Assembly (NCBI RefSeq): GCF_006716695.1
Contig: NZ_VFPN01000001.1
Coordinates: 1,240,001-1,304,000 of the forward strand
Length of the DNA stretch: 64,000 bases
Reading direction: 5' to 3'
DNA from: Klugiella xanthotipulae
GTDB lineage: Bacteria > Actinomycetota > Actinomycetes > Actinomycetales > Microbacteriaceae
The notes under the pieces were generated by a model, which had not been told where the DNA came from, ran no database searches, and worked only from the letters and a program-made list of their open reading frames with translations. The position numbers and the translations under genes were made by a program. Below, piece by piece: positions 1 through 64,000 of this stretch (its first letter is position 1; each line of letters opens with the position of its first letter).

Positions 1-45
1 ATCGATGCCGGACTTCTTTTTACTGACCTCTTTGGATGCTGCCAT
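1..45 (-). CDS. crgA: Cell division protein CrgA, N-terminal fragment cut by the window edge
   Basis: The complement reads an ATG at 45 followed by 14 codons, MAASKEVSKKKSGID, and runs off the left edge in frame. The lysine-rich start fits the cytoplasmic N-terminus of CrgA, a small two-helix membrane protein that connects FtsZ, FtsI and other divisome parts in actinobacteria. The main support is position: crgA commonly lies divergent to a sortase and pabA beside the pknB operon, exactly the arrangement seen here. Only 15 residues are visible and no membrane segment can be checked, so the name is a synteny call. Confidence 0.6.
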   Translation of the reverse strand, partial: MAASKEVSKKKSGID

Positions 46-105
46 GCGTAAGAGTTTAGCCAATAAATTAACTCACCGGGCATCCAGCCCTGGCGGATTA
101 GAATA

Positions 106-948
106 ATGCCTATGTCCCAGGTTCCTTCCGCGCGCTCAGACGTGTCGTCATTCGATCCCCACGAGGGTGCTGACGACCCCCGATACCGAGCCCGCCGCCA
201 ACCCGAGGGTCGCAGCCGTCGCCGTAAACTGTCGGTCACAACCGTGCTTGGCGAGTTGCTGCTCACTGCGGGCGTCCTGGTGCTCGGCTTTATTGTGTGG
301 CAGCCCCTCTGGTCGTCCACAGTGGTTGCCAGCGAGCAGCGCAGCTCGGCACAGGTGTGGAGCGACAAGTGGCAGAAGGATGCGGAGGGCCAGCCGGCCC
401 CCACCATGACGGATGGCGATATCCCCATTCCCGGTGCGGTTGCCGCAGGCGAACCCCTGGGCGTGATCTACGTTCCGGCGTTTGGCGCTGACTTCTCCTC
501 GGCAATCGGCGAGACCACCGACCTGCGCACCGTGTTAAACAAGCGCACCCTGGGCACTGGCCACTACGAGTTGAGTCAGCAGCCCGGTGAGATCGGCAAC
601 TTTGCGATGGCAGCCCACCGCTCCGGCTGGGTGCCCACGCCCTTCCGCGAGATCATGAACCTCCGCATCGGTGACCCCATCTTTATCCAGACCCCCGCGG
701 GGTGGTACACCTACCGCTTCCGCGACCTGGAGTATGTGCAGCCCACCCAGACGGATGTGCTCAACCCGTTTCCCCGGCTGGAGGGCACCCCCGGCACCGA
801 CCGCATCCTCACCATGACCACCTGCCACCCCAAACTGGCCGGTAGTGATGAGCGGGCGATTGGCTACGCCGTCTTTGATAACTGGCAAGCTCTGCAGGAC
901 GGCCCGCCCGCCGAACTTGTTGAACTCAACCCGAATGTGAAGGCCTAA
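106..948 (+). CDS. Class E sortase (membrane transpeptidase)
   Basis: A 280-aa sortase with a basic N-terminal tail (about residues 26-41), one membrane anchor (about 46-68) and an extracytoplasmic catalytic domain. The catalytic triad is visible: His171 in AAHRSG, Cys240 in the TMTTCHP motif (the TLxTC box of sortases) and Arg250 in SDER. Class E enzymes of actinobacteria attach LPxTG/LAxTG-type surface proteins to peptidoglycan. An in-frame ATG at 112 (MSQVPSARSD) is an equally possible start. The gene lies divergent from crgA and only 3 nt ahead of a small membrane gene and pabA, so the three probably form one transcript. No sortase substrate is recognised in the window. Confidence 0.88.
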   Translation: MPMSQVPSARSDVSSFDPHEGADDPRYRARRQPEGRSRRRKLSVTTVLGELLLTAGVLVLGFIVWQPLWSSTVVASEQRSSAQVWSDKWQKDAEGQPAPTMTDGDIPIPGAVAAGEPLGVIYVPAFGADFSSAIGETTDLRTVLNKRTLGTGHYELSQQPGEIGNFAMAAHRSGWVPTPFREIMNLRIGDPIFIQTPAGWYTYRFRDLEYVQPTQTDVLNPFPRLEGTPGTDRILTMTTCHPKLAGSDERAIGYAVFDNWQALQDGPPAELVELNPNVKA

Positions 949-951
949 AAT

Positions 952-1116
952 ATGTACGGACTGATCTGGCGTATTCTGCCCGGCCCCGCCTGGCTCAAGG
1001 TCGTTGAGTCGCTCCTCATCGTGGCCGCGATTGTGTACGGGCTGTTTTTCTATGCGTACCCGTGGGTGGCGACGATGCTGCCCGAGCCCGGCTCGACGGT
1101 GGGTAGTGGCGAGTGA
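952..1116 (+). CDS. Small membrane protein between sortase and pabA (54 aa)
   Basis: A 54-codon reading frame starts at the ATG at 952, 3 nt after the sortase stop, and ends in a TGA whose GTGA overlap supplies the start of pabA. The product begins MYGLIWRILPGPAWLK, has one hydrophobic helix at about residues 18-41 (SLLIVAAIVYGLFFYAYPWV) and a short acidic, Gly/Ser-rich tail. The tight spacing on both sides argues that it is translated. I do not recognise a characterised family. The pattern of one helix with a short outer tail beside sortase and crgA suggests an envelope role, which is inference from neighbours only. Confidence 0.7.
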   Translation: MYGLIWRILPGPAWLKVVESLLIVAAIVYGLFFYAYPWVATMLPEPGSTVGSGE

Positions 1117-1775
1117 CGCGCATCCTGGTCATCGACAACTTCGATAGCTTCGTCTACACGCTCAACGGTTATCTGCAGGAGCTGGGCGCCGAGACCGACG
1201 TGGTACGCAACAACACCATCACCGAGGCGGACGCTGTGGCCGTCCTTGACGGGTATGACGGTGTACTCCTCTCCCCCGGGCCCGGCAAGCCCGCAGATGC
1301 GGGGGTCTCGATTGGCATGGTGCACGCCGCGTTGAGCACGGGGACCCCGCTGCTGGGTGTGTGCCTGGGGCATCAGGCTATCGCCGAGGCTTTTGGGGCA
1401 ACCGTCACCTATGCCGAAGAACTGATGCACGGGAAAGTGTCGCGCGTTGAGCATGACGAGAGCGACTTCTACCGCGGGGTGAGTACACCCTTTAATGCCA
1501 CACGGTATCACTCGCTCGCGGTGGTGAGCGACACCGTTCCGGAGCAGCTGGTCGTGAACTCACGTACGGCATCCGGGGTTATTATGGGGCTCCGACACCG
1601 GGAGGCCGAGATTTATGGTGTTCAGTTTCACCCCGAATCGGTGCTCACGGAGGGCGGCTACGCCATGCTGGGTAACTGGTTGGCGCGCGCGGGCCTGGCC
1701 GAGGCTCCCGCCACTGCCGCCACCCTCTCTCCGCTACTGGGCGCGGTTCCCGTTCCGTCTGCGGCCCCGAACTGA
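1113..1775 (+). CDS. pabA: Class I glutamine amidotransferase subunit, PabA/TrpG type
   Basis: This 220-aa protein transfers ammonia from glutamine to chorismate in partnership with a PabB or TrpE subunit, for 4-aminobenzoate (folate) or anthranilate (tryptophan) synthesis. The glutaminase triad is present: nucleophile Cys84 in GVCLGHQ, and His173 and Glu175 in QFHPES. The N-terminus ILVIDNFDSFVYTL and the oxyanion loop LLSPGPGKP are typical. The start is the GTG at 1113, overlapping the stop of the small membrane gene by 4 nt. No pabB or trpE is next to it; in actinobacteria this lone copy by the pknB operon is usually annotated trpG or pabA, and the sequence alone does not separate the two. 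Confidence 0.9.
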   Translation: MTRILVIDNFDSFVYTLNGYLQELGAETDVVRNNTITEADAVAVLDGYDGVLLSPGPGKPADAGVSIGMVHAALSTGTPLLGVCLGHQAIAEAFGATVTYAEELMHGKVSRVEHDESDFYRGVSTPFNATRYHSLAVVSDTVPEQLVVNSRTASGVIMGLRHREAEIYGVQFHPESVLTEGGYAMLGNWLARAGLAEAPATAATLSPLLGAVPVPSAAPN

Positions 1776-1795
1776 GCCACAGCGCGAGTACAGGA

Positions 1796-1840
1796 TTAAC
1801 GTGTGGGGGCCCCGGCACTGCCGGGGCCCCCACACGTTAA
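1796..1840. terminator. Bidirectional terminator between pabA and pknB
   Basis: Two 20-nt arms (1796-1815 and 1821-1840) are perfect inverted repeats around the 5-nt loop CACTG. The stem is very GC-rich with TTAAC ends. It sits 21 nt after the pabA stop and 8 nt after the pknB stop, between convergent genes, so it can end transcription from both sides. Confidence 0.9.
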
Positions 1841-1847
1841 CTCGCTC

Positions 1848-3542
1848 CTACCCGCTGCAGTAGCCGATCTCGACGGTGCTTCCCTGTGGCTGGGAGCCGG
1901 CAATCGACTGCGACACCACGGGTGAGCCGCTCTCGGTGGGGCACTGATTATTGGGCGTGAGTTTTACATCCAGCTGGAGGTCGGAGAGGATATCGCGGGC
2001 CACGGTCATACTCTGGCCCACCACATCCGGCACCGACACCTTGCCGTTGGACACCTTGAGATCAACCGTGCTTCCGCCGGGGACGGAGGTGCCCACAGTG
2101 GGGGTTCCATCAATTACGGCACCCTTGGGTACCGTGGCATCGTCAACCTGGTCGATGGTGCCCACCGTGAGCCCCAGTTTTGTCAGTGCGGCCGAGGCCG
2201 CCTCCACCGTCATGTTCTGGAAGTTCGGAATCACAACACTCGACGGGCCCACCGATATGTACACGTTGATGACCGTCTCGGGTGAGACTTTGGCCCCGGT
2301 GGCGGGGTCGGTACGGATGACGGTGCCAGCCTCCACCTCGCTGCTCTCCTCGTTCAGGGGCTGGGCCACCAGGTCGAGCTCGTTGAGTGCGTCGGTGGCT
2401 TCCTCCTGGGTCTGCCCGACAAGGTCGGGGATGATGCGTGTCGTCTCGGGCACAATGTTTGCCGGTACCAGGGTGAAAAGAAGCCAGAAGATCACGGCGA
2501 TGACGATGACACCGATGCTGAGGATAGTGCCCCAGATCCACATGACGGGCGGGCGGCTCTGGGTGCGCACGACGGAGGTGTTGTCGGCGAGCTGCTTGAG
2601 GGCCAATTCCGACTCGGAAAGCTGGCTGCCGCCGGAGGAACTGAACAGAGAATCCTCGACGTTTTCCTCGGTGCGGAAGACGGGCATCTTGCCGCTCGCG
2701 GCAACCTTCACAAACTCGCGAAACTCCGCGGCGGTCTGGAACCGCTTGGCGCGATCCTTTGCCATGGCGCGCATCACGATTTTGTCTAGGGGGGCGCTCA
2801 CCTCGGGATTCCGGTCACTCGGCGGGGTGGCTGGTTCGCTGACGTGCTGGTAGGCGACAGCGACGGCCGTGTCTCCCGTAAACGGGACCTTGCCGGTGAG
2901 CATCTCGTAGAGCACAATGCCCGCAGAGTAGAGGTCGGTACGGGCATCTACGGTCTCGCCCTTAGCCTGCTCCGGAGAGAAGTAGGCGGCCGTGCCGAGG
3001 ATGGCGGTGGTCTGGGCAACGGTTGACGAGGTATCTGAAATGGCGCGGGCGATCCCGAAGTCCATGACCTTGATTTGCCCGGCCGAGGTAATCATGATGT
3101 TGGCGGGTTTGATGTCACGGTGCACCACACCAGCGCGGTGTGAGTATTCGAGCGCGGTGAGGACGCTCTCCATGATGCGGCACGCTTCCTCGCCCGCGAG
3201 CGGCCCCGGAGCCAGAATCTCCTTGAGATTCTGGCCCTCGACGTACTCCATCACGATGAAGGGCAACTGCAATTGCGTGCCGTCTGCCGTCTGCATGAGC
3301 TCTTCACCCGCGTCGAAGACCCGCACGATAGTGGGGTGCGCCATCCGCGAGGCCGATTGCGCCTCCTGACGGAACCGCTCCCGGAATGTTGAGTCGTTGG
3401 CGAGGGACGCCTTCAAAATCTTCACGGCAACGGGTCGCCCCAGCTTCGTGTCGGTGCCGCGGAAAACGGTTGACATACCACCCTGGCCGATGAGATCGCC
3501 AACCAGGTAGCGCCCCGCAAGGATTCGTTGTGGGTCGGTCAC
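1848..3542 (-). CDS. pknB: Serine/threonine protein kinase PknB with three PASTA repeats
   Basis: A 564-aa transmembrane Hanks-type kinase that senses peptidoglycan fragments through its outer PASTA repeats and phosphorylates division and wall-synthesis proteins. The kinase domain (about 10-280) has the Gly loop IGQGGMSTV, Lys41 in VAVKILK, HRDIKPAN at 141-148, DFG at 161-163 and a Thr/Ser-rich activation loop before SPEQ. A single membrane helix lies at about 335-358. Three PASTA repeats follow at about 370-432, 436-498 and 502-562; the usual mycobacterial PknB has four, so this is a three-repeat form. Start is GTG at 3542. It is the last gene of the fhaA-to-pknB operon, 80 nt behind pknA, with a small CGGAAA/TTTCCG hairpin between them. 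Confidence 0.95.
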   Translation of the reverse strand: MTDPQRILAGRYLVGDLIGQGGMSTVFRGTDTKLGRPVAVKILKASLANDSTFRERFRQEAQSASRMAHPTIVRVFDAGEELMQTADGTQLQLPFIVMEYVEGQNLKEILAPGPLAGEEACRIMESVLTALEYSHRAGVVHRDIKPANIMITSAGQIKVMDFGIARAISDTSSTVAQTTAILGTAAYFSPEQAKGETVDARTDLYSAGIVLYEMLTGKVPFTGDTAVAVAYQHVSEPATPPSDRNPEVSAPLDKIVMRAMAKDRAKRFQTAAEFREFVKVAASGKMPVFRTEENVEDSLFSSSGGSQLSESELALKQLADNTSVVRTQSRPPVMWIWGTILSIGVIVIAVIFWLLFTLVPANIVPETTRIIPDLVGQTQEEATDALNELDLVAQPLNEESSEVEAGTVIRTDPATGAKVSPETVINVYISVGPSSVVIPNFQNMTVEAASAALTKLGLTVGTIDQVDDATVPKGAVIDGTPTVGTSVPGGSTVDLKVSNGKVSVPDVVGQSMTVARDILSDLQLDVKLTPNNQCPTESGSPVVSQSIAGSQPQGSTVEIGYCSG

Positions 3543-3622
3543 TAAAGGCCTCTCTGGGATGAACTGCTGTATTGCTGCTTTATTCTAGGGCGTGGGATGT
3601 CACGGAAAGCTGAGTTTCCGAT

Positions 3623-5386
3623 CTAACCGAGGCTGGTATCGCTCGCAATCGACACGGCCAGCGTGGGAGATGCGGGCGATTGTTGCGGCGAGATGGTTCC
3701 CGAACCACACGAGACTGTGTACGAGATCGAGAAGTTGCTGCTTCCCGACCGGATGCGTGCACTTGTGGCCGCATTGGGCTGGCGGATAATCGAGGCGCCA
3801 CCATCCACCGACACGGTATAGGACTGCACGGTTGTGCCAGCGGGGCAGCTGCTGGAGGCGTCGCTCCACTGGATCTCGAACTCGGTGTCGGCGGGAACGG
3901 TGTTGGTCGCCGGGTCGATACTCGGATCCTGGTTAGCCGAGATGAACGGGGCGCTTGAGGGTGCCGAGGGTGCCGAGGGTGCCGTGTACACCGTGAGGGT
4001 GATCTCGCGGTCGAACGGAACGTTTGCCCCGGTGGGGTTGATGGACTGAACGGTGCCGACGGCGGCATCCGAGGGGGCGACATCTCCCGGGGCGGACACG
4101 ATGGAATTGAAACCCAGCGCGCCCAGACCAGCGCGCGCATCAGCCTCAGACTTGCCCTCCCAATCGGAGCCGTTAATCGGCGCACCGGTTTCGGCAGGGG
4201 GCTCCGAGGTTTCCTCCGTGGTGGGTGGTGGCGAAGAGGGAGATGACGATGTTGGTGTGGTGCTGGCGGGGGTGTCCTCTTTGTTGCCCGAGTTGATCGC
4301 CCAGACGGTGCCCACCACAACGATGAGCAGGATAGCGATGAGTGCCACGAGCGGCCAGGTCCAGCGGCTGCGTTTCTTCTCGTCGTCGAGGGCATCCGGG
4401 TCGCCCTCCTCGTCATCATCCAGGCCAGCCAGGCTGGCAGTGGACAACACGGTGGTGGCGTCCTCGGCGGCGGTATCGCTGAGTGAGGTGAGGAGGCGCG
4501 TGGCGTCATCCTCACCGGATACGTCGCCGCTGATGATGGCGGGAACAGACAGGGCTGCCGCACGGATATCCCCGCGATGCAGGGCCGCTGCCGCCTGGGC
4601 GAGCTTCATGGCGCTCGCGGGACGTTCCTTCGGGTCTTTGGCGAGGCAGGCGAAGACGAGGTTGCGCACGGGCTCGCTCACGGTCTCCGGTAGCTCGGGC
4701 GGTGTTTCGTTGATCTGAGCCATCGCGATGGCGACCTGCGATTCACCCGTGAATGGGCGTTTACCGGCGAGGCACTCGTAGGCCACAATCCCGAGTGAGT
4801 AGACATCGGTGGCGGCGGTGGCGGTGTGGCCGCTGGCCTGCTCCGGTGCGAGGTACTGCACGGTGCCCATCACCTGACCGGTAGCCGTGAGCGGCACCTG
4901 GTCGGCGATCCGGGCGATGCCGAAGTCGGTAATTTTTACGCGACCCTCGGGCGTGATGAGCAGATTTCCCGGCTTAATATCGCGGTGCACCAGGCCAGCC
5001 TCGTGCGCCGCGTGCAGCGCACTGGCGGTCTGCGCCACGATGCCCAGGACCCGATCAGTGGGGAGGACCCCCTCGCGTTCGATGATGGTTGATAGCGGCT
5101 CACCGGGAACCAGCTCCATCACAATGTAGGCGGAACCCTGCTCCTCGCCGTAGTCAAAGACGTTGGCGATGCCCTCATTGTTGACCAGGGCGGCGTGGCG
5201 GGCCTCGGCGCGGAAGCGCTCCAGGAATCCCGGATCGCCCATGTACTCGTCTTTAAGGATCTTGATGGCAACCGTGCGTCCAATGATGCGGTCGGTGGCT
5301 TTCCACACCTCACCCATGCCACCGATGGCAACTCGGGAGATGAGCTCGTAACGTCCACCGAATGTTAGTCCTGCTGTTGGTCTCAT
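3623..5386 (-). CDS. pknA: Serine/threonine protein kinase PknA with extended outer region
   Basis: A 587-aa membrane kinase paired with PknB. The kinase domain (about 12-270) shows VAIGGMGEV, Lys42, HRDIKPGN at 134-141 and DFG at 154-156. An acidic linker (about 290-338) leads to a membrane helix at about 344-364. Outside there is a Ser/Thr/Pro-rich stretch (about 371-402), one PASTA-like repeat (about 405-467), and about 115 further residues with only three cysteines. Classical PknA of mycobacteria lacks PASTA repeats and ends soon after the helix, so the long ectodomain is a lineage feature. The ATG overlaps the pbpA stop (ATGA), which shows translational coupling. Confidence 0.92.
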   Translation of the reverse strand: MRPTAGLTFGGRYELISRVAIGGMGEVWKATDRIIGRTVAIKILKDEYMGDPGFLERFRAEARHAALVNNEGIANVFDYGEEQGSAYIVMELVPGEPLSTIIEREGVLPTDRVLGIVAQTASALHAAHEAGLVHRDIKPGNLLITPEGRVKITDFGIARIADQVPLTATGQVMGTVQYLAPEQASGHTATAATDVYSLGIVAYECLAGKRPFTGESQVAIAMAQINETPPELPETVSEPVRNLVFACLAKDPKERPASAMKLAQAAAALHRGDIRAAALSVPAIISGDVSGEDDATRLLTSLSDTAAEDATTVLSTASLAGLDDDEEGDPDALDDEKKRSRWTWPLVALIAILLIVVVGTVWAINSGNKEDTPASTTPTSSSPSSPPPTTEETSEPPAETGAPINGSDWEGKSEADARAGLGALGFNSIVSAPGDVAPSDAAVGTVQSINPTGANVPFDREITLTVYTAPSAPSAPSSAPFISANQDPSIDPATNTVPADTEFEIQWSDASSSCPAGTTVQSYTVSVDGGASIIRQPNAATSARIRSGSSNFSISYTVSCGSGTISPQQSPASPTLAVSIASDTSLG

Positions 5387-6843
5387 TGGTTCAGCACCGC
5401 CTCTATAACTTTCTTTCCAATTGGTGCGGCAATTCCTTCAGAGGTGCCGTTTTGTCCTAGTCCCCCGCCGTCTTCTACCACGACCGCGACAACAACCTCG
5501 GGATCGTCGGCGGGAGCAAACCCGGTAAACCACAGCGTGTATGGTGCAACCGTGCCGTTTTCCGCCGTTCCCGTCTTTCCGGCAACCCTGACACCGTCTA
5601 TTGTGGCAGTTCGTGCACTACCGTTGGGTGCCGAAACCACATTCACCATCATTTCGGTCAGGGTCTCAGCCGTCGCGCTGCTGATTGGCTCCGAGAAAAC
5701 CTCGGGTTCAAACTCGCTGATCGTGCTGAGGTTGGGTGCGACGACTCGCTGCACCAGCTGCGGCTTCATGAGCTTACCGTCGTTGGCGATTGCTGCGCTG
5801 ACCATGGCCATCTGGAGGGGTGTGGCCCGGACATCCGCCTGGCCAATGCCCGAGAGGGCGGTGCGGGCGGAATCCTGTGTTCGGGGAAAAATACTGGGGG
5901 TGACCTTGGTGGGGATGCCGAGGTCCTGACCGAACCCAAACTTTTCGGCCTGGGCGTGTAGGTCGGTGTTGCCCATCGTGGCGGCCAACTCGGCGAAGGG
6001 AGTGTTGCACGACATCGTCAGGCCGAGTAGCAGCGTGGTGGTGGGCCCGGAGCCACACGTGCCCCGCCAGGAGTTGCGCACGACCGATGAACTGCCGGGG
6101 AGTTGATACCCGCCGGTGTTGGCAAACGTGGACTCGGGAGTGTAGTTACCCGATTCGAGGGCTGCTGCGGCGACGACAAGCTTAAATGTGGAGCCGGGCG
6201 GGTTGAGGCTGCCCGTGATGGCTCGGTTGTCGAGGGGTTTCGCGGGGTCGGCCAGCAGTGCCTTGTAGTTGGCAATGACCTCGGCCGAGTCGTGGCTGGT
6301 CATGAGGTTGGGGTCGTATGTGGGGGTGGACACCATGGCGAGAATCTCGCCGGTCTTGGGGCGCATCGCCACGACGGCGCCCTGGAGGGTACCCAGAGCA
6401 TCCCGGGCCGCCTGCTGCACCACGGGGTCGAGCGTGAGCTCCACCGACGCACCCTGCGGCGGCTGGCCCGTGACGATGCGGTTGATCTTGTCGAGGAACT
6501 GCGAGCTGGAGGTGCCGCTCAATTCGGAGTTCATGGAGCTTTCGATGCCCGTCGTGCCCTGGTCAATCGTGTAGTAGCCGGTCACGGCGGCATAAAGATC
6601 GCCCTGCGGGTACTCGCGCTGGAACTTGTAGTTGTCTCCCGTCGGCATCGACTGCGCCACGGGAACCCCGTTGACGAGAATGGCACCGCGCTCCACGTCG
6701 AAGCTGTCGTAGAGGGTGCGCTTGTTGCGGGGGTCTGCGGCCAGGTTATCCGCCTGGAATACCTGGATGATGCTCGTCGAGGTCATGAGCGCCACGAACA
6801 TCAGGAAGATGAGGATACTGACACGCTTGAGCTGCTTATTCAC
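5383..6843 (-). CDS. pbpA: Class B penicillin-binding protein (transpeptidase) PbpA
   Basis: A 486-aa peptidoglycan transpeptidase with one N-terminal membrane helix (about 8-28). The penicillin-binding motifs are intact: Ser218-Thr-Phe-Lys221 in NPPGSTFKLV, Ser278-Cys-Asn280, and Lys423-Thr-Gly-Thr426. The region before residue 150 is the class B dimerisation part. It works as partner of the SEDS glycosyltransferase encoded immediately upstream, and the start (GTG at 6843) overlaps the stop of that gene by GTGA. The downstream pknA start overlaps its own stop, so the run is tightly coupled. Confidence 0.94.
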   Translation of the reverse strand: MNKQLKRVSILIFLMFVALMTSTSIIQVFQADNLAADPRNKRTLYDSFDVERGAILVNGVPVAQSMPTGDNYKFQREYPQGDLYAAVTGYYTIDQGTTGIESSMNSELSGTSSSQFLDKINRIVTGQPPQGASVELTLDPVVQQAARDALGTLQGAVVAMRPKTGEILAMVSTPTYDPNLMTSHDSAEVIANYKALLADPAKPLDNRAITGSLNPPGSTFKLVVAAAALESGNYTPESTFANTGGYQLPGSSSVVRNSWRGTCGSGPTTTLLLGLTMSCNTPFAELAATMGNTDLHAQAEKFGFGQDLGIPTKVTPSIFPRTQDSARTALSGIGQADVRATPLQMAMVSAAIANDGKLMKPQLVQRVVAPNLSTISEFEPEVFSEPISSATAETLTEMMVNVVSAPNGSARTATIDGVRVAGKTGTAENGTVAPYTLWFTGFAPADDPEVVVAVVVEDGGGLGQNGTSEGIAAPIGKKVIEAVLNQ

Positions 6844-8240
6844 GCGTCAATCACCAGCTTAGGTTGGTTGCGGATGGTGTCGGAGAGACGTAAAAACAAG
6901 GCCACAATGATCCAGTTTGAGAGCAGGGAGGAGCCACCGGCCGCGAGGAACGGTGCGGTAAGACCCGTGAGCGGGATCACCCGGGTGATCCCACCAATGA
7001 CGATAAAAACCTGGAGGGCGAGGGCAAAGGACAGACCCGTTGCGAGCATCTTGCCGAAGTCGTCCCGGCCCGCGAAGCCGATACGCAGGCCCCGGGCCAC
7101 CAGGATCGCGTAGAGCGCGAGGAGCACAAATATGCCGACGAGACCGAGTTCTTCACCGATACTCCCCACAATGTAGTCGCTCTGTGGCAGGGGGGTGATG
7201 TTGGGCCGTCCTTGGCCGAGACCCGTGCCGGACATCCCGCCGTGGGCCAGGCCGAAAAGACCCTGCACCAGCTGATAGCTGCTGCGTTTCGCATCGTAAA
7301 TAGCCTGATCAAACGGGGTGAGCCAGTTACGGAAGCGCGAGTTAACGTAGTCAAGCGACTGGCTTGCCACGACGGCACCGGTGAGGAACAGGCCGAGGCC
7401 GATAAAAACCCAGCTGGCGCGCCCGGTGGCAACGTAGATCATCACGAGAAACAGGCCGAAATAGAGCAGCGAGGTGCCCAGATCGCGCTGGAACACCAGA
7501 ACAGACATGGCGAGAAGCCAGAACACCATGATGGGGCCGAGGTCGCGGATGCGGGGGAAGGACATCCACAAGAACTTTTTTCCCACCATGGAGAGTGAGT
7601 CGCGATTACGTACCAGGTAACCGGCAAAGAATATGGCCAGCAGAATCTTGGCGATCTCACCGGGCTGGAAGCTGAACATGCCCAGATTAATCCACACCTG
7701 TGCGCCGCCATCGGCCTTGCCGATGATGGGGGCGAGGGGCAGTAGCAAGAGAACGAGGGCCAGGATACCCGCGATGTAGGTGTAGCGCAGCAGTACGCGA
7801 TGGTTGCGGATGAAGAGTAGCACGAGGATGGCGAGCACAATGGCGAGGGCCGTCCAGACCACCTGCCGGTTGGCGGTGGCCTCCCAGCCGCTCGACTTGA
7901 CGATGAGGTCGATGCGGTAGATCTGGGCGATGCCCATACCGTTCAGTAGGGTGGCGACGGGGATGATGATGGGGTCGGCATCCGGTGCCACAGAACGTAC
8001 CGTGATGTGCAACGCGAGCACGGCAATCGTGAGCATCGAGGTGAGAAGGAAGGGGGTGGGGTCGATCGTGTCGAGGACGGCGAGCTGCACCAGGTATATG
8101 GCACCGCCGTTAATCGCGCACGCGGCGAGTAGCAGGATCAGTTCGAGGTTGCGCAGTTTGCGCGGGGTACGGTCGCCGCGGATGCGACCAACAGATACAT
8201 CCGCGGGGGCATCATCGGCGACCAGTTCGGGGCTACTCAT
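6840..8240 (-). CDS. SEDS-family peptidoglycan glycosyltransferase, FtsW/RodA type
   Basis: A 466-aa polytopic protein that polymerises lipid II in the membrane with a class B PBP. It has about 10-12 hydrophobic segments and the SEDS signature near GMSGTGLGQGRPNITPLPQSDYIVGSIGEELG, quoted in parts: GTGLGQG and FIVGSIGEE-like YIVGSIGEELG. I place the start at the ATG at 8240 (MSSPELVADDAPADV), which overlaps the last codons of pstP by 8 nt; a longer frame to 8363 would run through the pstP 3' end and adds 41 residues that look non-coding. The partner pbpA overlaps directly. In this operon the gene is usually called rodA or ftsW; the sequence read here does not decide. Confidence 0.92.
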   Translation of the reverse strand: MSSPELVADDAPADVSVGRIRGDRTPRKLRNLELILLLAACAINGGAIYLVQLAVLDTIDPTPFLLTSMLTIAVLALHITVRSVAPDADPIIIPVATLLNGMGIAQIYRIDLIVKSSGWEATANRQVVWTALAIVLAILVLLFIRNHRVLLRYTYIAGILALVLLLLPLAPIIGKADGGAQVWINLGMFSFQPGEIAKILLAIFFAGYLVRNRDSLSMVGKKFLWMSFPRIRDLGPIMVFWLLAMSVLVFQRDLGTSLLYFGLFLVMIYVATGRASWVFIGLGLFLTGAVVASQSLDYVNSRFRNWLTPFDQAIYDAKRSSYQLVQGLFGLAHGGMSGTGLGQGRPNITPLPQSDYIVGSIGEELGLVGIFVLLALYAILVARGLRIGFAGRDDFGKMLATGLSFALALQVFIVIGGITRVIPLTGLTAPFLAAGGSSLLSNWIIVALFLRLSDTIRNQPKLVIDA

Positions 8241-9468
8241 TGAGGTCCTCAAGGCGCAACACAATTTCGCGGGCGTTCTCGATTGACTCGGCGCTGATCG
8301 TTGCCTCCACCCGACGCCTGTCGTAAGCGCCCAATTCATCGACCGGGATGCCGGTGTCCTCAAACACCGACGACAGCGAGATTGGCCCCAGGTCTTGCTG
8401 GATCCCCTGGTAAATCACGACGGTTCCGCCGTTGGTGCCCACGTAGTAGCGTGACTGGGTCCACTGGTAGCCGAGGAAGGCCGCGCTGGATAGCACGGCG
8501 ATCACCAGGGTGATGGCGAGCAGCCAGAAGACGCGGCGTTGGCGTATCCGGCGGCGGTCCTCGGCGATCAGTTCGTCCAGGTATTCGTCACCGCGGGGTT
8601 CGAAATGGCTTTCGGGAACGGGGGTGCCGCGCCGTCCGCCGCGGAGCCAGCCGCCGCCGTGGGAGGCATCGGCCTCGGGCTCGCCGTAGGCGATGGGCAT
8701 CGAAGCTGCGCCCACCATCCGAGCCTCCAGGGGCGGCTGTGGTTCGGTGTGGGCCTCCAGCAGAACGGCGGTCACGTTGTCCGGTGCGCCGTGCACCAGG
8801 CTCTTCTCAATGAGCTTATCGACCGCGTTGTCGAGTGAGTGGCGGTTGGTGAGGATGCTGTGTAATTCGTCGTTCTCGACGTAGCTACTCAGGCCATCGG
8901 AACACAGGAGCCAGACATCCCCCGGCAGTGTCGTGAACACCGAGGTATCAATCTCGGGGGACGAGTCAACGTCTCCGAGCACACGCATCAGGACCGAGCG
9001 GCGGGGGTGAGTTTTGGCCTCTTCCTCGGTGATGCGGCCGCTATCAACGAGACGCTGCACGAAGGTGTGGTCGGCCGTGATCTGGCTGAATTCGCCGTCC
9101 CGGAGCAGATAGACCCGGGAGTCGCCGATGTGCGCGAGGGCCAGCTGGTTGCCGACGGCGATGACGCCACTGACGGTTGTGCCCATTCCGGCCAACTCGG
9201 GATGCTCGTAGACGGTCTCCGAAAGAAGCCGGTTGGTGCTGAGGAGCCGCTTGCGGAAAGCCTCAGCCGCCTCCTCTGGGGTGTCAAACTCGTGGTCGAG
9301 TTCAACGATGTTCTTGATCGTGAGGGCTGATGCTACGTCGCCGCCGGCGTGACCGCCCATGCCGTCCGCAACCACAAACATGTTGTGGCCCGAATAGCCG
9401 GAATCCTGGTTGTTAGCGCGGACCATACCCACATGGGATCCACTCGCGCTCGAAAAATAGACGCTCAC
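8233..9468 (-). CDS. pstP: PP2C-family serine/threonine phosphatase PstP
   Basis: A 411-aa PPM/PP2C phosphatase that reverses PknA/PknB phosphorylation, here on the membrane. The metal-binding motifs are visible: RANNQD (Arg17-Asp22), VADGMGGHAGG (Asp35), LCSDGLSSYV and DNVTAVLLE. The catalytic domain ends near residue 240; a Gly/Arg/acidic linker follows, then a membrane helix (RVFWLLAITLVIAVLSSAAF) and a short outer domain. The start is GTG at 9468 with GGAGGG 5 nt before it. That ribosome binding site lies inside a perfect 9-bp stem (see the hairpin entry), so translation may be gated. Upstream gene fhaB ends 65 nt away, the only real gap in the operon apart from pknA/pknB. Confidence 0.94.
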   Translation of the reverse strand: MSVYFSSASGSHVGMVRANNQDSGYSGHNMFVVADGMGGHAGGDVASALTIKNIVELDHEFDTPEEAAEAFRKRLLSTNRLLSETVYEHPELAGMGTTVSGVIAVGNQLALAHIGDSRVYLLRDGEFSQITADHTFVQRLVDSGRITEEEAKTHPRRSVLMRVLGDVDSSPEIDTSVFTTLPGDVWLLCSDGLSSYVENDELHSILTNRHSLDNAVDKLIEKSLVHGAPDNVTAVLLEAHTEPQPPLEARMVGAASMPIAYGEPEADASHGGGWLRGGRRGTPVPESHFEPRGDEYLDELIAEDRRRIRQRRVFWLLAITLVIAVLSSAAFLGYQWTQSRYYVGTNGGTVVIYQGIQQDLGPISLSSVFEDTGIPVDELGAYDRRRVEATISAESIENAREIVLRLEDLNE

Positions 9469-9470
9469 AG

Positions 9471-9502
9471 GGCCCTCCGTCTCGCCGTGCGGTCGGAGGG
9501 CC
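9471..9502 (-). promoter_or_regulatory. Hairpin covering the pstP ribosome binding site
   Basis: In the leftward transcript the arm GGCCCUCCG (9502-9494) is perfectly complementary to CGGAGGGCC (9479-9471), with a 14-nt loop. The 3' arm contains GGAGGG, the only plausible Shine-Dalgarno for the GTG at 9468. The stem is 9 bp of almost pure G-C. It lacks a U run, so it is more likely to limit translation or mark a processing site than to terminate. Confidence 0.6.
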
Positions 9503-9533
9503 GGGGGATCTCGGCGCGGATGATGATCACGAC

Positions 9534-10106
9534 TTAGCGTCTCAGCTCGAAGGATGTTTTACCGATGGTGAACGGTGTGTTGTTGGGAATGACAACGGGT
9601 GAGCCGATGCGCCGCGCATTCAGGAACGTGCCGTTGGTGGAATCGAGGTCGTGCAGATACCACTCTCCGTTCTGAAAGACGAGGCGTGCGTGGTGGGTTG
9701 AGGTGTACTCGTCGCGGATGACGAGGCTCGAATCACTTGACCGACCGATCGTCAATGGCTCGCCATTGAGGGGAATCTCCACACCGGCCTTAGTGCCCGT
9801 GGTGATGACGAGGCGAGTCGCTGTTCCGCTGGGGCCGGCGGCTGCGCTGGGTACCTTGGCCAGGGGCTCCGTCAGGGCTCCGGCGACGACCGGGTTGGTG
9901 GGGGCCTGCTGCGGGGCTGTGGCCACCGGCATGGGTTCCGCAAGAAACGGGTCAATCAGATCGTCGTTGCGGCCGGCGTTTTTGATGCGGCGCACGGGGG
10001 CACCGAACAAATCGCTGCGCAGGGCATAGACGAGAGCAAAGATAAAGCCCCAGAGCACCAGAAGGAACACCAGGCGGAGGACAAGAAGTGTCAGTTCATC
10101 ACTCAC
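9534..10106 (-). CDS. fhaB: FHA-domain membrane protein FhaB (FipA-like)
   Basis: A 190-aa protein with an N-terminal membrane helix (about 4-28) and a C-terminal FHA domain (about 112-190) that binds phosphothreonine. FHA marks are LTIGRSSDSSLVI, the EYTSTHHARL loop and DLDSTNGTFLN. The family recruits phosphorylated division proteins to the membrane downstream of PknA/PknB. The GTG start at 10106 overlaps the fhaA stop by GTGA. The middle (about 45-100) is Ala/Pro-rich and probably disordered. Confidence 0.92.
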   Translation of the reverse strand: MSDELTLLVLRLVFLLVLWGFIFALVYALRSDLFGAPVRRIKNAGRNDDLIDPFLAEPMPVATAPQQAPTNPVVAGALTEPLAKVPSAAAGPSGTATRLVITTGTKAGVEIPLNGEPLTIGRSSDSSLVIRDEYTSTHHARLVFQNGEWYLHDLDSTNGTFLNARRIGSPVVIPNNTPFTIGKTSFELRR

Positions 10107-10855
10107 AGGTCTCTCCAGAAGTCTTGATCAACTCGGGGCTGAACCGTCGTGTTGTCGCTCACGCGATTGTCCACCTTGGGTTTCAGGGCTGCCGCTTGAG
10201 GGAGCACCCGATAGATAATACGCGTTTGTCCGATGGATATCTCGGAATCCGGTTCGAGTGTGGCCTCACGGAACGGATGGCCGTTGAGTTTTGATCCGTT
10301 TGTGGAGCCCAGGTCGCGCACCTTCGCGCGGCGACCATCCCAGAGAATCTCGACGTGTTTTCGGGACGTGCCCGTGTCGTTGATGGTGATGTCGACGTCA
10401 GACCCGCGGCCAATCACCGTGCGGGATCCGGTAAGTGTGTATCGAGTGCCGCCGATGTCGATAACCGGGGTCCAGGAGACGGTGCCCTTGAGCGTGGCAG
10501 CATCAACCTCGAGCACTCCGTCGGTGAGTTTGGGGTCGGGGGCGAGTGTGATCGTGAGGCCACCAGCAAATTGGTAGCGCTGGCGCTTGGCGTGTTTATG
10601 CACGATCTGCATGAGTTCGTCGCTGAGTGCGGCCCCGAGGGCGGACATGCGTGTGTAGTCGGTGGCGGACATGCGCACGGTAAACGAGTTGGGGGCCAGG
10701 ATGCGATCACGATCAACGACAACGGCGTTGATATCCAGTTCGCGTTTGAGAGCGGCGGCGATCTCTACCGGCTGGAGGCCCGACCGGAACGTGCGCGCGA
10801 AGGCACCATTGACCGCGCGCTCCAGCCCGCGTTCAAAGTTGTCCAGAATGCCCAC
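10103..10855 (-). CDS. fhaA: FHA-domain protein FhaA with DUF3662 N-terminus
   Basis: A 250-aa cytoplasmic phospho-reader and first gene of the leftward operon. The N-terminal domain (about 1-125) begins MGILDNFERGLERAVNGAF, the typical DUF3662 start; the FHA domain (about 160-235) has TVIGRGSDVDITI, TGTSRKHVEILW and DLGSTNGSKLNG. In mycobacteria the homologue binds phosphorylated MviN/MurJ-type flippase partners and restrains wall synthesis. Start is GTG at 10855. The operon promoter must lie in 10856 to about 10960; I see no clear -35/-10 pair there. Confidence 0.92.
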   Translation of the reverse strand: MGILDNFERGLERAVNGAFARTFRSGLQPVEIAAALKRELDINAVVVDRDRILAPNSFTVRMSATDYTRMSALGAALSDELMQIVHKHAKRQRYQFAGGLTITLAPDPKLTDGVLEVDAATLKGTVSWTPVIDIGGTRYTLTGSRTVIGRGSDVDITINDTGTSRKHVEILWDGRRAKVRDLGSTNGSKLNGHPFREATLEPDSEISIGQTRIIYRVLPQAAALKPKVDNRVSDNTTVQPRVDQDFWRDL

Positions 10856-11258
10856 GGCTTCTCCGATTGTTATCGAACAGTATCAACAGAATGCTACTCG
10901 GCTAGCCTGAGTAAGCGATACCTGGGATGCCTAGGAGGTGTCTGTGCGTGCCGCTGAGGTGCGGGTTCTTTCTGTGGAATTACGTGGAATGTGGGGTGGA
11001 AGTTGGTGCGGAGGCTGGGGTGGATTGTGCGGGATTTGTGCGGGGGTAGGGGCCGGGAAAGGGTGGGCAGAGTGGGCGGTGTGCTGGGCGGGGACGAGGT
11101 TGTGATGGTGTGAAGACGGAGTGCGATGTAGGGTCTCCCGTGAATAATAGTTGGGCTGGCTTTTGGGTTTTCGTCTGGTTCCTGATAATCTCGCTTAGTC
11201 GTCGAAATTTTCTGGATAGTGCCCGTGGGTGAGACCGGAAAGATTGGCGGAGTAACAC
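10856..11258. other. Non-coding divergent region with a strongly G-biased stretch
   Basis: Four hundred bases between the leftward fha operon and the rightward tRNA. The fhaA end (10856-10960) should hold that operon's promoter. Counting bases in 10981-11100 gives 68 G and only 12 C on the + strand, a skew of 0.70, with many GGG and GGGG runs. No credible protein is encoded; frames across it are proline- and histidine-rich and run antisense through the tRNA. Possible roles are G-quadruplex DNA or a spacer; nothing else is recognised. Confidence 0.6.
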
Positions 11259-11342
11259 GCGCGAGTGGCGGAATTGGCAGACGCGCTGGCTTCAGGTGCC
11301 AGTGCCCGCAAGGGCGTGGGGGTTCAAGTCCCCCCTCGCGCA
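11259..11342 (+). tRNA. tRNA-Leu (anticodon CAG)
   Basis: The 84-nt sequence folds as a class II tRNA. Acceptor arms GCGCGAG (11259-11265) and CTCGCGC (11335-11341) pair perfectly, with A as discriminator at 11342. The D arm shows GGCGGAATTGGCAGACGCGC, the anticodon arm CTGGC-TTCAGGT-GCCAG gives anticodon CAG, a long variable arm GCCCGCAAGGGC follows, and the T arm is GGGGGTTCAAGTCCCCC. CCA is not encoded. It reads leucine CUG codons, the main leucine codon in this GC-rich DNA. Confidence 0.97.
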
Positions 11343-11349
11343 CGCGAAT

Positions 11350-11398
11350 GAAATGGCCCCTGACCTGGGATTTAGTTCTCCGGGTTGGGGGTCATTTT
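11350..11398 (+). terminator. Probable terminator of tRNA-Leu
   Basis: GAAATGGCCCC (11350-11360) and GGGGGTCATTTTC (11386-11398) can pair with one G-U and small bulges, ending in TTTT. It begins 8 nt after the tRNA and ends before the IS element. Confidence 0.6.
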
Positions 11399-11433
11399 CG
11401 TGCCGTGTGTTGAGATATGTGCTAAGCGTTGGC

Positions 11434-11456
11434 TTATAGGACAAAAAGAGTGGATG
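11434..11456 (+). repeat. Left terminal inverted repeat of the IS element
   Basis: 23 bp beginning TTATAGGACAAAAAGAG, identical to the reverse complement of 12648-12670. Confidence 0.92.
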
Positions 11457-11468
11457 GCCCCGGGTGCG

Positions 11469-12581
11469 TCATCCGCTGCCTGCCCATCCGGCGCGTACCC
11501 AGAGGCCTTCGCTGGCGTCGAGGCCGGTGTCGTAGAGCGGTGGCTGGTCTGTTTGTTCGGCTGGCTCGGTGGTGTTGTCTGGGGCGGGTTCTGGTGTGTG
11601 TTGGATGAGTTCGTGTGCGCGGTCAGAGGGGATCTCTTTCAGTGTGAGGAACCATTCCGCGGCTCGTTTCATGTGTACTTCGCTCATTCCGCGATGGTTC
11701 CGCAATACCGTCCTAATGCCGTTGTTGATCCCGCCCTCGAGTGGCGACGTGGTTCGAGCATTTCCGTGTTCGAGGTATGTGAATAGGACCCCTTTTCGGT
11801 TGAGGCTGTGGAGCAGATTCCAGGCTTTGCGTAACCGGTCGTGAGTGTATCCCCAGTTTCCGTCACGGTATCGGGTGCGTTCTTTCGTGAGGTGTCCGTA
11901 TGCCTGCCACCACACGTTCAGGAGTTTCTGCCACTCGATCGCGTCGTGAATGGTGGTGACTTCTGAAAGCGCGCGACCGATCTGCGCGAGGTGCTTGCCG
12001 GCGCCTGTTTTCGGGTTGAGGGTGAGGTGACGGCGGAGGTTCATGCGGACGTGGAAGATGCAGCGTTGTATCCGGGTGGCGGGCCATTGTTGGCGGAGCG
12101 CAGACGCAATCCCGGTGCCACCGTCACAGACCACGACCGTTGGTGCCGGGAGACGTTCCAGGAGTGCCAGCCACGCCGCAGTTGATTCTCGCGCGCACCA
12201 TTGCCACGCCAGCACTTGCAACGATTGCGTGACCGCGATGAGTAGACACCAGGAACCGATGTAGATGCCGTCGACCAGGATCGTGTGGTGCGCGGTCGTG
12301 ACGGGACCCAGGCGGGGTTCAATATCCCAACACCACCTCGTTGAGCGTCGAAACTGCCGCGCGGCAGACGGGCCACCGAGGTCAGCCTGGGAGTGCTTCC
12401 CGGCAAGCCAGCTCAGGAACTCGTGGAGTTGATGTCGCTGTGTGAGATCGGCACGTTTTCGGGTCGCGGAAGCCCCGCAATTCGGGCAACGCCAACGCTG
12501 CGTGCCAGAACGATGTCTCCCGTTCTTCACGAGCTTGGAATCGCATACCGCACATTTGCCGGAGTTGGGGGTGTTTGGCAC
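11469..12581 (-). CDS. IS1249-family transposase
   Basis: A 370-aa DDE transposase. A zinc ribbon with Cys10, Cys13, Cys32 and Cys35 (CAVC...CPNC) opens the protein, followed by a helix-turn-helix region. The catalytic core (MULE/IS256-like) shows TILVDGIYIG, VVVCDGGTGIASAL and TSPLEGGINNGIRTVLRNHRGM, quoted in parts: TSPLEGGINNG and TVLRNHRGM, which carry the expected Asp, Asp and Glu. CIFHVRMN between the second Asp and the Glu is a family landmark. The frame is intact end to end, so the element could still move. The start codon lies inside the right end region, 67 nt from the right inverted repeat. Confidence 0.93.
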   Translation of the reverse strand: MPNTPNSGKCAVCDSKLVKNGRHRSGTQRWRCPNCGASATRKRADLTQRHQLHEFLSWLAGKHSQADLGGPSAARQFRRSTRWCWDIEPRLGPVTTAHHTILVDGIYIGSWCLLIAVTQSLQVLAWQWCARESTAAWLALLERLPAPTVVVCDGGTGIASALRQQWPATRIQRCIFHVRMNLRRHLTLNPKTGAGKHLAQIGRALSEVTTIHDAIEWQKLLNVWWQAYGHLTKERTRYRDGNWGYTHDRLRKAWNLLHSLNRKGVLFTYLEHGNARTTSPLEGGINNGIRTVLRNHRGMSEVHMKRAAEWFLTLKEIPSDRAHELIQHTPEPAPDNTTEPAEQTDQPPLYDTGLDASEGLWVRAGWAGSG

Positions 12582-12647
12582 TCCTAATCATGCCGGGGTA
12601 TGACCAGCGCCGTTCTGCCTCATGATCACGGGGCTAGATCAAGATCT

Positions 12648-12670
12648 CATCCACTCTTTTTGTCCTATAA
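12648..12670 (-). repeat. Right terminal inverted repeat of the IS element
   Basis: 23 bp ending TTTTTGTCCTATAA, the exact reverse complement of 11434-11456. Confidence 0.92.
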
Positions 12671-12834
12671 CCCTGTGGGCCGCAGTAATGCGTAGATAAG
12701 ACAGCACTCTCGTGGAGCGGGGTGAGTCGAGACGCCCAGGGCTAAGAGTCCGGATACGAGCTTCGGTTGAATACCCGGCTATCCGTGTGATACCGTTCTT
12801 TTGAACAACGTGGACCAGATCCCTCGTTACTAGC

Positions 12835-12872
12835 CAAAGACCCTGCCTCGTGCGGGGTCTTTGTTTTGTTAT
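12835..12872 (+). terminator. Terminator-like hairpin just before the Abi-like gene
   Basis: CAAAGACCC (12835-12843) pairs perfectly with GGGTCTTTG (12855-12863), and TGC/GC pairs can extend it inward; TTTTGTTATT follows. This has the form of a rho-independent terminator for + strand transcription, yet it ends only about 13 nt before the start codon of the next gene. Either it ends a transcript from a gene lost upstream, or it works as an attenuator. Confidence 0.7.
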
Positions 12873-12884
12873 TAAAGGACAACG

Positions 12885-13718
12885 ATGCCGCTCAGACTCC
12901 TGACCCCTATGAACCCGGTTCGCCTGGATACCTATAGGAAGGAGTGCGCTCGAACAGCCGGGGTTTCTGCTGACAGTGTGCCCGAGGAGCAGGTAGCAGC
13001 ACTCTATGTCTGGCAGACCGCGCTGGGTGCCGCCTGGTTTGAGAATCTTGCCTATACGGAAGCGATCCTGCGACACTCAGCAGATACCGCCCTCAGGAGC
13101 TGGAACTTTGCCAGGTCGGGAAGTGAAGATTGGCTCCGTACCCCCAATAGCAGACTGGCTTCTCTGGTGAAAAAATCAGCGAAGGATGCAGAGCGCCAAG
13201 CTGACACCGCCAAGAAGCGACGCGCCCCGGACCATCCCCGCAAGAACTCGCCAGTGGGGCTCGATGACTTGATCGCTCAGCTCTCTTTTGGCAGCATTTC
13301 GTTTCTCATGCCGGCTGATCCTCCAACGAATCGTCAAAGTCTGCGCAGCGGGTACACCCAAAGAGAGAACCTCTGGAAAACAGGACTTCTCGGTGCGTTT
13401 CCGAGACTCACAGAAGAGGCTGCAAAGCGGTGGGTCGTGAACCTCCCCGCAGACGTACCTCCTGACGTTGTCGCCGGATATGCGGTGGGACAAGCATTAG
13501 GTCGGCTTCTTCGTCTGAGGAACAGGATTGGACACCATGAGCAGATTCTTACCGTGAATCACTCGCGGTTGAGAAAAGACATGACCGTATTGCTGCGGGC
13601 AGTGAGTCCAGCCGCTTCGGACGCGCTCAAGCGAATTGACAGGGTGCCCAGGATATTGGCCATGAAACCAATATCCTGGACACCCGTGCACGTAACCAAT
13701 GAGTCTGTTCTCAGCTGA
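12885..13718 (+). CDS. Abi_2/HEPN-like abortive infection protein
   Basis: A 277-aa protein of the Abi_2 type. The C-terminal half has LLRLRNRIGHHEQIL, matching the family box RNxxxHHexl; Arg212-x4-His217 is the HEPN RNase signature. An aromatic-rich motif (YVWQTALGAAWFENLAYTEAILR) occupies the N-terminal half, as in Abi proteins where two helical halves meet. Family members are phage-defence or toxin-like RNases; no antitoxin gene accompanies it. The ATG at 12885 has AAAGGA 7 nt ahead; ATG at 12909 is possible. The gene stands alone between an IS element and kdp, with a terminator-like hairpin before it and an 18-bp inverted repeat in its last codons. The family call is moderately sure; activity is not shown. 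Confidence 0.75.
   Translation: MPLRLLTPMNPVRLDTYRKECARTAGVSADSVPEEQVAALYVWQTALGAAWFENLAYTEAILRHSADTALRSWNFARSGSEDWLRTPNSRLASLVKKSAKDAERQADTAKKRRAPDHPRKNSPVGLDDLIAQLSFGSISFLMPADPPTNRQSLRSGYTQRENLWKTGLLGAFPRLTEEAAKRWVVNLPADVPPDVVAGYAVGQALGRLLRLRNRIGHHEQILTVNHSRLRKDMTVLLRAVSPAASDALKRIDRVPRILAMKPISWTPVHVTNESVLS
13642..13685 (+). repeat. 18-bp near-perfect inverted repeat inside the 3' end of the Abi-like gene
   Basis: Arms 13642-13659 and 13668-13685 match at 17 of 18 positions around the 8-nt loop CCATGAAA. The core CCAGGATATTGG/CCAATATCCTGG encodes part of the C-terminal tail (about residues 253-267). No T run follows. Confidence 0.85.
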
Positions 13719-13950
13719 GTTGACTCACCCCGACCTCATCAGGTGGTGACCACTGAGCCGGAGGAGTATCGAGTCCATATTCTCTCGTAAAGGCCTGTGC
13801 GCGTGATTCCTCTCTTACCTCGTGATAGCGCTTGAGACCCAATTTTCGACAACCTCTTGTGGCCAATAGCCTCGTGCAGCCTGAACCCGCGCGCATAACA
13901 CGGTGCGCGGTGGACTATGCTCAATGGGCAGTCCTCAAGATGGAGAAGTT
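13719..13950 (+). other. Upstream region of kdpFABC
   Basis: 232 nt with no convincing gene. A 7-bp stem CCGCGCG/TGCGCGG (13887-13910) lies 40 nt before kdpF, and GGAG 7 nt before the kdpF ATG serves as ribosome binding site. I cannot name a KdpE box or a c-di-AMP riboswitch here. Confidence 0.45.
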
Positions 13951-14040
13951 ATGGGCATCATCGAAGTCGTGGCCGTAATCGTTGGTCTCGGGGCTCTCCT
14001 GTACCTTGCCTATGCCCTGCTGAATCCGGATCGGTTCTGA
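13951..14040 (+). CDS. kdpF: KdpF, small potassium-ATPase subunit (29 aa)
   Basis: A 29-codon frame, MGIIEVVAVIVGLGALLYLA followed by YALLNPDRF, forms a single membrane helix with the conserved xxPDRF end of KdpF. This subunit stabilises the KdpABC complex. The ATG at 13951 has GGAG 7 nt upstream, and its TGA overlaps the ATG of kdpA (ATGA), as in other kdp operons. Confidence 0.93.
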   Translation: MGIIEVVAVIVGLGALLYLAYALLNPDRF

Positions 14041-15713
14041 TGGCCTGGGTATTTGCCGTCACGGCACTCCTCCTCGTGGCCCTTGTGCTCGCGGTGCTCT
14101 ACCGGCCGCTGGGCGACTACATGGCGTGGGTGTTCACCTCGGAGCGGCACTGGCGCATCGAACGTCTCTGTTATCGGCTCGCCGGTGTTGATCCTGAGCG
14201 GCAGCAATCCTGGCGTACCTACCTGCGGTCGATCATCGCCTTCTCGCTTGCAGGGCTTGTGTTGCTCTACGTGATGTTGCGCCTCCAGCACCTGCTCCCG
14301 TACTCGCTGGGCCTGCCGCCGATGAGTTCAGATCTGGCCTTTAATACCGCGGCGTCCTTCGTGGGGAATACCAACTGGCAGTCCTACTCCCCCGAGCAGA
14401 CGGTCGGATATGTGGCGCAGATGGCCGGTCTGGCCGTCCAGAATTTTGTCTCGGCCGCCGTCAGTATGGCCGTCGCTATCGCCCTCATCCGCGGTATTGC
14501 GTCGCGGGGTGGGCGCAGCGGTCTCGGCAATTTCTGGGTGGACCTGGTGCGCGCAAACCTGCGTATTTTACTGCCGATCTCGATTGTGGCCGCGGTGCTG
14601 CTGCTCGCGGGCGGGGTGATCCAGAACTTCTCGGGCTTCACCAACGTTGAATCTGTTGCCGGGGTCACCCAGGCGATTCCCGGGGGCCCGGTCGCCTCCC
14701 AAGAGTCGATCAAGATGCTCGGAACCAACGGCGGCGGATTCTTCAACGCGAACTCCGCGCATCCCTTCGAGAACCCCACGCCCTGGACGAATATGCTTCA
14801 GGTCCTGCTCCTGCTCCTCATCCCGTTCACGATGCCGCGCACCCTGGGCACGATGGTCGGGAACCAGCGTGCCGGATACGCGCTGCTTGCGACGATGGCC
14901 GTGCTCTTCATCCTCGTGTACGCGTCACTCACGGCGTTTGAATTCGCCGGCTCGGGATCCGCACCCCAACTCGCCGGTGGGGCGATGGAGGGCAAAGAGC
15001 AGCGGTTCGGGATCGTGGGCTCCACCCTCTTCGCGACGGCGACGACCGGAACGACCGGCGGTGCCGTTAACTCGATGCACGGATCGTACACGGCCTTCGG
15101 TGGGCTGATGCTCATGTTCGACATGATGCTCGGTGAGGTCGCCCCCGGAGGTGCCGGGTCGGGGGTCTACACCCTGCTCATCCTCATGGTGATCGCGGTG
15201 TTCCTCACGGCGCTGCTGCTGGGTCGGTCACCCGTCTACCTGGGGAAGCGGCTCGGTGTGCGGGAGCTGAAGATCGTGAGCATCGCGATCCTGGTGATGC
15301 CGACACTCGCCATCGGCAGCATCGCGATGAGCTTCGCGATCCCCTCCGTGAAAGCCGAGATCGTGTCGAGTATGGGCAACGACGGTTCGCACGGGCTCTC
15401 CGAGGTGTTCTACGCCTTCATCTCGGCCGCGATCAATAACGGTTCGGCGTTTGCCGGCCTGAGCGCAAACACGCCGCTGCTCAACATCATGCTGGGCGTG
15501 GTGATTCTGCTCGGGCGGTTTATTCCTATCGTGCTCGTGCTTGCGCTTGCCGGGTCGCTCTCGATGCAGGGGAAGGCGGAGAGCACGCTCGAACTTCCGT
15601 TGCACCGTCCGCAGTTCGTCGGGCTGCTGGTCGGTCTCATCGTGTTCATCGCCGTCCCGATGTTCGTGCCGATCTTGCTCGTCGGGCCGTTTGCTGAAGG
15701 GTTCATCAGATGA
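14040..15713 (+). CDS. kdpA: Potassium-transporting ATPase, potassium-binding subunit KdpA
   Basis: A 557-aa polytopic channel-like subunit that selects and carries K+ for high-affinity uptake under potassium limitation. It starts MAWVFAVTALLLVALVLAVL, and its pore loops can be seen as NTNWQSY, GTNGGGFFNANSAHPFENP, TTGTTGGAVNSMHGSYTAFGG (in parts: TTGTTGGAVN) and NNGSAFAGL, all typical SKT-superfamily filter segments. The length matches the family. I chose ATG at 14040, overlapping the kdpF stop; a longer frame to 13917 would cross kdpF. Its stop overlaps the start of kdpB (ATGA). Confidence 0.97.
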   Translation: MAWVFAVTALLLVALVLAVLYRPLGDYMAWVFTSERHWRIERLCYRLAGVDPERQQSWRTYLRSIIAFSLAGLVLLYVMLRLQHLLPYSLGLPPMSSDLAFNTAASFVGNTNWQSYSPEQTVGYVAQMAGLAVQNFVSAAVSMAVAIALIRGIASRGGRSGLGNFWVDLVRANLRILLPISIVAAVLLLAGGVIQNFSGFTNVESVAGVTQAIPGGPVASQESIKMLGTNGGGFFNANSAHPFENPTPWTNMLQVLLLLLIPFTMPRTLGTMVGNQRAGYALLATMAVLFILVYASLTAFEFAGSGSAPQLAGGAMEGKEQRFGIVGSTLFATATTGTTGGAVNSMHGSYTAFGGLMLMFDMMLGEVAPGGAGSGVYTLLILMVIAVFLTALLLGRSPVYLGKRLGVRELKIVSIAILVMPTLAIGSIAMSFAIPSVKAEIVSSMGNDGSHGLSEVFYAFISAAINNGSAFAGLSANTPLLNIMLGVVILLGRFIPIVLVLALAGSLSMQGKAESTLELPLHRPQFVGLLVGLIVFIAVPMFVPILLVGPFAEGFIR

Positions 15714-17845
15714 CCGCCCCCACCCTCGCCCCGGGCCGCCGCAACAGCGTCCTCGCACCGACCGCCATCCGGGCGGTGCTTCTCGACGCGCTCCGCAAGT
15801 TCAACCCCCGCTACCTGTGGCACAACCCGGTGCTCCTCCTGACGGAGGTGGGGGCGGCGCTGACGACCTGCATCGCCATCCTGGAGCCGTTTGTTGGTGG
15901 CGCGATGCCCTCGGGCGGGTCCGTCATGCCGCCAGGCTTCACCTGGGCGCTCGCGATCGGTTTCTGGGTGTGCCTGTTTACCGCGACGCTTGCGGAATCA
16001 ATCGCCGAAGGCCGCGGGCGCTCGCAGACCGAATCGCTGCGTCACGCCCGGAACAGCACGATGGCGCGCCGGATCTGCGACTACGACTACGCGAAGAATC
16101 GTGCCGCGCGGGGAGCCGTGGTTGAAGAGGTTGACTCCCACGAGCTGGTGGCGGGTGACGTGGTGATTGTCGAGCCCGGCGAGGCGATTCCGGCAGACGG
16201 CGAGGTGCTGTGGGGCGCGGCCGAGGTTGACGAGTCCGAGTTCACCGGGCACGCCGGTGCCGTGATCCGCGAGGCCGGCGGCGACCGCACGGCAGTCACC
16301 GGCGGCACCCGCGATCTGTCTGATCGCCTCATCATCCGAATCACCGCCTCCTACGAGGCGAGCGCCTTTGAGCGCACGATCCGCCTCGCCAGCAAGTCAC
16401 GCCGCAAGAAAGCGCCCATCGAGGTCGCGTTCAGCGCGCTCCTCACCTCGTTCTCGCTGTCCTTCGTGATCGTCGCGCTGACGCTGAACTCTGTGGTGTC
16501 GCCCGTCGCTCCGCCGGTCTCGATCCCCGTGCTCGTGGCCCTCGTGGTGTGCCTGATCCCGACAGAGATTGCGGCGCTGATGTCGGTGACGGGAATCGCC
16601 GGGATGTCCCAACTCCTGCGCCGGGGAGTGCTCGTGACCTCGGCGAAAGCACTTGAGACGGCGGGGGACATCACCACCGTGCTGCTCGATAAGACCGGAA
16701 CTGTGACCAGGGGAAACCGCAGCGCGATTGCGTTTCTGCCGCTTGCGGGAGAGGAACCTGACGAGTTCATACGGCTTGCGGCGCTGGCCTCCGTCGCGGA
16801 TCCAACCCCCGAGGGTGCCTCAATTGTTCGGCTTGCCGCCGAATCGGGTGTTGAGCCGAGCGCGGCAGACACCGCTGGCGGTCACCCGGTGCTGTTCAGC
16901 GCGGTGTCGCGCATCTCGGGAATCGACCTCCCGAACGGGATGAAGGTTCGCAAAGGTGCGGTCACGGCGGCCGTCACCTGGCTGAAAAAACAGGGCACAC
17001 AACCGCAACGCCAGGTTATCGAGGAATTGCAGGCGACCGCCCGTGAGATCGCCCGCACGGGCGGCACCCCGCTCGTGGTTGTGATGAAACCCTCCCCCGG
17101 CCCGGGGCACGCCCTCGGCGTCATCCACCTTCAGGATGTTGTCAAAGACACCGTTCCGAAGCGAATCAGCGTGTTGCGGGCACTCGGAATTCGCACCGTT
17201 ATGGTTACGGGTGACCACGAGCTGACCGCGCAGGCGATCAGCGAGGAGGCCGGTATCGACGAGTATGTCGGCAACTCCACGCCCGAAGATAAACTCGCCC
17301 TGATCGTGCGTGAGCAGGAGCAGGGACACCTCGTTGCTATGAGCGGTGACGGCTTCAACGATGTTCCTGCGCTCGCCCAAGCCGACATCGGCATTGCGAT
17401 GAACACCGCAACCTCGGCGGCCAAAGAGTCGGCCAACATGATTATTCTGGATGACGACCCCGCGCATCTTGTGGACATCATCGAGGTGGGGAGGCGCCAG
17501 ATGGCGACGCGCGGTGCGCTCATGATGTTTAACCTGGCGAACGACGTCGTGCGGTATTTCACCCTCTTCCCGGCGCTGTTTGTCGGCGTATTCCCCGGGC
17601 TCGCCGCGCTCAACGTCTTGCAGCTGCACTCACCCGCGTCGGCGATTCTCTCAACCGTGATCTTCAGCAGTCTGGTCATGGGCATCCTGATCCCGCTGGC
17701 CCTCATCGGCGTCCCCTACCGCAGCACGGAGCTCAAACCGATGTTCAGCCGAAACCTCGTTATTAACGGACTCAGCGGCTTGCTCGTCCCGATCATTGGC
17801 ATCAAGCTCATCGACCTGGTCGTCAGCCTGATGCCGGGATACTGA
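15710..17845 (+). CDS. kdpB: Potassium-transporting P-type ATPase KdpB
   Basis: The 711-aa catalytic subunit that hydrolyses ATP to drive K+ uptake. The phosphorylation site is Asp327 in LLDKTGTVTRG. Also visible are the actuator motif SEFTGHAGAVIRE (Kdp-type, in place of TGES), the nucleotide-binding KGA region (VRKGAV), MVTGDHELTA and the hinge SGDGFNDVPALAQADIG. Hydrophobic helices flank these cytoplasmic parts. The length is a little above the about 680 aa of the E. coli protein. It overlaps kdpA by 4 nt; kdpC follows after 10 nt. Confidence 0.97.
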   Translation: MTAPTLAPGRRNSVLAPTAIRAVLLDALRKFNPRYLWHNPVLLLTEVGAALTTCIAILEPFVGGAMPSGGSVMPPGFTWALAIGFWVCLFTATLAESIAEGRGRSQTESLRHARNSTMARRICDYDYAKNRAARGAVVEEVDSHELVAGDVVIVEPGEAIPADGEVLWGAAEVDESEFTGHAGAVIREAGGDRTAVTGGTRDLSDRLIIRITASYEASAFERTIRLASKSRRKKAPIEVAFSALLTSFSLSFVIVALTLNSVVSPVAPPVSIPVLVALVVCLIPTEIAALMSVTGIAGMSQLLRRGVLVTSAKALETAGDITTVLLDKTGTVTRGNRSAIAFLPLAGEEPDEFIRLAALASVADPTPEGASIVRLAAESGVEPSAADTAGGHPVLFSAVSRISGIDLPNGMKVRKGAVTAAVTWLKKQGTQPQRQVIEELQATAREIARTGGTPLVVVMKPSPGPGHALGVIHLQDVVKDTVPKRISVLRALGIRTVMVTGDHELTAQAISEEAGIDEYVGNSTPEDKLALIVREQEQGHLVAMSGDGFNDVPALAQADIGIAMNTATSAAKESANMIILDDDPAHLVDIIEVGRRQMATRGALMMFNLANDVVRYFTLFPALFVGVFPGLAALNVLQLHSPASAILSTVIFSSLVMGILIPLALIGVPYRSTELKPMFSRNLVINGLSGLLVPIIGIKLIDLVVSLMPGY

Positions 17846-17855
17846 GGAGTCCGCC

Positions 17856-18467
17856 ATGACCCGTCCCATTACTCGCAGACTCGCACCCCTCTGGATCAGC
17901 CTCCGCCTCATGTTGATCCTCACCGTGTTGCTGGGGGTCGCCTACCCGCTGCTCGTCACCGGCATTGGCCAGGCGGTGTTCCCCGGCCAGGCGAACGGCT
18001 CACTCGTGCACACGAATGAGGGGAGGGTCGCGGGGTCGGCGTTGATCGGGCAGCGCTTCGACGCGGCCGACGGCTCCCCCCTGACGCAGTACTTTCAGCC
18101 CCGACCCTCTGTGGCCGGGGACGGATACGACCCGACGGCGTCTGCCGGATCAAACCTCGGCCCGGAAAGTCCGGAGTTGTTTGCCCAGATCCGGGAGCGC
18201 ACAGCGCAGATCGCCGCGTTCAACGGGGTCACAGAATCGGAGGTTCCCGTTGACGCGGTTACCGCATCGGGGTCCGGTCTCGACCCGCACATCAGCGTCG
18301 AGTATGCGCGCATCCAGGTACGGCGCGTGGCGGAGGCGCGAGGCCTGTCGGTAGAGAGAGTTGCCGCGATGCTCGAACGGTCCACTACGGGGCGGGATGC
18401 CGGGTTCCTCGGCGAACCCCGGGTCAACGTGGTTGAACTGAACCTCGCGCTTGACGGGCTCGGGTGA
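17856..18467 (+). CDS. kdpC: Potassium-transporting ATPase subunit KdpC
   Basis: A 203-aa subunit with one N-terminal membrane helix (about 14-40) and an outer domain. Family landmarks are NGSLV, GSALIGQRFDAADGSPLTQYFQPRPS in parts (GSALIGQ, YFQPRPS), SGSNLGP-like AGSNLGPESPEL, PVDAVTASGSGLDPHIS (in parts: ASGSGLDPHIS) and ALDGLG at the end. It promotes assembly and ATP affinity of KdpB. AGGAG lies 8-12 nt ahead of the ATG. It ends the operon: no kdpD or kdpE follows, since the next gene is a leftward photolyase. Confidence 0.96.
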   Translation: MTRPITRRLAPLWISLRLMLILTVLLGVAYPLLVTGIGQAVFPGQANGSLVHTNEGRVAGSALIGQRFDAADGSPLTQYFQPRPSVAGDGYDPTASAGSNLGPESPELFAQIRERTAQIAAFNGVTESEVPVDAVTASGSGLDPHISVEYARIQVRRVAEARGLSVERVAAMLERSTTGRDAGFLGEPRVNVVELNLALDGLG

Positions 18468-18557
18468 GCGACCACAACCCTGGACCGTCCGACCCACAGC
18501 GGCGCATCATCCTGAGTCCTGGCAAACCGCTACGCGACAGCACCACCTGTCTCTTTC

Positions 18558-20126
18558 TTATCGAACCCGTGGGTGGTTCCCGGTCTCGCCGGGCATATCC
18601 TCGGATACCCCCGCTGCCGCCCGCATCGCCTGGTACGCGGCCAGCGCGTTCGCCCTCGTCGTGCGCAGGTCAACGAGGGCAGCCGGATACTCGGCGGTGC
18701 CATATTCGGGCACCCAGCGCCGCACGTACTCGCCCCGCGGGTCGAACTTTGTGGCCTGTAGCTCGGGGTTGAACACGCGAAAATATGGTGCGGCATCCAC
18801 CCCGCTGCCGGCCACCCACTGCCAGTTGCCCGGGTTGCTGGCTTCGTCGGCATCCACGAGGGTATCCCAGAACCAGGTCTCGCCCACCCGCCAGTCGATC
18901 AGCAGGTTCTTCACCAAGAAACTGGCAACGACCATCCGCACCCGGTTGTGCATGGTTCCGGTGTGCCAGAGTTCCCGCATTCCCGCATCCACCAGGGGGA
19001 TGCCGGTGCGCCCCTCGCGCCACGCGGCCAACTCGGCGGGGTGCGGCTCGCCCCAGGGAAAGCCATCAAACTCGGGGCGAACGTTGCGCTCACGCAGCGT
19101 GGGCAGCGAGAAGAGGATGCTCGCGTGAAACTCGCGCCAGCCCACCTCGCTCAGGAAGGTGGCGGTGTTGTGGGCGCTCTGCCCGTCAAGCCCCGCGCGA
19201 CGGGCCGAGCGGACGGCCTCCCACACGGTAAAGGGGCTGATCTCACCGAAACGGAGGTGTGGACTCAGCATCGAGGCTCCCCCTGCGGCCGGCTCATCCC
19301 TGCGGTGGTAGGCGGCGAGGCCGTCACCCATAAAGGCGGCGAGGCGCTCGTGGGCTCCCCGCTCGCCGGGAGTCCAGGTCTCGCGCAGGCCACCGCTCCA
19401 ATCGGGGTCGGTGGGGAGCAGAGCCCAGTCGTTGAGGGCATCACCGGGGGCGGAGGCTGCACGGATGCTTGTCGGACCCGGGAGTGGCTCCCGCGGCTCC
19501 GGCCGGGCGAGGCACGCCCGCCAATAGGGTGTAAACACGCGGAAAGGGGTCCCGCCGCCGGTCTGAACGGTCCACGGCTCGTTGAGCAGATTTGCGTGAA
19601 AGCTCTCGGCCCGGAGCCCGGCCGCCGTGAGCTGTTTCTTGATCGTACTGTCGGCGTTGCGCGCGTTGGTGTAGCGGCGGTTCCAGAACACGGCCGAGGC
19701 GTTTACCTCGTCGGCCAGTGCCGGTATGACCTCCACCGCGGTTCCCCGGCGTAGCACCAACTCGCCGCCCACCGCACGCAGGTCGGAGGCGAGGGCGGCC
19801 AGCGAGTGGTGCAGCCACCAGCGCGCGGCCGCGCCCAGGGGGCGGGGAGCCGCTGAGTCGTGCAGCTCGGCGTGATCGTGCGGTGCGACGGCCTCTTCGA
19901 GCACGTACACGACGAGTGTTGAACCGCTCGACCCCGCCGCCTCAACCCCGGCGCGGAGCGCCGGGTTGTCGGCGAGACGAAGGTCGTTGCGCAGCCAGAC
20001 GATGCTGACCGGAGCATCCGTTCCCGGGGGTGTGCGCGGGGATACTGCCCTCGCAGGATGACCTGTGTCGGTGGGGAGGGTCGCGCTCGCAGCGGGTGCG
20101 ACGGCCGTAGTGGTGCGATTGGACAT
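18558..20126 (-). CDS. phr: Deoxyribodipyrimidine photolyase (class I cryptochrome/photolyase family)
   Basis: A 522-aa flavoprotein that uses blue light to split UV-made pyrimidine dimers. The N-terminal alpha/beta domain starts at VSIVWLRNDLRLADNPALRAG (in parts: VWLRNDLRLADNPAL). The FAD domain shows SMLSPHLRFGEISP, WREFHASILF, TGIPLVDAGMREL, HTGTMHNRVRMVVASFLVK (in parts: MHNRVRMVVASFL) and NPGNWQWVAGSGVDAAPYFR (in parts: NWQWVAGSG). I start it at ATG 20126 (MSNRTTTAVAP); the first 40 residues are Ala/Thr/Pro-rich and poorly conserved. A GATACTG-N11-CAGTATC repeat (20136-20160) just upstream could be an operator or terminator. Confidence 0.94.
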   Translation of the reverse strand: MSNRTTTAVAPAASATLPTDTGHPARAVSPRTPPGTDAPVSIVWLRNDLRLADNPALRAGVEAAGSSGSTLVVYVLEEAVAPHDHAELHDSAAPRPLGAAARWWLHHSLAALASDLRAVGGELVLRRGTAVEVIPALADEVNASAVFWNRRYTNARNADSTIKKQLTAAGLRAESFHANLLNEPWTVQTGGGTPFRVFTPYWRACLARPEPREPLPGPTSIRAASAPGDALNDWALLPTDPDWSGGLRETWTPGERGAHERLAAFMGDGLAAYHRRDEPAAGGASMLSPHLRFGEISPFTVWEAVRSARRAGLDGQSAHNTATFLSEVGWREFHASILFSLPTLRERNVRPEFDGFPWGEPHPAELAAWREGRTGIPLVDAGMRELWHTGTMHNRVRMVVASFLVKNLLIDWRVGETWFWDTLVDADEASNPGNWQWVAGSGVDAAPYFRVFNPELQATKFDPRGEYVRRWVPEYGTAEYPAALVDLRTTRANALAAYQAMRAAAGVSEDMPGETGNHPRVR

Positions 20127-20212
20127 ACCGCTAAAGATACTGCCGGGCAGCGACAGTATCGACCACCGCTCTCCTTGCTGCCCGGAGTCCTGCGGAAAAC
20201 ATCGCGCGGTGC

Positions 20213-21115
20213 CTAGCCGTTTTCCTCCCCGTGGATTCGTCGTGCGGGTTGCGGGCTTTGATGCGCCCACTCTCCCCCGGCCCGCCCGCCGAATGGCCGA
20301 CCGTGATCGGCGTATTCTTCCCGGAAAAATGCCAGCTTCCACTCGCCGATCTGTAGGCGGGCACCGGTTCTGAGCGCGACTCCCCCCTGGGCCCACTCCG
20401 CCGTCGTGTGTGCCGGGTCAATGCCCAATCCCATCGGGGCAAGCGGGAAGAGCGCATACTCATCCTCTTCTGTGTGCCTGATTTCGGCGTGGAACGGGTG
20501 CGAGCCCGCCAGGACAAGGTCCGCAAGCGGGGAGGAGCCGAGTGAGGTGACCTCCTGTGTGAGGTCAAAGGTGCGCGGAGGCCTGCCATCCCAGCGCGCA
20601 GAATCCACCACAAAAATCAACCGCGGACGGCCTGCTCCGTAGGCGTAGTTTGTGGTGGTGACACGTCTTCTCCTGCGCTTCAGGAAGGTGGGCAGGATGG
20701 GGCTGAGCGTTGGCGGGGGCAGAAGCGGTGACGGCCGTGCGGTGCCGTGTTCTGAGAGGCGCTGGCCGAGCAGGGCGGCAAAGGTGGAGGCTGAGCCAAT
20801 TTCGATGTGTCGGCTTCGTGTCAGTAACCGTTGCACGAGCGGATTTTTCAGGCTGCCCGCTCGAACGATAAGCCCCTGCGGGCCATGAATGGCAAAGGTT
20901 GTGCCGTGTGTGGCAAGAACCTCGGCGAGGGCACGGAACAGTGCCGGGTCGCTGGCCCCACTGTCGAGAAAAATCTCCGGCTCGGAGCAGTGCAGAACGA
21001 TATCGGCCCCCGCCGCCTCGATTCTCCCCGTAATCTGCCGACTCTCCCCGCTCGGGGATGCAGGAATGTGGACCTCGAAGTGAAGATCAATATCAAACCG
21101 CGCTGAGGTGGTCAT
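20213..21115 (-). CDS. FHA-domain protein of unknown role
   Basis: A 300-aa protein with an FHA-like fold in its C-terminal part (about 180-270): TSLGSSPLADLVLAGSHPFHAEIR and the following LRTGARLQIGEWKLAF (in parts). The canonical Gly-Arg of FHA domains is replaced by Gly-Ser, and the STNG turn is not obvious, so phosphothreonine binding may be altered. The N-terminal part (about 1-115) is a mixed domain I do not recognise, joined by a Pro-rich linker (125-140) and a basic KRRRRR patch. A small gene ends 5 nt upstream, so the two are cotranscribed. It is a third FHA protein in this window, apart from the pknB operon. Confidence 0.7.
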   Translation of the reverse strand: MTTSARFDIDLHFEVHIPASPSGESRQITGRIEAAGADIVLHCSEPEIFLDSGASDPALFRALAEVLATHGTTFAIHGPQGLIVRAGSLKNPLVQRLLTRSRHIEIGSASTFAALLGQRLSEHGTARPSPLLPPPTLSPILPTFLKRRRRRVTTTNYAYGAGRPRLIFVVDSARWDGRPPRTFDLTQEVTSLGSSPLADLVLAGSHPFHAEIRHTEEDEYALFPLAPMGLGIDPAHTTAEWAQGGVALRTGARLQIGEWKLAFFREEYADHGRPFGGRAGGEWAHQSPQPARRIHGEENG

Positions 21116-21120
21116 GACGC

Positions 21121-21366
21121 TTATTCCCGAACATGATCATCGTTTGTTGTAATCTTCACCGAGCCGTTAAATTTCCAGACGGCTCGCGGTGCATCCGGGC
21201 CGATATCACGGGGAACCTCGACGGTCATATCCTCAAAAGAATAGTTGACCATTGCGTGTCGGCCGGTTAGATAGGACCACATTTCTTGGCCGAGATCTGC
21301 CCAATCGCGAATACTGTGTGTTTCTTCTGACGGTTCAACCTGGCTATTTTTTTCGTGCTCAGACAT
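21121..21366 (-). CDS. Hypothetical protein, 81 aa, cotranscribed with the FHA protein
   Basis: An 81-aa acidic protein starting MSEHEKNSQVEPSEETHS, with a short N-terminal disordered part and then a compact domain ending VWKFNGSVKITTNDDHVRE. The ATG at 21366 is supported by AAAGGAG 9 nt upstream; the frame extends further up but without a site. It lies 5 nt ahead of the FHA gene. I recognise no family. The central motif HAMVNYSFEDMTVEVPRD suggests a beta-rich fold, and the pairing suggests it acts with the FHA protein; both are inference. Confidence 0.65.
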   Translation of the reverse strand: MSEHEKNSQVEPSEETHSIRDWADLGQEMWSYLTGRHAMVNYSFEDMTVEVPRDIGPDAPRAVWKFNGSVKITTNDDHVRE

Positions 21367-21453
21367 GATTCGCTCCTTTAATCGTGGGCGACTCAAAAGA
21401 CCACCGAATTTACTGGAATAGTGAGCCGATCTGGTCATTTTCCATAACCTTAT

Positions 21454-21480
21454 ACCGGCTTTACGGAGAGGTAAAGCGGT
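21454..21480. terminator. Imperfect hairpin between DUF2867-like gene and the 81-aa gene
   Basis: ACCGGCTTTAC (21454-21464) pairs with GTAAAGCGGT (21471-21480) with one bulged G. It lies about 105 nt past the stop of the leftward gene at 21585. No U run follows, so the function is uncertain. Confidence 0.35.
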
Positions 21481-21584
21481 TTCTCAATCTCACGAAAAAG
21501 CACATGATCTGTATAAACGTTAACGCACTGAGGACACCGGCGGTGGGGCCGACGAGTGTGATCCGGATGCGCGGGGGGTCGGCG

Positions 21585-22055
21585 CTAGCGGGCTCTGGCC
21601 CGCCGATGCAGCGTGCGCGATGCCCGCCGCAGCATCGACTGCACCACGACGGGGTGCACCAGCTTCACGGGCGCAAAGTACAGGCGGCCGCGCCAGCCGT
21701 GCAGTCGCACCGTTGTGGTCACCCGCACGAGCCGTCGCCGCGGATCAACCCCCACGGCGCAGCAGAAGAAGAGGTGGGTATCGGGAGCCACGATCACAGC
21801 CTCCTCCCCCTCCACCCGGGCGACGGTAAACGTGTCTGGTGAGCCGCGGGGCACCCCTATTAAGGGGACGAGTGCCTCGCGCAGGATGAAGGCAGCGCGG
21901 ACCCAGCGGGGCGCACCCTCGGGGCTGAAAATGGCATCCGCCCACTCGGCCGGGTCAAGCGTGACCCCGGGTGGGAGGGGGCGCACGATGACATCGGCGA
22001 AGTGGGGGCGGGGGATCTCGTCGAAGGCGAGGGAATCGAAGCGGGGTTCGGACAT
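21585..22055 (-). CDS. DUF2867-like protein
   Basis: A 156-aa protein starting MSEPRFDSLAFDEIPRPHFA. The pattern AFxLRExLVxLxG near residues 55-68 (AAFILREALVPLIGVP), followed by a TFTVARVEGEEAVIVAPDTHLFF strand pair (in parts) and RLVRVTTTVRLHGWRGRLYF (in parts: VTTTVRLHGWRGRLYF) ending with YFAPVKLVHPVVV, is what DUF2867-family proteins show. The C-terminus is very basic (RRASRTLHRRARAR). The ATG at 22055 has AAAGGA 9 nt ahead; the longer frame upstream looks non-coding. Its biochemical role is unknown. Confidence 0.6.
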   Translation of the reverse strand: MSEPRFDSLAFDEIPRPHFADVIVRPLPPGVTLDPAEWADAIFSPEGAPRWVRAAFILREALVPLIGVPRGSPDTFTVARVEGEEAVIVAPDTHLFFCCAVGVDPRRRLVRVTTTVRLHGWRGRLYFAPVKLVHPVVVQSMLRRASRTLHRRARAR

Positions 22056-22271
22056 CCAATATTCCTTTACAGCCGGGGATGGTCGCCACCCTACCCGGTG
22101 TGGGGACCGTGCGTGGCGCGTGGCCGGTGGGGCGTAACTCCGGGCGGCCCCTGGGAGCTCCGTGTTCATGGGGCAACATCCCAGGCGCGGTGCGGTAGCG
22201 TCGGTGGGGTTGAGATCGGTTTGTTACCCATACGTGATACACCAGCGTGAAGATATGAGGATGACGGAGTA

Positions 22272-22952
22272 ATGGGATTGAGGTCGTCGGTGCGGTCACA
22301 TCTGCGTGAGGCCTGTGCCCTCCTTATCGGGGTGGGGACGCTCGCCACCTGTGCACTTCCCGCCTACGCGGCCACCCCGGAGGACTCCTCGGCCGCGATT
22401 GCGCCGGTCAGTTTTCAATCGTTGACTGTCGGCTCCGCTGTGACCGAGGATCCCCTCGATGTGAGCTCATTCTCGGCGACGACCCTCGCCACGATTGACG
22501 CGCAGATTGCCAGCGAAACCGCCGCACAGGAGGCCGAAGCGGCGGCGGCGCGGGCCTCGGTTGCCAGCGCGGCATCCGACACCGCCGCGGCAGCCCTCCC
22601 CCCGGTGGCGGCACCCGTGAACGTGAACGGTGGCAGCCTCGTGGATATCGCCGCCACCAAGGTGGGCTCCGTCTACGTCTCCGGTGCGGCTGGCCCCGAC
22701 GCCTTCGACTGTTCGGGATTCACCTCGTGGGTTTACGCGCAGCTCGGCGTCTCCGTGCCGCGCAGCTCGGACGCCCAGCGCTACCAGGGCACCGTGGTCT
22801 CCGCGGCCGAGGCACAGCCGGGAGATATTGTGTGGACCCCCGGCCATGTGGGCATCTACATTGGTGGCAATCAGATGATTGATGCGGGAACACCCGCGAC
22901 AGGCGTCCACGTATCAACCATGTGGTTTGCGCCGGTTTTTCTGCGCTTCTAG
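22272..22952 (+). CDS. Secreted NlpC/P60-family cell wall hydrolase
   Basis: A 226-aa exported peptidase expected to cut peptide stems of peptidoglycan. It has a signal peptide (about 1-34, ending ALPAYAA), an Ala/Glu-rich helical part (about 72-105) that may form a coiled coil, and a C-terminal NlpC/P60 domain (about 121-226). Catalytic Cys147 lies in FDCSGFTSWVY and His192 in GHVGIYIG; a third polar residue is less clear. GGAG stands 5 nt ahead of the ATG. The gene is single, divergent from the DUF2867 gene and convergent with the DtxR regulator. Confidence 0.9.
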   Translation: MGLRSSVRSHLREACALLIGVGTLATCALPAYAATPEDSSAAIAPVSFQSLTVGSAVTEDPLDVSSFSATTLATIDAQIASETAAQEAEAAAARASVASAASDTAAAALPPVAAPVNVNGGSLVDIAATKVGSVYVSGAAGPDAFDCSGFTSWVYAQLGVSVPRSSDAQRYQGTVVSAAEAQPGDIVWTPGHVGIYIGGNQMIDAGTPATGVHVSTMWFAPVFLRF

Positions 22953-22973
22953 CCGCTGCGGTTCCGGTGGCGG

Positions 22974-23648
22974 TTACTTCTCGACCCAGACGGAGGCGAG
23001 GGCGACCGATCCGAGGTCTACCGCGGCATCCGCATCCCCAATAATGACGCTGCTCACGCCCGCGTAGGGGCGGTGCTCCACGACCGATACGGTCACGCCG
23101 GGGCGCAGGCCCAGGTCGGCGAAGTAGCGCAGCATCTCGGGGTTGTCGTCGGCGATGCGGCTGACGGTGAGGGTGACGCCGACCTCGGCACCGCCGAGCT
23201 GGAACGCGTTTTGGCGGCGTGGGGTTCCCGCGGCATCCGGAATGGGGTCGCCGTGCGGGTCGCGTTCGGGGTGGCCCAGTACCGCGTCAAGGCGGTTGAC
23301 GAGGGTGTCGCTCATGGCGTGCTCTAGTACCTCGGCCTCGTCGTGCACCTCATCCCAGGTGTAGCCCATCATATTGACGAGGAACGTCTCGATGAGACGG
23401 TGGCGTCGTACCATATCGACCGCGTGGCTGTGGCCCAACTCGGTGAGGGTGACACCGCCGTAGGGTTTGTGCACCACGAGTCCCTGCTCGGTGAGCTTCT
23501 TGAGGCCGTCCGAGGCGGTCGAGGTGCGTACCCCGAGCGACTCGGCGACGTACGTGACGCTGACCGTCGTGTCCTCTTCCCACTCGGTCGCAGCCCAAAT
23601 CACCTTCAGGTAGTCCTGGGTTGATGCGGTGAGAGAAGAAACAGCCAT
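22974..23648 (-). CDS. DtxR/MntR-family metal-dependent repressor
   Basis: A 224-aa repressor with an N-terminal winged helix (about 7-65), a dimerisation and metal-binding domain (about 70-140) and a C-terminal SH3-like domain (about 150-222). Metal-site residues can be aligned: His79-equivalent in HSHAVDMVRRHRL, then HDEAEVLEHAMSD at 102-114. At the place of DtxR Cys102 this protein has Glu106, a change found in manganese-type regulators, so Mn(II) rather than Fe(II) is a reasonable guess. The target genes are not next to it. It converges on the NlpC/P60 gene. Confidence 0.88.
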   Translation of the reverse strand: MAVSSLTASTQDYLKVIWAATEWEEDTTVSVTYVAESLGVRTSTASDGLKKLTEQGLVVHKPYGGVTLTELGHSHAVDMVRRHRLIETFLVNMMGYTWDEVHDEAEVLEHAMSDTLVNRLDAVLGHPERDPHGDPIPDAAGTPRRQNAFQLGGAEVGVTLTVSRIADDNPEMLRYFADLGLRPGVTVSVVEHRPYAGVSSVIIGDADAAVDLGSVALASVWVEK

Positions 23649-23751
23649 TCGCCAATTCTACGATAAACAGAAAAAATAGGGGATGACCGGTGTAAAAGAT
23701 CCTGTGACCCGGCGGTCAGAGGAGGGCGCACACAGGCCGGGTGGGTAGGGT

Positions 23752-24174
23752 ATGACAATGACGACAGCCAGCTACACGGTGCGCAAGTGGGTCAAACCCG
23801 AGGACCTTAACCAGCATGGAACCCTTTTCGGCGGCAGCCTCCTTCGCTGGATTGACGAGGAGGCCGCGATCTGTGCGATCTACCAGCTGGGCAACGACCG
23901 GATGGTGACCAAGTTCCTCTCGGAGATTAACTTCGTCAGTTCCTCGGTGCGGGGCGACCTGATTGAGATGAATTTCCGGGTCGTGGCGTTTGGTCGTACA
24001 TCCGTCACCCTCAAATGCCACGTCCGTAACGTGTTTACCGACGACGAGGTACTCACCATCAGCACGATTGTGCTCGTGGGCCTGGGCGACAACGGACTGC
24101 CCGTTGAGCACGGGTTTATCGAGGCAGCCGAGGGTAACGAGCGGATCCCGCGGCGGGCGAGTCGGCGGCTGTAA
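23752..24174 (+). CDS. Acyl-CoA thioesterase, hotdog fold (YciA/ACOT type)
   Basis: A 140-aa single hotdog-domain protein that hydrolyses acyl-CoA esters. Typical family sequence is NQHGTLFGGSLLRWIDEEAA, with the conserved Asn-Gly and the Asp of the central helix, followed by KFLSEINFVSSSVRGDLIEM (in parts: INFVSSSVRGD) and SVTLKCHVRNVFTDD. ATG at 23752 or 23758 could start it. Its stop codon abuts the stop of the convergent HAD gene with no base between them. Confidence 0.88.
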   Translation: MTMTTASYTVRKWVKPEDLNQHGTLFGGSLLRWIDEEAAICAIYQLGNDRMVTKFLSEINFVSSSVRGDLIEMNFRVVAFGRTSVTLKCHVRNVFTDDEVLTISTIVLVGLGDNGLPVEHGFIEAAEGNERIPRRASRRL

Positions 24175-24927
24175 CTACTCGGCAGCGGCTGGTGTGAGCA
24201 GACGCGAGCGGAGCTGGTCGATTGAGTGCACGATCGACAGCGCGGCCGTTGATTCTTCGGGTGAGCCGTAGCCCCACTCCACCACGATGGTGGGGATGCC
24301 GTGGGCCGCGGCTCCGTTGATATCGAAGATGCGGTCGCCCACCATCACAGGGTTGCTCGTGTCGATACCGGCCGCGCGGAGCCGGTGTAGGGCCTCCGCA
24401 ACCACGTCGGCCTTGGCGCTGCGCGTTTCGTCGGGGGAAGCGCCGACGATGGCGGTGAAGTTTTCGGTCAGGTCGAAGAAGGTGAGGATATCGACGGCCT
24501 GCAACTCCCCCTTGGACGTGGCGAGGGCCAACGGCATCCCCGCGGCGTGCAGCTCGCGGAGGAGACCGGCGACGCCCGGGTAGACAGCCGCGCCCGAGCT
24601 GGGGCCGCGCAGGGCGGCGATGTCGCGCTGGATGATGAGGGCCTGGTCGGCGAGTTCTTCCGACATCCCGAGCGTGTGGATGAAGGAGTCGCGCAGGGGC
24701 GGGCCGATGAGGGCAAAGAGTTCTTCGTCGCTGGGAATGGGGTGGCCAACCTGGGCGAGGGCCTCGGAGATGCGGCTCATGATGCCGGGGGCCGAGTCGG
24801 TGATGGTGCCGTCGAGGTCGAAGAGTACGCAGGACCACGGGGCCGTCTTGGCCGCCAATTGAGCGGCGATATCGGGGGCGATTGGCGTGGGGCGTGAGAC
24901 AAGGGAACTGTCAACCTGAGTGAACAT
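24175..24927 (-). CDS. HAD-superfamily phosphatase, phosphoglycolate phosphatase-like
   Basis: A 250-aa haloacid-dehalogenase hydrolase. Motif I is LFDLDGTITDSAPGI with the nucleophile and acid/base Asp, motif II LALATSKGELQ, motif III contains a Lys in RSAKADVV, and motif IV NPVMVGDRIFDINGAAAHG (in parts: MVGDRIFDINGA). The alpha-helical cap between motifs I and II, with IGPPLRDSF, matches the Gph/PpaX group, which act on phosphoglycolate or pyrophosphate. The exact substrate cannot be read from sequence. Monocistronic by position. Confidence 0.87.
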   Translation of the reverse strand: MFTQVDSSLVSRPTPIAPDIAAQLAAKTAPWSCVLFDLDGTITDSAPGIMSRISEALAQVGHPIPSDEELFALIGPPLRDSFIHTLGMSEELADQALIIQRDIAALRGPSSGAAVYPGVAGLLRELHAAGMPLALATSKGELQAVDILTFFDLTENFTAIVGASPDETRSAKADVVAEALHRLRAAGIDTSNPVMVGDRIFDINGAAAHGIPTIVVEWGYGSPEESTAALSIVHSIDQLRSRLLTPAAAE

Positions 24928-25047
24928 TCGGCCAATACTACCCGGCGTTTCTGGGCGTATGGCGGGAGCCGTTTCTATTCCTGTTCGGGGATTTTGTGGG
25001 TCGAGGTCGGCCGCTCTGGTGCCGGGCTGCGTCGGGGCGGGAGGGGC

Positions 25048-25563
25048 CTACTTCTTTTCGAGGGCCTCGGCCGTGATCTCCTCCCCCGTGAGGATACGGG
25101 AGATGAACTTTCGCAGCACAATAAATTTGGCCGAGCCCGCGTCAAACTGTGCGGCGACAAACGAGTCGGTGGTGATGAGCGTGAGGGCGGTGATGGCGGG
25201 CATCACGGCACCCTGCACGGTGCTGCGCTGGGCCACGGGAACCGCGGCGCGTAGCTCGGCCATCGAGGTGAACAGCGGCAGGATGAGCTGGCCCTGAGTG
25301 GAGCGCACGGTGCGGATGCGGGTGCCCTTCTTATGCCGCGACCCGCTCACGTCAACCACGAGGTAGTCGGTGCTAATAGCCCGTAAAAACGCGGCGAGTG
25401 TGGTGTAGTCGGGGCTTGCCATGAGGGTGTCGAGTGCGGCCCGGGCCGCGTCGTTGCGGTAGTCGGCCGTGACCCCTTCGGGAACCACACTGGGGGCGCT
25501 GCCATCCGGGAGCGCACCGCCCGAGGGCGTCTCGGGCGGGGTTTCGTTATCGCGATGAGCCAT
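25048..25563 (-). CDS. SseB-family protein
   Basis: A 171-aa protein with a disordered, Pro/Gly-rich N-terminus (about 1-35) and an SseB N-terminal-like domain (about 36-165). Features are YTTLAAFLRAISTDYLVVDV, LILPLFTSMAELRAAVP and the final helix with EITAEALEKK. The family name comes from E. coli SseB, whose role is poorly known. It is 27 nt downstream of nucS on the same strand, so the two probably share a transcript. Confidence 0.8.
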   Translation of the reverse strand: MAHRDNETPPETPSGGALPDGSAPSVVPEGVTADYRNDAARAALDTLMASPDYTTLAAFLRAISTDYLVVDVSGSRHKKGTRIRTVRSTQGQLILPLFTSMAELRAAVPVAQRSTVQGAVMPAITALTLITTDSFVAAQFDAGSAKFIVLRKFISRILTGEEITAEALEKK

Positions 25564-25590
25564 AGCAACGATGCTATCGAGGGTGCGGGC

Positions 25591-26283
25591 TTAGAAGAGA
25601 GTGTTGTGGTTGGCGAGGCCGCGGAGGGCGTCGTAATCGAGCACGACGCAGCGGATGCCGCGATCCTCGGCGAGCGTGCGTGCCTGAGGTTTGATCTCCT
25701 GCGCGGCAAAGACTCCCGTCACGGGAGCCAGGAGCGGGTCGCGGTTCATGAGTTCGAGGTAGCGGGTGAGCTGTTCAACGCCGTCGATATCACCGCGGCG
25801 CTTGAGCTCGACGGCCACGTGGACACCCATCGCGTCTCGCGCGAGGATATCGACCGGTCCGATAGCCGTGTAGTACTCGCGCCGCACGAGGGTGTGGCCC
25901 TCGCCGAGGGTTTCGATGTGTTCGGCGAGCAGCTTCTGGAGGTCGGCCTCCACGCCGTCCTTAATGAGCCCGGGGTCTACGCCGAGGTCGTGGCTGGTAT
26001 CGCTGAACATCTCGTGGATGTTGATGACGAGCAGGTCCGCCGTTTTGGCGTGGGTGACCTTCCAGATTTCGGTGATGCCGGCCTCCGCCTGGTCGGGCTC
26101 GACCTCGATGGCACTGAGGGTGCAGGGCGGGCTCATCCAGTTGAGGGGTTTGTAGGAGCCGCCATCCGAGTGGATGAGCACACTGCCATCGCCCTTGAGC
26201 ATGAGGAGCCGGGTGGCGAGGGGAAGGTGGGCGTTTAACCGACCCGCGTAGTCAACGGAACACTTTGCTATCACCACTCGCAC
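25591..26283 (-). CDS. nucS: Mismatch-specific endonuclease NucS (EndoMS)
   Basis: A 230-aa nuclease that cuts both strands at mismatched bases and provides mismatch repair in actinobacteria that lack MutS/MutL. The N-terminal dimerisation domain reads [18 protein letters not shown], with [16 protein letters not shown]; the nuclease core has GPVDILARD and VAVELKRRG (PD-(D/E)xK type). The C-terminus HNTLF fits a sliding-clamp binding tail. I chose GTG at 26283, giving MRVVIAKC as in homologues; GTG at 26289 would add two residues. Confidence 0.94.
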
Positions 26284-26303
26284 CCACACATCTTACCGGG
26301 ACG

Positions 26304-27536
26304 TTACCCGGGTGACGATGTTTTTGCGGGGGTGCGGGCGGCGTGTGAGGCGAGGCCCGCGAGCACGATGAGCACGAGCACAAGAATCAGGGCGTTGAGC
26401 AGGCCGATATGTTCACCCAGGAAGCCGATGGCGGGCGGGCCGACGAGGAAGGCGAGGTAGCCAATTGTGGCGACGGCACTCACCGTGGCGGCGGCCGAGC
26501 GGGGGTCGTCGGCGGCGGCGGACATCCCCACCGGGAAGCCGAGGGAGGCACCGAGGCCCCACAGAACCACGCCGAGGATGACGAGCCAGGGTACCGACAC
26601 GAAGATCACGATGGACAGGCCCACCGCGGCCAGGGCGGCGCATGTGCGCAGGACGGCCACCCGACCGAAGCGGTCGAGTAGGGGGCCGCCCACAATGCGA
26701 CCGACGGTCATGGCGGCGAGGAAGATGCCGAGTACGGCGGCACCAAGTGCGTTGTCGAGCCCGTGACCATCCACGAGGGCGAGCGGCAGCCAGTCGTTGG
26801 CCGAGCCCTCGGCCCAGGCCATGCCCAGGACGATCACTCCGAGGAGGAGGGTGCGCGGTTGGGTCCAGACGGCCAGGCGATCCCTCCAGGTGAGGGCGAT
26901 TTCGGCGGTATCGGCGGTCGAGTGGGCGGCGGTTTCGTTGTGCGGGAAGTAGCGCACGCTGAGCAGGGCACCACCGGAGACGAGCACGGCGGTGGCGAGC
27001 ATATGGATCAGGATGGGCAGGTCGGCCACCTCGGCCAGGGTGCCCGTGGCCACACCCAGCACGGTCCCGCCACTGAAGAGGGCGTGGAACAGGGGCATGA
27101 TTGTGCGGCCGATTGCGCGTTCGTTCGCGGCACCGGATACATTCATTGCCACATCGCAGATGCTGTAGCCCGCGCCGAAGAGCGCCAGTGCTACGACGGC
27201 ACCGAGCGCACTATCACCGGCCACGGCGAGGGCGGCGAGGGGGAGGCCCCACACGCTTGAGCTGAGAAAGACGGCAATCGTGCGGCGCGGCCCCAGGAGG
27301 GCAACCACATGGCTGGAGAGCAGCAGTCCGCTGATAGAGCCGATGGCGATACCCAGGATAATCACCCCCATCTCGCTCGTGCTGGCCCCCAGCGTGTCTC
27401 GCACTGTTGGGACGCGGCTGAGCCAATTAGCAATACCAAATCCGCACAGCGCAAACACGGCAAAGACCCCGTTGCGCCAGCCGATTGTGGTGTGACGCGA
27501 GGCCGCGGGGGTGGCGGAGGTGGCGGGGTGGGGCAT
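26304..27536 (-). CDS. MFS transporter
   Basis: A 410-aa transporter with about 12 membrane helices; the first begins GVFAVFALCGFGIANWLSRV. The loop FLSSSVWGLP and the glycine-rich helices fit the YbjJ/fucose-permease-like group of MFS proteins, but the substrate is not known. The gene is divergent from a LacI regulator, and a pair of LacI-type operators lies 44 nt ahead of its ATG, so it is almost certainly controlled by that regulator and may move a sugar or sugar product. Confidence 0.88.
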   Translation of the reverse strand: MPHPATSATPAASRHTTIGWRNGVFAVFALCGFGIANWLSRVPTVRDTLGASTSEMGVIILGIAIGSISGLLLSSHVVALLGPRRTIAVFLSSSVWGLPLAALAVAGDSALGAVVALALFGAGYSICDVAMNVSGAANERAIGRTIMPLFHALFSGGTVLGVATGTLAEVADLPILIHMLATAVLVSGGALLSVRYFPHNETAAHSTADTAEIALTWRDRLAVWTQPRTLLLGVIVLGMAWAEGSANDWLPLALVDGHGLDNALGAAVLGIFLAAMTVGRIVGGPLLDRFGRVAVLRTCAALAAVGLSIVIFVSVPWLVILGVVLWGLGASLGFPVGMSAAADDPRSAAATVSAVATIGYLAFLVGPPAIGFLGEHIGLLNALILVLVLIVLAGLASHAARTPAKTSSPG

Positions 27537-27579
27537 CCGGGAGCTTTCTCTGGGGCGTGGTTTGTGGGGCGAATCGAGA

Positions 27580-27609
27580 TCGAATCGTTTCGAATTCGAA
27601 ACGATTCGA
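27580..27609. promoter_or_regulatory. Double LacI-type operator, 30-bp perfect palindrome
   Basis: The whole 30 bp reads the same on both strands. It is two 14-bp sites, TCGAATCGTTTCGA (27580-27593) and TCGAAACGATTCGA (27596-27609), each of form TCGAAnCGnTTCGA with the CG centre bound by LacI/GalR proteins, 16 bp centre to centre. A further CGAATCG lies at 27570-27576. The site is 44 nt from the MFS start and 15 nt from the regulator start. Confidence 0.88.
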
Positions 27610-27623
27610 CTAAGCTAACGCGT

Positions 27624-28739
27624 ATGACCTCTTCCCGTCAAGCCGCGGGCTCACCGGCCCGCCGTGTCACCCTCGCCGATGTGGCGCGGCTCGCCGGAGT
27701 GAGTACCTCGACGGTGTCGATTGCCTTCGGCGAGGGCGGTCCCGTCTCGGATGCCATGCGCCTGCGGGTGCACGCCGCCGCCGCCGAGCTGGGCTACACC
27801 GGACCAGATCCGCGCGCCGCCTCCTTGCGGCGCGGGCGCAGCGGCCTGATCGGGGTGGTTCTGGAGGAGCGGCTGGGTGAGGCTTTTCGTGACCCCGTGC
27901 GCATTTCGCTTCTCGATGGCATCGCCGAGGAGGTGGGCGCTGCCGGTTCGGGTCTCGCCCTGCTCGGCGACGTGGCAGCCGGTCCACTCAGCATCGCCAC
28001 GGCCCCGGTAGATGCCGTCATCCTTTTCGGCTGTAGCACGGGGACCCTCGACTCGATTGAGCAGGCGCGTCGCCGCGGGCTCCCCCTCGTGGAACTGGAG
28101 GGGCGCGTGGAGAGTGATGTGTTCGCGGTTGACTCCGATAATCGGGGGGCCTCCCGCGCTGCCGCCCAGCACCTCTACGATCTGGGCCATCGCCGTGTCG
28201 CCACCCTCACCCTTCCCCTTGATCGACCGCGGGTTCACCGCGCGCTCGCCGCGGCCGACCCTGTTCCCGGCCACAACTTTGTCGCGGTCGAGCGTCTGCT
28301 CGGGGTGCGCGAGGTGTTCCCGGAGGCCCACACCATCGTGTGTGCCGCGAGCCTCGTTGAGGAGGGTCGGGTGGCCGGTCACGAATTACTGGGTGGGGCG
28401 GACGCTCCGCGATACGGCGAGGGCGGCGCGTGTGCGGCATCCGCCCGACCCACCGCGATCATTGCGCAGAGTGATCTCCTGGCGCTCGGCATGATTCGTG
28501 CTGCAGGAGAACTGGGGTTACGGGTGCCTGCCGATGTGAGCGTGATCGGGTTTGACGGCATCCGGCTCGATGGGTTGAGTGATCGAGATCTAAGCACCAT
28601 GATCCAGCCCGCCCAGGAGAAGGGACGGGCTGCGGGCCGTGCGGCGCTCGCGCTCGTCGCCGGGGAGCAGCCGGAGCGGCTGCGATACCACTCGGTGCTG
28701 CACGCGGGGGATACGACGGGCCCGGTTCCCGACCCGTGA
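27624..28739 (+). CDS. LacI-family transcriptional regulator
   Basis: A 371-aa regulator. The N-terminal helix-turn-helix reads VTLADVARLAGVSTSTVSIAF (in parts: ADVARLAGVSTSTVS), followed by the hinge helix region near PRAASLRRGRSGLIGVV. The effector domain (about 75-365) is a periplasmic-binding-protein fold, with AIIAQSDLLALGMIRA and VSVIGFDGIRLDG as usual. It contains a stretch (about 250-285, GGADAPRYGEGGACAASARP) longer and more Gly/Ala-rich than in typical members. It should bind the palindrome directly upstream and control both itself and the MFS gene. The ligand is unknown. Confidence 0.92.
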   Translation: MTSSRQAAGSPARRVTLADVARLAGVSTSTVSIAFGEGGPVSDAMRLRVHAAAAELGYTGPDPRAASLRRGRSGLIGVVLEERLGEAFRDPVRISLLDGIAEEVGAAGSGLALLGDVAAGPLSIATAPVDAVILFGCSTGTLDSIEQARRRGLPLVELEGRVESDVFAVDSDNRGASRAAAQHLYDLGHRRVATLTLPLDRPRVHRALAAADPVPGHNFVAVERLLGVREVFPEAHTIVCAASLVEEGRVAGHELLGGADAPRYGEGGACAASARPTAIIAQSDLLALGMIRAAGELGLRVPADVSVIGFDGIRLDGLSDRDLSTMIQPAQEKGRAAGRAALALVAGEQPERLRYHSVLHAGDTTGPVPDP

Positions 28740-28765
28740 GTCGATAAACGGGTGAGAATCCGCAT

Positions 28766-30085
28766 TTATGCCGCTATGGCTATCCATTTATTCCCACGCA
28801 CGCGCAATCCCAGAGTACATGCCCGAACAAGCATGTAGCCGATTGTGAAGGAGGCGGTGAGCAGGCAGACGCCGCCGACACCACCGGGAGCCCACCGCCA
28901 TACCGCCGCGGCAATAGGCAGGTAGAGGAGAAGGTTCACCGCGCCGACGGCGGCCAGGTAACGGACATCCCCCGCCCCCATCAGCACGCCGTCAACCACC
29001 CAGACGTAGCCGCCGAGGCCCAGGCTGAGGGACATCACCAGGATGGCCGGTGTGAGCATCCCGAGCACCTGCGGATCGCGTGAAAAAAGGTTTCCCAGCA
29101 CCGGGCTGAGAGCTGCCATCAGGAGGGTCCCGGCCAGGCCGCATCGGACCCCCCAGCGGATGCAGCGGGTCACGATGAGACGCGTACGCTCACGGTCACC
29201 CGCGCCCAAACTCGTGCCCACGAGCGCCTGGGCGGCGATGGCAATCGAGTCGAGGGCAAACGCGGCCGTCGAGAAGAGGGTGTAGACCACGTGGTAGCTC
29301 GCGAGCTCGTCTGTGCCGAGTTTCGTGGCCACAAAAATCGTGATCAGCAGGGATGCGCGCAGGCTGAGCGTGCGCACGAATAGCCACCCGCCGTTGGCGG
29401 CCCCGAGGCGGATACCGGCCAGGCTGGGTCGCCGGGTCGCCCCCACCCGTCGGGCCAGCCGCACACAAACGATGACGTAGACCGCGACCATCCCCCACTG
29501 CACCGCAACCGTGCCGATCGCCGAACCGAGCACACCCCAGCCGAGGCCGTAGATGAGCACGGCGTTGAGGCCCACGTTGAGCACGCAGCCGCCGAGCGCA
29601 ACCCAGAGCGGAGTAATGGTGTTCTGTATCCCGCGGAGCAGGCCAGTGGCGGCGAAGACAATGAGCATCGCGGGCACGCCCAGAAGCGAGACCGTGAGGA
29701 AGGTGTGTGCGTGTTCGGCGACCTCGGGGGACGGGTTCACGAGGGCGATGAGCGGGGTGGCACCGAGGCCCCCCACCGCAGCGACCACGAGGCCGAGAGC
29801 GCCCGCAAACCACAGGCCGTCAATGCCCACCGCCACGGCACCGCGGGGGTCACCGGCCCCCATTCGCCGGGCAACGAGCGGGGTGGTGGCGTAGGCGAGA
29901 AACACCATCAGGCCGATCACGGTCTGTAGGATGGCGGCGGCGACCGCCACGCCGCCCAGCTGTGCCGCCCCGAGGTGGCCCACCAGCGCGGAGTCCGCGA
30001 GCAGAAAGAGGGGCTCGGCGATGAGCGCGCCGAGCGCCGGGATCGCCAGACGACCGATGGAGCGGTCGGTGTCGGTGAGCCTCAT
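28766..30085 (-). CDS. MATE-family efflux transporter (DinF-like)
   Basis: A 439-aa protein with about 12 membrane helices. The start MRLTDTDRSIGRLAIPALGA and motifs LADSALVGHLG, GLLRGIQNT and AAQALVGTSLGAGD are typical of DinF-like MATE exporters, which use H+ or Na+ gradients to expel drugs or metabolites. I place the start at ATG 30085; the frame is open far upstream but that part is antisense to the M13 peptidase. Substrate unknown. Its promoter shares the 144-nt gap with the divergent M13 gene. Confidence 0.9.
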   Translation of the reverse strand: MRLTDTDRSIGRLAIPALGALIAEPLFLLADSALVGHLGAAQLGGVAVAAAILQTVIGLMVFLAYATTPLVARRMGAGDPRGAVAVGIDGLWFAGALGLVVAAVGGLGATPLIALVNPSPEVAEHAHTFLTVSLLGVPAMLIVFAATGLLRGIQNTITPLWVALGGCVLNVGLNAVLIYGLGWGVLGSAIGTVAVQWGMVAVYVIVCVRLARRVGATRRPSLAGIRLGAANGGWLFVRTLSLRASLLITIFVATKLGTDELASYHVVYTLFSTAAFALDSIAIAAQALVGTSLGAGDRERTRLIVTRCIRWGVRCGLAGTLLMAALSPVLGNLFSRDPQVLGMLTPAILVMSLSLGLGGYVWVVDGVLMGAGDVRYLAAVGAVNLLLYLPIAAAVWRWAPGGVGGVCLLTASFTIGYMLVRACTLGLRVRGNKWIAIAA

Positions 30086-30229
30086 GCGCTCCAGGCTACT
30101 GGAGGGGTCACGCAGTGCAGAGGGTGGCGGGCGCAGACTCCCCTCCACAGCCCGGTGAGGGTGCCCGCCTCTCCACAGTCCCGGTTGCCGCATGGCCGAG
30201 TGATAGCCGCACGGCATAGGGTAGTGGGC

Positions 30230-32203
30230 ATGGCTCAGAACTCGACAGATCACCTCCCCTCCGGCATCAACCTGGCAGAGCTCGACCCGAGCATCCGGCC
30301 CCAGGACGACCTTTTTCGGCATGTGAACGGTCGGTGGATCGACCGTACCGAGATCCCCGGCGACAAGGCGCGCTACGGTGCGTTCACCGAACTCGCCGAG
30401 GAGGCTGAGCGGGCCGTGCGCGACATCATCGTGGAGGCCCAATCCGCAGAGCCCGGCACCGAGCAGCGCAAGATCGGTGACCTCTACGCGAGTTTCATGG
30501 ATGCAGAGGGCCGTAACGCCCGGGGCGTTCAGCCCATCGCGGAGGATGTGGCGCGGGCGCTCGCCGTGTCGAACATCCGCGATTTTGTCGGTCTCACCGC
30601 TCGCCTGGAGCGCGCAGGAACCAGCGGATTCTTGGGGATGGGGGTCGATAACGATCCGGGTGACCCCGAGCGCTACATCATCTTTGTGATGCAGGGCGGC
30701 ATCGGTCTGCCCAACGAGGCCTACTACCGGGAGGAGCAGTTTGCGGAGGTACGCGCCGCGTATCGGAGCCACCTGGAACGAATGCTTACATTCGTCGGTA
30801 TCGCCGATGCGGCTGCGGCAGCCGCTAGCATTTTCGAGCTGGAGACCCGCATCGCGAAGGTGCACTGGAACAATGTCGAGAGCCGCGACATCCAGAAGAT
30901 TTACAATCTGCGCACGCTCACCGAGCTGCGGCACCTCACCCCGGCGCTCGACTGGTCGCAGTATCTGGGCGAGATCGGTATCCCGGAGTCCTCGTTTGCC
31001 GAGGTGGTGGCGGGGATGCCCTCCGCTATCACGGGAATCACCGATCTCCTGAGCGAAGAAAACCTACCCGCGTGGCGTAACTGGCTCGTCTGGCAGATTG
31101 TGCGTTCGTCGGCCGCGTACCTTTCCGAGGAGATCTCGCGGGCCAACTTCGACTTCTACGGTACGGCCCTCACGGGCACGCCGGATCAGCGTGAGTTGTG
31201 GAAGCGGGCCGTGGCTTTCACGGAGGGTGCCGTGGGTGAGGCGATTGGCCAGGTCTACGTGGAGCGGCACTTTGATACGCGGGCCAAGCGGGCGATGGAT
31301 GATCTCGTGGGCAACCTCATTGAGGCCTACCGCAACTCGATCACCGGCCTGGATTGGATGGGGGCGGAGACGCGCGAGCGTGCGCTGCAGAAGCTGGATA
31401 AGTTCACCCCGAAGGTGGGCTACCCCGTGAAATGGCGCGACTATTCGATGCTGGAGGTGGACGCGGCCAACCCCGTGCTCAATGCGCGCCGGGTCTCCGA
31501 GATGGAGTTTCGTCGCGAGCTTGACAAAATCGGCAGCCCCATCGACCGCGACGAGTGGTTTATGACCCCGCAGACCATCAACGCCTACTACAACCCCGGC
31601 TTCAACGAGATCGTCTTCCCTGCGGCTATTCTGCAGGCTCCGTTCTTTGACGTGGGGCGGGATGCAGCCGCCAACTATGGTGCCATCGGTGCCGTGATCG
31701 GTCACGAGATTGGTCACGGCTTCGACGATCAGGGTTCGCGCTACGACGGCGACGGCAAACTCACCGACTGGTGGACGGATGCCGACCGCGCGGCCTTCGA
31801 GCAGCGTACGGCGTCGCTCATTGACCAGTACAACGCCCTCGCCCCGGCCCAGGTGCCCGACAACTTTGTGAATGGCGAGCTCACAATCGGCGAAAATATT
31901 GGTGACCTCGGCGGCCTCTCAATCGCGTGGGAGGCGTACCTGTTGTCCCTCGGCGGTCAGGAGCCTCCCGTGATTGACGGCCTCAGCGCCGCCCAGCGCT
32001 TCTTCCTGTCCTGGGCGCAGGCCTGGCAGCAGAAGGGACGTGACGAGGAGGTCATCCGTCTGCTGACGATTGACCCGCACTCACCCAACGAGTTCCGCTG
32101 CAACCAGATCGTGCGCAACATCAACGAGTTCTACTCGGCTTTTGAGGTTGTGGAGGGAGATGCCCTCTGGCTTGACCCGGCCGCACGGGTGACCATTTGG
32201 TAG
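30230..32203 (+). CDS. M13-family zinc metallopeptidase (neprilysin/PepO type)
   Basis: A 657-aa endopeptidase of the neprilysin family without signal peptide, so probably cytoplasmic as in other actinobacteria. Zinc site: GHEIGHGFDDQG contains HExxH, and the third ligand Glu lies in GENIGDLGG. Substrate-positioning motif NAYYNPGFNEIVFPAAILQ (in parts: NAYYNP) and the C-terminal Cys-free VTIW end fit the family. The N-terminal half is the large helical domain that limits access to short peptides. ATG at 30230. A NUDIX gene follows after about 30 nt. Confidence 0.94.
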   Translation: MAQNSTDHLPSGINLAELDPSIRPQDDLFRHVNGRWIDRTEIPGDKARYGAFTELAEEAERAVRDIIVEAQSAEPGTEQRKIGDLYASFMDAEGRNARGVQPIAEDVARALAVSNIRDFVGLTARLERAGTSGFLGMGVDNDPGDPERYIIFVMQGGIGLPNEAYYREEQFAEVRAAYRSHLERMLTFVGIADAAAAAASIFELETRIAKVHWNNVESRDIQKIYNLRTLTELRHLTPALDWSQYLGEIGIPESSFAEVVAGMPSAITGITDLLSEENLPAWRNWLVWQIVRSSAAYLSEEISRANFDFYGTALTGTPDQRELWKRAVAFTEGAVGEAIGQVYVERHFDTRAKRAMDDLVGNLIEAYRNSITGLDWMGAETRERALQKLDKFTPKVGYPVKWRDYSMLEVDAANPVLNARRVSEMEFRRELDKIGSPIDRDEWFMTPQTINAYYNPGFNEIVFPAAILQAPFFDVGRDAAANYGAIGAVIGHEIGHGFDDQGSRYDGDGKLTDWWTDADRAAFEQRTASLIDQYNALAPAQVPDNFVNGELTIGENIGDLGGLSIAWEAYLLSLGGQEPPVIDGLSAAQRFFLSWAQAWQQKGRDEEVIRLLTIDPHSPNEFRCNQIVRNINEFYSAFEVVEGDALWLDPAARVTIW

Positions 32204-32235
32204 GGAGCGCTGCCGGTGACCTGCCGGGTGCGGAG

Positions 32236-32634
32236 ATGCCAGACATCCTGGTGGCCGCCATCGCACTCATCCGGAATCGCCGCGTGCTCATGGTGACCGC
32301 GCGCGGCCGCGACGTGATCTACATGCCCGGTGGCAAGGTGGATGCGGGGGAAACCCTGCCCCAGGCCGCGGCCCGTGAGGCGAGGGAGGAGGTGGGCTTG
32401 GCGCTCACCGAGTCGGCGTTGAGCGAGATGTTTACGGTGGTGACACAGGCACACGGGGAGCCCGCGGGTCGTCTCGTGCGAATGACGATTTTCTTGGCCA
32501 GGACGGGGGAGCAACCGGTGGCCTCCGCCGAGGTGAGCGAGTTGCACTGGGCCTCAACCGCTGAACTGCACCGTTGCCCGCCGGCCGGGGCCGAGGTGCT
32601 GGCGCGGCTGAGGAGGCTCGGGGTGATCGACTAA
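32236..32634 (+). CDS. NUDIX hydrolase
   Basis: A 132-aa NUDIX-fold pyrophosphohydrolase. The NUDIX box GGKVDAGETLPQAAAREAREEVGL (in parts: GGKVDAGET, REAREEVGL) holds the conserved Gly, Arg and Glu residues that bind Mg2+. Substrates in the family include damaged nucleotides, ADP-ribose and related compounds; this one cannot be assigned. I use the first ATG in frame (32236); a TTG at 32197 overlapping the M13 stop is an alternative and would make the genes coupled. Confidence 0.88.
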   Translation: MPDILVAAIALIRNRRVLMVTARGRDVIYMPGGKVDAGETLPQAAAREAREEVGLALTESALSEMFTVVTQAHGEPAGRLVRMTIFLARTGEQPVASAEVSELHWASTAELHRCPPAGAEVLARLRRLGVID

Positions 32635-32645
32635 CCACATCATCG

Positions 32646-33080
32646 CTATGCGGATCCAGGCCCGCGGGTTTCCGGGCCCGCGAGGAAGGCGTCTCGAAGC
32701 AACCGCTCTAGGGCAGCCAGATCGAGGTCGGCGAGTGTGCGGACGTAGATGCACGCCACCCCCGTGGTGTGTGGGCCGACCTCAGTGAGCCGGTGAGCGT
32801 ATTCCGAGGCGTTGCGTGGCAGGTAGAGACAGAGCTTGCCCTGACGGGGCGCAAAGCCCATGATCGGGGAGTCTCCCTCCCTGCCGGATGCGTACACGTA
32901 GTGGTGTTCGCCAAAGCCGATGATGCTGGGCCCCCACATTCGGGGTTCCTCGTTCGTCACCGCGCGCATGAGATCCACGAGTTGTAGGCAGTCCTGGCGT
33001 TGTGCGTCGCGCTTCAGGTTCGCGATAAACTCCTCGATGCTGCCATCGTGGGGGCGGGTCTTATTGCCGGAGTCAGCCAT
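32646..33080 (-). CDS. DUF1801-family protein
   Basis: A 144-aa protein whose sequence MWGPSIIGFGEHHYVYASGREGDSPIMGFAPRQ (in parts: PSIIGFGEHHYVY, GREGDSPIMGF) followed by LCLYLPRN and VACIYVRTLADLDL marks it as DUF1801 (YdhG/YdeI-like fold). Function unknown. Its ATG is 7 nt after the stop of the GntR regulator on the same strand, so they are likely cotranscribed, and its stop faces the NUDIX gene. Confidence 0.85.
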   Translation of the reverse strand: MADSGNKTRPHDGSIEEFIANLKRDAQRQDCLQLVDLMRAVTNEEPRMWGPSIIGFGEHHYVYASGREGDSPIMGFAPRQGKLCLYLPRNASEYAHRLTEVGPHTTGVACIYVRTLADLDLAALERLLRDAFLAGPETRGPGSA

Positions 33081-33087
33081 GATGCGC

Positions 33088-33882
33088 CTAGTATCCGACC
33101 GTCATCTGCGCCCAGATCTGCTCGCCGTCCAGGTCGAGACCCTGCTTGTTGACAGCCTGCTTCACCAGGAGACGGCCCGTCGTGGCCAGGTGGGTGCGCA
33201 TCGCGGCGGCGGCGGCCTCCGCCTCGCCGGCACAGATCGCGGTGAAGATGGGATCGTGTTCGTGGGCGATGGTGGCGAGGGTGCGGTCCACGCCCGCCGT
33301 TGACGAGCCGAGGATGCGGGTGGAGACGCGCATCCGGTTGACCGAGTCGCGCAGGTGGTTGTTGCGGGCCGCGTGCATGATGAGGTCATGGAACCGCTGG
33401 TCGTGGTGGAAGAAACCGTCCTCGTCCCCCTCCTCGCTGGCCGCCTGCATCTGATTGATCTCGTTGCGGAGGGCGTCGGCGAGTTGGATAGTCGCACCCC
33501 CCTCGGCAGAGAATCCGTCGTCGGGAACGGTGATGAGGGACTCACCGGATGCGATCACGAGTGCCGCGCGGCGGGCCGAGGGCACCTCCAGGGCGATGCG
33601 CATGGCGAAGATCTCGGCGACATCCTCGGGGCGGGACTGCAGGATACGGAAACCCCGGTTGCGTTCGAAGCGCACGAGCCCGGCCTCCTCCAGCCGCACC
33701 ATCGCGTCGCGCACGGGGGAGCGGGAGACGTTGAAGGCATCCGCCAACTGGTAAATTGAATACAGTTCTCCCGGCTTCATGTTGCCGGACGCTATGGCCG
33801 CGCGCACCGACCGTTTTACCTGATCGGTGAGGGATGTTGTCGGGTCCTCGGGAGCATCGAAGCTGAGGGCGTGTGTCGGCAT
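33088..33882 (-). CDS. GntR-family regulator, FCD (FadR) subfamily
   Basis: A 264-aa regulator with a winged-helix domain (about 15-85; GELYSIYQLADAFNVSRSPV in parts, RDAMVRLEEAGLV) and a C-terminal all-helical FCD ligand domain (about 95-245), with metal-binding candidates in FFHHDQRFHDLIMHAARNN and the later TIAHEHDPIFTAI (in parts). FCD members usually answer to carboxylic acids. It is divergent from a lactate/glycolate-type dehydrogenase across a 218-nt gap, the usual layout for a local regulator such as LldR, though I could not find a clear TnGTnnnACnA operator. Confidence 0.9.
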   Translation of the reverse strand: MPTHALSFDAPEDPTTSLTDQVKRSVRAAIASGNMKPGELYSIYQLADAFNVSRSPVRDAMVRLEEAGLVRFERNRGFRILQSRPEDVAEIFAMRIALEVPSARRAALVIASGESLITVPDDGFSAEGGATIQLADALRNEINQMQAASEEGDEDGFFHHDQRFHDLIMHAARNNHLRDSVNRMRVSTRILGSSTAGVDRTLATIAHEHDPIFTAICAGEAEAAAAAMRTHLATTGRLLVKQAVNKQGLDLDGEQIWAQMTVGY

Positions 33883-34100
33883 GACGACAGCATAACCGGG
33901 TAAGGTCAGGATTCCTGTGAACGAGCGAGGGAATATACGGTTCTCGGCATATGGTGAAGCGGCCGGGTGTGCGGGTTACCCGGGGGAACACAGCGGCACA
34001 CCCTCAGATAAAACTCTCGTGCCGCAGAGCACTCCTGGGGTAGTCTCCGTCAGAGGCCTCCCCCTACAACACAATGGCGTCCGGTTGCGAAGGAGATGAC

Positions 34101-36983
34101 GTGAGCCCAGTGAGCCTGCGCGATGATCTGGCCTCCCGCGCCGCCTACGTGTCGGATGCGTCCATCTATCGGCGGGTCCCCGCGGCCATCGTGGAGCCGC
34201 ACAGCGTCACCGAGATCGCCGAGGCGCTCGTCATCGCCCGTGAGCGCGGGTGGCCCGTGACACTGCGCGGTGGTGGAACCTCCGTGGCCGGTAACGCTAT
34301 CGGTGACGGTCTTGTCATCGACACGAGCCGCCACTTTAACCGCATCCTCGGGGTTGACCCCGTTGCGCGCACCGCCACCGTCCAGCCCGGTGTGATCTGC
34401 GATGCCCTCCGCGCCGCGGCTGCGGCCCACGGTCTCACCTACGGTCCGGACCCGTCAACACACTCCCGGTGCACCGTGGGGGGGATGGTGGCCAATAACG
34501 CGTGCGGGTCGCACTCGGTCGCCTGGGGGACCGCGGCCGACAATATCCTCTCCGTGACCATGATGCTCGCGGATGGTCGCATCATCACCGCAACCGAGAC
34601 CGGCTGCGATGACCCGGTTATTGAGGAGCAACTGCGGAACCTGCGTGACCGCAACCTCGCCGTCTTCCGCACCGAACTGGGGCGGTTCGCTCGTCAGGTA
34701 TCCGGTTACGGATTGCACCACCTCTTGCCCGAGAACGGCTTCAACGTGGCCAGGGCGCTCGCCGGTTCTGAGGGCACCCTCGGCGTGATGACCGAGCTCA
34801 CGGTGCGCCTCGTGCAACCACCCGCCGCAACGGCCCTCGTGGTGCTCGGCTGCGTAGACGTGTTTGCCGCCGCCGAGATCGCACCCCGACTGCGCCGCCC
34901 CGAGGTGTTGACAATCGAGGGGATGGGCGCCGATCTGTTGGAGGCGCTGCACGCTCGACCCGGTGCCGGGAGCGCGGGGGCCGAACTACCCCGGGGTGGC
35001 GGTTGGCTGTATGTGGAGCTGGGTGGGGCCTCCGCCGCTGAGGTCGCCGCGGCTGCTCGCGGGCTTGTTGCTGAACTACTCACGGGCGGGCAGATTGTGG
35101 GGTTCACGGTTGTGACCGACCCGGTTCAGGCGCGGGCGCTGTGGCGTATCCGCGAGGCCGGGGCGGGTATTGTGACGCGCCTGCCCGACGGCGGCGAGGC
35201 GTGGCCCGGGTGGGAGGACTCCGCGGTCCCGCCCGAGCATCTGGCCGACTACCTGCGCGACCTGTATGGGGTCCTGGATGCGCACGGCCTGCGGGGCATC
35301 CCGTTTGGGCACTTTGGTGAGGGCTGTGTGCACATTCGCATTGATTTCACTCTGGGTACGACGGAGGGTGTTGAGCGCTACCGCGCGTTCATCGAGGAGG
35401 CCGCCCGACTCGTGGCCCGCTACGGGGGCTCGGTTTCCGGTGAGCACGGGGACGGTCGGGCCCGTTCGGCCCTGCTGCCCACCCTCTACTCGCCCCGGGT
35501 GCTGGCGGCTTTTACCCAGTTCAAAGCCATATTTGACGGTTCTGGATGTTTTAACCCCGGCATCCTGGTGGCTCCAGAACCGATCACCCAGGGGATCCGC
35601 CCCGGACCGGGTAGTCGCCTCTTTGATCTCACTCCCGTGCACGCGCTCGCTGGCGATGGCGGTTCGTTTTTGAGTGCGGTGAACCGCTGCGTGGGTGTGG
35701 GAGCTTGCCGGTCGGAGGCGGGGCCGATGTGCCCCTCCTTCCAGGTCACGGGCGATGAGGTGCACTCCACACGCGGTCGTGCCCGGATGCTCTCCGAGAT
35801 GCTGCGTGGCGAACTTGTCACCGATGGCTGGCGCTCCCGAGAAACACGGGAGGCGCTTGATCTGTGCCTCTCGTGTCAGGCCTGCGCCACGGAATGCCCG
35901 GTCAACGTGGATATGGCCAGCTACAAGGCCGAGTTTTTGCACCACCACTACCGCCACCGGCTGCGGCCCACGGCGCACTACGTCATGGGCTGGTTGCCGC
36001 TGATTCTGCGGGCGTTGGAGCGGCTGCCCGGCTCGGCCCGGGTGGTCAACGGGCTGCTCGGGTTCCGCCCCGTCGAGGAACTGGTCAAACGTGTCGGTGG
36101 TATTGAACCCCGCCGACGTATGATCCACTGCGCCCCCGAGACCCTGCGTGTCTGGCTGAGGCGGCGGGAGCGAGCAGGTGATACCTCGGCCGCCCCGGCG
36201 ATACGGGGCGGGGTTCCCGGAGGTGCTGACAGCCCGCGACCCACCGTGATGCTCTGGCCCGACACGTTCACCAACTTCAGTACCCCTGGCGTGGGCCGCG
36301 CGGCCGTCGAGGTGTTGGAGGCGCTGGGCTACCGCGTGATCCTGCCGCAGGGGCAGGTGTGTTGCGGCCTCACCTGGCACTCCACCGGTCAGCTCACGCG
36401 GGCCGCGAAGGTGGTTGCGCAGACGCTTGACGCCCTGGGGGAGGCCCTCGACTCCGGCATCCCGATCATCGGCCTGGAGCCGTCCTGTACCGTGATGCTT
36501 GCCAAGGGGATCACCGAATTGCTGCCGGGAAACCCGCGCGCGATCGCGCTCTCCCGGCAGGTGGTGACGCTCGCCGACGTGGTGGCCAGCCACACGGGAA
36601 CCTGGCCATTTGGTCGGCTTGACCTGCCTGCGATTGCCCAGGTGCACTGTCACCAGGCGGCTCAGGGGTCGTACGACCCGGATCGTGAGGTGTTGCGACG
36701 CCTGGGTATCGTGCCGGACGAGGTGGGCGGGGGATGCTGCGGCCTGGCCGGTAACTTTGGTTTTGAGCCCGGCCACTATGAGGTTTCGACGGCGCTGGCG
36801 GAGCGTGAGCTATTTCCCCGGGTACGTGAGCGGGGGAAGGGTTCGCTCGTGTTGGCCGACGGGTTTTCGTGTCGCACGCAGGTATCGCAGGGCACGGGTG
36901 TGCACGGGTTGCATCTGGCCGAGGCGCTGCTGCTTGCCCTGTCTCGTAATCCGGATACCGCACCGGAGGGGAACGGCGGGTGA
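34101..36983 (+). CDS. Fused FAD-linked dehydrogenase / Fe-S protein, D-lactate or D-2-hydroxyacid type
   Basis: A 960-aa multi-domain oxidoreductase that oxidises a D-2-hydroxyacid and passes electrons to the respiratory chain. Order: FAD-binding PCMH domain (about 25-215; LRGGGTSVAGNA, STHSRCTVGGMVANNACGSHS in parts), FAD-oxidase C domain with FGHFGEGCVHIRI and SGEHGDGRARS, a 4Fe-4S ferredoxin region with CVGVGAC and CLSCQACATECP, and two CCG domains (QVCCGLTWHS, GGGCCGLAGNFG). This is the YdiJ/Dld-II type of fusion. GTG at 34101 has AAGGAG 6 nt upstream; ATG at 34074 lacks one. The divergent GntR-FCD gene likely regulates it. Confidence 0.9.
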   Translation: MSPVSLRDDLASRAAYVSDASIYRRVPAAIVEPHSVTEIAEALVIARERGWPVTLRGGGTSVAGNAIGDGLVIDTSRHFNRILGVDPVARTATVQPGVICDALRAAAAAHGLTYGPDPSTHSRCTVGGMVANNACGSHSVAWGTAADNILSVTMMLADGRIITATETGCDDPVIEEQLRNLRDRNLAVFRTELGRFARQVSGYGLHHLLPENGFNVARALAGSEGTLGVMTELTVRLVQPPAATALVVLGCVDVFAAAEIAPRLRRPEVLTIEGMGADLLEALHARPGAGSAGAELPRGGGWLYVELGGASAAEVAAAARGLVAELLTGGQIVGFTVVTDPVQARALWRIREAGAGIVTRLPDGGEAWPGWEDSAVPPEHLADYLRDLYGVLDAHGLRGIPFGHFGEGCVHIRIDFTLGTTEGVERYRAFIEEAARLVARYGGSVSGEHGDGRARSALLPTLYSPRVLAAFTQFKAIFDGSGCFNPGILVAPEPITQGIRPGPGSRLFDLTPVHALAGDGGSFLSAVNRCVGVGACRSEAGPMCPSFQVTGDEVHSTRGRARMLSEMLRGELVTDGWRSRETREALDLCLSCQACATECPVNVDMASYKAEFLHHHYRHRLRPTAHYVMGWLPLILRALERLPGSARVVNGLLGFRPVEELVKRVGGIEPRRRMIHCAPETLRVWLRRRERAGDTSAAPAIRGGVPGGADSPRPTVMLWPDTFTNFSTPGVGRAAVEVLEALGYRVILPQGQVCCGLTWHSTGQLTRAAKVVAQTLDALGEALDSGIPIIGLEPSCTVMLAKGITELLPGNPRAIALSRQVVTLADVVASHTGTWPFGRLDLPAIAQVHCHQAAQGSYDPDREVLRRLGIVPDEVGGGCCGLAGNFGFEPGHYEVSTALAERELFPRVRERGKGSLVLADGFSCRTQVSQGTGVHGLHLAEALLLALSRNPDTAPEGNGG

Positions 36984-37261
36984 CGTTCCGCATCCTCAGA
37001 GAGCTGGTTTTTCGTCGGGTGGTGGCCCGCGCAGCCGCGGAGGAGGTGGCACCGAAGCGGGTTCGCATGGATTTTTTCGAGGTGTGGTGTTCGAGTCATA
37101 CCTCCGTTCTATCGGGTAGCACCCGTCATTAATCCTTGTAAATATGAGGATGTGGAGAACTTTCGTCGCGTGCCGCCTGTGGAGGACGCTCAACATGTAT
37201 TCTTCAGGTACAAAAACTACATTGACATTCGCTCTGGTACAGAAGCTTGGGGCACGCGAAC

Positions 37262-37573
37262 ATGAATGTTATGTCCGCACCTCACTCCGAAGCCGCACGC
37301 ATCCTCGGCAGCCGCATTCGCGAGCATCGTCTGGCGATTCAGGTGAGCCAAATGGACCTGGCAGATCTGGCCTCAATGCACTTCACGAACCTGGGCAAGA
37401 TCGAACGGGGTGAGGCCAATCCGAGCCTGACAACGATCGTGCGCATCGCCGTGGCTCTCGATACCGACCCCGGTAAACTTGTCGCGGGAATTGCCGGCGA
37501 CGACCTGCCCGACCGTTCCCACCGGGTCACCGCGGCTGACCTGATCCGTGAACGGCAGAAAGGCAACTCCTAG
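37262..37573 (+). CDS. XRE-family helix-turn-helix regulator
   Basis: A 103-aa protein with one XRE/Cro domain (about 17-75): RIREHRLAIQVSQMDLADLA, MHFTNLGKIERGEANPSLTTIVRIAVALDTDP (in parts: NLGKIERGEANPSLTT). The C-terminal tail is short and basic. ATG at 37262 or 37271 is likely; neither has a strong ribosome site. A TTGACA at 37222-37227 may be a -35 box. It converges on the type III restriction gene with a 57-nt gap; whether it controls that system is unknown. Confidence 0.85.
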   Translation: MNVMSAPHSEAARILGSRIREHRLAIQVSQMDLADLASMHFTNLGKIERGEANPSLTTIVRIAVALDTDPGKLVAGIAGDDLPDRSHRVTAADLIRERQKGNS

Positions 37574-37630
37574 CTCACCCCGGACTCGCTCGATCGCCGC
37601 CGTGCCACCTATTCCAGCCGTCACCGCTGA

Positions 37631-40600
37631 TTAGAAGAGCCGCCCCGGGGCACCCACCTGCGGTGGGACCAGTCGTGCGTGGGCCAATAGATCGCTCGCT
37701 CGTCCACCGCCGGAATGCCAGCTGCGCACACTCTCCTCATCGAGGATCACGTAGTGCCAGGAGCGATGATCGCGATGGTGGGCCGGCAACTCGTTCAGCT
37801 GGTGGCACCAGGCGCGGGCGGCATCCGCCTTGCGCCGAACGTTGTCGTCGCTCAGCGCGCTCGACGCTTTCGTCTCGACCACGTAGACGCACTCGGCCGT
37901 GCGCACGAGGAAGTCGGGTGAGTAGTGGGCGGGGACGTGTTGGGCGGTGAGGTAGGGCCGACGCAGAAAATCGTGCCGGTGTTCGTGCACCTTGACAAGG
38001 GCCTCGACGGCACCGTCGGCATCCGCCCACTCGATGAAGAGCCGTTCCAGCCCTCCGCCCCGCGAGGGGACCGGAAGCAGCGGGTACACGCTTTTGGTGA
38101 CGGGGATGGCGGAGCTACTGCGCGCTGTGATGCTGACAACCTCGGATATTCGCCGGTGGCGGACCTCCGCCTCGCCGACGGTCTCGGTGTGGAGCGCCGA
38201 GAGGAGCGCAGCCGTGAGTGTGCCAACGAGATTGTTCGTGACCGCCTCGGGCAGGAGCGCCCGCCAGGCGTCGCCCGCCCGCGGGTCGAAGTCACGGCCA
38301 AACATCCGGGTGCGGATATAGTTGTCGGCAACCCGGGCAACCAGCGGCCTGTAGAGGGGGAGCACCGGGCGGGGCGCGGGGTGTCGGCGGAGTAGCCCGT
38401 CTCGGGTGAAGCTGCGATTTTTTGTGCCGGTCACGCGTGCCGTCACGTCTGCGAGATAGTCGTTGTAGCCGCGGGTCGGCGATCCACCCGCATCCACGCG
38501 ATACTCGCCAAACTGGGTGCCTTCCTGGATATCCTGCGACACAAACGTCTCGTGCCGCCCCGCGAGGCTGAGGAGGTCGTCGAGGAGGTAGGGGCTGAGG
38601 GGGAGCTCGCCGACCGTGATGGTGGGTGGGCGTAACCGCTCGTCTGCGGTGTGCAGGATGATCGGTACCGCAACGTCGAAGTTCGCGTAGTCGGGACGCC
38701 GCTCAACCGTGATGGCGTCGCCGCGGGCGGTCACCTCCGTGTCACCGACCTGGGCGACGAGCCCATCGCCCAACTCGTTGCGATAAAAATCGGCGTAGCG
38801 CGGATGCTCAACAACAAAGAGAACGTCGTGGTAGTTGGTGGGTTCGCGGTGTGCGTGCATCCGCTCCCGGGTGTCGCGTTTGAGCTCATCAAGGGTCGGG
38901 TCTCCCCGCCACATGAGACGAAGGCCGCGGCCGATGGTCTGTTCCAGCAGAATGTCTGATGCGCTCGACCGCAGCGGAACGATCACGCAGATATTATTGA
39001 CGTCGAACCCCTCGCGCAGCATGAGGACGCTAATGATGACGCGGGGGTGGGGCTGAGTGTCAATCGCGTCGAGCCGATCGCGCAGATGCGCCCACTGCGC
39101 TTCGCCGAGTTCAGCTTTCCGACCCGAATCCACCCGCAGTACGTCATCGGGTGCAAGCCCGCACTCCAGGAGGTAGTCCTCCACAAGGGGTGATACCTCC
39201 GTGTTTTCCACAACCACGAGGAGTTTGGGGTGCTTAGTGGGCCCCGCGTCGGCAAACTGGCGGTCAAGAATATCCAGTTTACTGAGGCCCGCGCGGAGCA
39301 TCACCCGCTGGCCCGCCGAGAGAGAGGAGACGCGGCCATGCTCATCCCGTTCTGCCCGAAAGTCGAGGGGGTGCTCGCCGAGTGCCAGTACCTCGCGTCG
39401 GGTATCCAGCACAATCGATTTCACCAACCCCTGATTCATGGCATCCAGGAGGTCGCAGTCAACCACGATGTGTGGAAAGTAGGCGCGGTCTTTGCGGCCG
39501 CGGCCCGTCGGAGTGTACGGTGTCGCGGAGAAATCCACCCGCATGAAGCGGCGACCGAGCGGGGTGGCCAGGCGGGTGAGGGATTTGTGCCACTCAACTT
39601 CGCCTGCGGCGGCCTCGCCGGTGATCGTTCCGCGTTGCCCTGCGGGGGCCGAGCGTGCGTGGTGCGCCTCGTCGTTGAACACGAGCAGGCTCGGCAGTTC
39701 GGCGAGCCAACGCATGGCGCGGCCGCGTTGGGCGCGGCGGTCGAGGGCGTCCAGGTCATTACCCGTTGCTGTTCCCGGTGTCAGAGGCACGATAGCGAGG
39801 GCGGCGGTCCGGGCAGTGGATGTTGCGTCGTTCTCGTCGTTTTCGGCGGCCTCTGTGGTGTCTGCGTAGGCCTCGTCAAGCATCCCGGGGTCACGTTTTC
39901 CCGCGAGCAGGTGCCAATTGGTGATCGCTATGACGCCCGAGCCGGTTGTGCGCACCCCGATATCCTCTTTGGTGACCACGTTCCCCCGCACAAAACTGAA
40001 CACGGCAGTGCGAGACCCATCGGGCACGAACAGGTCACGGAAGCGGTACAGGTCGCTGCCCGAGAAATCGCGCTGTCCGGTGCTGGGCGTGGTGGTACCC
40101 AGCCGGGCGGCTGCGCCGTGGCCGCGAGTGGCTGGGCCGTGTGGCGCGGGCGGGGGTGGCGTGATGCGTGGCCCGAGAAAAGCATCCAGCATCCGGTCAT
40201 ACACGATCAACCCCGGGGTCACGATCAAAAAGTTTCGTGTGAAACGAACGTCCTCGGGGCTGGCAGCGGCATTGAGATACTGCCACACGAGCAGGGCGCT
40301 CAAGACCCAGGTCTTACCCGTTCCCGTGGCCATTTTGGCGGCGTAGAGCGGATGCTGCGAGCCGGGTTGCCTCCCGCCGGCCTCCGGCCCCGCCTCGGGA
40401 GCTGTTGGGGCGAGGTGCTGGAAGAGGTCCCTCAGACTGGTGCAGGCCAACACCTCGTGGGCGTAGATGATGTGCAGGATGGCGTCCCGCTGTCCGCGAT
40501 GAAAGTTTACCTGCCGTGAGTCGCGATACTCGGGTGCAAACCAATAGCGCAGCAACTCGGCGGTCGTGGGGGTTACCCGGGTGAGGATGGGCGCGGGCAG

Positions 40601-40684
40601 CCCCGCCTCAAACGCGGCTATATCGTCGGCCACGGCTAACCCGAGCCGCTCTGCGAGCGGAAAAATGTGTCGCTGGAGGTTCAT
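37631..40684 (-). CDS. res: Type III restriction enzyme subunit (Res), DEAD-like helicase and nuclease
   Basis: A 1017-aa subunit that couples ATP-driven DNA translocation to cleavage. The superfamily 2 helicase core begins with Walker A MATGTGKT at 118-125, then Walker B in LLVFNDEAHHARSA and a motif III-like VDFSATPYTP; the second RecA lobe has EGFDVNNICVIVPLR and QTIGRGLRL. A PD-(D/E)xK-type nuclease is visible near the C-terminus, YSPDFLVRTAECVYVVETKAS (in parts: YSPDFLV, VVETKAS). The start overlaps the stop of the methyltransferase (ATGA), so expression is coupled and methylation is made first. Confidence 0.9.
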   Translation of the reverse strand: MNLQRHIFPLAERLGLAVADDIAAFEAGLPAPILTRVTPTTAELLRYWFAPEYRDSRQVNFHRGQRDAILHIIYAHEVLACTSLRDLFQHLAPTAPEAGPEAGGRQPGSQHPLYAAKMATGTGKTWVLSALLVWQYLNAAASPEDVRFTRNFLIVTPGLIVYDRMLDAFLGPRITPPPPAPHGPATRGHGAAARLGTTTPSTGQRDFSGSDLYRFRDLFVPDGSRTAVFSFVRGNVVTKEDIGVRTTGSGVIAITNWHLLAGKRDPGMLDEAYADTTEAAENDENDATSTARTAALAIVPLTPGTATGNDLDALDRRAQRGRAMRWLAELPSLLVFNDEAHHARSAPAGQRGTITGEAAAGEVEWHKSLTRLATPLGRRFMRVDFSATPYTPTGRGRKDRAYFPHIVVDCDLLDAMNQGLVKSIVLDTRREVLALGEHPLDFRAERDEHGRVSSLSAGQRVMLRAGLSKLDILDRQFADAGPTKHPKLLVVVENTEVSPLVEDYLLECGLAPDDVLRVDSGRKAELGEAQWAHLRDRLDAIDTQPHPRVIISVLMLREGFDVNNICVIVPLRSSASDILLEQTIGRGLRLMWRGDPTLDELKRDTRERMHAHREPTNYHDVLFVVEHPRYADFYRNELGDGLVAQVGDTEVTARGDAITVERRPDYANFDVAVPIILHTADERLRPPTITVGELPLSPYLLDDLLSLAGRHETFVSQDIQEGTQFGEYRVDAGGSPTRGYNDYLADVTARVTGTKNRSFTRDGLLRRHPAPRPVLPLYRPLVARVADNYIRTRMFGRDFDPRAGDAWRALLPEAVTNNLVGTLTAALLSALHTETVGEAEVRHRRISEVVSITARSSSAIPVTKSVYPLLPVPSRGGGLERLFIEWADADGAVEALVKVHEHRHDFLRRPYLTAQHVPAHYSPDFLVRTAECVYVVETKASSALSDDNVRRKADAARAWCHQLNELPAHHRDHRSWHYVILDEESVRSWHSGGGRASDLLAHARLVPPQVGAPGRLF

Positions 40685-42570
40685 GCTGTGTTCTCCGCTG
40701 CGGATTTTTGAGGGGTGGCCGACACGGTGTCCACGGCACTCTCGGGCACCAGCGCCCCCAGGTGCAGCACCGTTTCAGACTCGTACCCAAACACGTCCAC
40801 GGCACGGACACACACCGTGCGGGCCGTGTCGGTGCGCCCGTCACGCGGCTGAGTCAGTGTGGTGGTCGTTTCCACGTGCAGGCTATCGCCATCGTTGGCC
40901 GTGTTGCCCCGGTAGTCCTGCCAGGTCGAGCGGAAGGTTATCCCGTCGTAGTCGGGGTCCACTGCCCAGTATTCAATCAGAGCGAGTGGGTCGCGGTTCA
41001 TCACGTCGATCACCCGAGCCCGGTTGGCCGCGTCAAGCGGCATCGCGGACGGGTCAAGCAACACGTAGTTGTCGAGGGTGACGGATAGCGACTCCCACTC
41101 CGAATTGATGACGCTGCGGCCAGCGGTGGCGCTCACGTATTGCAGAGTGGCAAATCGTATGTTGCCGTTGCGGCTCAGCCGGTCGAGGCCCTTCTTCTTC
41201 AATTCGTCCAGTAGGTTTGCCGGAATGACCCGCACCTCCAATCGTGGATCGTCCAGGTCCGCCGCGGTCTGTCCGATACCCTCGGCAAAATTCCAGCCCA
41301 GCACAATCACCCGCTCACATCCGCCCAGCACCGAGTCGCGGTAGCTTTGCGCTCGCAGCAGGGTGGATGCCGTGGTCAATCTGCTGGGGCTGTCCACGTA
41401 CACGAGTGTGGAGGTGCCCGGCATCCGGCCGAGGGACCCGTTGGCGCTGATCTCGGCGGGTAGCGGCTGTGCGCCGTAGACCTCCAGGACGGTTTTGGCG
41501 AGCTGGCCAACGCTGAATCGACGCCCGAGGGTGCTGCGGGCCTGCTCAACCTGGTAGTCGCCAATGGCCTGGTAGAGGAAGGGGCGGGCATCCTGGTCCA
41601 CGAGTCGCTTGCGGGTAATCATCGTGGCAGGCTTACCAATATCGCTCGTCACCCAGCGTCGCCCGAGACGCTCGGCCACAGCCGCTGTGGTGCCGGAACC
41701 GCAGAAGAAATCGGCGACAAGCCCGCCGGGCGGGCACGATGAGCCGATGATGCGCTCCAAGAGGGCCTCTGGCTTCTGGGTGCCGTAGTTGAGTCGCTCA
41801 TGTGCCTGGTTGTTGAGTGTGGGAATGTCCCAGTAGTCGGGGGCCTTCTTCAACTCGCCCTTCATCCGATTCGAGGTGGCTGGGATCATGTCGGCCACAA
41901 AATACTGCCCATCCACAGCCTTGGAATACCACATGATCTGGTCGTGCTTACGCGGCCAGTAACGCGAGGAGCTACCGCCCAGACCGTACAACCACGAGAT
42001 GTCGTTGAGCATGTTCTGCTTGCCAAAGATCTCGTCAAGCACCACTTTCACGTAGTGCCCCACATGCCAGTCCAGATGCACGTAAATCGAGCCGCTCTCG
42101 CTCAGCAATTCGCGCATCAGAACGAGCCGTGGCGTGATCATCTCCAGGTATGAAGCCGTGCCTTTCTTCCACGTATCCGAGTAGGCAAACTGCTCGGCCA
42201 CGGTGGGCCGCTGGTCAACCCCACCAACGGGAAGCTCCACGCGGGTGCGATAGTCGGCCTTGGAATCGAAGGGCGGATCGATGTAGATGAGGTCAACGGC
42301 CCCGCGCAGGCTGGGGGTGTGCTCGTCACCCGCCAGCAGGGCGGCGATGGCGAGGAGGTTGTCGCCGTAGATCAGGTGGTTGAGAGCATCTTCTGGACCC
42401 GCTCCCGAGGTAAAGATATCCATCCCCGCCGCGTCACGATGGGGAAAGACCAACTCCCGGGTTTGTAGACTGACCCGCTGTTCGCCCTCCAGCTGGGCGA
42501 GGATCTGTTGCGCCTGGCGTTTGCCAGCGCGCACGATGTCGGGCAGTTGTTCGAGAAGCGAGGGCGCCAT
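40681..42570 (-). CDS. mod: Type III DNA methyltransferase subunit (Mod)
   Basis: A 629-aa N6-adenine methyltransferase of the beta group, where the catalytic motif precedes the SAM site. Catalytic DPPF is at 98-101 (LIYIDPPFDSK) and the SAM-binding motif FCGSGTT at 289-295. Between them is the target-recognition region; the part after residue 310 is long and less familiar. It also recognises the target DNA for the Res partner. ATG at 42570 has AAGGAG 9 nt upstream; the frame reaches 42612 but without support. An A/T-rich promoter-like patch (TATAGT on the minus strand, 42618-42623) lies about 50 nt upstream. Confidence 0.9.
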   Translation of the reverse strand: MAPSLLEQLPDIVRAGKRQAQQILAQLEGEQRVSLQTRELVFPHRDAAGMDIFTSGAGPEDALNHLIYGDNLLAIAALLAGDEHTPSLRGAVDLIYIDPPFDSKADYRTRVELPVGGVDQRPTVAEQFAYSDTWKKGTASYLEMITPRLVLMRELLSESGSIYVHLDWHVGHYVKVVLDEIFGKQNMLNDISWLYGLGGSSSRYWPRKHDQIMWYSKAVDGQYFVADMIPATSNRMKGELKKAPDYWDIPTLNNQAHERLNYGTQKPEALLERIIGSSCPPGGLVADFFCGSGTTAAVAERLGRRWVTSDIGKPATMITRKRLVDQDARPFLYQAIGDYQVEQARSTLGRRFSVGQLAKTVLEVYGAQPLPAEISANGSLGRMPGTSTLVYVDSPSRLTTASTLLRAQSYRDSVLGGCERVIVLGWNFAEGIGQTAADLDDPRLEVRVIPANLLDELKKKGLDRLSRNGNIRFATLQYVSATAGRSVINSEWESLSVTLDNYVLLDPSAMPLDAANRARVIDVMNRDPLALIEYWAVDPDYDGITFRSTWQDYRGNTANDGDSLHVETTTTLTQPRDGRTDTARTVCVRAVDVFGYESETVLHLGALVPESAVDTVSATPQKSAAENTA

Positions 42571-42768
42571 GAATCTCCTTATAGCTGCGCGGGCCGCCAG
42601 CACATGCGGCACTGTTAACTATAGGTATAAAAGCATAAGCCACCGACATTGGGGCTCGATGTGGCGACTGGCTCTGGTCATCGTCTCTCCAACACCCCTG
42701 TGCGTGTCAGGCCACGAACCCGCAACCGGCCTCTCGTGGTTTCTCGGGTTGCGTGAAAAAATCGTGTC

Positions 42769-43644
42769 ATGACTGTGCTCTCCTCCGCCCTCCGCTACGC
42801 CGCCTTCACCACCCGACCCGAGGGGGGAAATCCCGCCGGAATTGTGCTGGATGCTGCCGCCCTGGGCGTCTCCGAGATGCAGGAGATCGCCGCGCAGATC
42901 GGCTACGCCGAGACGGCGTTCCTCACCGAGCGCTCCGTGGGTGGAGACCCGCGCCGCAGTCGCGTGCGGTATTTCTCGCCGGTGGCTGAGGTGCCGTTCT
43001 GCGGGCACGCCACGGTTGCCACGGCTGCCGCACTCGCCGAGCGGGAGGGCGAGGGGACCTTTACCTTCGACACGGCTGCCGGCCCCGTTGTGATTGAGAC
43101 GGCTGATACCGTCGAGGGTCTACGGGCCTCCTTCACCAGCGTCGAGCCGCAGCAGGCTCCCCTTGATGCCGCCGCGTTCGAGGCCCTCCTCGCCGTACTC
43201 GGTCTCACCCGTGCCGACCTGAATCCCGTGTACCCGCCCGGACTGTCGTACGCCGGCAACTGGCACCCCGTGATCGTGATTGCCGACCCGCTCCGGTTCG
43301 ACACCTACACGTTTGATTTCTCGGCCGTGCGCGACCTGAAAGAGACCCAGGGTTGGACCGGCACGATCACCACCCTGCGGGAACTTTCACCCGCGGAGTT
43401 TGTGGCCCGCAACCCCTTCGCAGCCGGACGTGTTCGCGAGGACCCCGCCACAGGCTCCGCCGCCGCGGCCGTCGGGGCCTACCTGCGTGCAATCGGGCGG
43501 GTCACCGCGCCCGCGCGCGTGCTCATCCATCAGGGCGAACACGTGGGCCGACCCAGCCTGCTGACGGTTGACATCCCACCCTCGGGCGGGATCATCGTGA
43601 CGGGCTCCGCGGTAGAAATCCCGGCGAGTCCGGCGGAAAGCTAG
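42769..43644 (+). CDS. PhzF-family isomerase/epimerase
   Basis: A 291-aa protein of two similar halves, in the PhzF/diaminopimelate-epimerase fold. Family landmarks are GGNPAGIVLDA near the start, YAETAFLTE with the catalytic-type Glu, VPFCGHATVATAAALAE and EDPATGSAAAAVGAYL. PhzF itself acts in phenazine synthesis, but most members, like this one with no phenazine genes around, have unknown substrates. Single gene, divergent from the mod-res operon, convergent with the metallo-beta-lactamase gene. Confidence 0.9.
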   Translation: MTVLSSALRYAAFTTRPEGGNPAGIVLDAAALGVSEMQEIAAQIGYAETAFLTERSVGGDPRRSRVRYFSPVAEVPFCGHATVATAAALAEREGEGTFTFDTAAGPVVIETADTVEGLRASFTSVEPQQAPLDAAAFEALLAVLGLTRADLNPVYPPGLSYAGNWHPVIVIADPLRFDTYTFDFSAVRDLKETQGWTGTITTLRELSPAEFVARNPFAAGRVREDPATGSAAAAVGAYLRAIGRVTAPARVLIHQGEHVGRPSLLTVDIPPSGGIIVTGSAVEIPASPAES

Positions 43645-43683
43645 TCGGATGCCACTTCTTCGTATCGACCCGACCGCCCAGGT

Positions 43684-44340
43684 TTAGTGCCCCCGAGCAA
43701 TCCACTCGTCGCGCTGCGGAGCCTCCGCCCCGATTGTGGTTGTGTCGCCGTGTCCGGTGCGCACCACCGTCTCGGCCGGGAGCGTAAGCAACTGGGTGGT
43801 GATCGACTCGATGATGGTGTCAAAGCTGCTGTAGAGACGTCCGGTCGCCCCAGGGCCGCCCTGGAAGAGCGTGTCGCCCGTGAAGACGGTGCCCAACTCT
43901 GCGGAGTAGAAGCTGACCGAGCCGGGCGAGTGACCGGGGGTATGCCGGGCGGTGAGCGTGACATCCGCCACCGTAAAGGTGTCACCCTCCCGGATGTCGT
44001 GGTCCGGGGCGAGCATTGGGTAGACGTCGTTCCACAGCATCCGGTCGTTGCTGTTGAGGTAGACGGGTGCGCCGTTGGTGCGCACAAACTCGCCAACGGC
44101 GCGGATGTGGTCGTCATGGCCGTGGCTGAGCAGGATCGCGGCGACCTCGCGGCCGCCAACGGCCGCAGCAATTGCGCGGGCGTCGTGCGAGGGGTCGATC
44201 ACGATGACGGTGGTGTCGTCGCCGATGATCCACACGTTGTTATCAACATCCCACTCGTCGCCATCGAGGGAGAATTTTCCGCTCGTGACCAGGTGCTCGA
44301 TGCGAGCGAGAGTCCCTGTTGTGTGTGTTGTGTCCGTCAT
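43684..44340 (-). CDS. MBL-fold hydrolase of the mycothiol formaldehyde pathway
   Basis: A 218-aa metallo-beta-lactamase-fold hydrolase. The binuclear metal motif is [16 protein letters not shown] (HxHxDH), followed by [25 protein letters not shown] and [11 protein letters not shown]. Its start overlaps the stop of the mycothiol dehydrogenase gene by 4 nt (ATGA). This conserved pair suggests that it hydrolyses S-formylmycothiol to mycothiol and formate, finishing formaldehyde removal; that role is inferred from context and not from residues unique to it. Confidence 0.88.
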
Positions 44341-45425
44341 GAGAGTTCAACCACCGATCGAAGTACTGTGCCAGCGTGCATTTTTTCGAAGGCCGACTCG
44401 ATATCGGCGAGCCCGATGCGTTCCGACACAAACGCATCCAGATTGAGGCGGCCACGTGCGTACTGCTCAACCAGCATGGGGAAGTCACGGCTGGGTAGGC
44501 AGTCACCGTACCACGAAGACCTGAGCGACCCACCGCGGCCAAAAACGTCTAGCAGGGGTAGCTCAATCATCATCTCGGGTGTGGGCACACCCACGAGGAC
44601 AACGCGCCCGGCGAGGTCGCGGGCGTAGAAGGCCTGCCGATAGGTTTCGGGCCGACCAACGGCCTCGATCACAACATCGGCACCGTTGCCGCCGGTGAGC
44701 GCACGGATAGCCTCCACGGGATCGGTCTCGCGAGAGTTCACCCCGTGCGTTGCCCCCAGCGAGAGTGCCATGTCTACCTTGGCCTGGTCGATATCGACCG
44801 CGATGATGGTGGTGGCACCGGCCAGTTGAGCGCCCGCAATGGCCGCGATACCCACGCCACCACAGCCGATCACGGCCACCGACTCGCCGCGCTGCACCTC
44901 GCCCGTGTTGATGGCCGCACCGATGCCGGCCATCACGCCGCAGCCCAGCAGGCCGATTGCGGCCGCATCCGACTCAGTATCCACTCTGGTGCACTGACCG
45001 GCGGCCACGAGGGTCTTCTCGATGAAGGCACCGATGCCCAGCGCGGGTGACAACTCGGTGCCATCTCTCAGGGTCATTTTCTGGGTGGCGTTGTGGGTGT
45101 TAAAGCAGTACTGGGGTTTACCCTTGGCGCAGGCGCGGCACGTGCCACACACCGCGCGCCAGTTGAGGATGACGCGGTCGCCCACGGCGATGTTGGTCAC
45201 ATCTGGCCCCACACCGCTCACGATGCCAGTGGCTTCGTGTCCTAATAGGAACGGGAAATCATCGCTGATGCTCCCCTGTTTGTAGTGCAGATCGGTATGA
45301 CAGACCCCGCTGGTCAGGATGTCAACGAGAGCCTCCCCGGGGCCGGGTTCGGGCACCAGGATGGTCTCGATTGTGGCCGGTGCGTTTTTGGAGCGAACAA
45401 CAACGCCCTGCACTTCGTAAACCAT
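44337..45425 (-). CDS. mscR: S-(hydroxymethyl)mycothiol dehydrogenase
   Basis: A 362-aa zinc- and NAD-dependent class III-like alcohol dehydrogenase that oxidises the formaldehyde-mycothiol adduct (and mycothiol S-nitroso compounds). Catalytic zinc residues are Cys42 in SGVCHTDLH and His63-Glu64 in LLGHEATG; structural zinc cysteines are 93, 96, 99 and 107. The NAD fold has [12 protein letters not shown]. The near-universal start [16 protein letters not shown] fixes ATG 45425, with AAGGGA upstream. It shows that the host makes mycothiol, an actinobacterial trait. Cotranscribed with the MBL hydrolase. Confidence 0.94.
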
Positions 45426-45651
45426 ACAGCTGGTCCCTTCATAGATCTCGCGTTCACGTTTCACCCTCTACGGTACCCACTCCACGCAGGCGTTGACGAC
45501 CACCTGTGCAGCCTGTGGATAAGTGCTGACCGGAGGGAGTCGTGAGGAGATCACAAGAAATCCTGATGGCGGCTGCAATTCGAAGGCCCAATAGCGATCT
45601 TTGTCCGACGAGAGCCCACGGCTCCAGATCACACCTGCTGCGGGAGGCGCG

Positions 45652-46116
45652 CTACTTCTCCCGCTTCTGAAGAACGCGGTCCAGGGTCGCGAATGACTCC
45701 TCCCAGCCACTCCGTGGACCGGCCGCCACCTCGGCGCTGAACGGACCCTGCACCAGTTCCAGCTGCGTACCCGAACCCTCCTCGGTGAAGGTGAGGCTCG
45801 TGGTGAGGCGGGTGATGGTACCGTCGCCATCCATATCTGGGACATCCTGGTGTGCCACGAGGAGAAGGTTCTCAATAACCTCAGAGAATGTGGTGTCCAC
45901 CACGGCGGTCAGCTCGGGATTGTCATCGCTGACCATGACCAGGCGCTGATATCCGCCCGCCCGCGCATCCACGGCGATGGTGTCGCGTGGGACGTGCCAG
46001 CCGTCCGGGCCAAACCACTCGGCAATTGTGTCCGGGTCAATAAACGCGTGGTAGACCTGCCGCGGGGGTGCCGCAAAATGCCGGAAAATAACAAGATCCT
46101 GGGTGATGCCGCTCAT
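45652..46116 (-). CDS. SRPBCC/AHSA1-domain protein
   Basis: A 154-aa START-like protein. The opening FRHFAAPPRQVYHAFIDPDTIAEWFGPDGWHV (in parts: AFIDPDTIAEWFGP) is the hallmark of the Aha1 C-terminal-like group, and the final helix GWEESFATLDRVL closes the hydrophobic pocket. Such proteins bind small hydrophobic ligands; the role is unknown. It stands alone with 200-nt gaps on both sides. Confidence 0.87.
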   Translation of the reverse strand: MSGITQDLVIFRHFAAPPRQVYHAFIDPDTIAEWFGPDGWHVPRDTIAVDARAGGYQRLVMVSDDNPELTAVVDTTFSEVIENLLLVAHQDVPDMDGDGTITRLTTSLTFTEEGSGTQLELVQGPFSAEVAAGPRSGWEESFATLDRVLQKREK

Positions 46117-46318
46117 GAGAAGCTCCTGTACTTTTCTCCGCAGTGTAGGACGGTGGCGAGGTTACTACCAGGGGGTTGCGGGGATGTCCTGCGGGCATCC
46201 GGAGCAGCGGAATCGCGTTGTTAATGATCCACGGTGCGATGCGTACACCGGTTTCTGCTCGTCTCCGCGGTCATCCCGGGAGCATCCTCCGGTGACCTTT
46301 CAGCCCCGGCAGAGCGGC

Positions 46319-46831
46319 CTAGTCTTCCTCGATAATGGGTTTGGGCCCGCGTGAATCGCCCACCGCAAACACGAGCGAAAAGACCGCGAGTGCCACCGTG
46401 ATGGTGCCCAGTGGGTTGCACAGCCCGATGGACATCTCAAGCGAGTCGGGCCCGCTCCAGACGCTCAGAAGAGAGGCGAGCCCCTCGTCCGTCGTGTCGG
46501 GCACGGTCAGCCCAAAGAGTAGCCCCAGCGCCCCGGTGATCGAGAGGGAGACGACCGTGGACCGCCGGGTGCGGAACCCGCGCCGCGCCGTTACCCGGAT
46601 GCACCACCCGGTCACCACCAGAAGCGTTGCCATCACGGGCCCCAGCGAGAACGCAAACCAGGCCACCATATCGCCGCCGGCCCCAAAAAGCGCCCGGCCC
46701 GCGGTCATCCACGCGGCCAGCAGAACGCCCGACACCATCACGAAGGCGCCCAACGCGCCCGAGCGGGGCGAGCGAGCGGGCGTGGTCGGGGCCTCGGAGG
46801 TGCCGGGTGACGCGGTGGAGGGCGTGGTCAT
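46319..46831 (-). CDS. Hypothetical four-helix membrane protein
   Basis: A 170-aa protein with a Thr/Ser/Pro-rich cytoplasmic start (1-30) and four hydrophobic segments: about 34-54 (GAFVMVSGVLLAAWMTAG), 62-86 (MVAWFAFSLGPVMATLLVV), 100-120 and 142-162, ending in the acidic tail KPIIEED. I recognise no family motif. ATG at 46831 is preferred since the further upstream frame is antisense to the M18 start region. Divergent from the aminopeptidase. Confidence 0.7.
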   Translation of the reverse strand: MTTPSTASPGTSEAPTTPARSPRSGALGAFVMVSGVLLAAWMTAGRALFGAGGDMVAWFAFSLGPVMATLLVVTGWCIRVTARRGFRTRRSTVVSLSITGALGLLFGLTVPDTTDEGLASLLSVWSGPDSLEMSIGLCNPLGTITVALAVFSLVFAVGDSRGPKPIIEED

Positions 46832-46940
46832 ATCGTGCTCGATTCTGCCGGGGATGCTGCGGGTGCGACGGAGCCTACCGGCCAGGGTACCAGCCGGGTT
46901 GCGCGGACCCGAGCCCGCCCGCACATGATTGGATGGACCC

Positions 46941-48224
46941 ATGTCAATCACCGCCGAGCACACCACCGAGTACGTTGACGCGCTCGCCGCCTTCATCGCG
47001 GCCAGCCCCTCCTCCTACCACGCGGCCGCCGAGACCGCCCGACTGCTGCGCGCGGCGGGCTTCGAGCCGCTGAGTGAGACCGACGCCTGGGACACGACGG
47101 CGGGCAGGCACTACGTGATTCGGGATGGCGCGATTATTGCGTGGAGCCAGCCGGCGGCATCCACCGGGCTGACCCCGTTTCGGATGCTCGGTGCGCACAC
47201 CGACTCGCCCGGCTTTAAGCTCAAGCCCAAGCCCACGATTGGTGCGCACGGCTGGATTCAGGCGGGGGTTGAGGTGTATGGTGGCCCGCTGCTCAACTCG
47301 TGGCTCGACCGCGAGCTTGAACTCGCCGGACGGCTCGTGACCCGCAGCGGAACCGAGCATTTGGTGCGCACGGGGCCGTTCATGCGCATCCCGCAACTGG
47401 CGATTCACCTGGACCGGGAGGCAAATAGTGGCCTGACCCTCGACCGTCAGCGGCACACCGCGCCCGTCTATGCCGTTGGTGATGCCACGCAAGCCGACCT
47501 GCTGGGCCACCTTGCGCAGCTCGCGGGCGTTGCGGCGTGGGATGTTGCCGGGTACGACATCCTCACGGCCGATACCGCCCCGCTCGCGCGGTTTGGCCTG
47601 AACCATGACCTGTGTGCGGCCGGGCGGATGGATAACCTGACCTCGGTGTTTGCCGGGCTGCGCGGGCTACTGGGTGCCTCCGAGGATGCCGGGCATATCA
47701 GCGTGCTCGCCGCGTTTGATCACGAGGAGCTGGGCTCCGAGACGCGCTCGGGCGCGAGCGGGCCGTTCCTGGCCGACGTCCTGGGGCGGCTGGCCGCGGG
47801 GTTGGGTGCCTCGGAGGGGGACCGGCAGCGGGCGCTCGCCGCGTCCTGGTGTCTCTCGGCTGATGCGGGTCACGCGGTGCATCCCAACTACCCCGAGAAG
47901 CATGATCCCGCCAACCGTCCCGTTGCCGGTGGTGGCCCACTGCTTAAGATCAACGCTAACCAGCGCTATGCCACGGATGCCCACGGCGCGGCCCTCTGGT
48001 CGCGCGCCTGCGCCGCCGCTGGCGTTCCCTACCAGGAGTTTGTGTCGAACAACACGGTGCCGTGCGGCTCCACCATCGGCCCCCTGACGGCAACCCGGCT
48101 GGGCATCAGGACGGTGGATGTTGGCGTGCCGCTGCTCTCGATGCACTCGGCTCGCGAGTTGGCGCAGGTGGACGACCTCGTGGCGCTGGGTGCGGCAGCG
48201 GGCGCATTCTTCGCGGGGGCGTAG
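46941..48224 (+). CDS. M18-family aminopeptidase
   Basis: A 427-aa zinc aminopeptidase that removes acidic or neutral N-terminal residues from peptides. Metal and active-site motifs are LGAHTDSPGFKLKPKP, CAAGRMDNLTSVFAG, AAFDHEELGSETRSG and MHSARELAQ near the C-terminus, in the order expected for M18. ATG at 46941 is used; a TTG at 46929 would add four residues. Single gene, ended by the inverted repeat at 48249-48315. Confidence 0.93.
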   Translation: MSITAEHTTEYVDALAAFIAASPSSYHAAAETARLLRAAGFEPLSETDAWDTTAGRHYVIRDGAIIAWSQPAASTGLTPFRMLGAHTDSPGFKLKPKPTIGAHGWIQAGVEVYGGPLLNSWLDRELELAGRLVTRSGTEHLVRTGPFMRIPQLAIHLDREANSGLTLDRQRHTAPVYAVGDATQADLLGHLAQLAGVAAWDVAGYDILTADTAPLARFGLNHDLCAAGRMDNLTSVFAGLRGLLGASEDAGHISVLAAFDHEELGSETRSGASGPFLADVLGRLAAGLGASEGDRQRALAASWCLSADAGHAVHPNYPEKHDPANRPVAGGGPLLKINANQRYATDAHGAALWSRACAAAGVPYQEFVSNNTVPCGSTIGPLTATRLGIRTVDVGVPLLSMHSARELAQVDDLVALGAAAGAFFAGA

Positions 48225-48248
48225 GGTGCTCGTGCCCCGGCAAAGCTA

Positions 48249-48315
48249 CTACGGGTGAGAAAACCTCACATATCGACGAAAATTTGCCGGTCTTGTGAGG
48301 TTTTCTCACCCGTAG
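48249..48315. terminator. Perfect 22-bp inverted repeat between convergent genes
   Basis: Arms 48249-48270 and 48294-48315 are exact reverse complements; the arm begins CTACGGGTGAGAAAACC. The loop is 23 nt. It lies 25 nt after the M18 stop and 12 nt after the tex stop, so it is probably a shared terminator, with the AAAA/TTTT tracts in the stem instead of after it. Confidence 0.75.
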
Positions 48316-48326
48316 CGCTGCCACCG

Positions 48327-50771
48327 CTAGCGATCATCCGCCACGAGCCCTGCTCGCCGCAGCGCGTCTGCCATTGCACTGTTGACCGGGGGTTTTGCTC
48401 CGCGATCAGACGTGCCGCCGCGGGGAGCCGGAGCGCCGCGGCCCTCGCGTGCACCGCGCGCCTGGCCATCACGCCCGCCAGCGCCGCCGCGCCCGCTGTC
48501 CGCCCGCCCGCGCCCGCCGCTGTTCCCGGCACTGCCCGACGTATCGCGCCCGCCGCTACGTGCAGGCAGTTCGTCGCTCAGCCGGAGGCTCAGCGAGATG
48601 CGTTTACGCTCGACATCCACCTCCATAACCTTGGCGCGCACGATGTCGCCCGGTTTGACCACCTCTCGGGGGTCCTTCACGAACCTGTCGCTCAGGGCCG
48701 AGACATGCACGAGGCCGTCCTGGTGCACGCCGATATCCACAAAGGCACCAAACGCGGCTACATTGGTGACGGTTCCCTCCAGGATCATCCCGGGAACCAG
48801 GTCGCCGATCTTTTCGACACCCTCGGCGAAGGTTGCGGTGGCGAAGCTGGGGCGGGGGTCCCGACCCGGTTTTTCTAACTCGTGGAGAACATCTGTGACC
48901 GTGGGTAGGCCAAAGGTGCCGTCCACGAAATCGGCCGCCCGGATGCCGCGCAGCGCCGAGCCGTTGCCCAGAAGGGTTGATACCTCGGCCCCCGAGACCT
49001 CCACGATGCGGCCCACGAGCGAGTATGCCTCCGGGTGCACCCCCGAGGCATCGAGGGGGTTGTCCCCGCCGCGCACACGCAGGAAGCCCGCGCACTGCTG
49101 GAACGCCTTCGGCCCCAGCCGGGGCACCTGAGCCAGCGCTTTGCGCGACGTAAACGGTCCGTGAGCGTCCCGATACTCCACGATGCTCTCGGCCAGCCCG
49201 GGCCCGATGCCCGATACGCGCCGCAGAAGGGGGGCAGATGCCGTGTTCAGGTCAACCCCCACGCCGTTCACGCAGTCCTCCACCACGGCATCAAGCGAGC
49301 GGGACAGCGTGAAGTCGGGGAGGTCGTGCTGGTACTGGCCGACACCGATTGACTTGGGGTCGATCTTCACGAGCTCGGCGAGCGGATCTTGCAGGCGCCG
49401 TGCAATGGATACGGCACCGCGGATCGACACATCCAGCTCGGGCAGTTCCTGCGAGGCGAAGGCGGATGCTGAGTATACGGAGGCCCCCGCCTCGGAGACC
49501 ACAACCTTGGTCACCTTCCGCTCGGGCCGCAGCTTCACGAGCTCGGCGGCGAGCTTGTCCGTCTCGCGGGACGCGGTGCCGTTGCCAATCGCAATCAGCT
49601 CCACGTTGTGCTCGGTGATGAGCCGATCAAGCGTGACGAGTGCATCCTGCCACTTGTTGTGGGGCTGGTGCGGGTAGATGGTGTCGGTGGCGACAACCTT
49701 GCCGGTGGCATCCACGACGGCGACCTTGGTGCCGGTGCGCAGGCCGGGATCGAGGCCGAGGGTGGCGCGCTGACCGGCGGGGGCCGCGAGGAGCAGGTCA
49801 CGCAGGTTGGCGGCAAACACCGTGATGGCATCCTCCTCGGCGCGCTCGCGTAGCCGGGTACGCAGATCGAGCTCCAGCCGCACCATAATGCGGCCGCGCC
49901 ACGATGTGCGCACCGCGAGCAGTAGCCACCCGTCGGCCGGGCGACCCTGATCGCTGATCCCGAACTGGGTGGCGATGGCCATCTCGTAGGGGGTGAGTGC
50001 AGAACGATCAGTCGGGGTATCGTCGAGAACCTCGGGCATGGGGTCTATCGTGAGGGTGAGCACATCCTCCTTGGCCCCGCGGAACAGCGCCAGGATGCGG
50101 TGCGACGGCAGTTGGGGTAACGGTTCTGAGAAGTCGAAGTAGTCGGCGTATTTGGCCCCCTTCACGGCCTGGCCGTCGCGCACCACGGAGACCAGGCGGC
50201 CCGTGTTCCACAGGCGTTCGCGCAGGCGGCCAATCAGGTCGGCATCCTCGGCGAAAAGTTCGGTAAGGATGGAGCGGGCACCGTCGAGCGCGGCTGCGGC
50301 ATCCTCAATGCCCTTTTCCGCATTGATAAAGGCGGTGGCGGCCCGCTCGGGCACCTGGGAGGGGTCGGTACGTAGCGAGTGTGCGAGCGGCTCTAGCCCG
50401 GCCTCGCGCGCGATCTGTGCCTTGGTGCGGCGCTTTACCTTGTAGGGCAGGTAGATGTCTTCCAATCGCGCCTTCGAGTCGGCCGCGGTGATCTGTGCCT
50501 CCACCTCCGGCGTGAGTTTGCCCTGCTCCCGGATGGCCTCCAGGATAGTGACTCGGCGCTCGGCCAGTTCGCGCAGGTAGCGCAGCCGCTCCTCCAGTGT
50601 GCGCAGTTGGGTGTCGTCGAGCGTGCCCGTGACCTCCTTGCGGTATCGGGCGATGAAAGGCACGGTGGCCCCGCCATCCAGGAGCTCAATGGCCGCGCGG
50701 ACCTGGTCGCCGCGCACACCCAACTCGGTGGCGATCTGCTGGTCAATGGAGGGAAGCGGAAGAGAAGTCAC
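48327..50771 (-). CDS. Tex-family RNA-binding protein
   Basis: An 814-aa transcription-accessory protein. Order: helical Tex N domain (starting [20 protein letters not shown] in parts; [10 protein letters not shown]-like [13 protein letters not shown]), a YqgF/RuvX-like domain ([17 protein letters not shown]), helix-hairpin-helix domains (VNTASAPLL-like [17 protein letters not shown]) and an S1 domain ([28 protein letters not shown] in parts). The tail after about 745 is Gly/Arg-rich and adds RNA contacts. Start is taken as GTG 50771 ([12 protein letters not shown]), matching family length; it lacks a strong ribosome site. Confidence 0.93.
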
Positions 50772-50980
50772 GAGAAGAATTCTGTCAGGTTCTGCGGATG
50801 TTCGGGGCCGGGCCAACGCGGTTGTGGAAATATTCTGCCCGGGCCGGGTTGTGGAGGAGAGCCGCGGGGCGTTCTCCTTCACAACCGCGGCCACGAACGC
50901 GAAATAGTCGGTACAAAAACCCAGGTCGGGCGTAAAATGACTCGCACAACCAACCGCGAGGTACAACGAGGGAGTTCACC

Positions 50981-51463
50981 ATGCAGCCGATCAGCCCGTT
51001 TCTCTGGTTTGATACCCAGGCCGAGGACGCCGCACAGTTTTATGTTTCCATCTTCCCCAATTCGCGCATCCTGTCCACCTCCTACTACTCGGAGGGTGCC
51101 CCCTACCCGGTCGGCACCGTGATGGTGGTGCAGTTTGAGCTCAATGGCGTGCTGTTTCAGGCGCTCAACGGCGGACCACACTTCCAGTTCAGCCCCGCGG
51201 TTTCGTTTGCGATCTCCGCCCGGGACCAGGCCGAGATTGACCACTACTGGAATGCCCTCTCTGGCGACGGTGGAACCCCCGGCCAGTGTGGGTGGCTCGA
51301 CGACAAGTTTGGTCTGTCGTGGCAGGTTATTCCGGCGCAATTGGGGGAGATCCTCTCCGACCCCGACCCGGAGAAGGCCGGCCGAGCCACGGGCGCGCTC
51401 ATGGGGATGACCAAGATCGTTATTGCCGAGCTTGAAGCCGCGCGCGACGGCACCGCCGCCTAA
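50981..51463 (+). CDS. VOC-family (PhnB/3-demethylubiquinone methyltransferase-like) protein
   Basis: A 160-aa protein starting MQPISPFLWFDTQAEDAAQF and going on through YVSIFPNSRILSTSYYSEGAP (in parts: IFPNSRI), FELNGVLFQALNGGPHFQF and CGWLDDKFGLSWQVIP. This is the PhnB-like branch of the vicinal-oxygen-chelate superfamily, often mislabelled as a ubiquinone methyltransferase. Enzymatic role unknown. GAGGG-type ribosome site (AACGAGGGAG) lies 7-10 nt ahead of the ATG. Divergent from tex. Confidence 0.88.
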   Translation: MQPISPFLWFDTQAEDAAQFYVSIFPNSRILSTSYYSEGAPYPVGTVMVVQFELNGVLFQALNGGPHFQFSPAVSFAISARDQAEIDHYWNALSGDGGTPGQCGWLDDKFGLSWQVIPAQLGEILSDPDPEKAGRATGALMGMTKIVIAELEAARDGTAA

Positions 51464-51469
51464 ACCGCA

Positions 51470-51733
51470 TTACGCCGAGGGCCCGAGAATCAGTGCCTTC
51501 TTGGTCTCAAACTCCGCCTGGCTGAGGATACCGGCATCGCGCAACTCGCCCAACTGCTTCAACTGTGCGAGCGATGCATCGAGGGCAGCAGGAGGGGTGG
51601 CCGGCGGAACCGGTTGCCCGAGGGTATCCGGGGCCGCGCTCTGCGCCCCCCACCGTTGCCGCTGGCGCTCCTGAACCCGGCCGTGAACGGAACTGGCGAC
51701 GGCCACCCGTGCCGCTGTGCGAAAGAGACTCAT
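51470..51733 (-). CDS. SHOCT-domain protein
   Basis: An 87-aa protein with a basic N-terminal part (MSLFRTAARVAVASSVHGRVQ in parts) and a C-terminal SHOCT motif, LDASLAQLKQLGELRDAGILSQAEFETKKALIL (in parts: LKQLGELRDAGILSQAEFE). SHOCT is a short helical interaction module. The ATG has GGAGGAGC 5 nt upstream and lies 2 nt after the stop of the DUF6325-like gene, a pairing that recurs in actinobacteria. Function unknown. Confidence 0.85.
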   Translation of the reverse strand: MSLFRTAARVAVASSVHGRVQERQRQRWGAQSAAPDTLGQPVPPATPPAALDASLAQLKQLGELRDAGILSQAEFETKKALILGPSA

Positions 51734-51735
51734 GG

Positions 51736-52206
51736 TCAGCTCCTCCCGTGAGAATCGGGAGCCACCGTATTCGGCTCGGTGTCGAGCGCGGCCAGCATAT
51801 CGGCCACCGGAATGACGCCCTCGCCCAGCACTCGTGCATCGGCCCGTTCCCACGCGGCAATCACGGGCAGCATCGTCAACTCTTCGTACACCAGAATTGC
51901 CGCGATGCTTCCCGGCCGCAGCGCCCGGCCGATCTCGGCCAGGTCGGTTGTATCGGCCAGCCCCGAGGAGGCTCCGTCAAACACGGTCATATCGAAGCCC
52001 TCCACCGGTCCCAACTCGTCCAGTCCGATAATACGCGCCCCACCGTCGGCAGTCGCCGCAACAAATTCCAGGTCGAGTACGCGGATACTGCCCCCGTCAA
52101 CCAGCTCAAGAAGCTGTGCAAACCCGGCGGCGGTGACCCGCCCACCGGGAAACTCGATGATGAGATAGTCGATCGGCCCGAGCTGATCGTCAAAAGTGAC
52201 TGTCAT
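51736..52206 (-). CDS. DUF6325/DUF1269-like membrane-associated protein
   Basis: A 156-aa acidic protein: IDYLIIEFPGGRVTAAGFAQLLELVDGG at the start (in parts), IRVLDLEFVAATADG, and GSIAAILVYEELTMLPVIAAW later. The pattern of a short ferredoxin-like first half and a second half with VYEExW resembles DUF1269/DUF6325 proteins, which are often followed by a SHOCT gene as here. ATG at 52206 (MTVTFDDQLGP). No catalytic residues are evident; a stress or envelope role is only suggested by linkage to the TPM-PspA operon. Confidence 0.78.
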   Translation of the reverse strand: MTVTFDDQLGPIDYLIIEFPGGRVTAAGFAQLLELVDGGSIRVLDLEFVAATADGGARIIGLDELGPVEGFDMTVFDGASSGLADTTDLAEIGRALRPGSIAAILVYEELTMLPVIAAWERADARVLGEGVIPVADMLAALDTEPNTVAPDSHGRS

Positions 52207-52284
52207 GTGAACCCCCTCAGCTGCCACATCGGCATGGACCCAGCCTAATCATCGGGGGTGCCGGGGGGAAGACCTCGGACGCAG

Positions 52285-52312
52285 TGGGTGGGATGTCGCA
52301 GCATCCCACCCA
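52285..52312 (-). terminator. Hairpin downstream of pspA
   Basis: TGGGTGGGATG (52285-52295) and CATCCCACCCA (52302-52312) are a perfect 11-bp inverted repeat with a 6-nt loop, 49 nt beyond the pspA stop. No U run follows, so termination would be weak or factor-aided. Confidence 0.6.
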
Positions 52313-52360
52313 ACTACCAGTCACGTCCAGGTCGGCCCGGCCCGTCTTCCGTGTGGGTCT

Positions 52361-53095
52361 TTACTGTTCGAGCGACTGTGGTGTTGTGCCGCTCTTGAGG
52401 GCGGCCAGACGGGCCTCGACCTCGGTGAGTTCGCCGATGTCCTCCAGGCTCTCGAACTGAGCGTCCAGGCTGGAGGCTTGTAGTTCCTGGGCTCCGCGCA
52501 CGCGGGCTTCCTCGTGGCGGATCTTCTGCTCGAAGCGGTTGATTTCGCTCGTGGGGTCCAGCAGGTTGATGCTCTTGAGCGCATCCACAACCTTGCCCTG
52601 GGCCTGCGCCATCTTCGCGCGGGAGAGGAGTTCGTTGCGCTTGGACTGGAGCTCGGTGAGCTTCTGCTTCATGCCGCTGAGGCCGTTCTTGAGCTGCTCA
52701 ACCACCTGCGTCTGGGACGCGATCTGTGGCTCTGTTACGCGCGCCTCGTTCTCGGACTGTACCTGGCGCTGGAGCGCGACGCGGGCGAGGTTGTCGAACT
52801 TGTCGGCGTCGGCGGCGTTACCGGCTGCGCGGTACTCGTCGGCTTTGCGGCTCGCGGCGAGAGCCTTGGACCCCCAGGTGCGAGCTGCGTCAACATCCTC
52901 GCGGTGGTCATCTTCCAAAAAGCGTAGGTTGCCGATGGTCTCGGCGACCGCGCTCTCGGCCTCGGCGATGCTGTTGGTGTAGTCGCGCACCATCTGGTCG
53001 AGCATCTTCTGCGGATCTTCCGCGGAGTCGATCAGGGCGTTGATGTTTGCCTTTGTGAGCTGTGCGATGCGGCCAAAAATTGACTGTTTTGCCAT
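52361..53095 (-). CDS. pspA: PspA/IM30-family membrane-stress protein
   Basis: A 244-aa protein built almost wholly of long helices, starting MAKQSIFGRIAQLTKANINALIDSAEDPQKMLDQMVRDY (in parts: SIFGRIAQLTKANINALID), the membrane-binding helix of ESCRT-III-like PspA. Coiled coil covers about 25-200 (VAETIGNLRFLEDD, QKLTELQSKRNELLSRAKMA). PspA oligomers coat and repair stressed membranes. It is encoded 28 nt downstream of a TPM-domain protein, so the two are likely one operon. The expected partner regulator is not seen. Confidence 0.93.
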   Translation of the reverse strand: MAKQSIFGRIAQLTKANINALIDSAEDPQKMLDQMVRDYTNSIAEAESAVAETIGNLRFLEDDHREDVDAARTWGSKALAASRKADEYRAAGNAADADKFDNLARVALQRQVQSENEARVTEPQIASQTQVVEQLKNGLSGMKQKLTELQSKRNELLSRAKMAQAQGKVVDALKSINLLDPTSEINRFEQKIRHEEARVRGAQELQASSLDAQFESLEDIGELTEVEARLAALKSGTTPQSLEQ

Positions 53096-53123
53096 GAGTG
53101 ATGGTTCCCTTTCGTTGGTTCTT

Positions 53124-55277
53124 TTAGAATCGTCCGCCGCCGGGGCGAGAGCGACCCCCGCCACCCCCGGGGCGAGAGCGACTGCCGCCGCCCCCGGATC
53201 GTGATCGTCCCCCGCCGCCGGAGGAGGGCCGGGATGCTGAGGGGCGCGACGGGCCCGGGGTGTACCCACCCCAACCGCTCGACTGGCGGTGTCGATTGTC
53301 GCCGCGGTCGTTATCGTCGTCGGAGCCCAGCAGGTCGCCGACGAGCCCGCCGACGAGGCCGCCGAGGAAGGCCCCTGCGATATCGGTGGAACTGGTATAG
53401 CGGTTGTTGGACATCCGCATATCAACAACGGGAGGCTCGTACTGGTTGACGTCTTGACGTGCCGTGCGCGCGGCCTTATCGCCCAGCTGTGAGGCGCGCT
53501 GGGCACTCGTGAGGGCCTGCGCCATGTTGTACTGGGCCATCTCGTCGGCCTTCTCCAACTCGCGGCTTGCCTCGGTGAGGAGGGTGCGGGCTTTCGCCCC
53601 GACCGCCCCGCGCCGGGCGGCAATGTAGTCAGACGCCGCCGAAATCTGTGCGCCCGCGTTCATCATTTCGCGGTCGAGCATGTCGCGCTGGCGCTGCACA
53701 GCCGCCTGCGTGTTGATCGCGTTGTGCAGGGTCATATTGATGTTCTGTTGCGCCGCCGTCAGTTCGTGGACCACCTGGAACGGGTTGACGGGAGGGTTGC
53801 TCATGCGGGTGCGCACACCGGTCAAGGTGCGTTCAGCGCTCTCGATGGCCCCCCACACGGTTCCCGAGGTGGCCGAGTCGTTGGCGGCCGGCATCTGGCG
53901 GGCGCTCGCCACATCCGCCTGGAGGCGCGCGAGCATACTCTCGATGCTGCCAGAGGCCTGCTGAAGGTCGCGCGAAAATCGATCAACCGCCTCGACCAGC
54001 AGATTGGCCTGGGCAATGGCATCCTCGGCGGTGCGTACGGCCACGACGGCCTGGGCGTTGGTGCCATTCGCGATCTGTTCGCGGCCGTTGGCGATCAGGC
54101 CGTCGGCGAGGTTGAGGCGTTCCTCGGCCTGCACGGCGTTGTCGGCGATAGGGGCAACGGCATCCTCGGTGAGCTGGGTCTTCAGGATGTCGATTGTGCT
54201 GCGGGCCGCCCCGAGCCGGGTGCGCGTGGCCTGCGCGCTCGCCTCGGCGGCGGCAATGGCCTGCGGCGCGTTCTGCTCCAGCTGGCGCATCCGGTTGAAC
54301 GACTCTACCTGGGCATTGAGGGCGGCATTGGCCTGGGTGCACAGGTCGAGAATCTGGCGGTTCCAGGCCTCACGCTCCTGGTCGGTATCCGGGATGTGGT
54401 CATCCAGTTTCTGCCGAAGGCCAAACGCCGTCATGAGCGCGGCACGGGCGTCGTTGAGGGCTCGCGTGAAGGGGGCCGTGGCCTCCGCACCGTAGGAGGC
54501 GAGGGCAAAGTCGAGTTCCTGCTCGCTGCGTTTGATCGCGTCATCGGTCTGCACGAGGGCGGCACCGCCCTGCTGTTGCAGCGACTCGATGCGCGATTCG
54601 ATGTCTCCCCGGGCGCGGGCGCGAGTGCGGCGGATCACCACGAGAGCGATAATGCCGCCCACAACAATGAGGAGGAGGAAAAAGGACAAACCGCCAACTA
54701 CTGCGCTGGATACCGCCCCGGCGGCGGGATCGGTTGCGGTTGTTCCGGTGTCGTTTGAGTCGGTTGTGCGTGCATCGGTGCCGCTCGTTGAGCCGGTGCC
54801 TGACACGGCATCCCCCAGCGCCGAGGCGGCCGCGGTGGCGGCACCGGCCCAGTTGCCGGCGGTGAGTTGCGGCTCAATGACGGTGGACTCGATGGTGCCG
54901 ATCTGGTCGTAGCTCACCGGCCCGGCAGAATCGGCTGACAGGTAATAGGTGCGACCCTCGGTAGCGATGGCGAGGAGGTAGTCGCGCGGGCCCAGGCCGT
55001 TGCGCTCTGCCGTCTCGTTGGCCCACTCCTCGGCTGCACTCGGGCCGGAGAAGCGATCAACAAACACCACGAAGAGGTCAATGTTGCGGGTGTCGGCCAG
55101 GTCGGTGAGGGTCTGGTTGACGGCGGAGGTCTGGTCACCGAGCGCATTGACGGTATCGGTCACGTGCTCCGACCCGAGGTCAAGGGGGTTGGCGGCCAGG
55201 GCCGGGCCGACCCCGGAGAGGGTCAGGGCCGCGGTGAGGAGCGACGCCCCCACCAGTGTGCTCCACCGAATCCGCAT
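53124..55277 (-). CDS. TPM-domain membrane protein with long coiled coil and Gly/Arg tail
   Basis: A 717-aa envelope protein. It has a signal peptide (about 1-28, ending GPALAAN), an outer TPM domain (about 30-165; LFVVFVDRFSGPSAAEEWANETAERNGLGPRDYLLAIA in parts), a low-complexity Thr/Asp linker, one membrane helix (about 205-230, GGLSFFLLLIVVGGIIALVV) and a long cytoplasmic helical region (about 235-640) rich in Ala/Gln heptads. The end is GGGGRSRSGGGG-type low-complexity repeat (about 675-717). TPM proteins are linked to photosystem repair in plants and to uncharacterised envelope roles in bacteria. Its place just ahead of pspA suggests a shared membrane-stress job. ATG at 55277 has GGAGGAGC 2-8 nt upstream. 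Confidence 0.87.
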   Translation of the reverse strand: MRIRWSTLVGASLLTAALTLSGVGPALAANPLDLGSEHVTDTVNALGDQTSAVNQTLTDLADTRNIDLFVVFVDRFSGPSAAEEWANETAERNGLGPRDYLLAIATEGRTYYLSADSAGPVSYDQIGTIESTVIEPQLTAGNWAGAATAAASALGDAVSGTGSTSGTDARTTDSNDTGTTATDPAAGAVSSAVVGGLSFFLLLIVVGGIIALVVIRRTRARARGDIESRIESLQQQGGAALVQTDDAIKRSEQELDFALASYGAEATAPFTRALNDARAALMTAFGLRQKLDDHIPDTDQEREAWNRQILDLCTQANAALNAQVESFNRMRQLEQNAPQAIAAAEASAQATRTRLGAARSTIDILKTQLTEDAVAPIADNAVQAEERLNLADGLIANGREQIANGTNAQAVVAVRTAEDAIAQANLLVEAVDRFSRDLQQASGSIESMLARLQADVASARQMPAANDSATSGTVWGAIESAERTLTGVRTRMSNPPVNPFQVVHELTAAQQNINMTLHNAINTQAAVQRQRDMLDREMMNAGAQISAASDYIAARRGAVGAKARTLLTEASRELEKADEMAQYNMAQALTSAQRASQLGDKAARTARQDVNQYEPPVVDMRMSNNRYTSSTDIAGAFLGGLVGGLVGDLLGSDDDNDRGDNRHRQSSGWGGYTPGPSRPSASRPSSGGGGRSRSGGGGSRSRPGGGGGRSRPGGGRF

Positions 55278-55556
55278 AGCTCCTCCATAAAAGCGCCGAA
55301 TGTTGCACCCAGAGTCTATTTCACGATGGAGGAGTAAACCCTGAGTGCGTCCCGCGGTGTGGACGGTTGAGGGACCACCCAAATATTTCACCCCGCTACG
55401 CCGGGGCGGGTGATCACAAAGGTGATAGTTTGGTGGGCCCCTGAGTTCGCTTTGCACTGTGTCCCTGAGGATTTCCCCGACCCCCGCTGTCGTTCCGGGA
55501 AGCTTTCAGGCGGGGTCATCTATGCTAGCCAACATGCCACTCTCTGGTGACCGACT

Positions 55557-56432
55557 ATGACGAACTCAGAAAAGCCAAGCTCTTTCTATGAGCTCCTTGG
55601 CTCCATTCGTCGTCGCCCGGAGGCATACCTCGGGAATCGCTCCCTGCATGACCTCCGGGTCTGGCTTGACGGCTACCGCTACGCGCGCGCTCAGATGGGG
55701 GTGAATACTCCCGAGGAGGAGGAATTCACGCACTTTGACACGTTTGTGCAAAACAAGTATTCGTGGCACGACACGAGCGGCTTTGAGGCCAAGATCGCCT
55801 ATTACCACCGCGACCCCAGTCGAGCGTTTGACGAGTTCTTCACGCTGCTCGACGAATTCCGCATCGCGCGCCCCGTGGCCGCTGCTGCGGCGGCCATGAG
55901 TAAGCGTGCACGTACGCGCGTGGCAGACCCCGCCCCCGAGCCGCTCCCCGTTCAGTACTCGGTGGATGCCCTGGCGGAGCTGGCCCGTACTGTCGGTGTT
56001 GACAGTTCCGCCCTGGCCAACGAGGATGCCCGGTGGGACGCGTACCGCCGCGTGATCGAGTCCCGTGCGCATGTGGATCTGCTCTACTCGTGTGTGAAGT
56101 CCGAGCCCGACCCGGCCCTGGCCTCCGCCGTCGTGGTTGAGGTGCTGGAGACGGTGCCTCCGCAAGACCGCGGTCGCTGGGTGGAGGCCGTTGACGACTC
56201 GCAGAAAGACTCCGTGCGCACTCGTGAGTGGGAAATCGGCGTACTCGACTCCCTCAACGCGGGTCAGAAAAATGTCAGCGACGTCAAAATGTCGGTTGAT
56301 AACTGGTCCAATTGGTTGCAGCAGCGCATCGCCGAGACCGAGATGAGTTGGGATGTCCTGGCCGTCATCGCCTCGCGCGGGCGCACCAAGCGCATCCGCC
56401 GCTACGCCTCAGAGCGCCTGCGTCGCCTGTAA
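55557..56432 (+). CDS. Hypothetical two-domain protein
   Basis: A 291-aa protein. The first 105 residues (SSFYELLGSIRRRPEAYLGN, LHDLRVWLDGYRYARAQMG, FDTFVQNKYSW, AFDEFFTLLDEF) form a compact helical domain like those of several small immunity-like families that share an LxxIRxRPxxYLG start. An Ala/Arg/Pro linker (about 108-130) joins a helical second domain (about 131-291), HEAT-like at the end (WDVLAVIASRGRTKRIRRYA, LRRL). I cannot name the family. An 8-codon frame ends in the overlapping ATGA at the start codon. It is followed by a non-coding gap and another unknown gene. Confidence 0.7.
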   Translation: MTNSEKPSSFYELLGSIRRRPEAYLGNRSLHDLRVWLDGYRYARAQMGVNTPEEEEFTHFDTFVQNKYSWHDTSGFEAKIAYYHRDPSRAFDEFFTLLDEFRIARPVAAAAAAMSKRARTRVADPAPEPLPVQYSVDALAELARTVGVDSSALANEDARWDAYRRVIESRAHVDLLYSCVKSEPDPALASAVVVEVLETVPPQDRGRWVEAVDDSQKDSVRTREWEIGVLDSLNAGQKNVSDVKMSVDNWSNWLQQRIAETEMSWDVLAVIASRGRTKRIRRYASERLRRL

Positions 56433-56877
56433 CGAGGTATCCCTCGACGGGTACCCGGCATGATGCGTGCGCGGTCTGCCGCATCTGTGCAGCGCGGCCG
56501 GAATGGCCTGACTGACGGGATGATGGCTCAGCCTCCCGGGGGTTGTCTACTCGTCGGGCCAAAGGTGAGGTGCGGGATGATTTAACGCCGTCTCTTCGGG
56601 TTTATCATGGGCGTAAACTTGCCTGACAATGGGGAGGGGGTGGCCGGTCTGCCGACCGTGTGCGCGCTCGGTCACCCCGATGGTGGCTCCCTCGATGCGG
56701 TCAAAAAATGCGGATTATCAAGGTTTTTTGGGGGGCGTGGTGGTGACAGCGCCGCGGGAGAGCAGCCAGTGTTCGTGCTGTGTGATCGGTTTTGTGTTCT
56801 ATCTCGGGTACCCGGGGGGTGCCGTTACCGGCGACCGGGTTCGCGGCCCCCCGCCAGCACCGATATAAGGTGTGCCC
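56433..56877 (+). other. 445-nt stretch with no recognised gene
   Basis: Between two + strand genes. It contains T- and A-runs uncommon here (TCAAAAAATGCGG, AAGGTTTTTTGGGGGG, about 56700-56740). A 92-codon frame from ATG 56607 shows Cys/Arg/Gly-rich sequence without the third-position G/C pattern of real genes in the window; I do not call it. AAGG at 56867-56870 is the ribosome site of the next gene. Confidence 0.5.
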
Positions 56878-57261
56878 ATGACTAACCCACCGCACGCATC
56901 AGCAGCCGTTATGGATGGCGATGCGCACGGTCCCTCCGCCAGTTCAGCGCCCGTCACGTTGTCCCTGCCCTCCCTACCCAAGTCGGTTCTGGAGTTGCTC
57001 GTGGCCAACATCGAGGGGCTGCACCTGGCGACGGGTGTCCATGTGTACGGTCTCGGTGTGATTGCCGAGAAGAACGCCCTCCACGGCATCGCCGGGCAGT
57101 GCCCCGGCTACGTGTTGGTGGGGGATAACGGCACCCACGGATTTTTGGTTTCCCTGAGCGACGACCTCAGCGTTTACTCCAGCGAACTCGGCGCGTTAGT
57201 TCCGCCGTTCTTTCAGTTCGTGGCGAGCTCGCTCCGGGAATGGGTCGATAGCCAGGGCTAA
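56878..57261 (+). CDS. Hypothetical protein, SUKH-like C-terminal half
   Basis: A 127-aa protein with a disordered start (1-28), then a domain with LPSLPKSVLELLVANIEGLHLATG, IAGQCPGYVLVGDNGTHGFLVSLSDDLSVYSSELGAL (in parts: YVLVGDNGTHGFLVS, VYSSELGALVPPFFQFV). The G-D-N-G-x-H-G turn followed by a strand and a short helix is reminiscent of SUKH/SMI1-KNR4 proteins, which serve as immunity proteins in toxin systems; this likeness is weak. ATG at 56878 has AAGG 7 nt upstream; GTG 56872 is possible. A strong terminator follows. Confidence 0.65.
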   Translation: MTNPPHASAAVMDGDAHGPSASSAPVTLSLPSLPKSVLELLVANIEGLHLATGVHVYGLGVIAEKNALHGIAGQCPGYVLVGDNGTHGFLVSLSDDLSVYSSELGALVPPFFQFVASSLREWVDSQG

Positions 57262-57282
57262 GCCCGCATCGACCCACACAAT

Positions 57283-57320
57283 GAAAAGGCCTTAGGTTCC
57301 CCCCCACCTAGGGCCTTTTC
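57283..57320. terminator. Bidirectional terminator between the SUKH-like and first TPR gene
   Basis: GAAAAGGCCTTAGGT (57283-57297) and ACCTAGGGCCTTTTC (57306-57320) pair at 14 of 15 positions around CCCCCCC-containing loop. The arm ends in AAAA/TTTT, as for a factor-independent terminator in both directions. Confidence 0.88.
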
Positions 57321-57341
57321 AGCGTCCGGGGATACCGACGG

Positions 57342-60173
57342 TTAGTCGGCGGGCAGGTCGGCCGGTGGTGAATCGACGGCGGAACGGACCGCAGCGGCCT
57401 CCTCGTGACGGCCCAGGTCCGCCAGAATATCGCCGAGTTCGAGCGACATGATGTTCCAGTGGGGAGACGCGATCGGCAGCCGTTCGCGTGCCGACTGGTA
57501 CAGGGGCACCGCCTCCTCACGGTGCTCACGCTCCGCCAGCGCGCGGGCCACAAAAAGCTCGGCGAGAGCGGCGGAGGCGTCATCCTGCGACTCCGCATAC
57601 CCGTCGGCCGCACGCAGGGCAGCACTCACAGCCTCGTCGATCCGGCCCAGGGCCTGATAGCCGCGGGCGAGGCTATCGGTGAGGTCCGCGATCAGCCACG
57701 GTGAGCCTTGATCGCCGGCCAGGGCGATGGCCTCCTCGATGGTGGCGAGGCCCGCCTCCTCTCCGAAGAAGGCCTGCGCGTTGCCCAGCCGTTGCAGGGC
57801 GAGAATGGTGGCCTGGGGGTTGTCGAGGGCACGGGCTGCCGCGGTGGCCTGCCGGAGCGCCCCCACAGAATCCTTATCGCCCTGGTTCACCAGCAGGGTG
57901 CCGAGGGCGAGGCTGGCCCGCATGAGTAGCACATTGTCGCCCGCCTCGGTGGCGTAACGGACGGCCTGCTGCCACGCACCGTAGGCCATGGCGTTCTCGT
58001 CAATGACGCGGGCCGCTTCGCCCATAACGTACAGGATGTCGGCGAGAACCGTGAGTTCGGCATCCGCCGCTCGCAGCTGCGTGTAGGCCTCATCGAGTTT
58101 TTCGAGTCCCTCGGCGGAGTGGCCCGCGTAGTGCAGGTAACGGCCCAGCTGTGCCGTGAACTCCGGGATGTTGGGCAACTCGGCGAGTTCCGCCTGGGCG
58201 ATGGCGTAGCGCATCCGGTGGGCGGCCTCCTCGTCGCGGTTGTGGTCGCTCAGGAGCACCGCCGAGAGCAGGCTCGCGGCCACGGTGCCGGTGCGGTTGC
58301 CCAGACGGGCCTGGAGCGCGACAAGCTCTTCGGCCAGGGCAATACCGGTGGGGTAGTCGTTGGAGGCCCCGGCGATCTGGGCGCGAATGACCATAGCCGG
58401 GATGCGCACGCGGGGGCGGTTATCGGCCGTGACCAGGACATCTAGCTCGGCGATGGCCTCCTCGAGGCGGCCGAGCGCGAGCAGCGTGTGGGAGTGCAGG
58501 AGGCGGGCTGAGGGCTGGATATCGTGCGGGTCGGACACGGTGGTGCGGGTGACGGCCTCGCTCACGAGCTCCTCCACCCAGGTGACGGCCTCAGCGGTGG
58601 TGCCCTCAGCATCGCCGAGTGCAGCCTCGGCGGTCGTGAGGAGCAACTCCACCACCACATCGTCGGGGTCCCCGCCGTCGCGGCTGCGTTCCAACTCGTC
58701 GCGGAGGACTCGGAAGCGGGCGGGATTGTTGTCGTCGTAGAGCAGCATCCCGAGCCGCTCCTCCAGGGCGGCCGTGTCGGCTCGGCCCGTGGCGCGCAGC
58801 TCGGCGAGACGCTGCTGGAACGACTCCTCGGCAGCCTCCTCCCGGCCCAGCGACTGGTTGACGCGAACGGCCAAACCGAGCAGGGAGGCCCGCCGGTTGT
58901 CGATGGGGAGGCGCAGCCCGGTCTCCACGGCCTCCTTCGCGGCCGCCGCATCGCCGGACATGAGGAAGACGATGGCCCGCTCGCACCACTCATCGGCGGT
59001 GGTGGGCTCCTCAACCGTGGGCTCCGGGTCGCGGAAAGTGTCCGTGGCGATGGGCACATCGTGATGCTCATCGGCGAGGGCCCGCGCGGCGCGCACCCGC
59101 TGGGTGAAGTGCGCGTTGCCGTTGCGGGCGTTGAAGGATGCGGCCAGCCGCTCCGCCGTGTTCCACGCGGCCATCGAGAGCGTATTGACCGTCCACGGCT
59201 GGGAGTGGCCACCGTAGATACCCGCAAGTTCGGCGGTGTCGGCACCGCGGACGGGCTGATGGCCGTAGCCTGCCGCGGCCACGGCATCCAGAATCACGCC
59301 CACCGCGAGCATGGCGCTGAAGTGCGCCGCCTGGTTGAGCGGGTCGTTGGCGATCATCCCGATGTGACGCTCCAGGAGGGCGAGGCCACGGGCCTCGTTG
59401 CCCGTGACGGCGCAGAAGATGAGGTGATGGCCGATGAGGTTAAACGAGTTGGGCTGACGGCGGGCAACTCGATAGCTGTGCAGGTGGGCAGCGCGGGCGT
59501 CGGCGAAGCGGCCAGCCCGCAGCAGGGGGAGAAGAGCCTCGGCCTCGGCCGTTTCGGGCTCCGCCCCGCAGCTGAGGTGGTTCTCGATGATGTCGTCATA
59601 GACGCTGAGCGCTCGCGGTTCATCCCCGATCTGCTGGAAGTACCAGGCATCTTCGCTGCGCACACAGGCGGCGCAGTGACTGAACTCGTCCTCGGGGACG
59701 GCGTTTCGCGCCTCGCGCAGTTCCTCGGCTTCGTCGTACCGACCGGTCAACACCGCGGTGGTGAAACGCGACTGGAGCACGCCGCTCTGGGTGGCCCCGT
59801 ATTCCAGGTAGCGACTGGCCATGTCCACATGCATGGCGTCCATCTGGTCGAGGCTGAACATGGGGTTGGTGGTGAGGCGGCCGACCATCCACTTGTACTG
59901 GAAGAGGAGGTTTCCGCCGGGGGTGTCGAGGGGGAAGCGCACGGGGTCGCTGTCGTGCATCCCAACGCACCAGCCGAACGAGCTGAACATGGCGTCGGTG
60001 TCGCCCGTCATGTGGGCGGATTGGGTGAGCCGCATCCGCGCGGCGTAGCCTAGCTGGGTGTCGCGGGTTTCGTCGGCGAGGCGGATGGCCTCGGCGAGGA
60101 GCGCGCGTTCCTCGGGCCCGTAGGGCATCCCGTCGATCTGTTGGATGACGTCGTATGTGGGTTCGTCAGTCAT
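57342..60173 (-). CDS. Large TPR-repeat protein, downstream paralogue
   Basis: A 943-aa soluble protein made of helical TPR-type repeats; repeat-like units are clear in LGDILADLGRHEEAAAVRSA, ALGRLEEAIAELDVLV, SLARGYQALGRIDEAVSAAL and similar. No Walker A, kinase or nuclease motif and no membrane segment is seen. The first 210 residues align without gaps to the neighbour at 60306 (about 51% identity), including YGPE at 18-21, YAARMRL, GMHDSDP at 71-77, and the SHCAACVR motif with Cys167/Cys170 and Cys202. These cysteines may bind zinc. It lies third in a leftward run after an HSP90-family gene and the paralogue, with GGGAGGA upstream of the ATG. Confidence 0.85.
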   Translation of the reverse strand: MTDEPTYDVIQQIDGMPYGPEERALLAEAIRLADETRDTQLGYAARMRLTQSAHMTGDTDAMFSSFGWCVGMHDSDPVRFPLDTPGGNLLFQYKWMVGRLTTNPMFSLDQMDAMHVDMASRYLEYGATQSGVLQSRFTTAVLTGRYDEAEELREARNAVPEDEFSHCAACVRSEDAWYFQQIGDEPRALSVYDDIIENHLSCGAEPETAEAEALLPLLRAGRFADARAAHLHSYRVARRQPNSFNLIGHHLIFCAVTGNEARGLALLERHIGMIANDPLNQAAHFSAMLAVGVILDAVAAAGYGHQPVRGADTAELAGIYGGHSQPWTVNTLSMAAWNTAERLAASFNARNGNAHFTQRVRAARALADEHHDVPIATDTFRDPEPTVEEPTTADEWCERAIVFLMSGDAAAAKEAVETGLRLPIDNRRASLLGLAVRVNQSLGREEAAEESFQQRLAELRATGRADTAALEERLGMLLYDDNNPARFRVLRDELERSRDGGDPDDVVVELLLTTAEAALGDAEGTTAEAVTWVEELVSEAVTRTTVSDPHDIQPSARLLHSHTLLALGRLEEAIAELDVLVTADNRPRVRIPAMVIRAQIAGASNDYPTGIALAEELVALQARLGNRTGTVAASLLSAVLLSDHNRDEEAAHRMRYAIAQAELAELPNIPEFTAQLGRYLHYAGHSAEGLEKLDEAYTQLRAADAELTVLADILYVMGEAARVIDENAMAYGAWQQAVRYATEAGDNVLLMRASLALGTLLVNQGDKDSVGALRQATAAARALDNPQATILALQRLGNAQAFFGEEAGLATIEEAIALAGDQGSPWLIADLTDSLARGYQALGRIDEAVSAALRAADGYAESQDDASAALAELFVARALAEREHREEAVPLYQSARERLPIASPHWNIMSLELGDILADLGRHEEAAAVRSAVDSPPADLPAD

Positions 60174-60305
60174 GGTGAGTGGGTCCTCCCTTCCCGTCGG
60201 GGTCCACAGTACCGTGAACGGGATGAGGAATACCCGAGGCCCGGCCTACCGCCCTGCGCGGGTGCGGGCACGGTCGAGTTGGCGATCCACGGCGGCCATG
60301 ATGCC

Positions 60306-63197
60306 CTACTCCCCGGTGGTCGGCTCGTCACCCGTCGGGGTGATCCCGGCGCGCACCTCGGCGGCCTCACCATGCCGACCCACGCTTTCGAGGGTGTCTG
60401 CGAGCCGGACTGCCATGGCGGCCCAGTTGGAGGAGCCCTCCTCAAACCGGGAACAGGCCGAGCGGAAGAGGCCGATGGCGGCCTCGGGGTCGGTATCGGC
60501 GATGCGGGTCGCGGCGTAGTACTCCGCGGCCCCGGCCTGCGGAAGCAGCTCGACCTGAGTGAAGGCGTCGGCGGCCCGGAGGGCCATGCTCACGGCCTCC
60601 TCCAGGCGGCCGAGCGCCCCGAGGGCGCGGGCCGTGTCGTCGAGGATGTCGGCGGCCCAGGCCTCCGCTCCCAACTGCTCCACGATTCGGTGCGCCTCGG
60701 CGAGGGTGTCGAGGGCCTCCTCCGCCCGAGCGCACTGGGTCTGGGCGACGCCCAGCTTGTGCAGTGCGGCTCCGATGAACTCGGGGTGTTCCGTGGTTCG
60801 GGCCGAGGCGAGGGTGATCTCCGCCACCTCCACGGCCGCCTCATCCCGGAAACGCAGGAGTAGCGTGGTGAGCGAGGTGCCCACCTCGTGAAGGAGGGCG
60901 GCTCCGTTGGCCTCCTCGGCGAGCAGCCCCAGGGCGCGGTTCCAGGCCCAGTAGCCGAGGCCGTACTCTTCGGAGTTGTACGCCGCGCTCCCCATCCAGT
61001 ACAGGGTGCTTGCAATGTCGAATGGAGCCGCCGTCTCATCGGCATCCAGCACGCGGTACACGGCGTCCAGCTGTTCCAGCGCCTCCATTGGGTGACCGGC
61101 ATACAGAAGGTGGCGACCCAGGGCGCTGCGCAGTTCCAGCACACGGGGGCTTTCGGCCCGTTCGGCCTGGGTGAGCGCGTAGAGTATCCGCTGCACGGCC
61201 TCCTCCGTGCGCCCCGCGTTGCCCAGCAGATTGGCCGAGTAGTCGGCGACCTGGATGATACCGCCGCGCACGTCATACGTGACCAGCGCGTTGAGGAGGT
61301 CCTCGGCCCGGGCAATGGCCGTGGCGCTGTCGTTCTGGGCTGTCGCCGTCTGACTGCGGCGGAACAGTGCCGACAGCTGAATGAAGGTGCTCTTCGTGGG
61401 TTCGGCGAGGATGGCGTCGAACTCGTGGATGGCGTCATCAATCCGGTCGAGTGCGAGCAGGGCCTCCGCGTGATGGAGGCGCGCAACGCCCAGCAGATGC
61501 AGCGAATCATCGCGTGCGGCGAGGGCCACCGCTTCGGCGCTGAGCGTCTCCGCTTCGACGGCGAGGGCAGCCGCTTCGGCAGCGCTCTGAGGGCTGCCCG
61601 ACACATCGAGAAGGGCCCGGATGAGAATCTGTGTATTGCCCCCGGCCCGGGCCCCGGTCACCCGCTCGCGCAGGGTGGCCAGGCGGGTGTCGGCGTCGTC
61701 GGGGGCTTCCTCACCGACGGGGTTCTCGTTAAGAACGGCATCTCGGAAATCTGCGTACTCGGTGAAGCCCGCAGCCCGCAGGACGGCGTTGGCGCTGCGC
61801 TGCGCTTCGGCGGCGAGAGCGTGCTCCGCGCGGCGGGTATACAGCAGTGACTGGGTTCCCCACAGTTCGGCATGGGTGAGCGCGGTGGCGATGCGTGCCG
61901 GGTCGGTTCCACCGTCGGTGGGGGTCTCCGCGAGGGCCAGTCCGGCCGAGACCGCGGCCTGTGTGGCCTCACGGTCTTCCGAGAACAGGGCCGCATGGGC
62001 GAGACTGAGCCACTCCGCGGCCGACTGCGGGGTGGCTCGCACCGGCTCGGGTGCCCGGAAGCTTTCGCTCTGGATGCGCACCTCGTAGTGTTCGGTGGCA
62101 AGCGCCCGCGCCTCGGCGAGGCGGGTGCTGAAGTGGGTGTTGCCGTTGCGGGTGTTGAATTTCTCGGCGAGGCTCTCGGCGGCGACCCAGCAGGCTGCCG
62201 CGAGCTCCGCGGCCGTCCAGGAGGTGTCGCGCTCACCAAGGTACCCGTGGAGTCGGGGGGCGTCGGCACCACGGACGGGCTGGTGGCCGTGGCCCGCGCG
62301 GGTGACGGCATCCAGCAGCACCGCCATGGCGGTGAAGGTGATGAAGTGGTCGAGGAAGTTGAGCGGGTCGCCGACCACCCGACCGATGTGACGCTCCAGC
62401 ATCGCGAGCCCGCGGGCCTCGTTTCCGGTGACGGCGCAGAACACGAGGTGGTCGGCAATGATGGTGATGCCGTCGAGTTTGCTGCGTGAGGCCCGGTAGC
62501 TGCGCAGGTGGGCGGTGCGGGCATCGTCCAGGCGGCCGGCGCGCAGGTAGGGCAGTAGCACCTCGGCCTCGCTGCGCTCCGGCTCATCGCCACAGCTGAA
62601 GTTGTTGGCGAAGATCTCGTCGTAGAGACGGACGGCCTCGGTCTCGTCGCCGAACACCCGGTAGAAACCCGCATCCTCTCTGCGAACGCAGGCCTCGCAG
62701 TGGCTGTAGTCGTCACGCTCGATCAGGTCGCGCTCCGCGCGGAGGCGGCGCGCCTCATCCAGATAGCCCATCGGTACCGCGACGCCCAGCTTGGCCTGTA
62801 GCACGCCGCTCTGCGAGAGACCCGCCTCCCGGTAACGGCGCTCCATATCGCCGTGGATCTCGGTGATCTTTTCGAGAGGAAACAGCGGGTTGACTCCGAG
62901 TGCCTCGGAGATCCACTTGAACTGCCAGAGCAGATCGCCCCCGTCCGTCTCGTAGGGGTATCGGAGGGGGTCGCTGTCGTGCATCCCCAGGCACCAGGCA
63001 AATGAACTCAGGAGGGTGTCATGGTCTCCCATATTGAAGGCCAGGTTACTGAGTCGCATCCGGGCGGCGTACGCCAGATCGTTGTCACCGCTCTCCTCGG
63101 CCTGGCGGATGGCCTCGTCGATGAGATTGCGTAGCTCCGGTCCGTAGGGAAGGTTGTCAATCTGTTCCAGAATATCGGCGCGGGGGGTGTCAGACAT
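60306..63197 (-). CDS. Large TPR-repeat protein, upstream paralogue next to HSP90-family gene
   Basis: A 963-aa helical-repeat protein with the same layout as its downstream paralogue: conserved N-terminal part (1-210) with YGPE, WCLGMHDSDP (68-77), SHCEACVRREDA (165-176) and SCGDEPE, then many TPR-like units such as ALGALGRLEEAVSMALRAAD (in parts) and LADTLESVGRHGEAAEVRAG. No enzymatic motif is visible. ATG at 63197 is preceded by GAGGA. It is 124 nt from the end of the HSP90-family gene and 132 nt ahead of the paralogue, all on the minus strand. TPR proteins often bind HSP90 tails, so a co-chaperone or adaptor role is a reasoned guess. Confidence 0.85.
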   Translation of the reverse strand: MSDTPRADILEQIDNLPYGPELRNLIDEAIRQAEESGDNDLAYAARMRLSNLAFNMGDHDTLLSSFAWCLGMHDSDPLRYPYETDGGDLLWQFKWISEALGVNPLFPLEKITEIHGDMERRYREAGLSQSGVLQAKLGVAVPMGYLDEARRLRAERDLIERDDYSHCEACVRREDAGFYRVFGDETEAVRLYDEIFANNFSCGDEPERSEAEVLLPYLRAGRLDDARTAHLRSYRASRSKLDGITIIADHLVFCAVTGNEARGLAMLERHIGRVVGDPLNFLDHFITFTAMAVLLDAVTRAGHGHQPVRGADAPRLHGYLGERDTSWTAAELAAACWVAAESLAEKFNTRNGNTHFSTRLAEARALATEHYEVRIQSESFRAPEPVRATPQSAAEWLSLAHAALFSEDREATQAAVSAGLALAETPTDGGTDPARIATALTHAELWGTQSLLYTRRAEHALAAEAQRSANAVLRAAGFTEYADFRDAVLNENPVGEEAPDDADTRLATLRERVTGARAGGNTQILIRALLDVSGSPQSAAEAAALAVEAETLSAEAVALAARDDSLHLLGVARLHHAEALLALDRIDDAIHEFDAILAEPTKSTFIQLSALFRRSQTATAQNDSATAIARAEDLLNALVTYDVRGGIIQVADYSANLLGNAGRTEEAVQRILYALTQAERAESPRVLELRSALGRHLLYAGHPMEALEQLDAVYRVLDADETAAPFDIASTLYWMGSAAYNSEEYGLGYWAWNRALGLLAEEANGAALLHEVGTSLTTLLLRFRDEAAVEVAEITLASARTTEHPEFIGAALHKLGVAQTQCARAEEALDTLAEAHRIVEQLGAEAWAADILDDTARALGALGRLEEAVSMALRAADAFTQVELLPQAGAAEYYAATRIADTDPEAAIGLFRSACSRFEEGSSNWAAMAVRLADTLESVGRHGEAAEVRAGITPTGDEPTTGE

Positions 63198-63321
63198 GGG
63201 GGTCCTCGGGTGTTGGGGTGGTGGTGTCGCTTGTCAGCCCGGTGTGCGAGGAGGTCTGGGTGCGACCTATAGCGACGAGCTTAACACCGTTGTGATGGGC
63301 GTACGCTGTGGGTGCGCGGCC

Positions 63322-64000
63322 CTAGTCCAGCCCCACCGAGAGCTGGATGAGGTCGGTCATGGCCTGCCCCAGCATCCCACGATCCGCGGTGCTCAGCGGG
63401 CGGTGTCCGGCGAGCAGCGCCTGCACGTAGAGCAGCTGGATGCTGCGGTCAAAGACCACCGGGTCGTTCAGCCCGGCGAGTGTGCGCACGAGTTCACTGC
63501 CCCAGTTGAGGCAGAGCTGGGCCTGGGCCGTCGCCGCTGCTTCCTCGCCCTGGGTGGCGGTGAGGAAGCTGTCCACATTCTTCACCACCTGTGACCACAG
63601 GCCCGGTGCCACCGTCGCGGCCTTGGTGCGCTCCATGCGCTTGAGCACGGCCGGGTCGGCCACGTATAGCGCTGGGATGTCGTGCGGGTTGAAGGAGCGC
63701 ACCGACACCCGGCAGTCCACCCCGGCGAGTACCGCGGAGGCGCGGTCCTCCAGCGAGACCACCCGGTCGCGGTCAGCGAGCGGTGGGATGTCGAGGCTGT
63801 CCAGCTCGTCGGCCACCGTCACCCGCTCGGTGGGCATCCCATCGTTCAGGAGCGGCAGGCGCTCGAAGAGGTCGTTGTCGTACACGTAGCCGCCGTTGGT
63901 GATCGGGGCGTCGGCTGAGGCGATGGGGGCGAGCTGGCGAAACTCGTCCACCGTGGAGGTGTAGCGCAGTACTCCGTACTGGTCGCGGTAGTCGGCGAGG
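63322..64000 (-). CDS. HSP90-family protein, C-terminal part cut by the window edge
   Basis: The frame is open to the right edge; about 225 C-terminal residues are seen, from YRDQYGVLRYTSTVDEF and MDEFRQLAPIAS onward. Landmarks of the shortened HSP90-family proteins of actinobacteria are YGVLRYTST, the middle part FNPHDIPALY, and the end region SIQLLYVQALLAGHRPLSTADRGML (in parts: LLYVQALLAGHRPL). The ATPase domain lies outside the window, so the call rests on this end. There is no MEEVD-type tail; the protein ends TDLIQLSVGLD. It is the first gene of the run leading into the two TPR genes. Confidence 0.7.
   Translation of the reverse strand, partial: LADYRDQYGVLRYTSTVDEFRQLAPIASADAPITNGGYVYDNDLFERLPLLNDGMPTERVTVADELDSLDIPPLADRDRVVSLEDRASAVLAGVDCRVSVRSFNPHDIPALYVADPAVLKRMERTKAATVAPGLWSQVVKNVDSFLTATQGEEAAATAQAQLCLNWGSELVRTLAGLNDPVVFDRSIQLLYVQALLAGHRPLSTADRGMLGQAMTDLIQLSVGLD

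What the first reader, a model, noticed from the sequence alone, without database searches (positions are those of the whole stretch)
12835..13718. Abi_2/HEPN-like gene bracketed by strong hairpins
A terminator-like stem with a T-rich tail ends about 13 nt before the start codon, and an 18-bp inverted repeat (17/18) lies in the last codons. A gene with the Rx4H RNase motif would be harmful if expressed freely, and no antitoxin gene is present. The hairpins could insulate it from read-through or form an RNA-level control in place of a protein antitoxin.
Basis: partly seen in the sequence, partly recalled or inferred. Interest (0 to 1): 0.5.

Follow-up and report, generated by a model that had tools for sequence, protein, structure and literature searches.

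The report
Toxin gene with partner RNA gene
The hairpin in front of this predicted RNA-cutting toxin gene is the tail of a small RNA gene that accompanies the toxin on actinobacterial chromosomes and plasmids, sometimes on the opposite DNA strand, so the RNA is probably the toxin's antidote.

Summary
In detail: a 12-bp terminator-like hairpin (12835-12863) precedes an Abi-like HEPN gene (12885-13718), and a 17/18-bp inverted repeat (13642-13685) lies in its last codons. The two differ in kind. The 5' hairpin is the second half of a two-hairpin RNA (about 12802-12868), conserved with compensatory changes beside homologues 38-50% identical in protein. A covariance model run over 398 relatives gave four hits at E<=1e-6; all lie directly before this toxin gene (one copy broken), two at loci not known beforehand. 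In the same toxin clade the RNA also occurs on the opposite strand, pointing away from the toxin: a model trained only on co-directional copies ranks those copies first on two whole plasmids (E about 1e-8 to 1e-9). The best promoter-like -10 box ends 5-7 nt before the RNA in 9 of 10 core copies. The toxin's predicted fold best matches PbAbiF solved with its RNA antitoxin. Best reading: an actinobacterial AbiF/PD-T4-5-type toxin with an RNA antitoxin unlike Rfam's abiF motif. Antitoxin action is inferred, not shown. The 3' repeat was not found in homologues and is probably a mutation that extended the C-terminus.

The parts
12767..12796 (+). candidate promoter of the RNA: TTGAAT (12767-12772), 18 nt, TACCGT (12791-12796); TGATAC at 12788-12793 is an alternative -10
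   Evidence: best pair in the 60 nt upstream, -10 ends 5 nt before the RNA motif (mono-shuffle p 0.097); a stricter scan found none
12802..12868 (+). predicted small RNA (about 65-70 nt), putative RNA antitoxin
   Evidence: covariance model R1 (this copy is in its training set): 68.7 bits, E 6e-15 in own genome, next best hit 27.5 bits; covariation
12807..12828 (+). hairpin P1: AACG/CGTT outer and GG/CC inner pairs; loop ACCAGAT in the family's register (relatives: ACAGGAT)
   Evidence: P1 alone covaries across copies
12874..12879 (+). candidate ribosome-binding site AAAGGA
   Evidence: sequence
12885..13718 (+). HEPN toxin gene, AbiF/PD-T4-5-like, 277 aa
13518..13535 (+). HEPN catalytic motif R212-N-R-I-G-H217 (Rx4H)
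   Evidence: R212, N213, H217 invariant in 13 of 13 and in 14 of 14 of a wider set
13642..13685 (.). 3' inverted repeat, not found in homologues; the second arm starts at codon P262 and recodes the C-terminus

Best explanation
The locus is an RNA-protein toxin-antitoxin (or abortive-infection) module. The gene encodes an AbiF-like HEPN ribonuclease of the family PADLOC calls PD-T4-5. A separate small RNA of about 67 nt, made from its own promoter, folds into a short hairpin (P1, loop ACARGRT in most copies) and ends at a strong intrinsic terminator (P2). Here RNA and toxin lie head to tail: most transcripts would stop at P2 and give free RNA, and occasional read-through would give toxin mRNA. 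The RNA then binds the toxin and blocks its RNase site, as shown elsewhere for AbiF. In other members the RNA gene sits on the opposite strand, so its action must not depend on being the toxin's leader. Loss or depletion of the RNA, by plasmid loss or phage takeover, would free the RNase. Shown here: conservation, covariation, linkage, orientation switch, fold match. Inferred: transcription, termination, binding, neutralisation, RNase activity, phage or plasmid role.
For: RNA conserved with compensatory changes: covariation 0.414 vs 0.211 (sd 0.032) shuffled, 0/500, on a MAFFT alignment of 8; P1 alone 0.286 vs 0.127, 0/500. Linkage: among 23 genomes/records all 8 hits of at least 57 bits (all training copies) lie at the toxin, other hits reach at most 31.9 bits; 398 relatives give 4 hits at E<=1e-6, all directly before a toxin gene, two previously unknown. 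Of 16 loci not used in training, the best hit lies just upstream of the toxin in 12, though only 4 of these have E<=0.01. Orientation: R2, trained on co-directional copies only, ranks the opposite-strand copies first on two whole plasmids (42.1 and 41.4 bits; next 15.9 and 20.8). Toxin tree: these copies lie in one 100/100 clade with the window; at least 2 orientation changes over 18 labelled loci. -10 boxes end 5-7 nt before the RNA in 9 of 10 core copies. Strong hairpins precede 16 of 21 toxin genes vs 12 of 82 others. Fold: PbAbiF bound to ncRNA (8vz6), Foldseek probability 1.00, Z 11.2, next Z 5.2. RNA neutralisation of AbiF is published (PMC12373285).
Against: No expression or binding data. 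Rfam abiF (RF03085) matches none of 21 genomes/records nor the loci at relaxed thresholds, so the RNA link to known AbiF antitoxins rests on the protein and the layout. Some covariation measures do not beat shuffles (pairs with change on both sides 9 vs 6.6, 56/500; pair types 22 vs 21.4, 248/500; 131/500 and 142/500). Weak R1 hits are common elsewhere: 60 of 396 phylum genomes have one at E<=0.01, none but the window above 32.7 bits; they were not checked for toxin genes. R1: L036 and L046 have their best hit elsewhere, L034 and L047 none; L049's covers the terminator half only. On nine plasmids R2's best hit is at the toxin in four. The strict promoter scan finds none here; 4 of 16 promoter scores have p over 0.1. 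The window's P1 is short (6 pairs). Foldseek E for AbiF is only 0.014, TM-score 0.49, identity 13%; Z 11.2 lies in a range helical folds can reach by chance (note).
Confidence: 0.75

Rival explanations
1. The 5' hairpin is an ordinary intrinsic terminator that shields a dangerous gene from read-through, with no RNA product of its own.
For: It looks like a terminator with a T tail, and strong hairpins also precede 12 of 82 other genes in the same loci. L026's hairpin, read towards the gene, also passes a loose terminator test.
Against: P1 upstream of it is conserved in sequence and covaries on its own. In L026 and L029 the same P1-P2 order points away from the gene, so its layout is not that of a shield. 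16 of 21 toxin genes have such a hairpin versus 12 of 82.
Confidence: 0.1
2. A cis-acting attenuator or riboswitch-like leader that controls read-through into the gene, without an antitoxin role.
For: Co-directional layout P1-P2-ATG in the window and close relatives; RCd22 of C. difficile also acts in cis by premature termination.
Against: A leader cannot act in cis from the opposite strand, yet the RNA persists there with its own promoter-like boxes.
Confidence: 0.08
3. A type I system: the RNA is antisense to the toxin mRNA.
For: [quoted passage not shown] no transcript mapped).
Against: In the window and the other co-directional loci the RNA has the sense of the mRNA and cannot pair with it as antisense, although it is the same RNA.
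Confidence: 0.03
4. The 3' inverted repeat is a functional terminator or control element paired with the 5' hairpin.
For: 17 of 18 pairs, far above chance. Two homologues have other hairpins about 50 nt after their stop (L029 16 pairs, L030 14 pairs).
Against: Those lie elsewhere and are unrelated in sequence; the repeat itself is absent from homologues; no T-run on either side; its second arm lies where homologues stop, as if a template switch copied the last coding stretch backwards.
Confidence: 0.07

Closest known systems
AbiF with its ncRNA antitoxin (PbAbiF/AbiFr, PDB 8vz6; AbiFCd/RCd22 of C. difficile)
   Same: HEPN Rx4H toxin with the same predicted fold (Z 11.2), small RNA upstream ending in a terminator before the toxin, no protein antitoxin. 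RCd22 facts from PMC12373285 (abstract, section 7, Discussion part 1, passages); PbAbiF facts second-hand from PMC12373285 and PMC12737573 passages.
   Different: 13% identity to PbAbiF; RNA has one P1 hairpin with an ACARGRT-type loop and does not match Rfam abiF; in many members the RNA lies on the opposite strand, away from the toxin.
PD-T4-5 (Vassallo et al. 2022, PMC9519451; passages read)
   Same: All 13 aligned members match the PADLOC profile; plasmid-borne, abortive defence, called TA-like and a distant relative of AbiF/D.
   Different: 'RNA antitoxin' and 'non-coding' do not occur in that paper's main text; no E. coli PD-T4-5 locus was examined here.
Type III toxin-antitoxin systems (ToxIN, CptIN, TenpIN, AbiQ)
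   Same: RNA antitoxin, terminator, toxin gene order in the window (comparison as described in PMC12373285).
   Different: HEPN toxin rather than the ToxN type; no tandem RNA repeats found; RNA sometimes on the opposite strand.
Cas13 (type VI CRISPR)
   Same: HEPN ribonuclease; a Cas13b chain appears in the fold list (Z 4.8).
   Different: Single small HEPN protein, no guide RNA known; the match is within the background of helical folds.

Membership tests
AbiF-type HEPN toxin | Rx4H motif with polar second residue | tested here: met
   R212-N213-R-I-G-H217; R, N and H invariant in 13 of 13 and 14 of 14
AbiF-type HEPN toxin | Pfam Abi_2 profile match | tested here: inconclusive
   window protein: none; 7 of 13 members weakly, best E 0.0014
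AbiF-type HEPN toxin | AbiF fold | tested here: met
   model pLDDT 88.2; best match 8vz6 AbiF, probability 1.00, Z 11.2, 212 residues; E 0.014 and 13% identity keep this short of proof
PADLOC PD-T4-5 family | profile match | tested here: met
   13 of 13 members, best 1.4e-17; window E 1.6e-4
PADLOC PD-T4-5 family | abortive defence against phage | not testable with these tools
   needs an infection assay
Rfam abiF RNA (RF03085) | covariance model match | tested here: not met
   0 of 21 genomes/records at E<=10, with stricter filters on the plasmids and no control genome over the family's cut-off; none
Type III toxin-antitoxin | RNA gene immediately upstream, co-directional, separated from the toxin by a terminator | tested here: met
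   in the window and its co-directional relatives; not met in the opposite-strand members
Type III toxin-antitoxin | tandem RNA repeats | tested here: not met
   one P1 and one P2; no direct repeat of 14 nt or more falls in the RNA region
Type III toxin-antitoxin | RNA binds and neutralises the toxin protein | not testable with these tools
   needs co-expression and binding assays

The most novel reading that the evidence does not exclude
The AbiF/PD-T4-5 branch of HEPN toxins in actinobacteria, and probably in related phage-borne copies, is a toxin-antitoxin family whose antitoxin is an independently transcribed RNA of an undescribed family. By parsimony the RNA gene has switched strand relative to its toxin at least twice, which would make it an RNA antitoxin that is not obligatorily co-transcribed with the toxin, and would give the single-gene PD-T4-5 defence genes their missing antitoxin.
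Probability: 0.5. Interest if true: 0.75.

Novelty: new variant of a known kind. Interest (0 to 1): 0.65.

Why it matters
AbiF is the proposed ancestor of Cas13, and its RNA antitoxin the forerunner of the guide RNA (as told in PMC12373285 and PMC12737573). A second, sequence-unrelated RNA partner on a related toxin branch, with strand switching, would show how freely such toxin-RNA pairs rearrange, would explain how PD-T4-5-like defence genes are kept harmless, and gives two compact parts that can be tested at once. It also points to RNA genes on actinobacterial plasmids that the plasmid gene tables seen here do not list (those tables carry no RNA genes at all).

Tried and rejected
A 3' control element: rejected, not conserved (in one search two of the 17 other loci, L004 and L007, were read on the wrong strand and do not count). 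Rfam membership: the best relaxed match at the RNA was the Pseudomonas rnk leader, 23.6 bits against a gathering score of 55, E 0.22, driven by the terminator: rejected. A pattern scan of viral contigs with GACAGGATCTNNTCGYTA gave 8 stretches, none with a HEPN motif in the DNA held: chance. Sequence profiles against PDB chains gave no AbiF; only weak hits to designed ankyrin repeats (best E 0.0071) and Csm6 (best E 0.015), among others. Close relatives in phage records: none at 1e-5; IMG/VR gave 14 loci, 22-40% identical over the best segment. An integrated-element boundary at the tRNA-Leu: no convincing direct repeat. Kdp-side flank: of 59 genomes (the window's own among them) only G003 matches over a long stretch, from 13910 on, and G035 over 32 nt. 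A hairpin finder that demanded a T tail missed clear cases (for example L024, L025), so the control used stem strength only; its toxin set includes five loci used to train R1. The strand labels were set by eye, and its printed count of 5 changes treats 'unknown' as a state; the count of 2 uses 18 loci with an R1 hit beside the toxin (some weak) and leaves out the other 14 of 32.

Full report
What is there. The window holds an open gene of 277 aa at 12885-13718, between an IS1249 element (transposase 11469-12581, ends 11432-11456 and 12648-12672) and kdp-like genes (label recalled from the look of the translations, not searched). A hairpin with a T tail lies at 12835-12863 and an inverted repeat of 17 of 18 at 13642-13685.

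The protein. The window protein has no Pfam or NCBIfam match, but PADLOC PD-T4-5 matches it (E 1.6e-4) and all 13 members of an alignment that includes it (best 1.4e-17); Pfam Abi_2 matches 7 of 13 weakly. R212, N213 and H217 are invariant in 13 of 13 and, with phage-contig relatives, in 14 of 14. A structure model made from the window protein and 13 relatives fetched by the search for related loci has mean pLDDT 88.2. Its best solved match is PbAbiF bound to its ncRNA, 8vz6 (Foldseek probability 1.00, E 0.014; Z 11.2 over 212 residues, next 5.2). Homologues are thinly spread: 14 of 199 family genomes, the window's own included, have a match at E<=0.001; 4 of 396 of the order at 1e-12, own included; 46 plasmid records, mostly actinobacterial, at 1e-5 (78 with the A. 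agilis protein as query). Phage records gave none, IMG/VR 14 distant loci.

The RNA. Upstream sequences of the nearest homologues (Subtercola L024, Arthrobacter agilis plasmid L025, Gordonia pKB1 L027, M. dioxanotrophicus plasmid L030, genome G092) share a two-hairpin cassette just before the start codon: P1, with the loop ACAGGAT or close to it in most (window ACCAGAT; L030 differs), then the terminator hairpin P2, whose arms differ between loci but pair. On a MAFFT alignment of eight copies the covariation score is 0.414 against 0.211 (sd 0.032) in shuffles, 0/500, and at most 0.157 when partners are slid; two other measures do not beat the shuffles (56/500 and 248/500). P1 alone, which is not a terminator, gives 0.286 against 0.127, 0/500, with the same two measures at 131/500 and 142/500. 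With two more copies and a model-fitted alignment, which leans to the structure, 13 of 21 pairs show changes on both sides, 0/500.

Linkage. A covariance model (R1) searched over 23 genomes or plasmid records gave eight hits of 57 bits or more, all at the toxin and all training sequences; other hits reached 31.9 bits at most. Over 398 relatives at E<=1e-6 it gave four hits: the window, G092, and two loci that I had not known, in G974 and G979 (the latter genome 9% contaminated); in both the toxin (46 and 50% identical) starts just behind the RNA. Over 396 genomes of the phylum nothing but the window exceeded 32.7 bits, though 60 genomes (the window's own included) had a hit at E<=0.01, not examined further. 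In 16 loci not used for training, searched without filters, the best hit lies just upstream of the toxin in 12 (E from 1.5e-4 to 1.7; 4 of them at 0.01 or better; L049's covers the terminator half only); L036 and L046 have their best hit elsewhere, L034 and L047 none up to E 10. Independently of the model, strong hairpins (score 28 or more) precede 16 of 21 toxin genes and 12 of 82 other genes of the same loci (Mann-Whitney p 1.9e-6 on the scores).

Orientation. In Rhodococcus (L026) and Nocardia (L029) plasmids the cassette is on the opposite strand and points away from the toxin. To test this without circularity I trained R2 on the six co-directional copies alone. On the whole plasmids it ranks the opposite-strand cassettes first: 42.1 bits (E 2.1e-9) and 41.4 bits (E 2.0e-8), with the next hits at 15.9 and 20.8. 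Of the nine plasmids in that call the best hit is at the toxin in four (also the Streptomyces plasmid behind L040, 27.2 bits, and the Nocardia plasmid behind L032, 16.8 bits, both opposite-strand); behind L035 it is second by 0.1 bit; behind L031, L033 and L042 no hit at the toxin is listed, and behind L048 there is no hit. The toxin tree puts the window, the co-directional relatives and L026/L029 in one clade with support 100/100; with 18 labelled loci the fewest orientation changes are two. The mycobacterial clade (L042, L044, L045, L048, L066) has its own co-directional version with a compensated P1 (five sequences, pairing judged by eye), and phage-contig homologues carry a conserved opposite-strand hairpin region (four sequences, by eye).

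Promoters. The best -35/-10 pair in the 60 nt before the RNA has its -10 end 5-7 nt from the typed start of the motif in 9 of 10 core copies of both orientations (10 nt in L144; the typed starts differ by a base or two between copies); over 16 copies, 12 have p<0.1 against mononucleotide shuffles. A strict consensus scan found no promoter in the window region, so the window's promoter is weakly supported.

Mechanism. Two-hairpin RNA, own promoter-like boxes, terminator, HEPN ribonuclease, no protein antitoxin seen, and indifference to strand fit a trans-acting RNA antitoxin that binds the protein. In C. difficile RCd22 ends at a terminator before abiF, is active in cis and in trans, and binds AbiF directly (PMC12373285: abstract, section 7, Discussion part 1). 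For PbAbiF a review reports one RNA per monomer, inhibiting the RNase through nucleotides of a single-stranded bulge (PMC12737573 passages). PD-T4-5 was found as a plasmid-borne abortive system, TA-like and distantly related to AbiF/D (PMC9519451 passages). AbiD and AbiF were placed in the HEPN superfamily in PMC3710099 (passages). Everything about transcription, binding and neutralisation at this locus is inference.

The 3' repeat. The 12 aligned homologues end within about three residues of P262; in the window the second arm begins at the P262 codon and is, but for one base, the reverse complement of the preceding conserved codons. This looks like a template-switch mutation that replaced the old end and added about 13 residues; the model gives the last residues low confidence.

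Novelty. The kind (AbiF-type toxin with RNA antitoxin) is known. The RNA family is not in Rfam 15 by these searches. Ten literature searches (in 35 and 40 only the first 20 papers were listed) showed no paper that, by title and abstract start, describes an actinobacterial RNA partner of these genes or an RNA antitoxin on the opposite strand of an AbiF-like gene. The library lacks most subscription papers, including the Cell 2025 AbiF paper, which may cover part of this. Of the listed papers I read parts of four only.

Noticed in passing
window 1796-1840: A perfect 21-bp inverted repeat with a 3-nt loop, the strongest hairpin in the window.
   Followed up: no
window 11432-12672: IS1249-family element with 25-bp terminal inverted repeats (1 mismatch), between tRNA-Leu and the module; its right end lies about 130 nt before the RNA.
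   Followed up: partly
window 13642-13718: Inverted copy of the last conserved codons gives the toxin a C-terminal tail that the aligned homologues lack; looks like a template-switch event.
   Followed up: partly
G092 contig 12 (L017): Toxin lies in broken pieces in different frames while the RNA beside it is intact and scores 81 bits: a possible leftover antitoxin.
   Followed up: partly
L025, L026, L029, L032, L034, L035, L042, L045, L047, L049: A recombinase or integrase gene is annotated near the toxin in 10 of 22 annotated plasmid regions (flanks 1.5 or 4 kb, some cut by record ends).
   Followed up: no
L042, L044, L045, L048: In four mycobacterial plasmids the module follows a parA gene and a small gene, which fits a plasmid-maintenance role.
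   Followed up: no
L034 and L041: Neighbours include another abortive infection gene, a DNA methyltransferase and a helicase (L034) and a TIR-domain gene (L041): defence-island-like settings.
   Followed up: no
L054, L055, L056, L063: Phage-contig homologues carry a C-terminal extension of roughly 130-140 residues ending in AHRRY beyond the HEPN part.
   Followed up: no

Follow-up and report, generated by a model that had tools for sequence, protein, structure and literature searches.

The HSP90-family gene that runs off the end of the window, i.e., the 64,000-nucleotide stretch of the Klugiella xanthotipulae genome analyzed here, belongs to the PRK14083/NF010683 type, and genes of this type are accompanied by an adjacent, same-strand gene for a conserved core of about 365 residues in all 118 loci that could be evaluated (121 loci in total, three of which are at contig ends). 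The HSP90 and this partner almost certainly work together. The reading that we favor, and hold to be probable, is that the locus encodes a two-component chaperone consisting of a PRK14083 Hsp90 and an obligate, dedicated co-chaperone or adaptor.

The three genes of the Klugiella locus lie on the minus strand, with the coordinates, lengths and gaps given in the preliminary description. The C-terminal part of the HSP90 gene occupies positions 63322..64000, where it is cut by the window edge. A gap of 124 nt (63198..63321), in which a terminator-like or sigma-70-like site was looked for and none was found, separates it from the first partner gene, TPR1 (60306..63197; 963 aa), which is followed after 132 nt (60174..60305) by the tandem second partner gene, TPR2 (57342..60173; 943 aa). 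The two products are 42% identical over their length and are paralogues, as their description as duplicates implied; the TPR2 core reaches 61-63% with the single-copy partners of relatives versus 54% with the TPR1 core. The neighborhood of the locus is metabolic, with proline dehydrogenase/PutA-like and FMN reductase genes.

The entire HSP90 reading frame was taken from the assembly (L001:7323-9188, minus strand, i.e., window positions 63322 to about 65187) and encodes 621 residues. With its N-terminus read, the truncated gene proves to be HSP90-like, as had been proposed: the protein scores 693.5 bits against NF010683, 'HSP90 family protein' (cut-off 455; positions 5-596 of 604), and is a member of that family. 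Its score of 165.2 bits against the classical HtpG equivalog NF003555 is below the cut-off of 371, in agreement with its designation as non-classical, and its match to Pfam HSP90 (15.6) is below the threshold of 24.4. No match to Pfam HSP90 was found at the search threshold in the Klugiella genome, i.e., it lacks a canonical htpG. The ATP-site residues E36, N40, D79, G81, G83, K101, G114, F116, G117 and G119 are invariant in 84 sequences, as is the middle-domain catalytic arginine R322. The structure model (m5cf4029e011d; pLDDT 92.4) shows a single chain with an N-terminal, a middle and a C-terminal domain and aligns with HtpG over 552 residues (Z 30.8, rmsd 5.4) and with Hsp90 over 561 residues (Z 30.5, rmsd 5.9). 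Classical HtpG (NF003555; PDB 2iop, 9a6t) has the N-M-C fold, the ATPase residues and the middle-domain arginine in common with PRK14083; the Klugiella protein stays below its cut-off (165 vs 371 bits), and a partner gene is missing near classical htpG (20 loci). The C-terminal (M)EEVD tail, reported as absent from the Klugiella protein, is lacking there and at every other PRK14083 locus (0/121). PRK14083 is a second, little-studied bacterial Hsp90 type, distinct from the HtpG equivalog.

The partner consists of an N-terminal core, which spans residues 1-372 in both TPR1 (62082..63197) and TPR2 (59058..60173), and, in these two proteins, a C-terminal TPR superhelix. The core is common to partners across phyla and is covered by no Pfam or NCBIfam model; in a sequence-profile search against solved structures, it showed weak, generic TPR similarity. 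Judged by these searches, it is an unmodelled and previously unnamed protein family. The core genes read in records from Listeria and from Streptomyces plasmids bear the annotation 'hypothetical protein'. The TPR1 core carries a three-cysteine motif, C167-x2-C170 ... C202-x3-P206 (62592..62699). In the TPR1 structure model (m8f53eb65f6ab; mean pLDDT 92.9), the superhelix covers about residues 540-950 (60348..61580), and the structural matches of the C-terminal half, mainly residues 565-960, are peptide-binding TPR superhelices, among them KLC1 (Z 19.7, 194 residues, rmsd 3.0) and LGN/Pins (Z 18.4-19.3 across 277-309 residues). The likeness to LGN/Pins, kinesin light chain and O-GlcNAc transferase is that of a general helical-repeat scaffold and implies no common function. 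The description of the partners as TPR proteins therefore holds for the fold of the C-terminal half, but not for the invariant core, which Pfam hardly sees as TPR; the Pfam TPR matches in the partner are weak overall. Length and sequence of the C-terminal half differ strongly between partners, whereas the core is conserved. In phyla other than Actinomycetota, most partners comprise just the core, and the TPR array is missing from those read; one Myxococcota pair consists of an HSP90 of 618 aa and a core of 374 aa.

The linkage between HSP90 and core is observed in every sample. The commonest arrangement, found at 42 loci, is a 4-nt overlap between the HSP90 stop and the partner start (ATGA or GTGA), and at eight loci the order is reversed, with the partner upstream. 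Among sampled Actinomycetota, the core is present in 10/10 genomes with PRK14083 versus 2/286 others, and 12/12 copies are adjacent; among sampled Bacillota, the figures are 3/3 versus 0/161, and genomes with htpG alone contain no full-length core. In Myxococcota, all 56 of 56 are adjacent at 18-81 nt (between match ends), versus a core in 1/99 other genomes; the PRK14083 genomes of this phylum are nearly all 9 Mb or more. Within Microbacteriaceae, PRK14083 is patchily distributed (47/350 genomes), and a simple search placed a TPR-partner-like (P0003-like) gene 30-140 nt downstream of 37 of the 49 HSP90 copies. Since HSP90 and TPR partner co-occur across the 350 genomes with a Fisher p of about 1e-29, this excludes chance pairing; a profile search recovered a diverged adjacent partner for the remaining 12 copies. 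It had been set beforehand that homologues of the partner should be sought beside HSP90-family genes, and they were found there in nearly all cases. The proposed HSP90-TPR link consequently stands for the PRK14083 subfamily but not for classical htpG, as none of 20 htpG loci has a core within 1.5 kb, and in the many genomes that hold both types the core adjoins PRK14083. No third conserved gene was found at PRK14083 loci, and HSP90-core fusion proteins were looked for and none was found. Some PRK14083 copies are plasmid-borne.

A layout of one HSP90 with two partners arose about five times, Listeria being one of the cases; the pair of partners initially described is thus correct for Klugiella, but a single partner is the rule. 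Cores without an HSP90 nearby also occur (10 loci in Microbacteriaceae, two in the Actinomycetota sample, one in Myxococcota and some in Planctomycetota), which indicates that the core can have other roles.

The invariable adjacency across several phyla suggests that a helper protein is dedicated to some bacterial Hsp90s, as in eukaryotes. In the two-component chaperone that we propose, the HSP90 dimer would act as an ATP-driven clamp; all of the catalytic residues are present, and the fold of three domains contains the C-terminal region by which HtpG dimerizes. The partner core may dock on the HSP90 by means of its own surface and either regulate the clamp or hand over substrate; docking would not proceed through an EEVD tail because the HSP90 has none. 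In actinobacteria, the fold of the C-terminal superhelix suggests an added peptide-binding groove for particular clients, and the duplicated partners of Klugiella and Listeria could provide one chaperone with two client specificities. Physical binding of the two proteins and the delivery of clients are what we infer from this arrangement, and the term 'client adaptor' is to be taken in the same putative sense. The pair would work like the eukaryotic Hop/Sti1, FKBP51/52 and PP5, in which a TPR-fold protein is dedicated to Hsp90; however, the bacterial HSP90 is without (M)EEVD, the conserved part of its partner is not a recognizable TPR array, and the bacterial genes are in operon-like linkage. 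The co-chaperone model draws on the strict linkage in the loci and genome samples, the lack of a core near classical htpG, the 4-nt overlaps, the survival of the pair through order reversal, the correlated distances of HSP90 and core, the invariant ATPase residues, the HSP90 fold, the TPR superhelix, the repeated partner duplications and the lack of a third conserved gene. Against it count the cores without an HSP90 nearby, the fact that correlated trees would also come from joint vertical descent, the gaps of 124 and 132 nt between the Klugiella genes, which do not overlap, and the HAIR/CIRCE-like heat-shock operators, which occur at chance level only, upstream in 1/121 loci and anywhere in 11/121.

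The roles might also be reversed, such that the partner is the client and PRK14083 is a private chaperone, which matures or stabilizes a helical-repeat effector or sensor that does the actual job. We consider this unlikely. The dependence is one-sided, in that an evaluable HSP90 never occurs without a core while cores occur without HSP90, and a variable C-terminal half attached to a kept core is what an effector with changing targets would display. However, the orphan cores evidently persist without a PRK14083 HSP90, and the TPR groove and the repeated duplication of the partner suit an adaptor equally well. Moreover, it is rare for the gene of an HSP90 client to be linked to that of its chaperone, which counts against this reading.

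The cysteines of the core, each conserved in about 80/91 partners, bring up a sensor-switch pair, in which the core would sense metal or redox state through C-x2-C ... C-x3-P and the GHKL ATPase would transmit the signal, without a general folding role. In Listeria, the genes are back to back with the ferritin gene fri, as such a function might lead one to expect; in L. monocytogenes, the core genes adjoin lmo0942. This explanation appears quite doubtful, given that the motif is missing in 11/91 partners, among them the entire upstream-partner lineage, that the HSP90 retains its middle and C-terminal chaperone domains, and that fri was seen as a neighbor in Listeria only.

It is very improbable that the locus is a conflict or anti-phage module in which a repeat protein is combined with a GHKL ATPase, although the patchy presence (47/350 genomes of the family) and the plasmid copies would be in keeping with one, and PADLOC gives weak matches of the ATPase domain, to TmtA and to a restriction enzyme. 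These matches are limited to the GHKL fold that such proteins share, and there are none for the partner. An effector domain was not found either, the Klugiella neighborhood is metabolic, and the presence of the pair in 56 Myxococcota genomes, almost all of them at least 9 Mb in size, resembles a stable lineage trait more than a defence gene. Finally, the distance matrices of HSP90 and core are correlated (r=0.92; permutations never above 0.17) and their trees congruent, as joint vertical descent would also produce, but the reading that adjacency is mere descent and functionally meaningless is close to refuted, as adjacency outlasts several phyla, order reversal, duplication and patchy loss, with translational overlap, and classical htpG shows no such pattern.

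NF010683/PRK14083 is a named family without a described partner, and no earlier description of the HSP90/core pair was found in the open-access literature, which is weak evidence of absence. Chen et al. 2006 (PMC1525184) split bacterial HTPG into groups A, B and C and assign the two copies of Streptomyces coelicolor, one of 638 aa and one of 615 aa, to separate groups; that paper mentions no TPR partner (0 occurrences of 'TPR'). PRK14083 is probably one of the two S. coelicolor copies, and Group C is its likely candidate match. The geldanamycin-insensitive HtpG of Streptomyces hygroscopicus has Leu at yeast position 92 (PMC3603443), as do most PRK14083 proteins; it was rejected as a characterized PRK14083 member, because classical actinobacterial HtpGs share this Leu and it is not diagnostic.

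Members of the core family occur in Actinomycetota, Bacillota, Myxococcota, Planctomycetota and Acidobacteriota. We lean, by a narrow balance, toward the view that several bacterial phyla possess a second Hsp90 machine, whose function depends entirely on a dedicated co-chaperone belonging to a new protein family. If this is true, TPR-type pairing of Hsp90 with a co-chaperone would be independent in bacteria and eukaryotes and would include an EEVD-free docking mode. The constant partner gene also offers a handle on PRK14083-type Hsp90s, through joint purification, joint deletion and its use as bait for clients.

The HSP90-family gene at the end of the window was completed from the Klugiella xanthotipulae assembly G000 (2.98 Mb, 4 contigs; window = C1:1240001-1304000), which supplied the remainder past the window edge; the whole gene lies at L001:7323-9188 on the minus strand. 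The preliminary description had taken the partial gene to be HSP90-like, and with the N-terminus read the full 621-aa frame bears this out, matching NF010683/PRK14083 ('HSP90 family protein'), a subfamily already known by name, at 693 bits (cut-off 455). The frame does not reach the HtpG equivalog model (165 bits, cut-off 371) and stays below the cut-off of the Pfam HSP90 model (15.6 vs 24.4), which gave no match across G000. The ATP-site residues E36, N40, D79, G81, G83, K101, G114, F116, G117, and G119, together with the middle-domain R322, are invariant in 84 aligned relatives. The AlphaFold2 model (pLDDT 92.4) aligns with HtpG over 552 residues (Z 30.8) and with cytosolic Hsp90 over 561 (Z 30.5), the C-terminal region included in both cases. 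By its catalytic residues and predicted fold, the protein is a full chaperone. Two 856-aa GHKL ATPase frames of equal score in G000, near a contig start (C1:6978-7343) and a contig end (C3:651520-651885), are probably an assembly overlap, not two genes.

Directly behind HSP90 lie TPR1 (60306-63197, 963 aa) and then TPR2 (57342-60173, 943 aa), which share 42% identity and are separated by gaps of 124 nt (HSP90/TPR1) and 132 nt (TPR1/TPR2). TPR1 is predicted to be all-helical (pLDDT 92.9), its second half (about 540-960) being modeled as a TPR superhelix resembling KLC1, LGN, and OGT. Mean column conservation is 48% in the first ~370 partner residues and 38-39% in other parts. This N-terminal core carries the signatures FAWCL, FKW, DDMExRYR, SDCxAC, C-x3-P, TGN, and FDxRNG, the last with one Arg invariant in 91 partner sequences; no Pfam or NCBIfam model covers it, and a PDB profile search returned generic TPR or designed-repeat matches, nothing more specific. 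About 80 of the 91 partners retain three cysteines (C-x2-C ... C-x3-P; 62592-62699 in TPR1) that possibly form a metal or redox site; 11, among them a lineage with the partner upstream of HSP90, have lost all three. Just past the partner genes, a 291-aa plus-strand frame (55557-56432) without a Pfam match starts with 'RRPEAYLG', which may mark a short conserved domain.

The partner proved to be linked to PRK14083 genes well beyond the window. Among 350 Microbacteriaceae genomes, 47 carry PRK14083 (49 copies); a single-sequence search found the partner 30-140 nt downstream of 37 copies, and the remaining 12 have a diverged partner. A scan of genome contigs added 80 loci from named organisms, for a set of 121 in which one organism (Mycetocola, L130 and L146) enters twice; since these 80 are best relatives only, distant PRK14083-like proteins may behave differently. 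To the question of whether partner homologs usually lie far from HSP90-family genes, an iterated profile gave a clear answer: the partner is adjacent on the same strand at 118/121 loci, and the three others (L190, L195, L198) all stop at a contig edge, so that every locus that can be evaluated has the pair. The partner lies downstream at 110 loci and upstream at eight, the most frequent spacing being a 4-nt overlap (ATGA 29, GTGA 13). L100-L107, from Microbacteriaceae relatives, form a divergent lineage whose upstream partner, overlapping HSP90 or almost abutting it, has no such cysteines; two HSP90 loci of the upstream-partner kind occur in each of the single genomes G380 and G644.

The phylum genome samples are unaffected by best-relative selection. 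The core is present in 10/10 PRK14083 genomes of the Actinomycetota (296 genomes; 12/12 copies adjacent), in 3/3 of the Bacillota (164 genomes) and nowhere else in that sample, and the pair in 56/56 of the Myxococcota (155 genomes), with 18-81 nt between match ends. The proposed HSP90-TPR linkage thus holds for the PRK14083 type but not for classical htpG, where the core was found within 1.5 kb at 0/20 loci; in genomes with both HSP90 types, it adjoins PRK14083. HSP90 and core distance matrices correlate at r = 0.92 over 113 pairs (best of 2000 permutations, 0.16), a correlation to which vertical descent contributes, and adjacency persists through order reversal, duplication, and carriage on a Streptomyces globosus plasmid.

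Two cores behind one HSP90 also occur in Listeria, Bacillota genome G766, a Micromonosporaceae MAG (L185), and Crossiella (L186). In the core tree, the two members of each of these four pairs are sisters, unlike those of the window pair: TPR2 groups with the single partners of relatives and TPR1 falls outside them, so that this duplication is older, or one copy was acquired. In Listeria monocytogenes (L218:5001-10099), where HSP90 and the two cores are annotated as 'HSP90 family protein' and two 'hypothetical protein', genes for an SMI1/KNR4 family protein and a low-molecular-weight tyrosine phosphatase follow, and the HSP90-core genes stand back to back with the ferritin gene fri. By gene order beside fri (PMC3534079), they are lmo0942-lmo0940; lmo0941 is reported to encode a hypothetical protein that shows signs of selection among neuroinvasive strains (PMC6901971).

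The core alone constitutes the partner in Clostridia (L213, 360 aa), Myxococcota (L211, 369 aa), Planctomycetota (L181 and L205, 376 aa; L200, 383 aa), Acidobacteriota (L183, 381 aa), Paenibacillus (L220, 353 aa), and Listeria (L218, 324 and 322 aa), while tails bring most actinobacterial partners to about 550-1030 aa. The core is probably the ancestral form, and such a division points to a core that serves HSP90 and a tail that serves something else, for which clients would be the simplest option. Full-length cores without HSP90 within 14 kb occur at ten Microbacteriaceae loci (L221-L230); two more are found in Actinomycetota (L237, L238) and one in Myxococcota (L263, neighbors including a Tex-like and a RecA-like gene), all in genomes without a PRK14083 HSP90, and additional ones in Planctomycetota. 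Six of the Microbacteriaceae cores (L224, L225, L227-L230) adjoin a large membrane protein that carries a 'GxDxARG' motif and by eye resembles an acyltransferase, and those of L221/L222 adjoin an Mrp-like ATPase. The core family may have a second role. Dependence is thus one-sided, which fits a dedicated co-chaperone or adaptor of HSP90 and also the rival reading of an HSP90 that serves the partner as its client.

With the partner read as a co-chaperone, the pairing is of the same kind as that of Hsp90 with its TPR-type co-chaperones; here, however, it is bacterial, gene-linked, and without the EEVD tail (0/121 HSP90s end in EEVD or EEVE), and is known from genes and predicted folds. Chen et al. 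(2006) reported two HTPG copies in S. coelicolor with no TPR partner mentioned (PMC1525184), and the NF010683 subfamily is probably one of their HTPG groups. The Microbacteriaceae sample (n = 350) contains no 140-200-bit matches such as htpG gives elsewhere. On this basis the whole sample seems to lack classical HtpG, so PRK14083, present in 13% of the genomes, would be the sole Hsp90 there. Since the subfamily is known by name and no account of the HSP90-core pair was found in the open-access papers searched, we regard the pair as a variation on the Hsp90/TPR co-chaperone theme.
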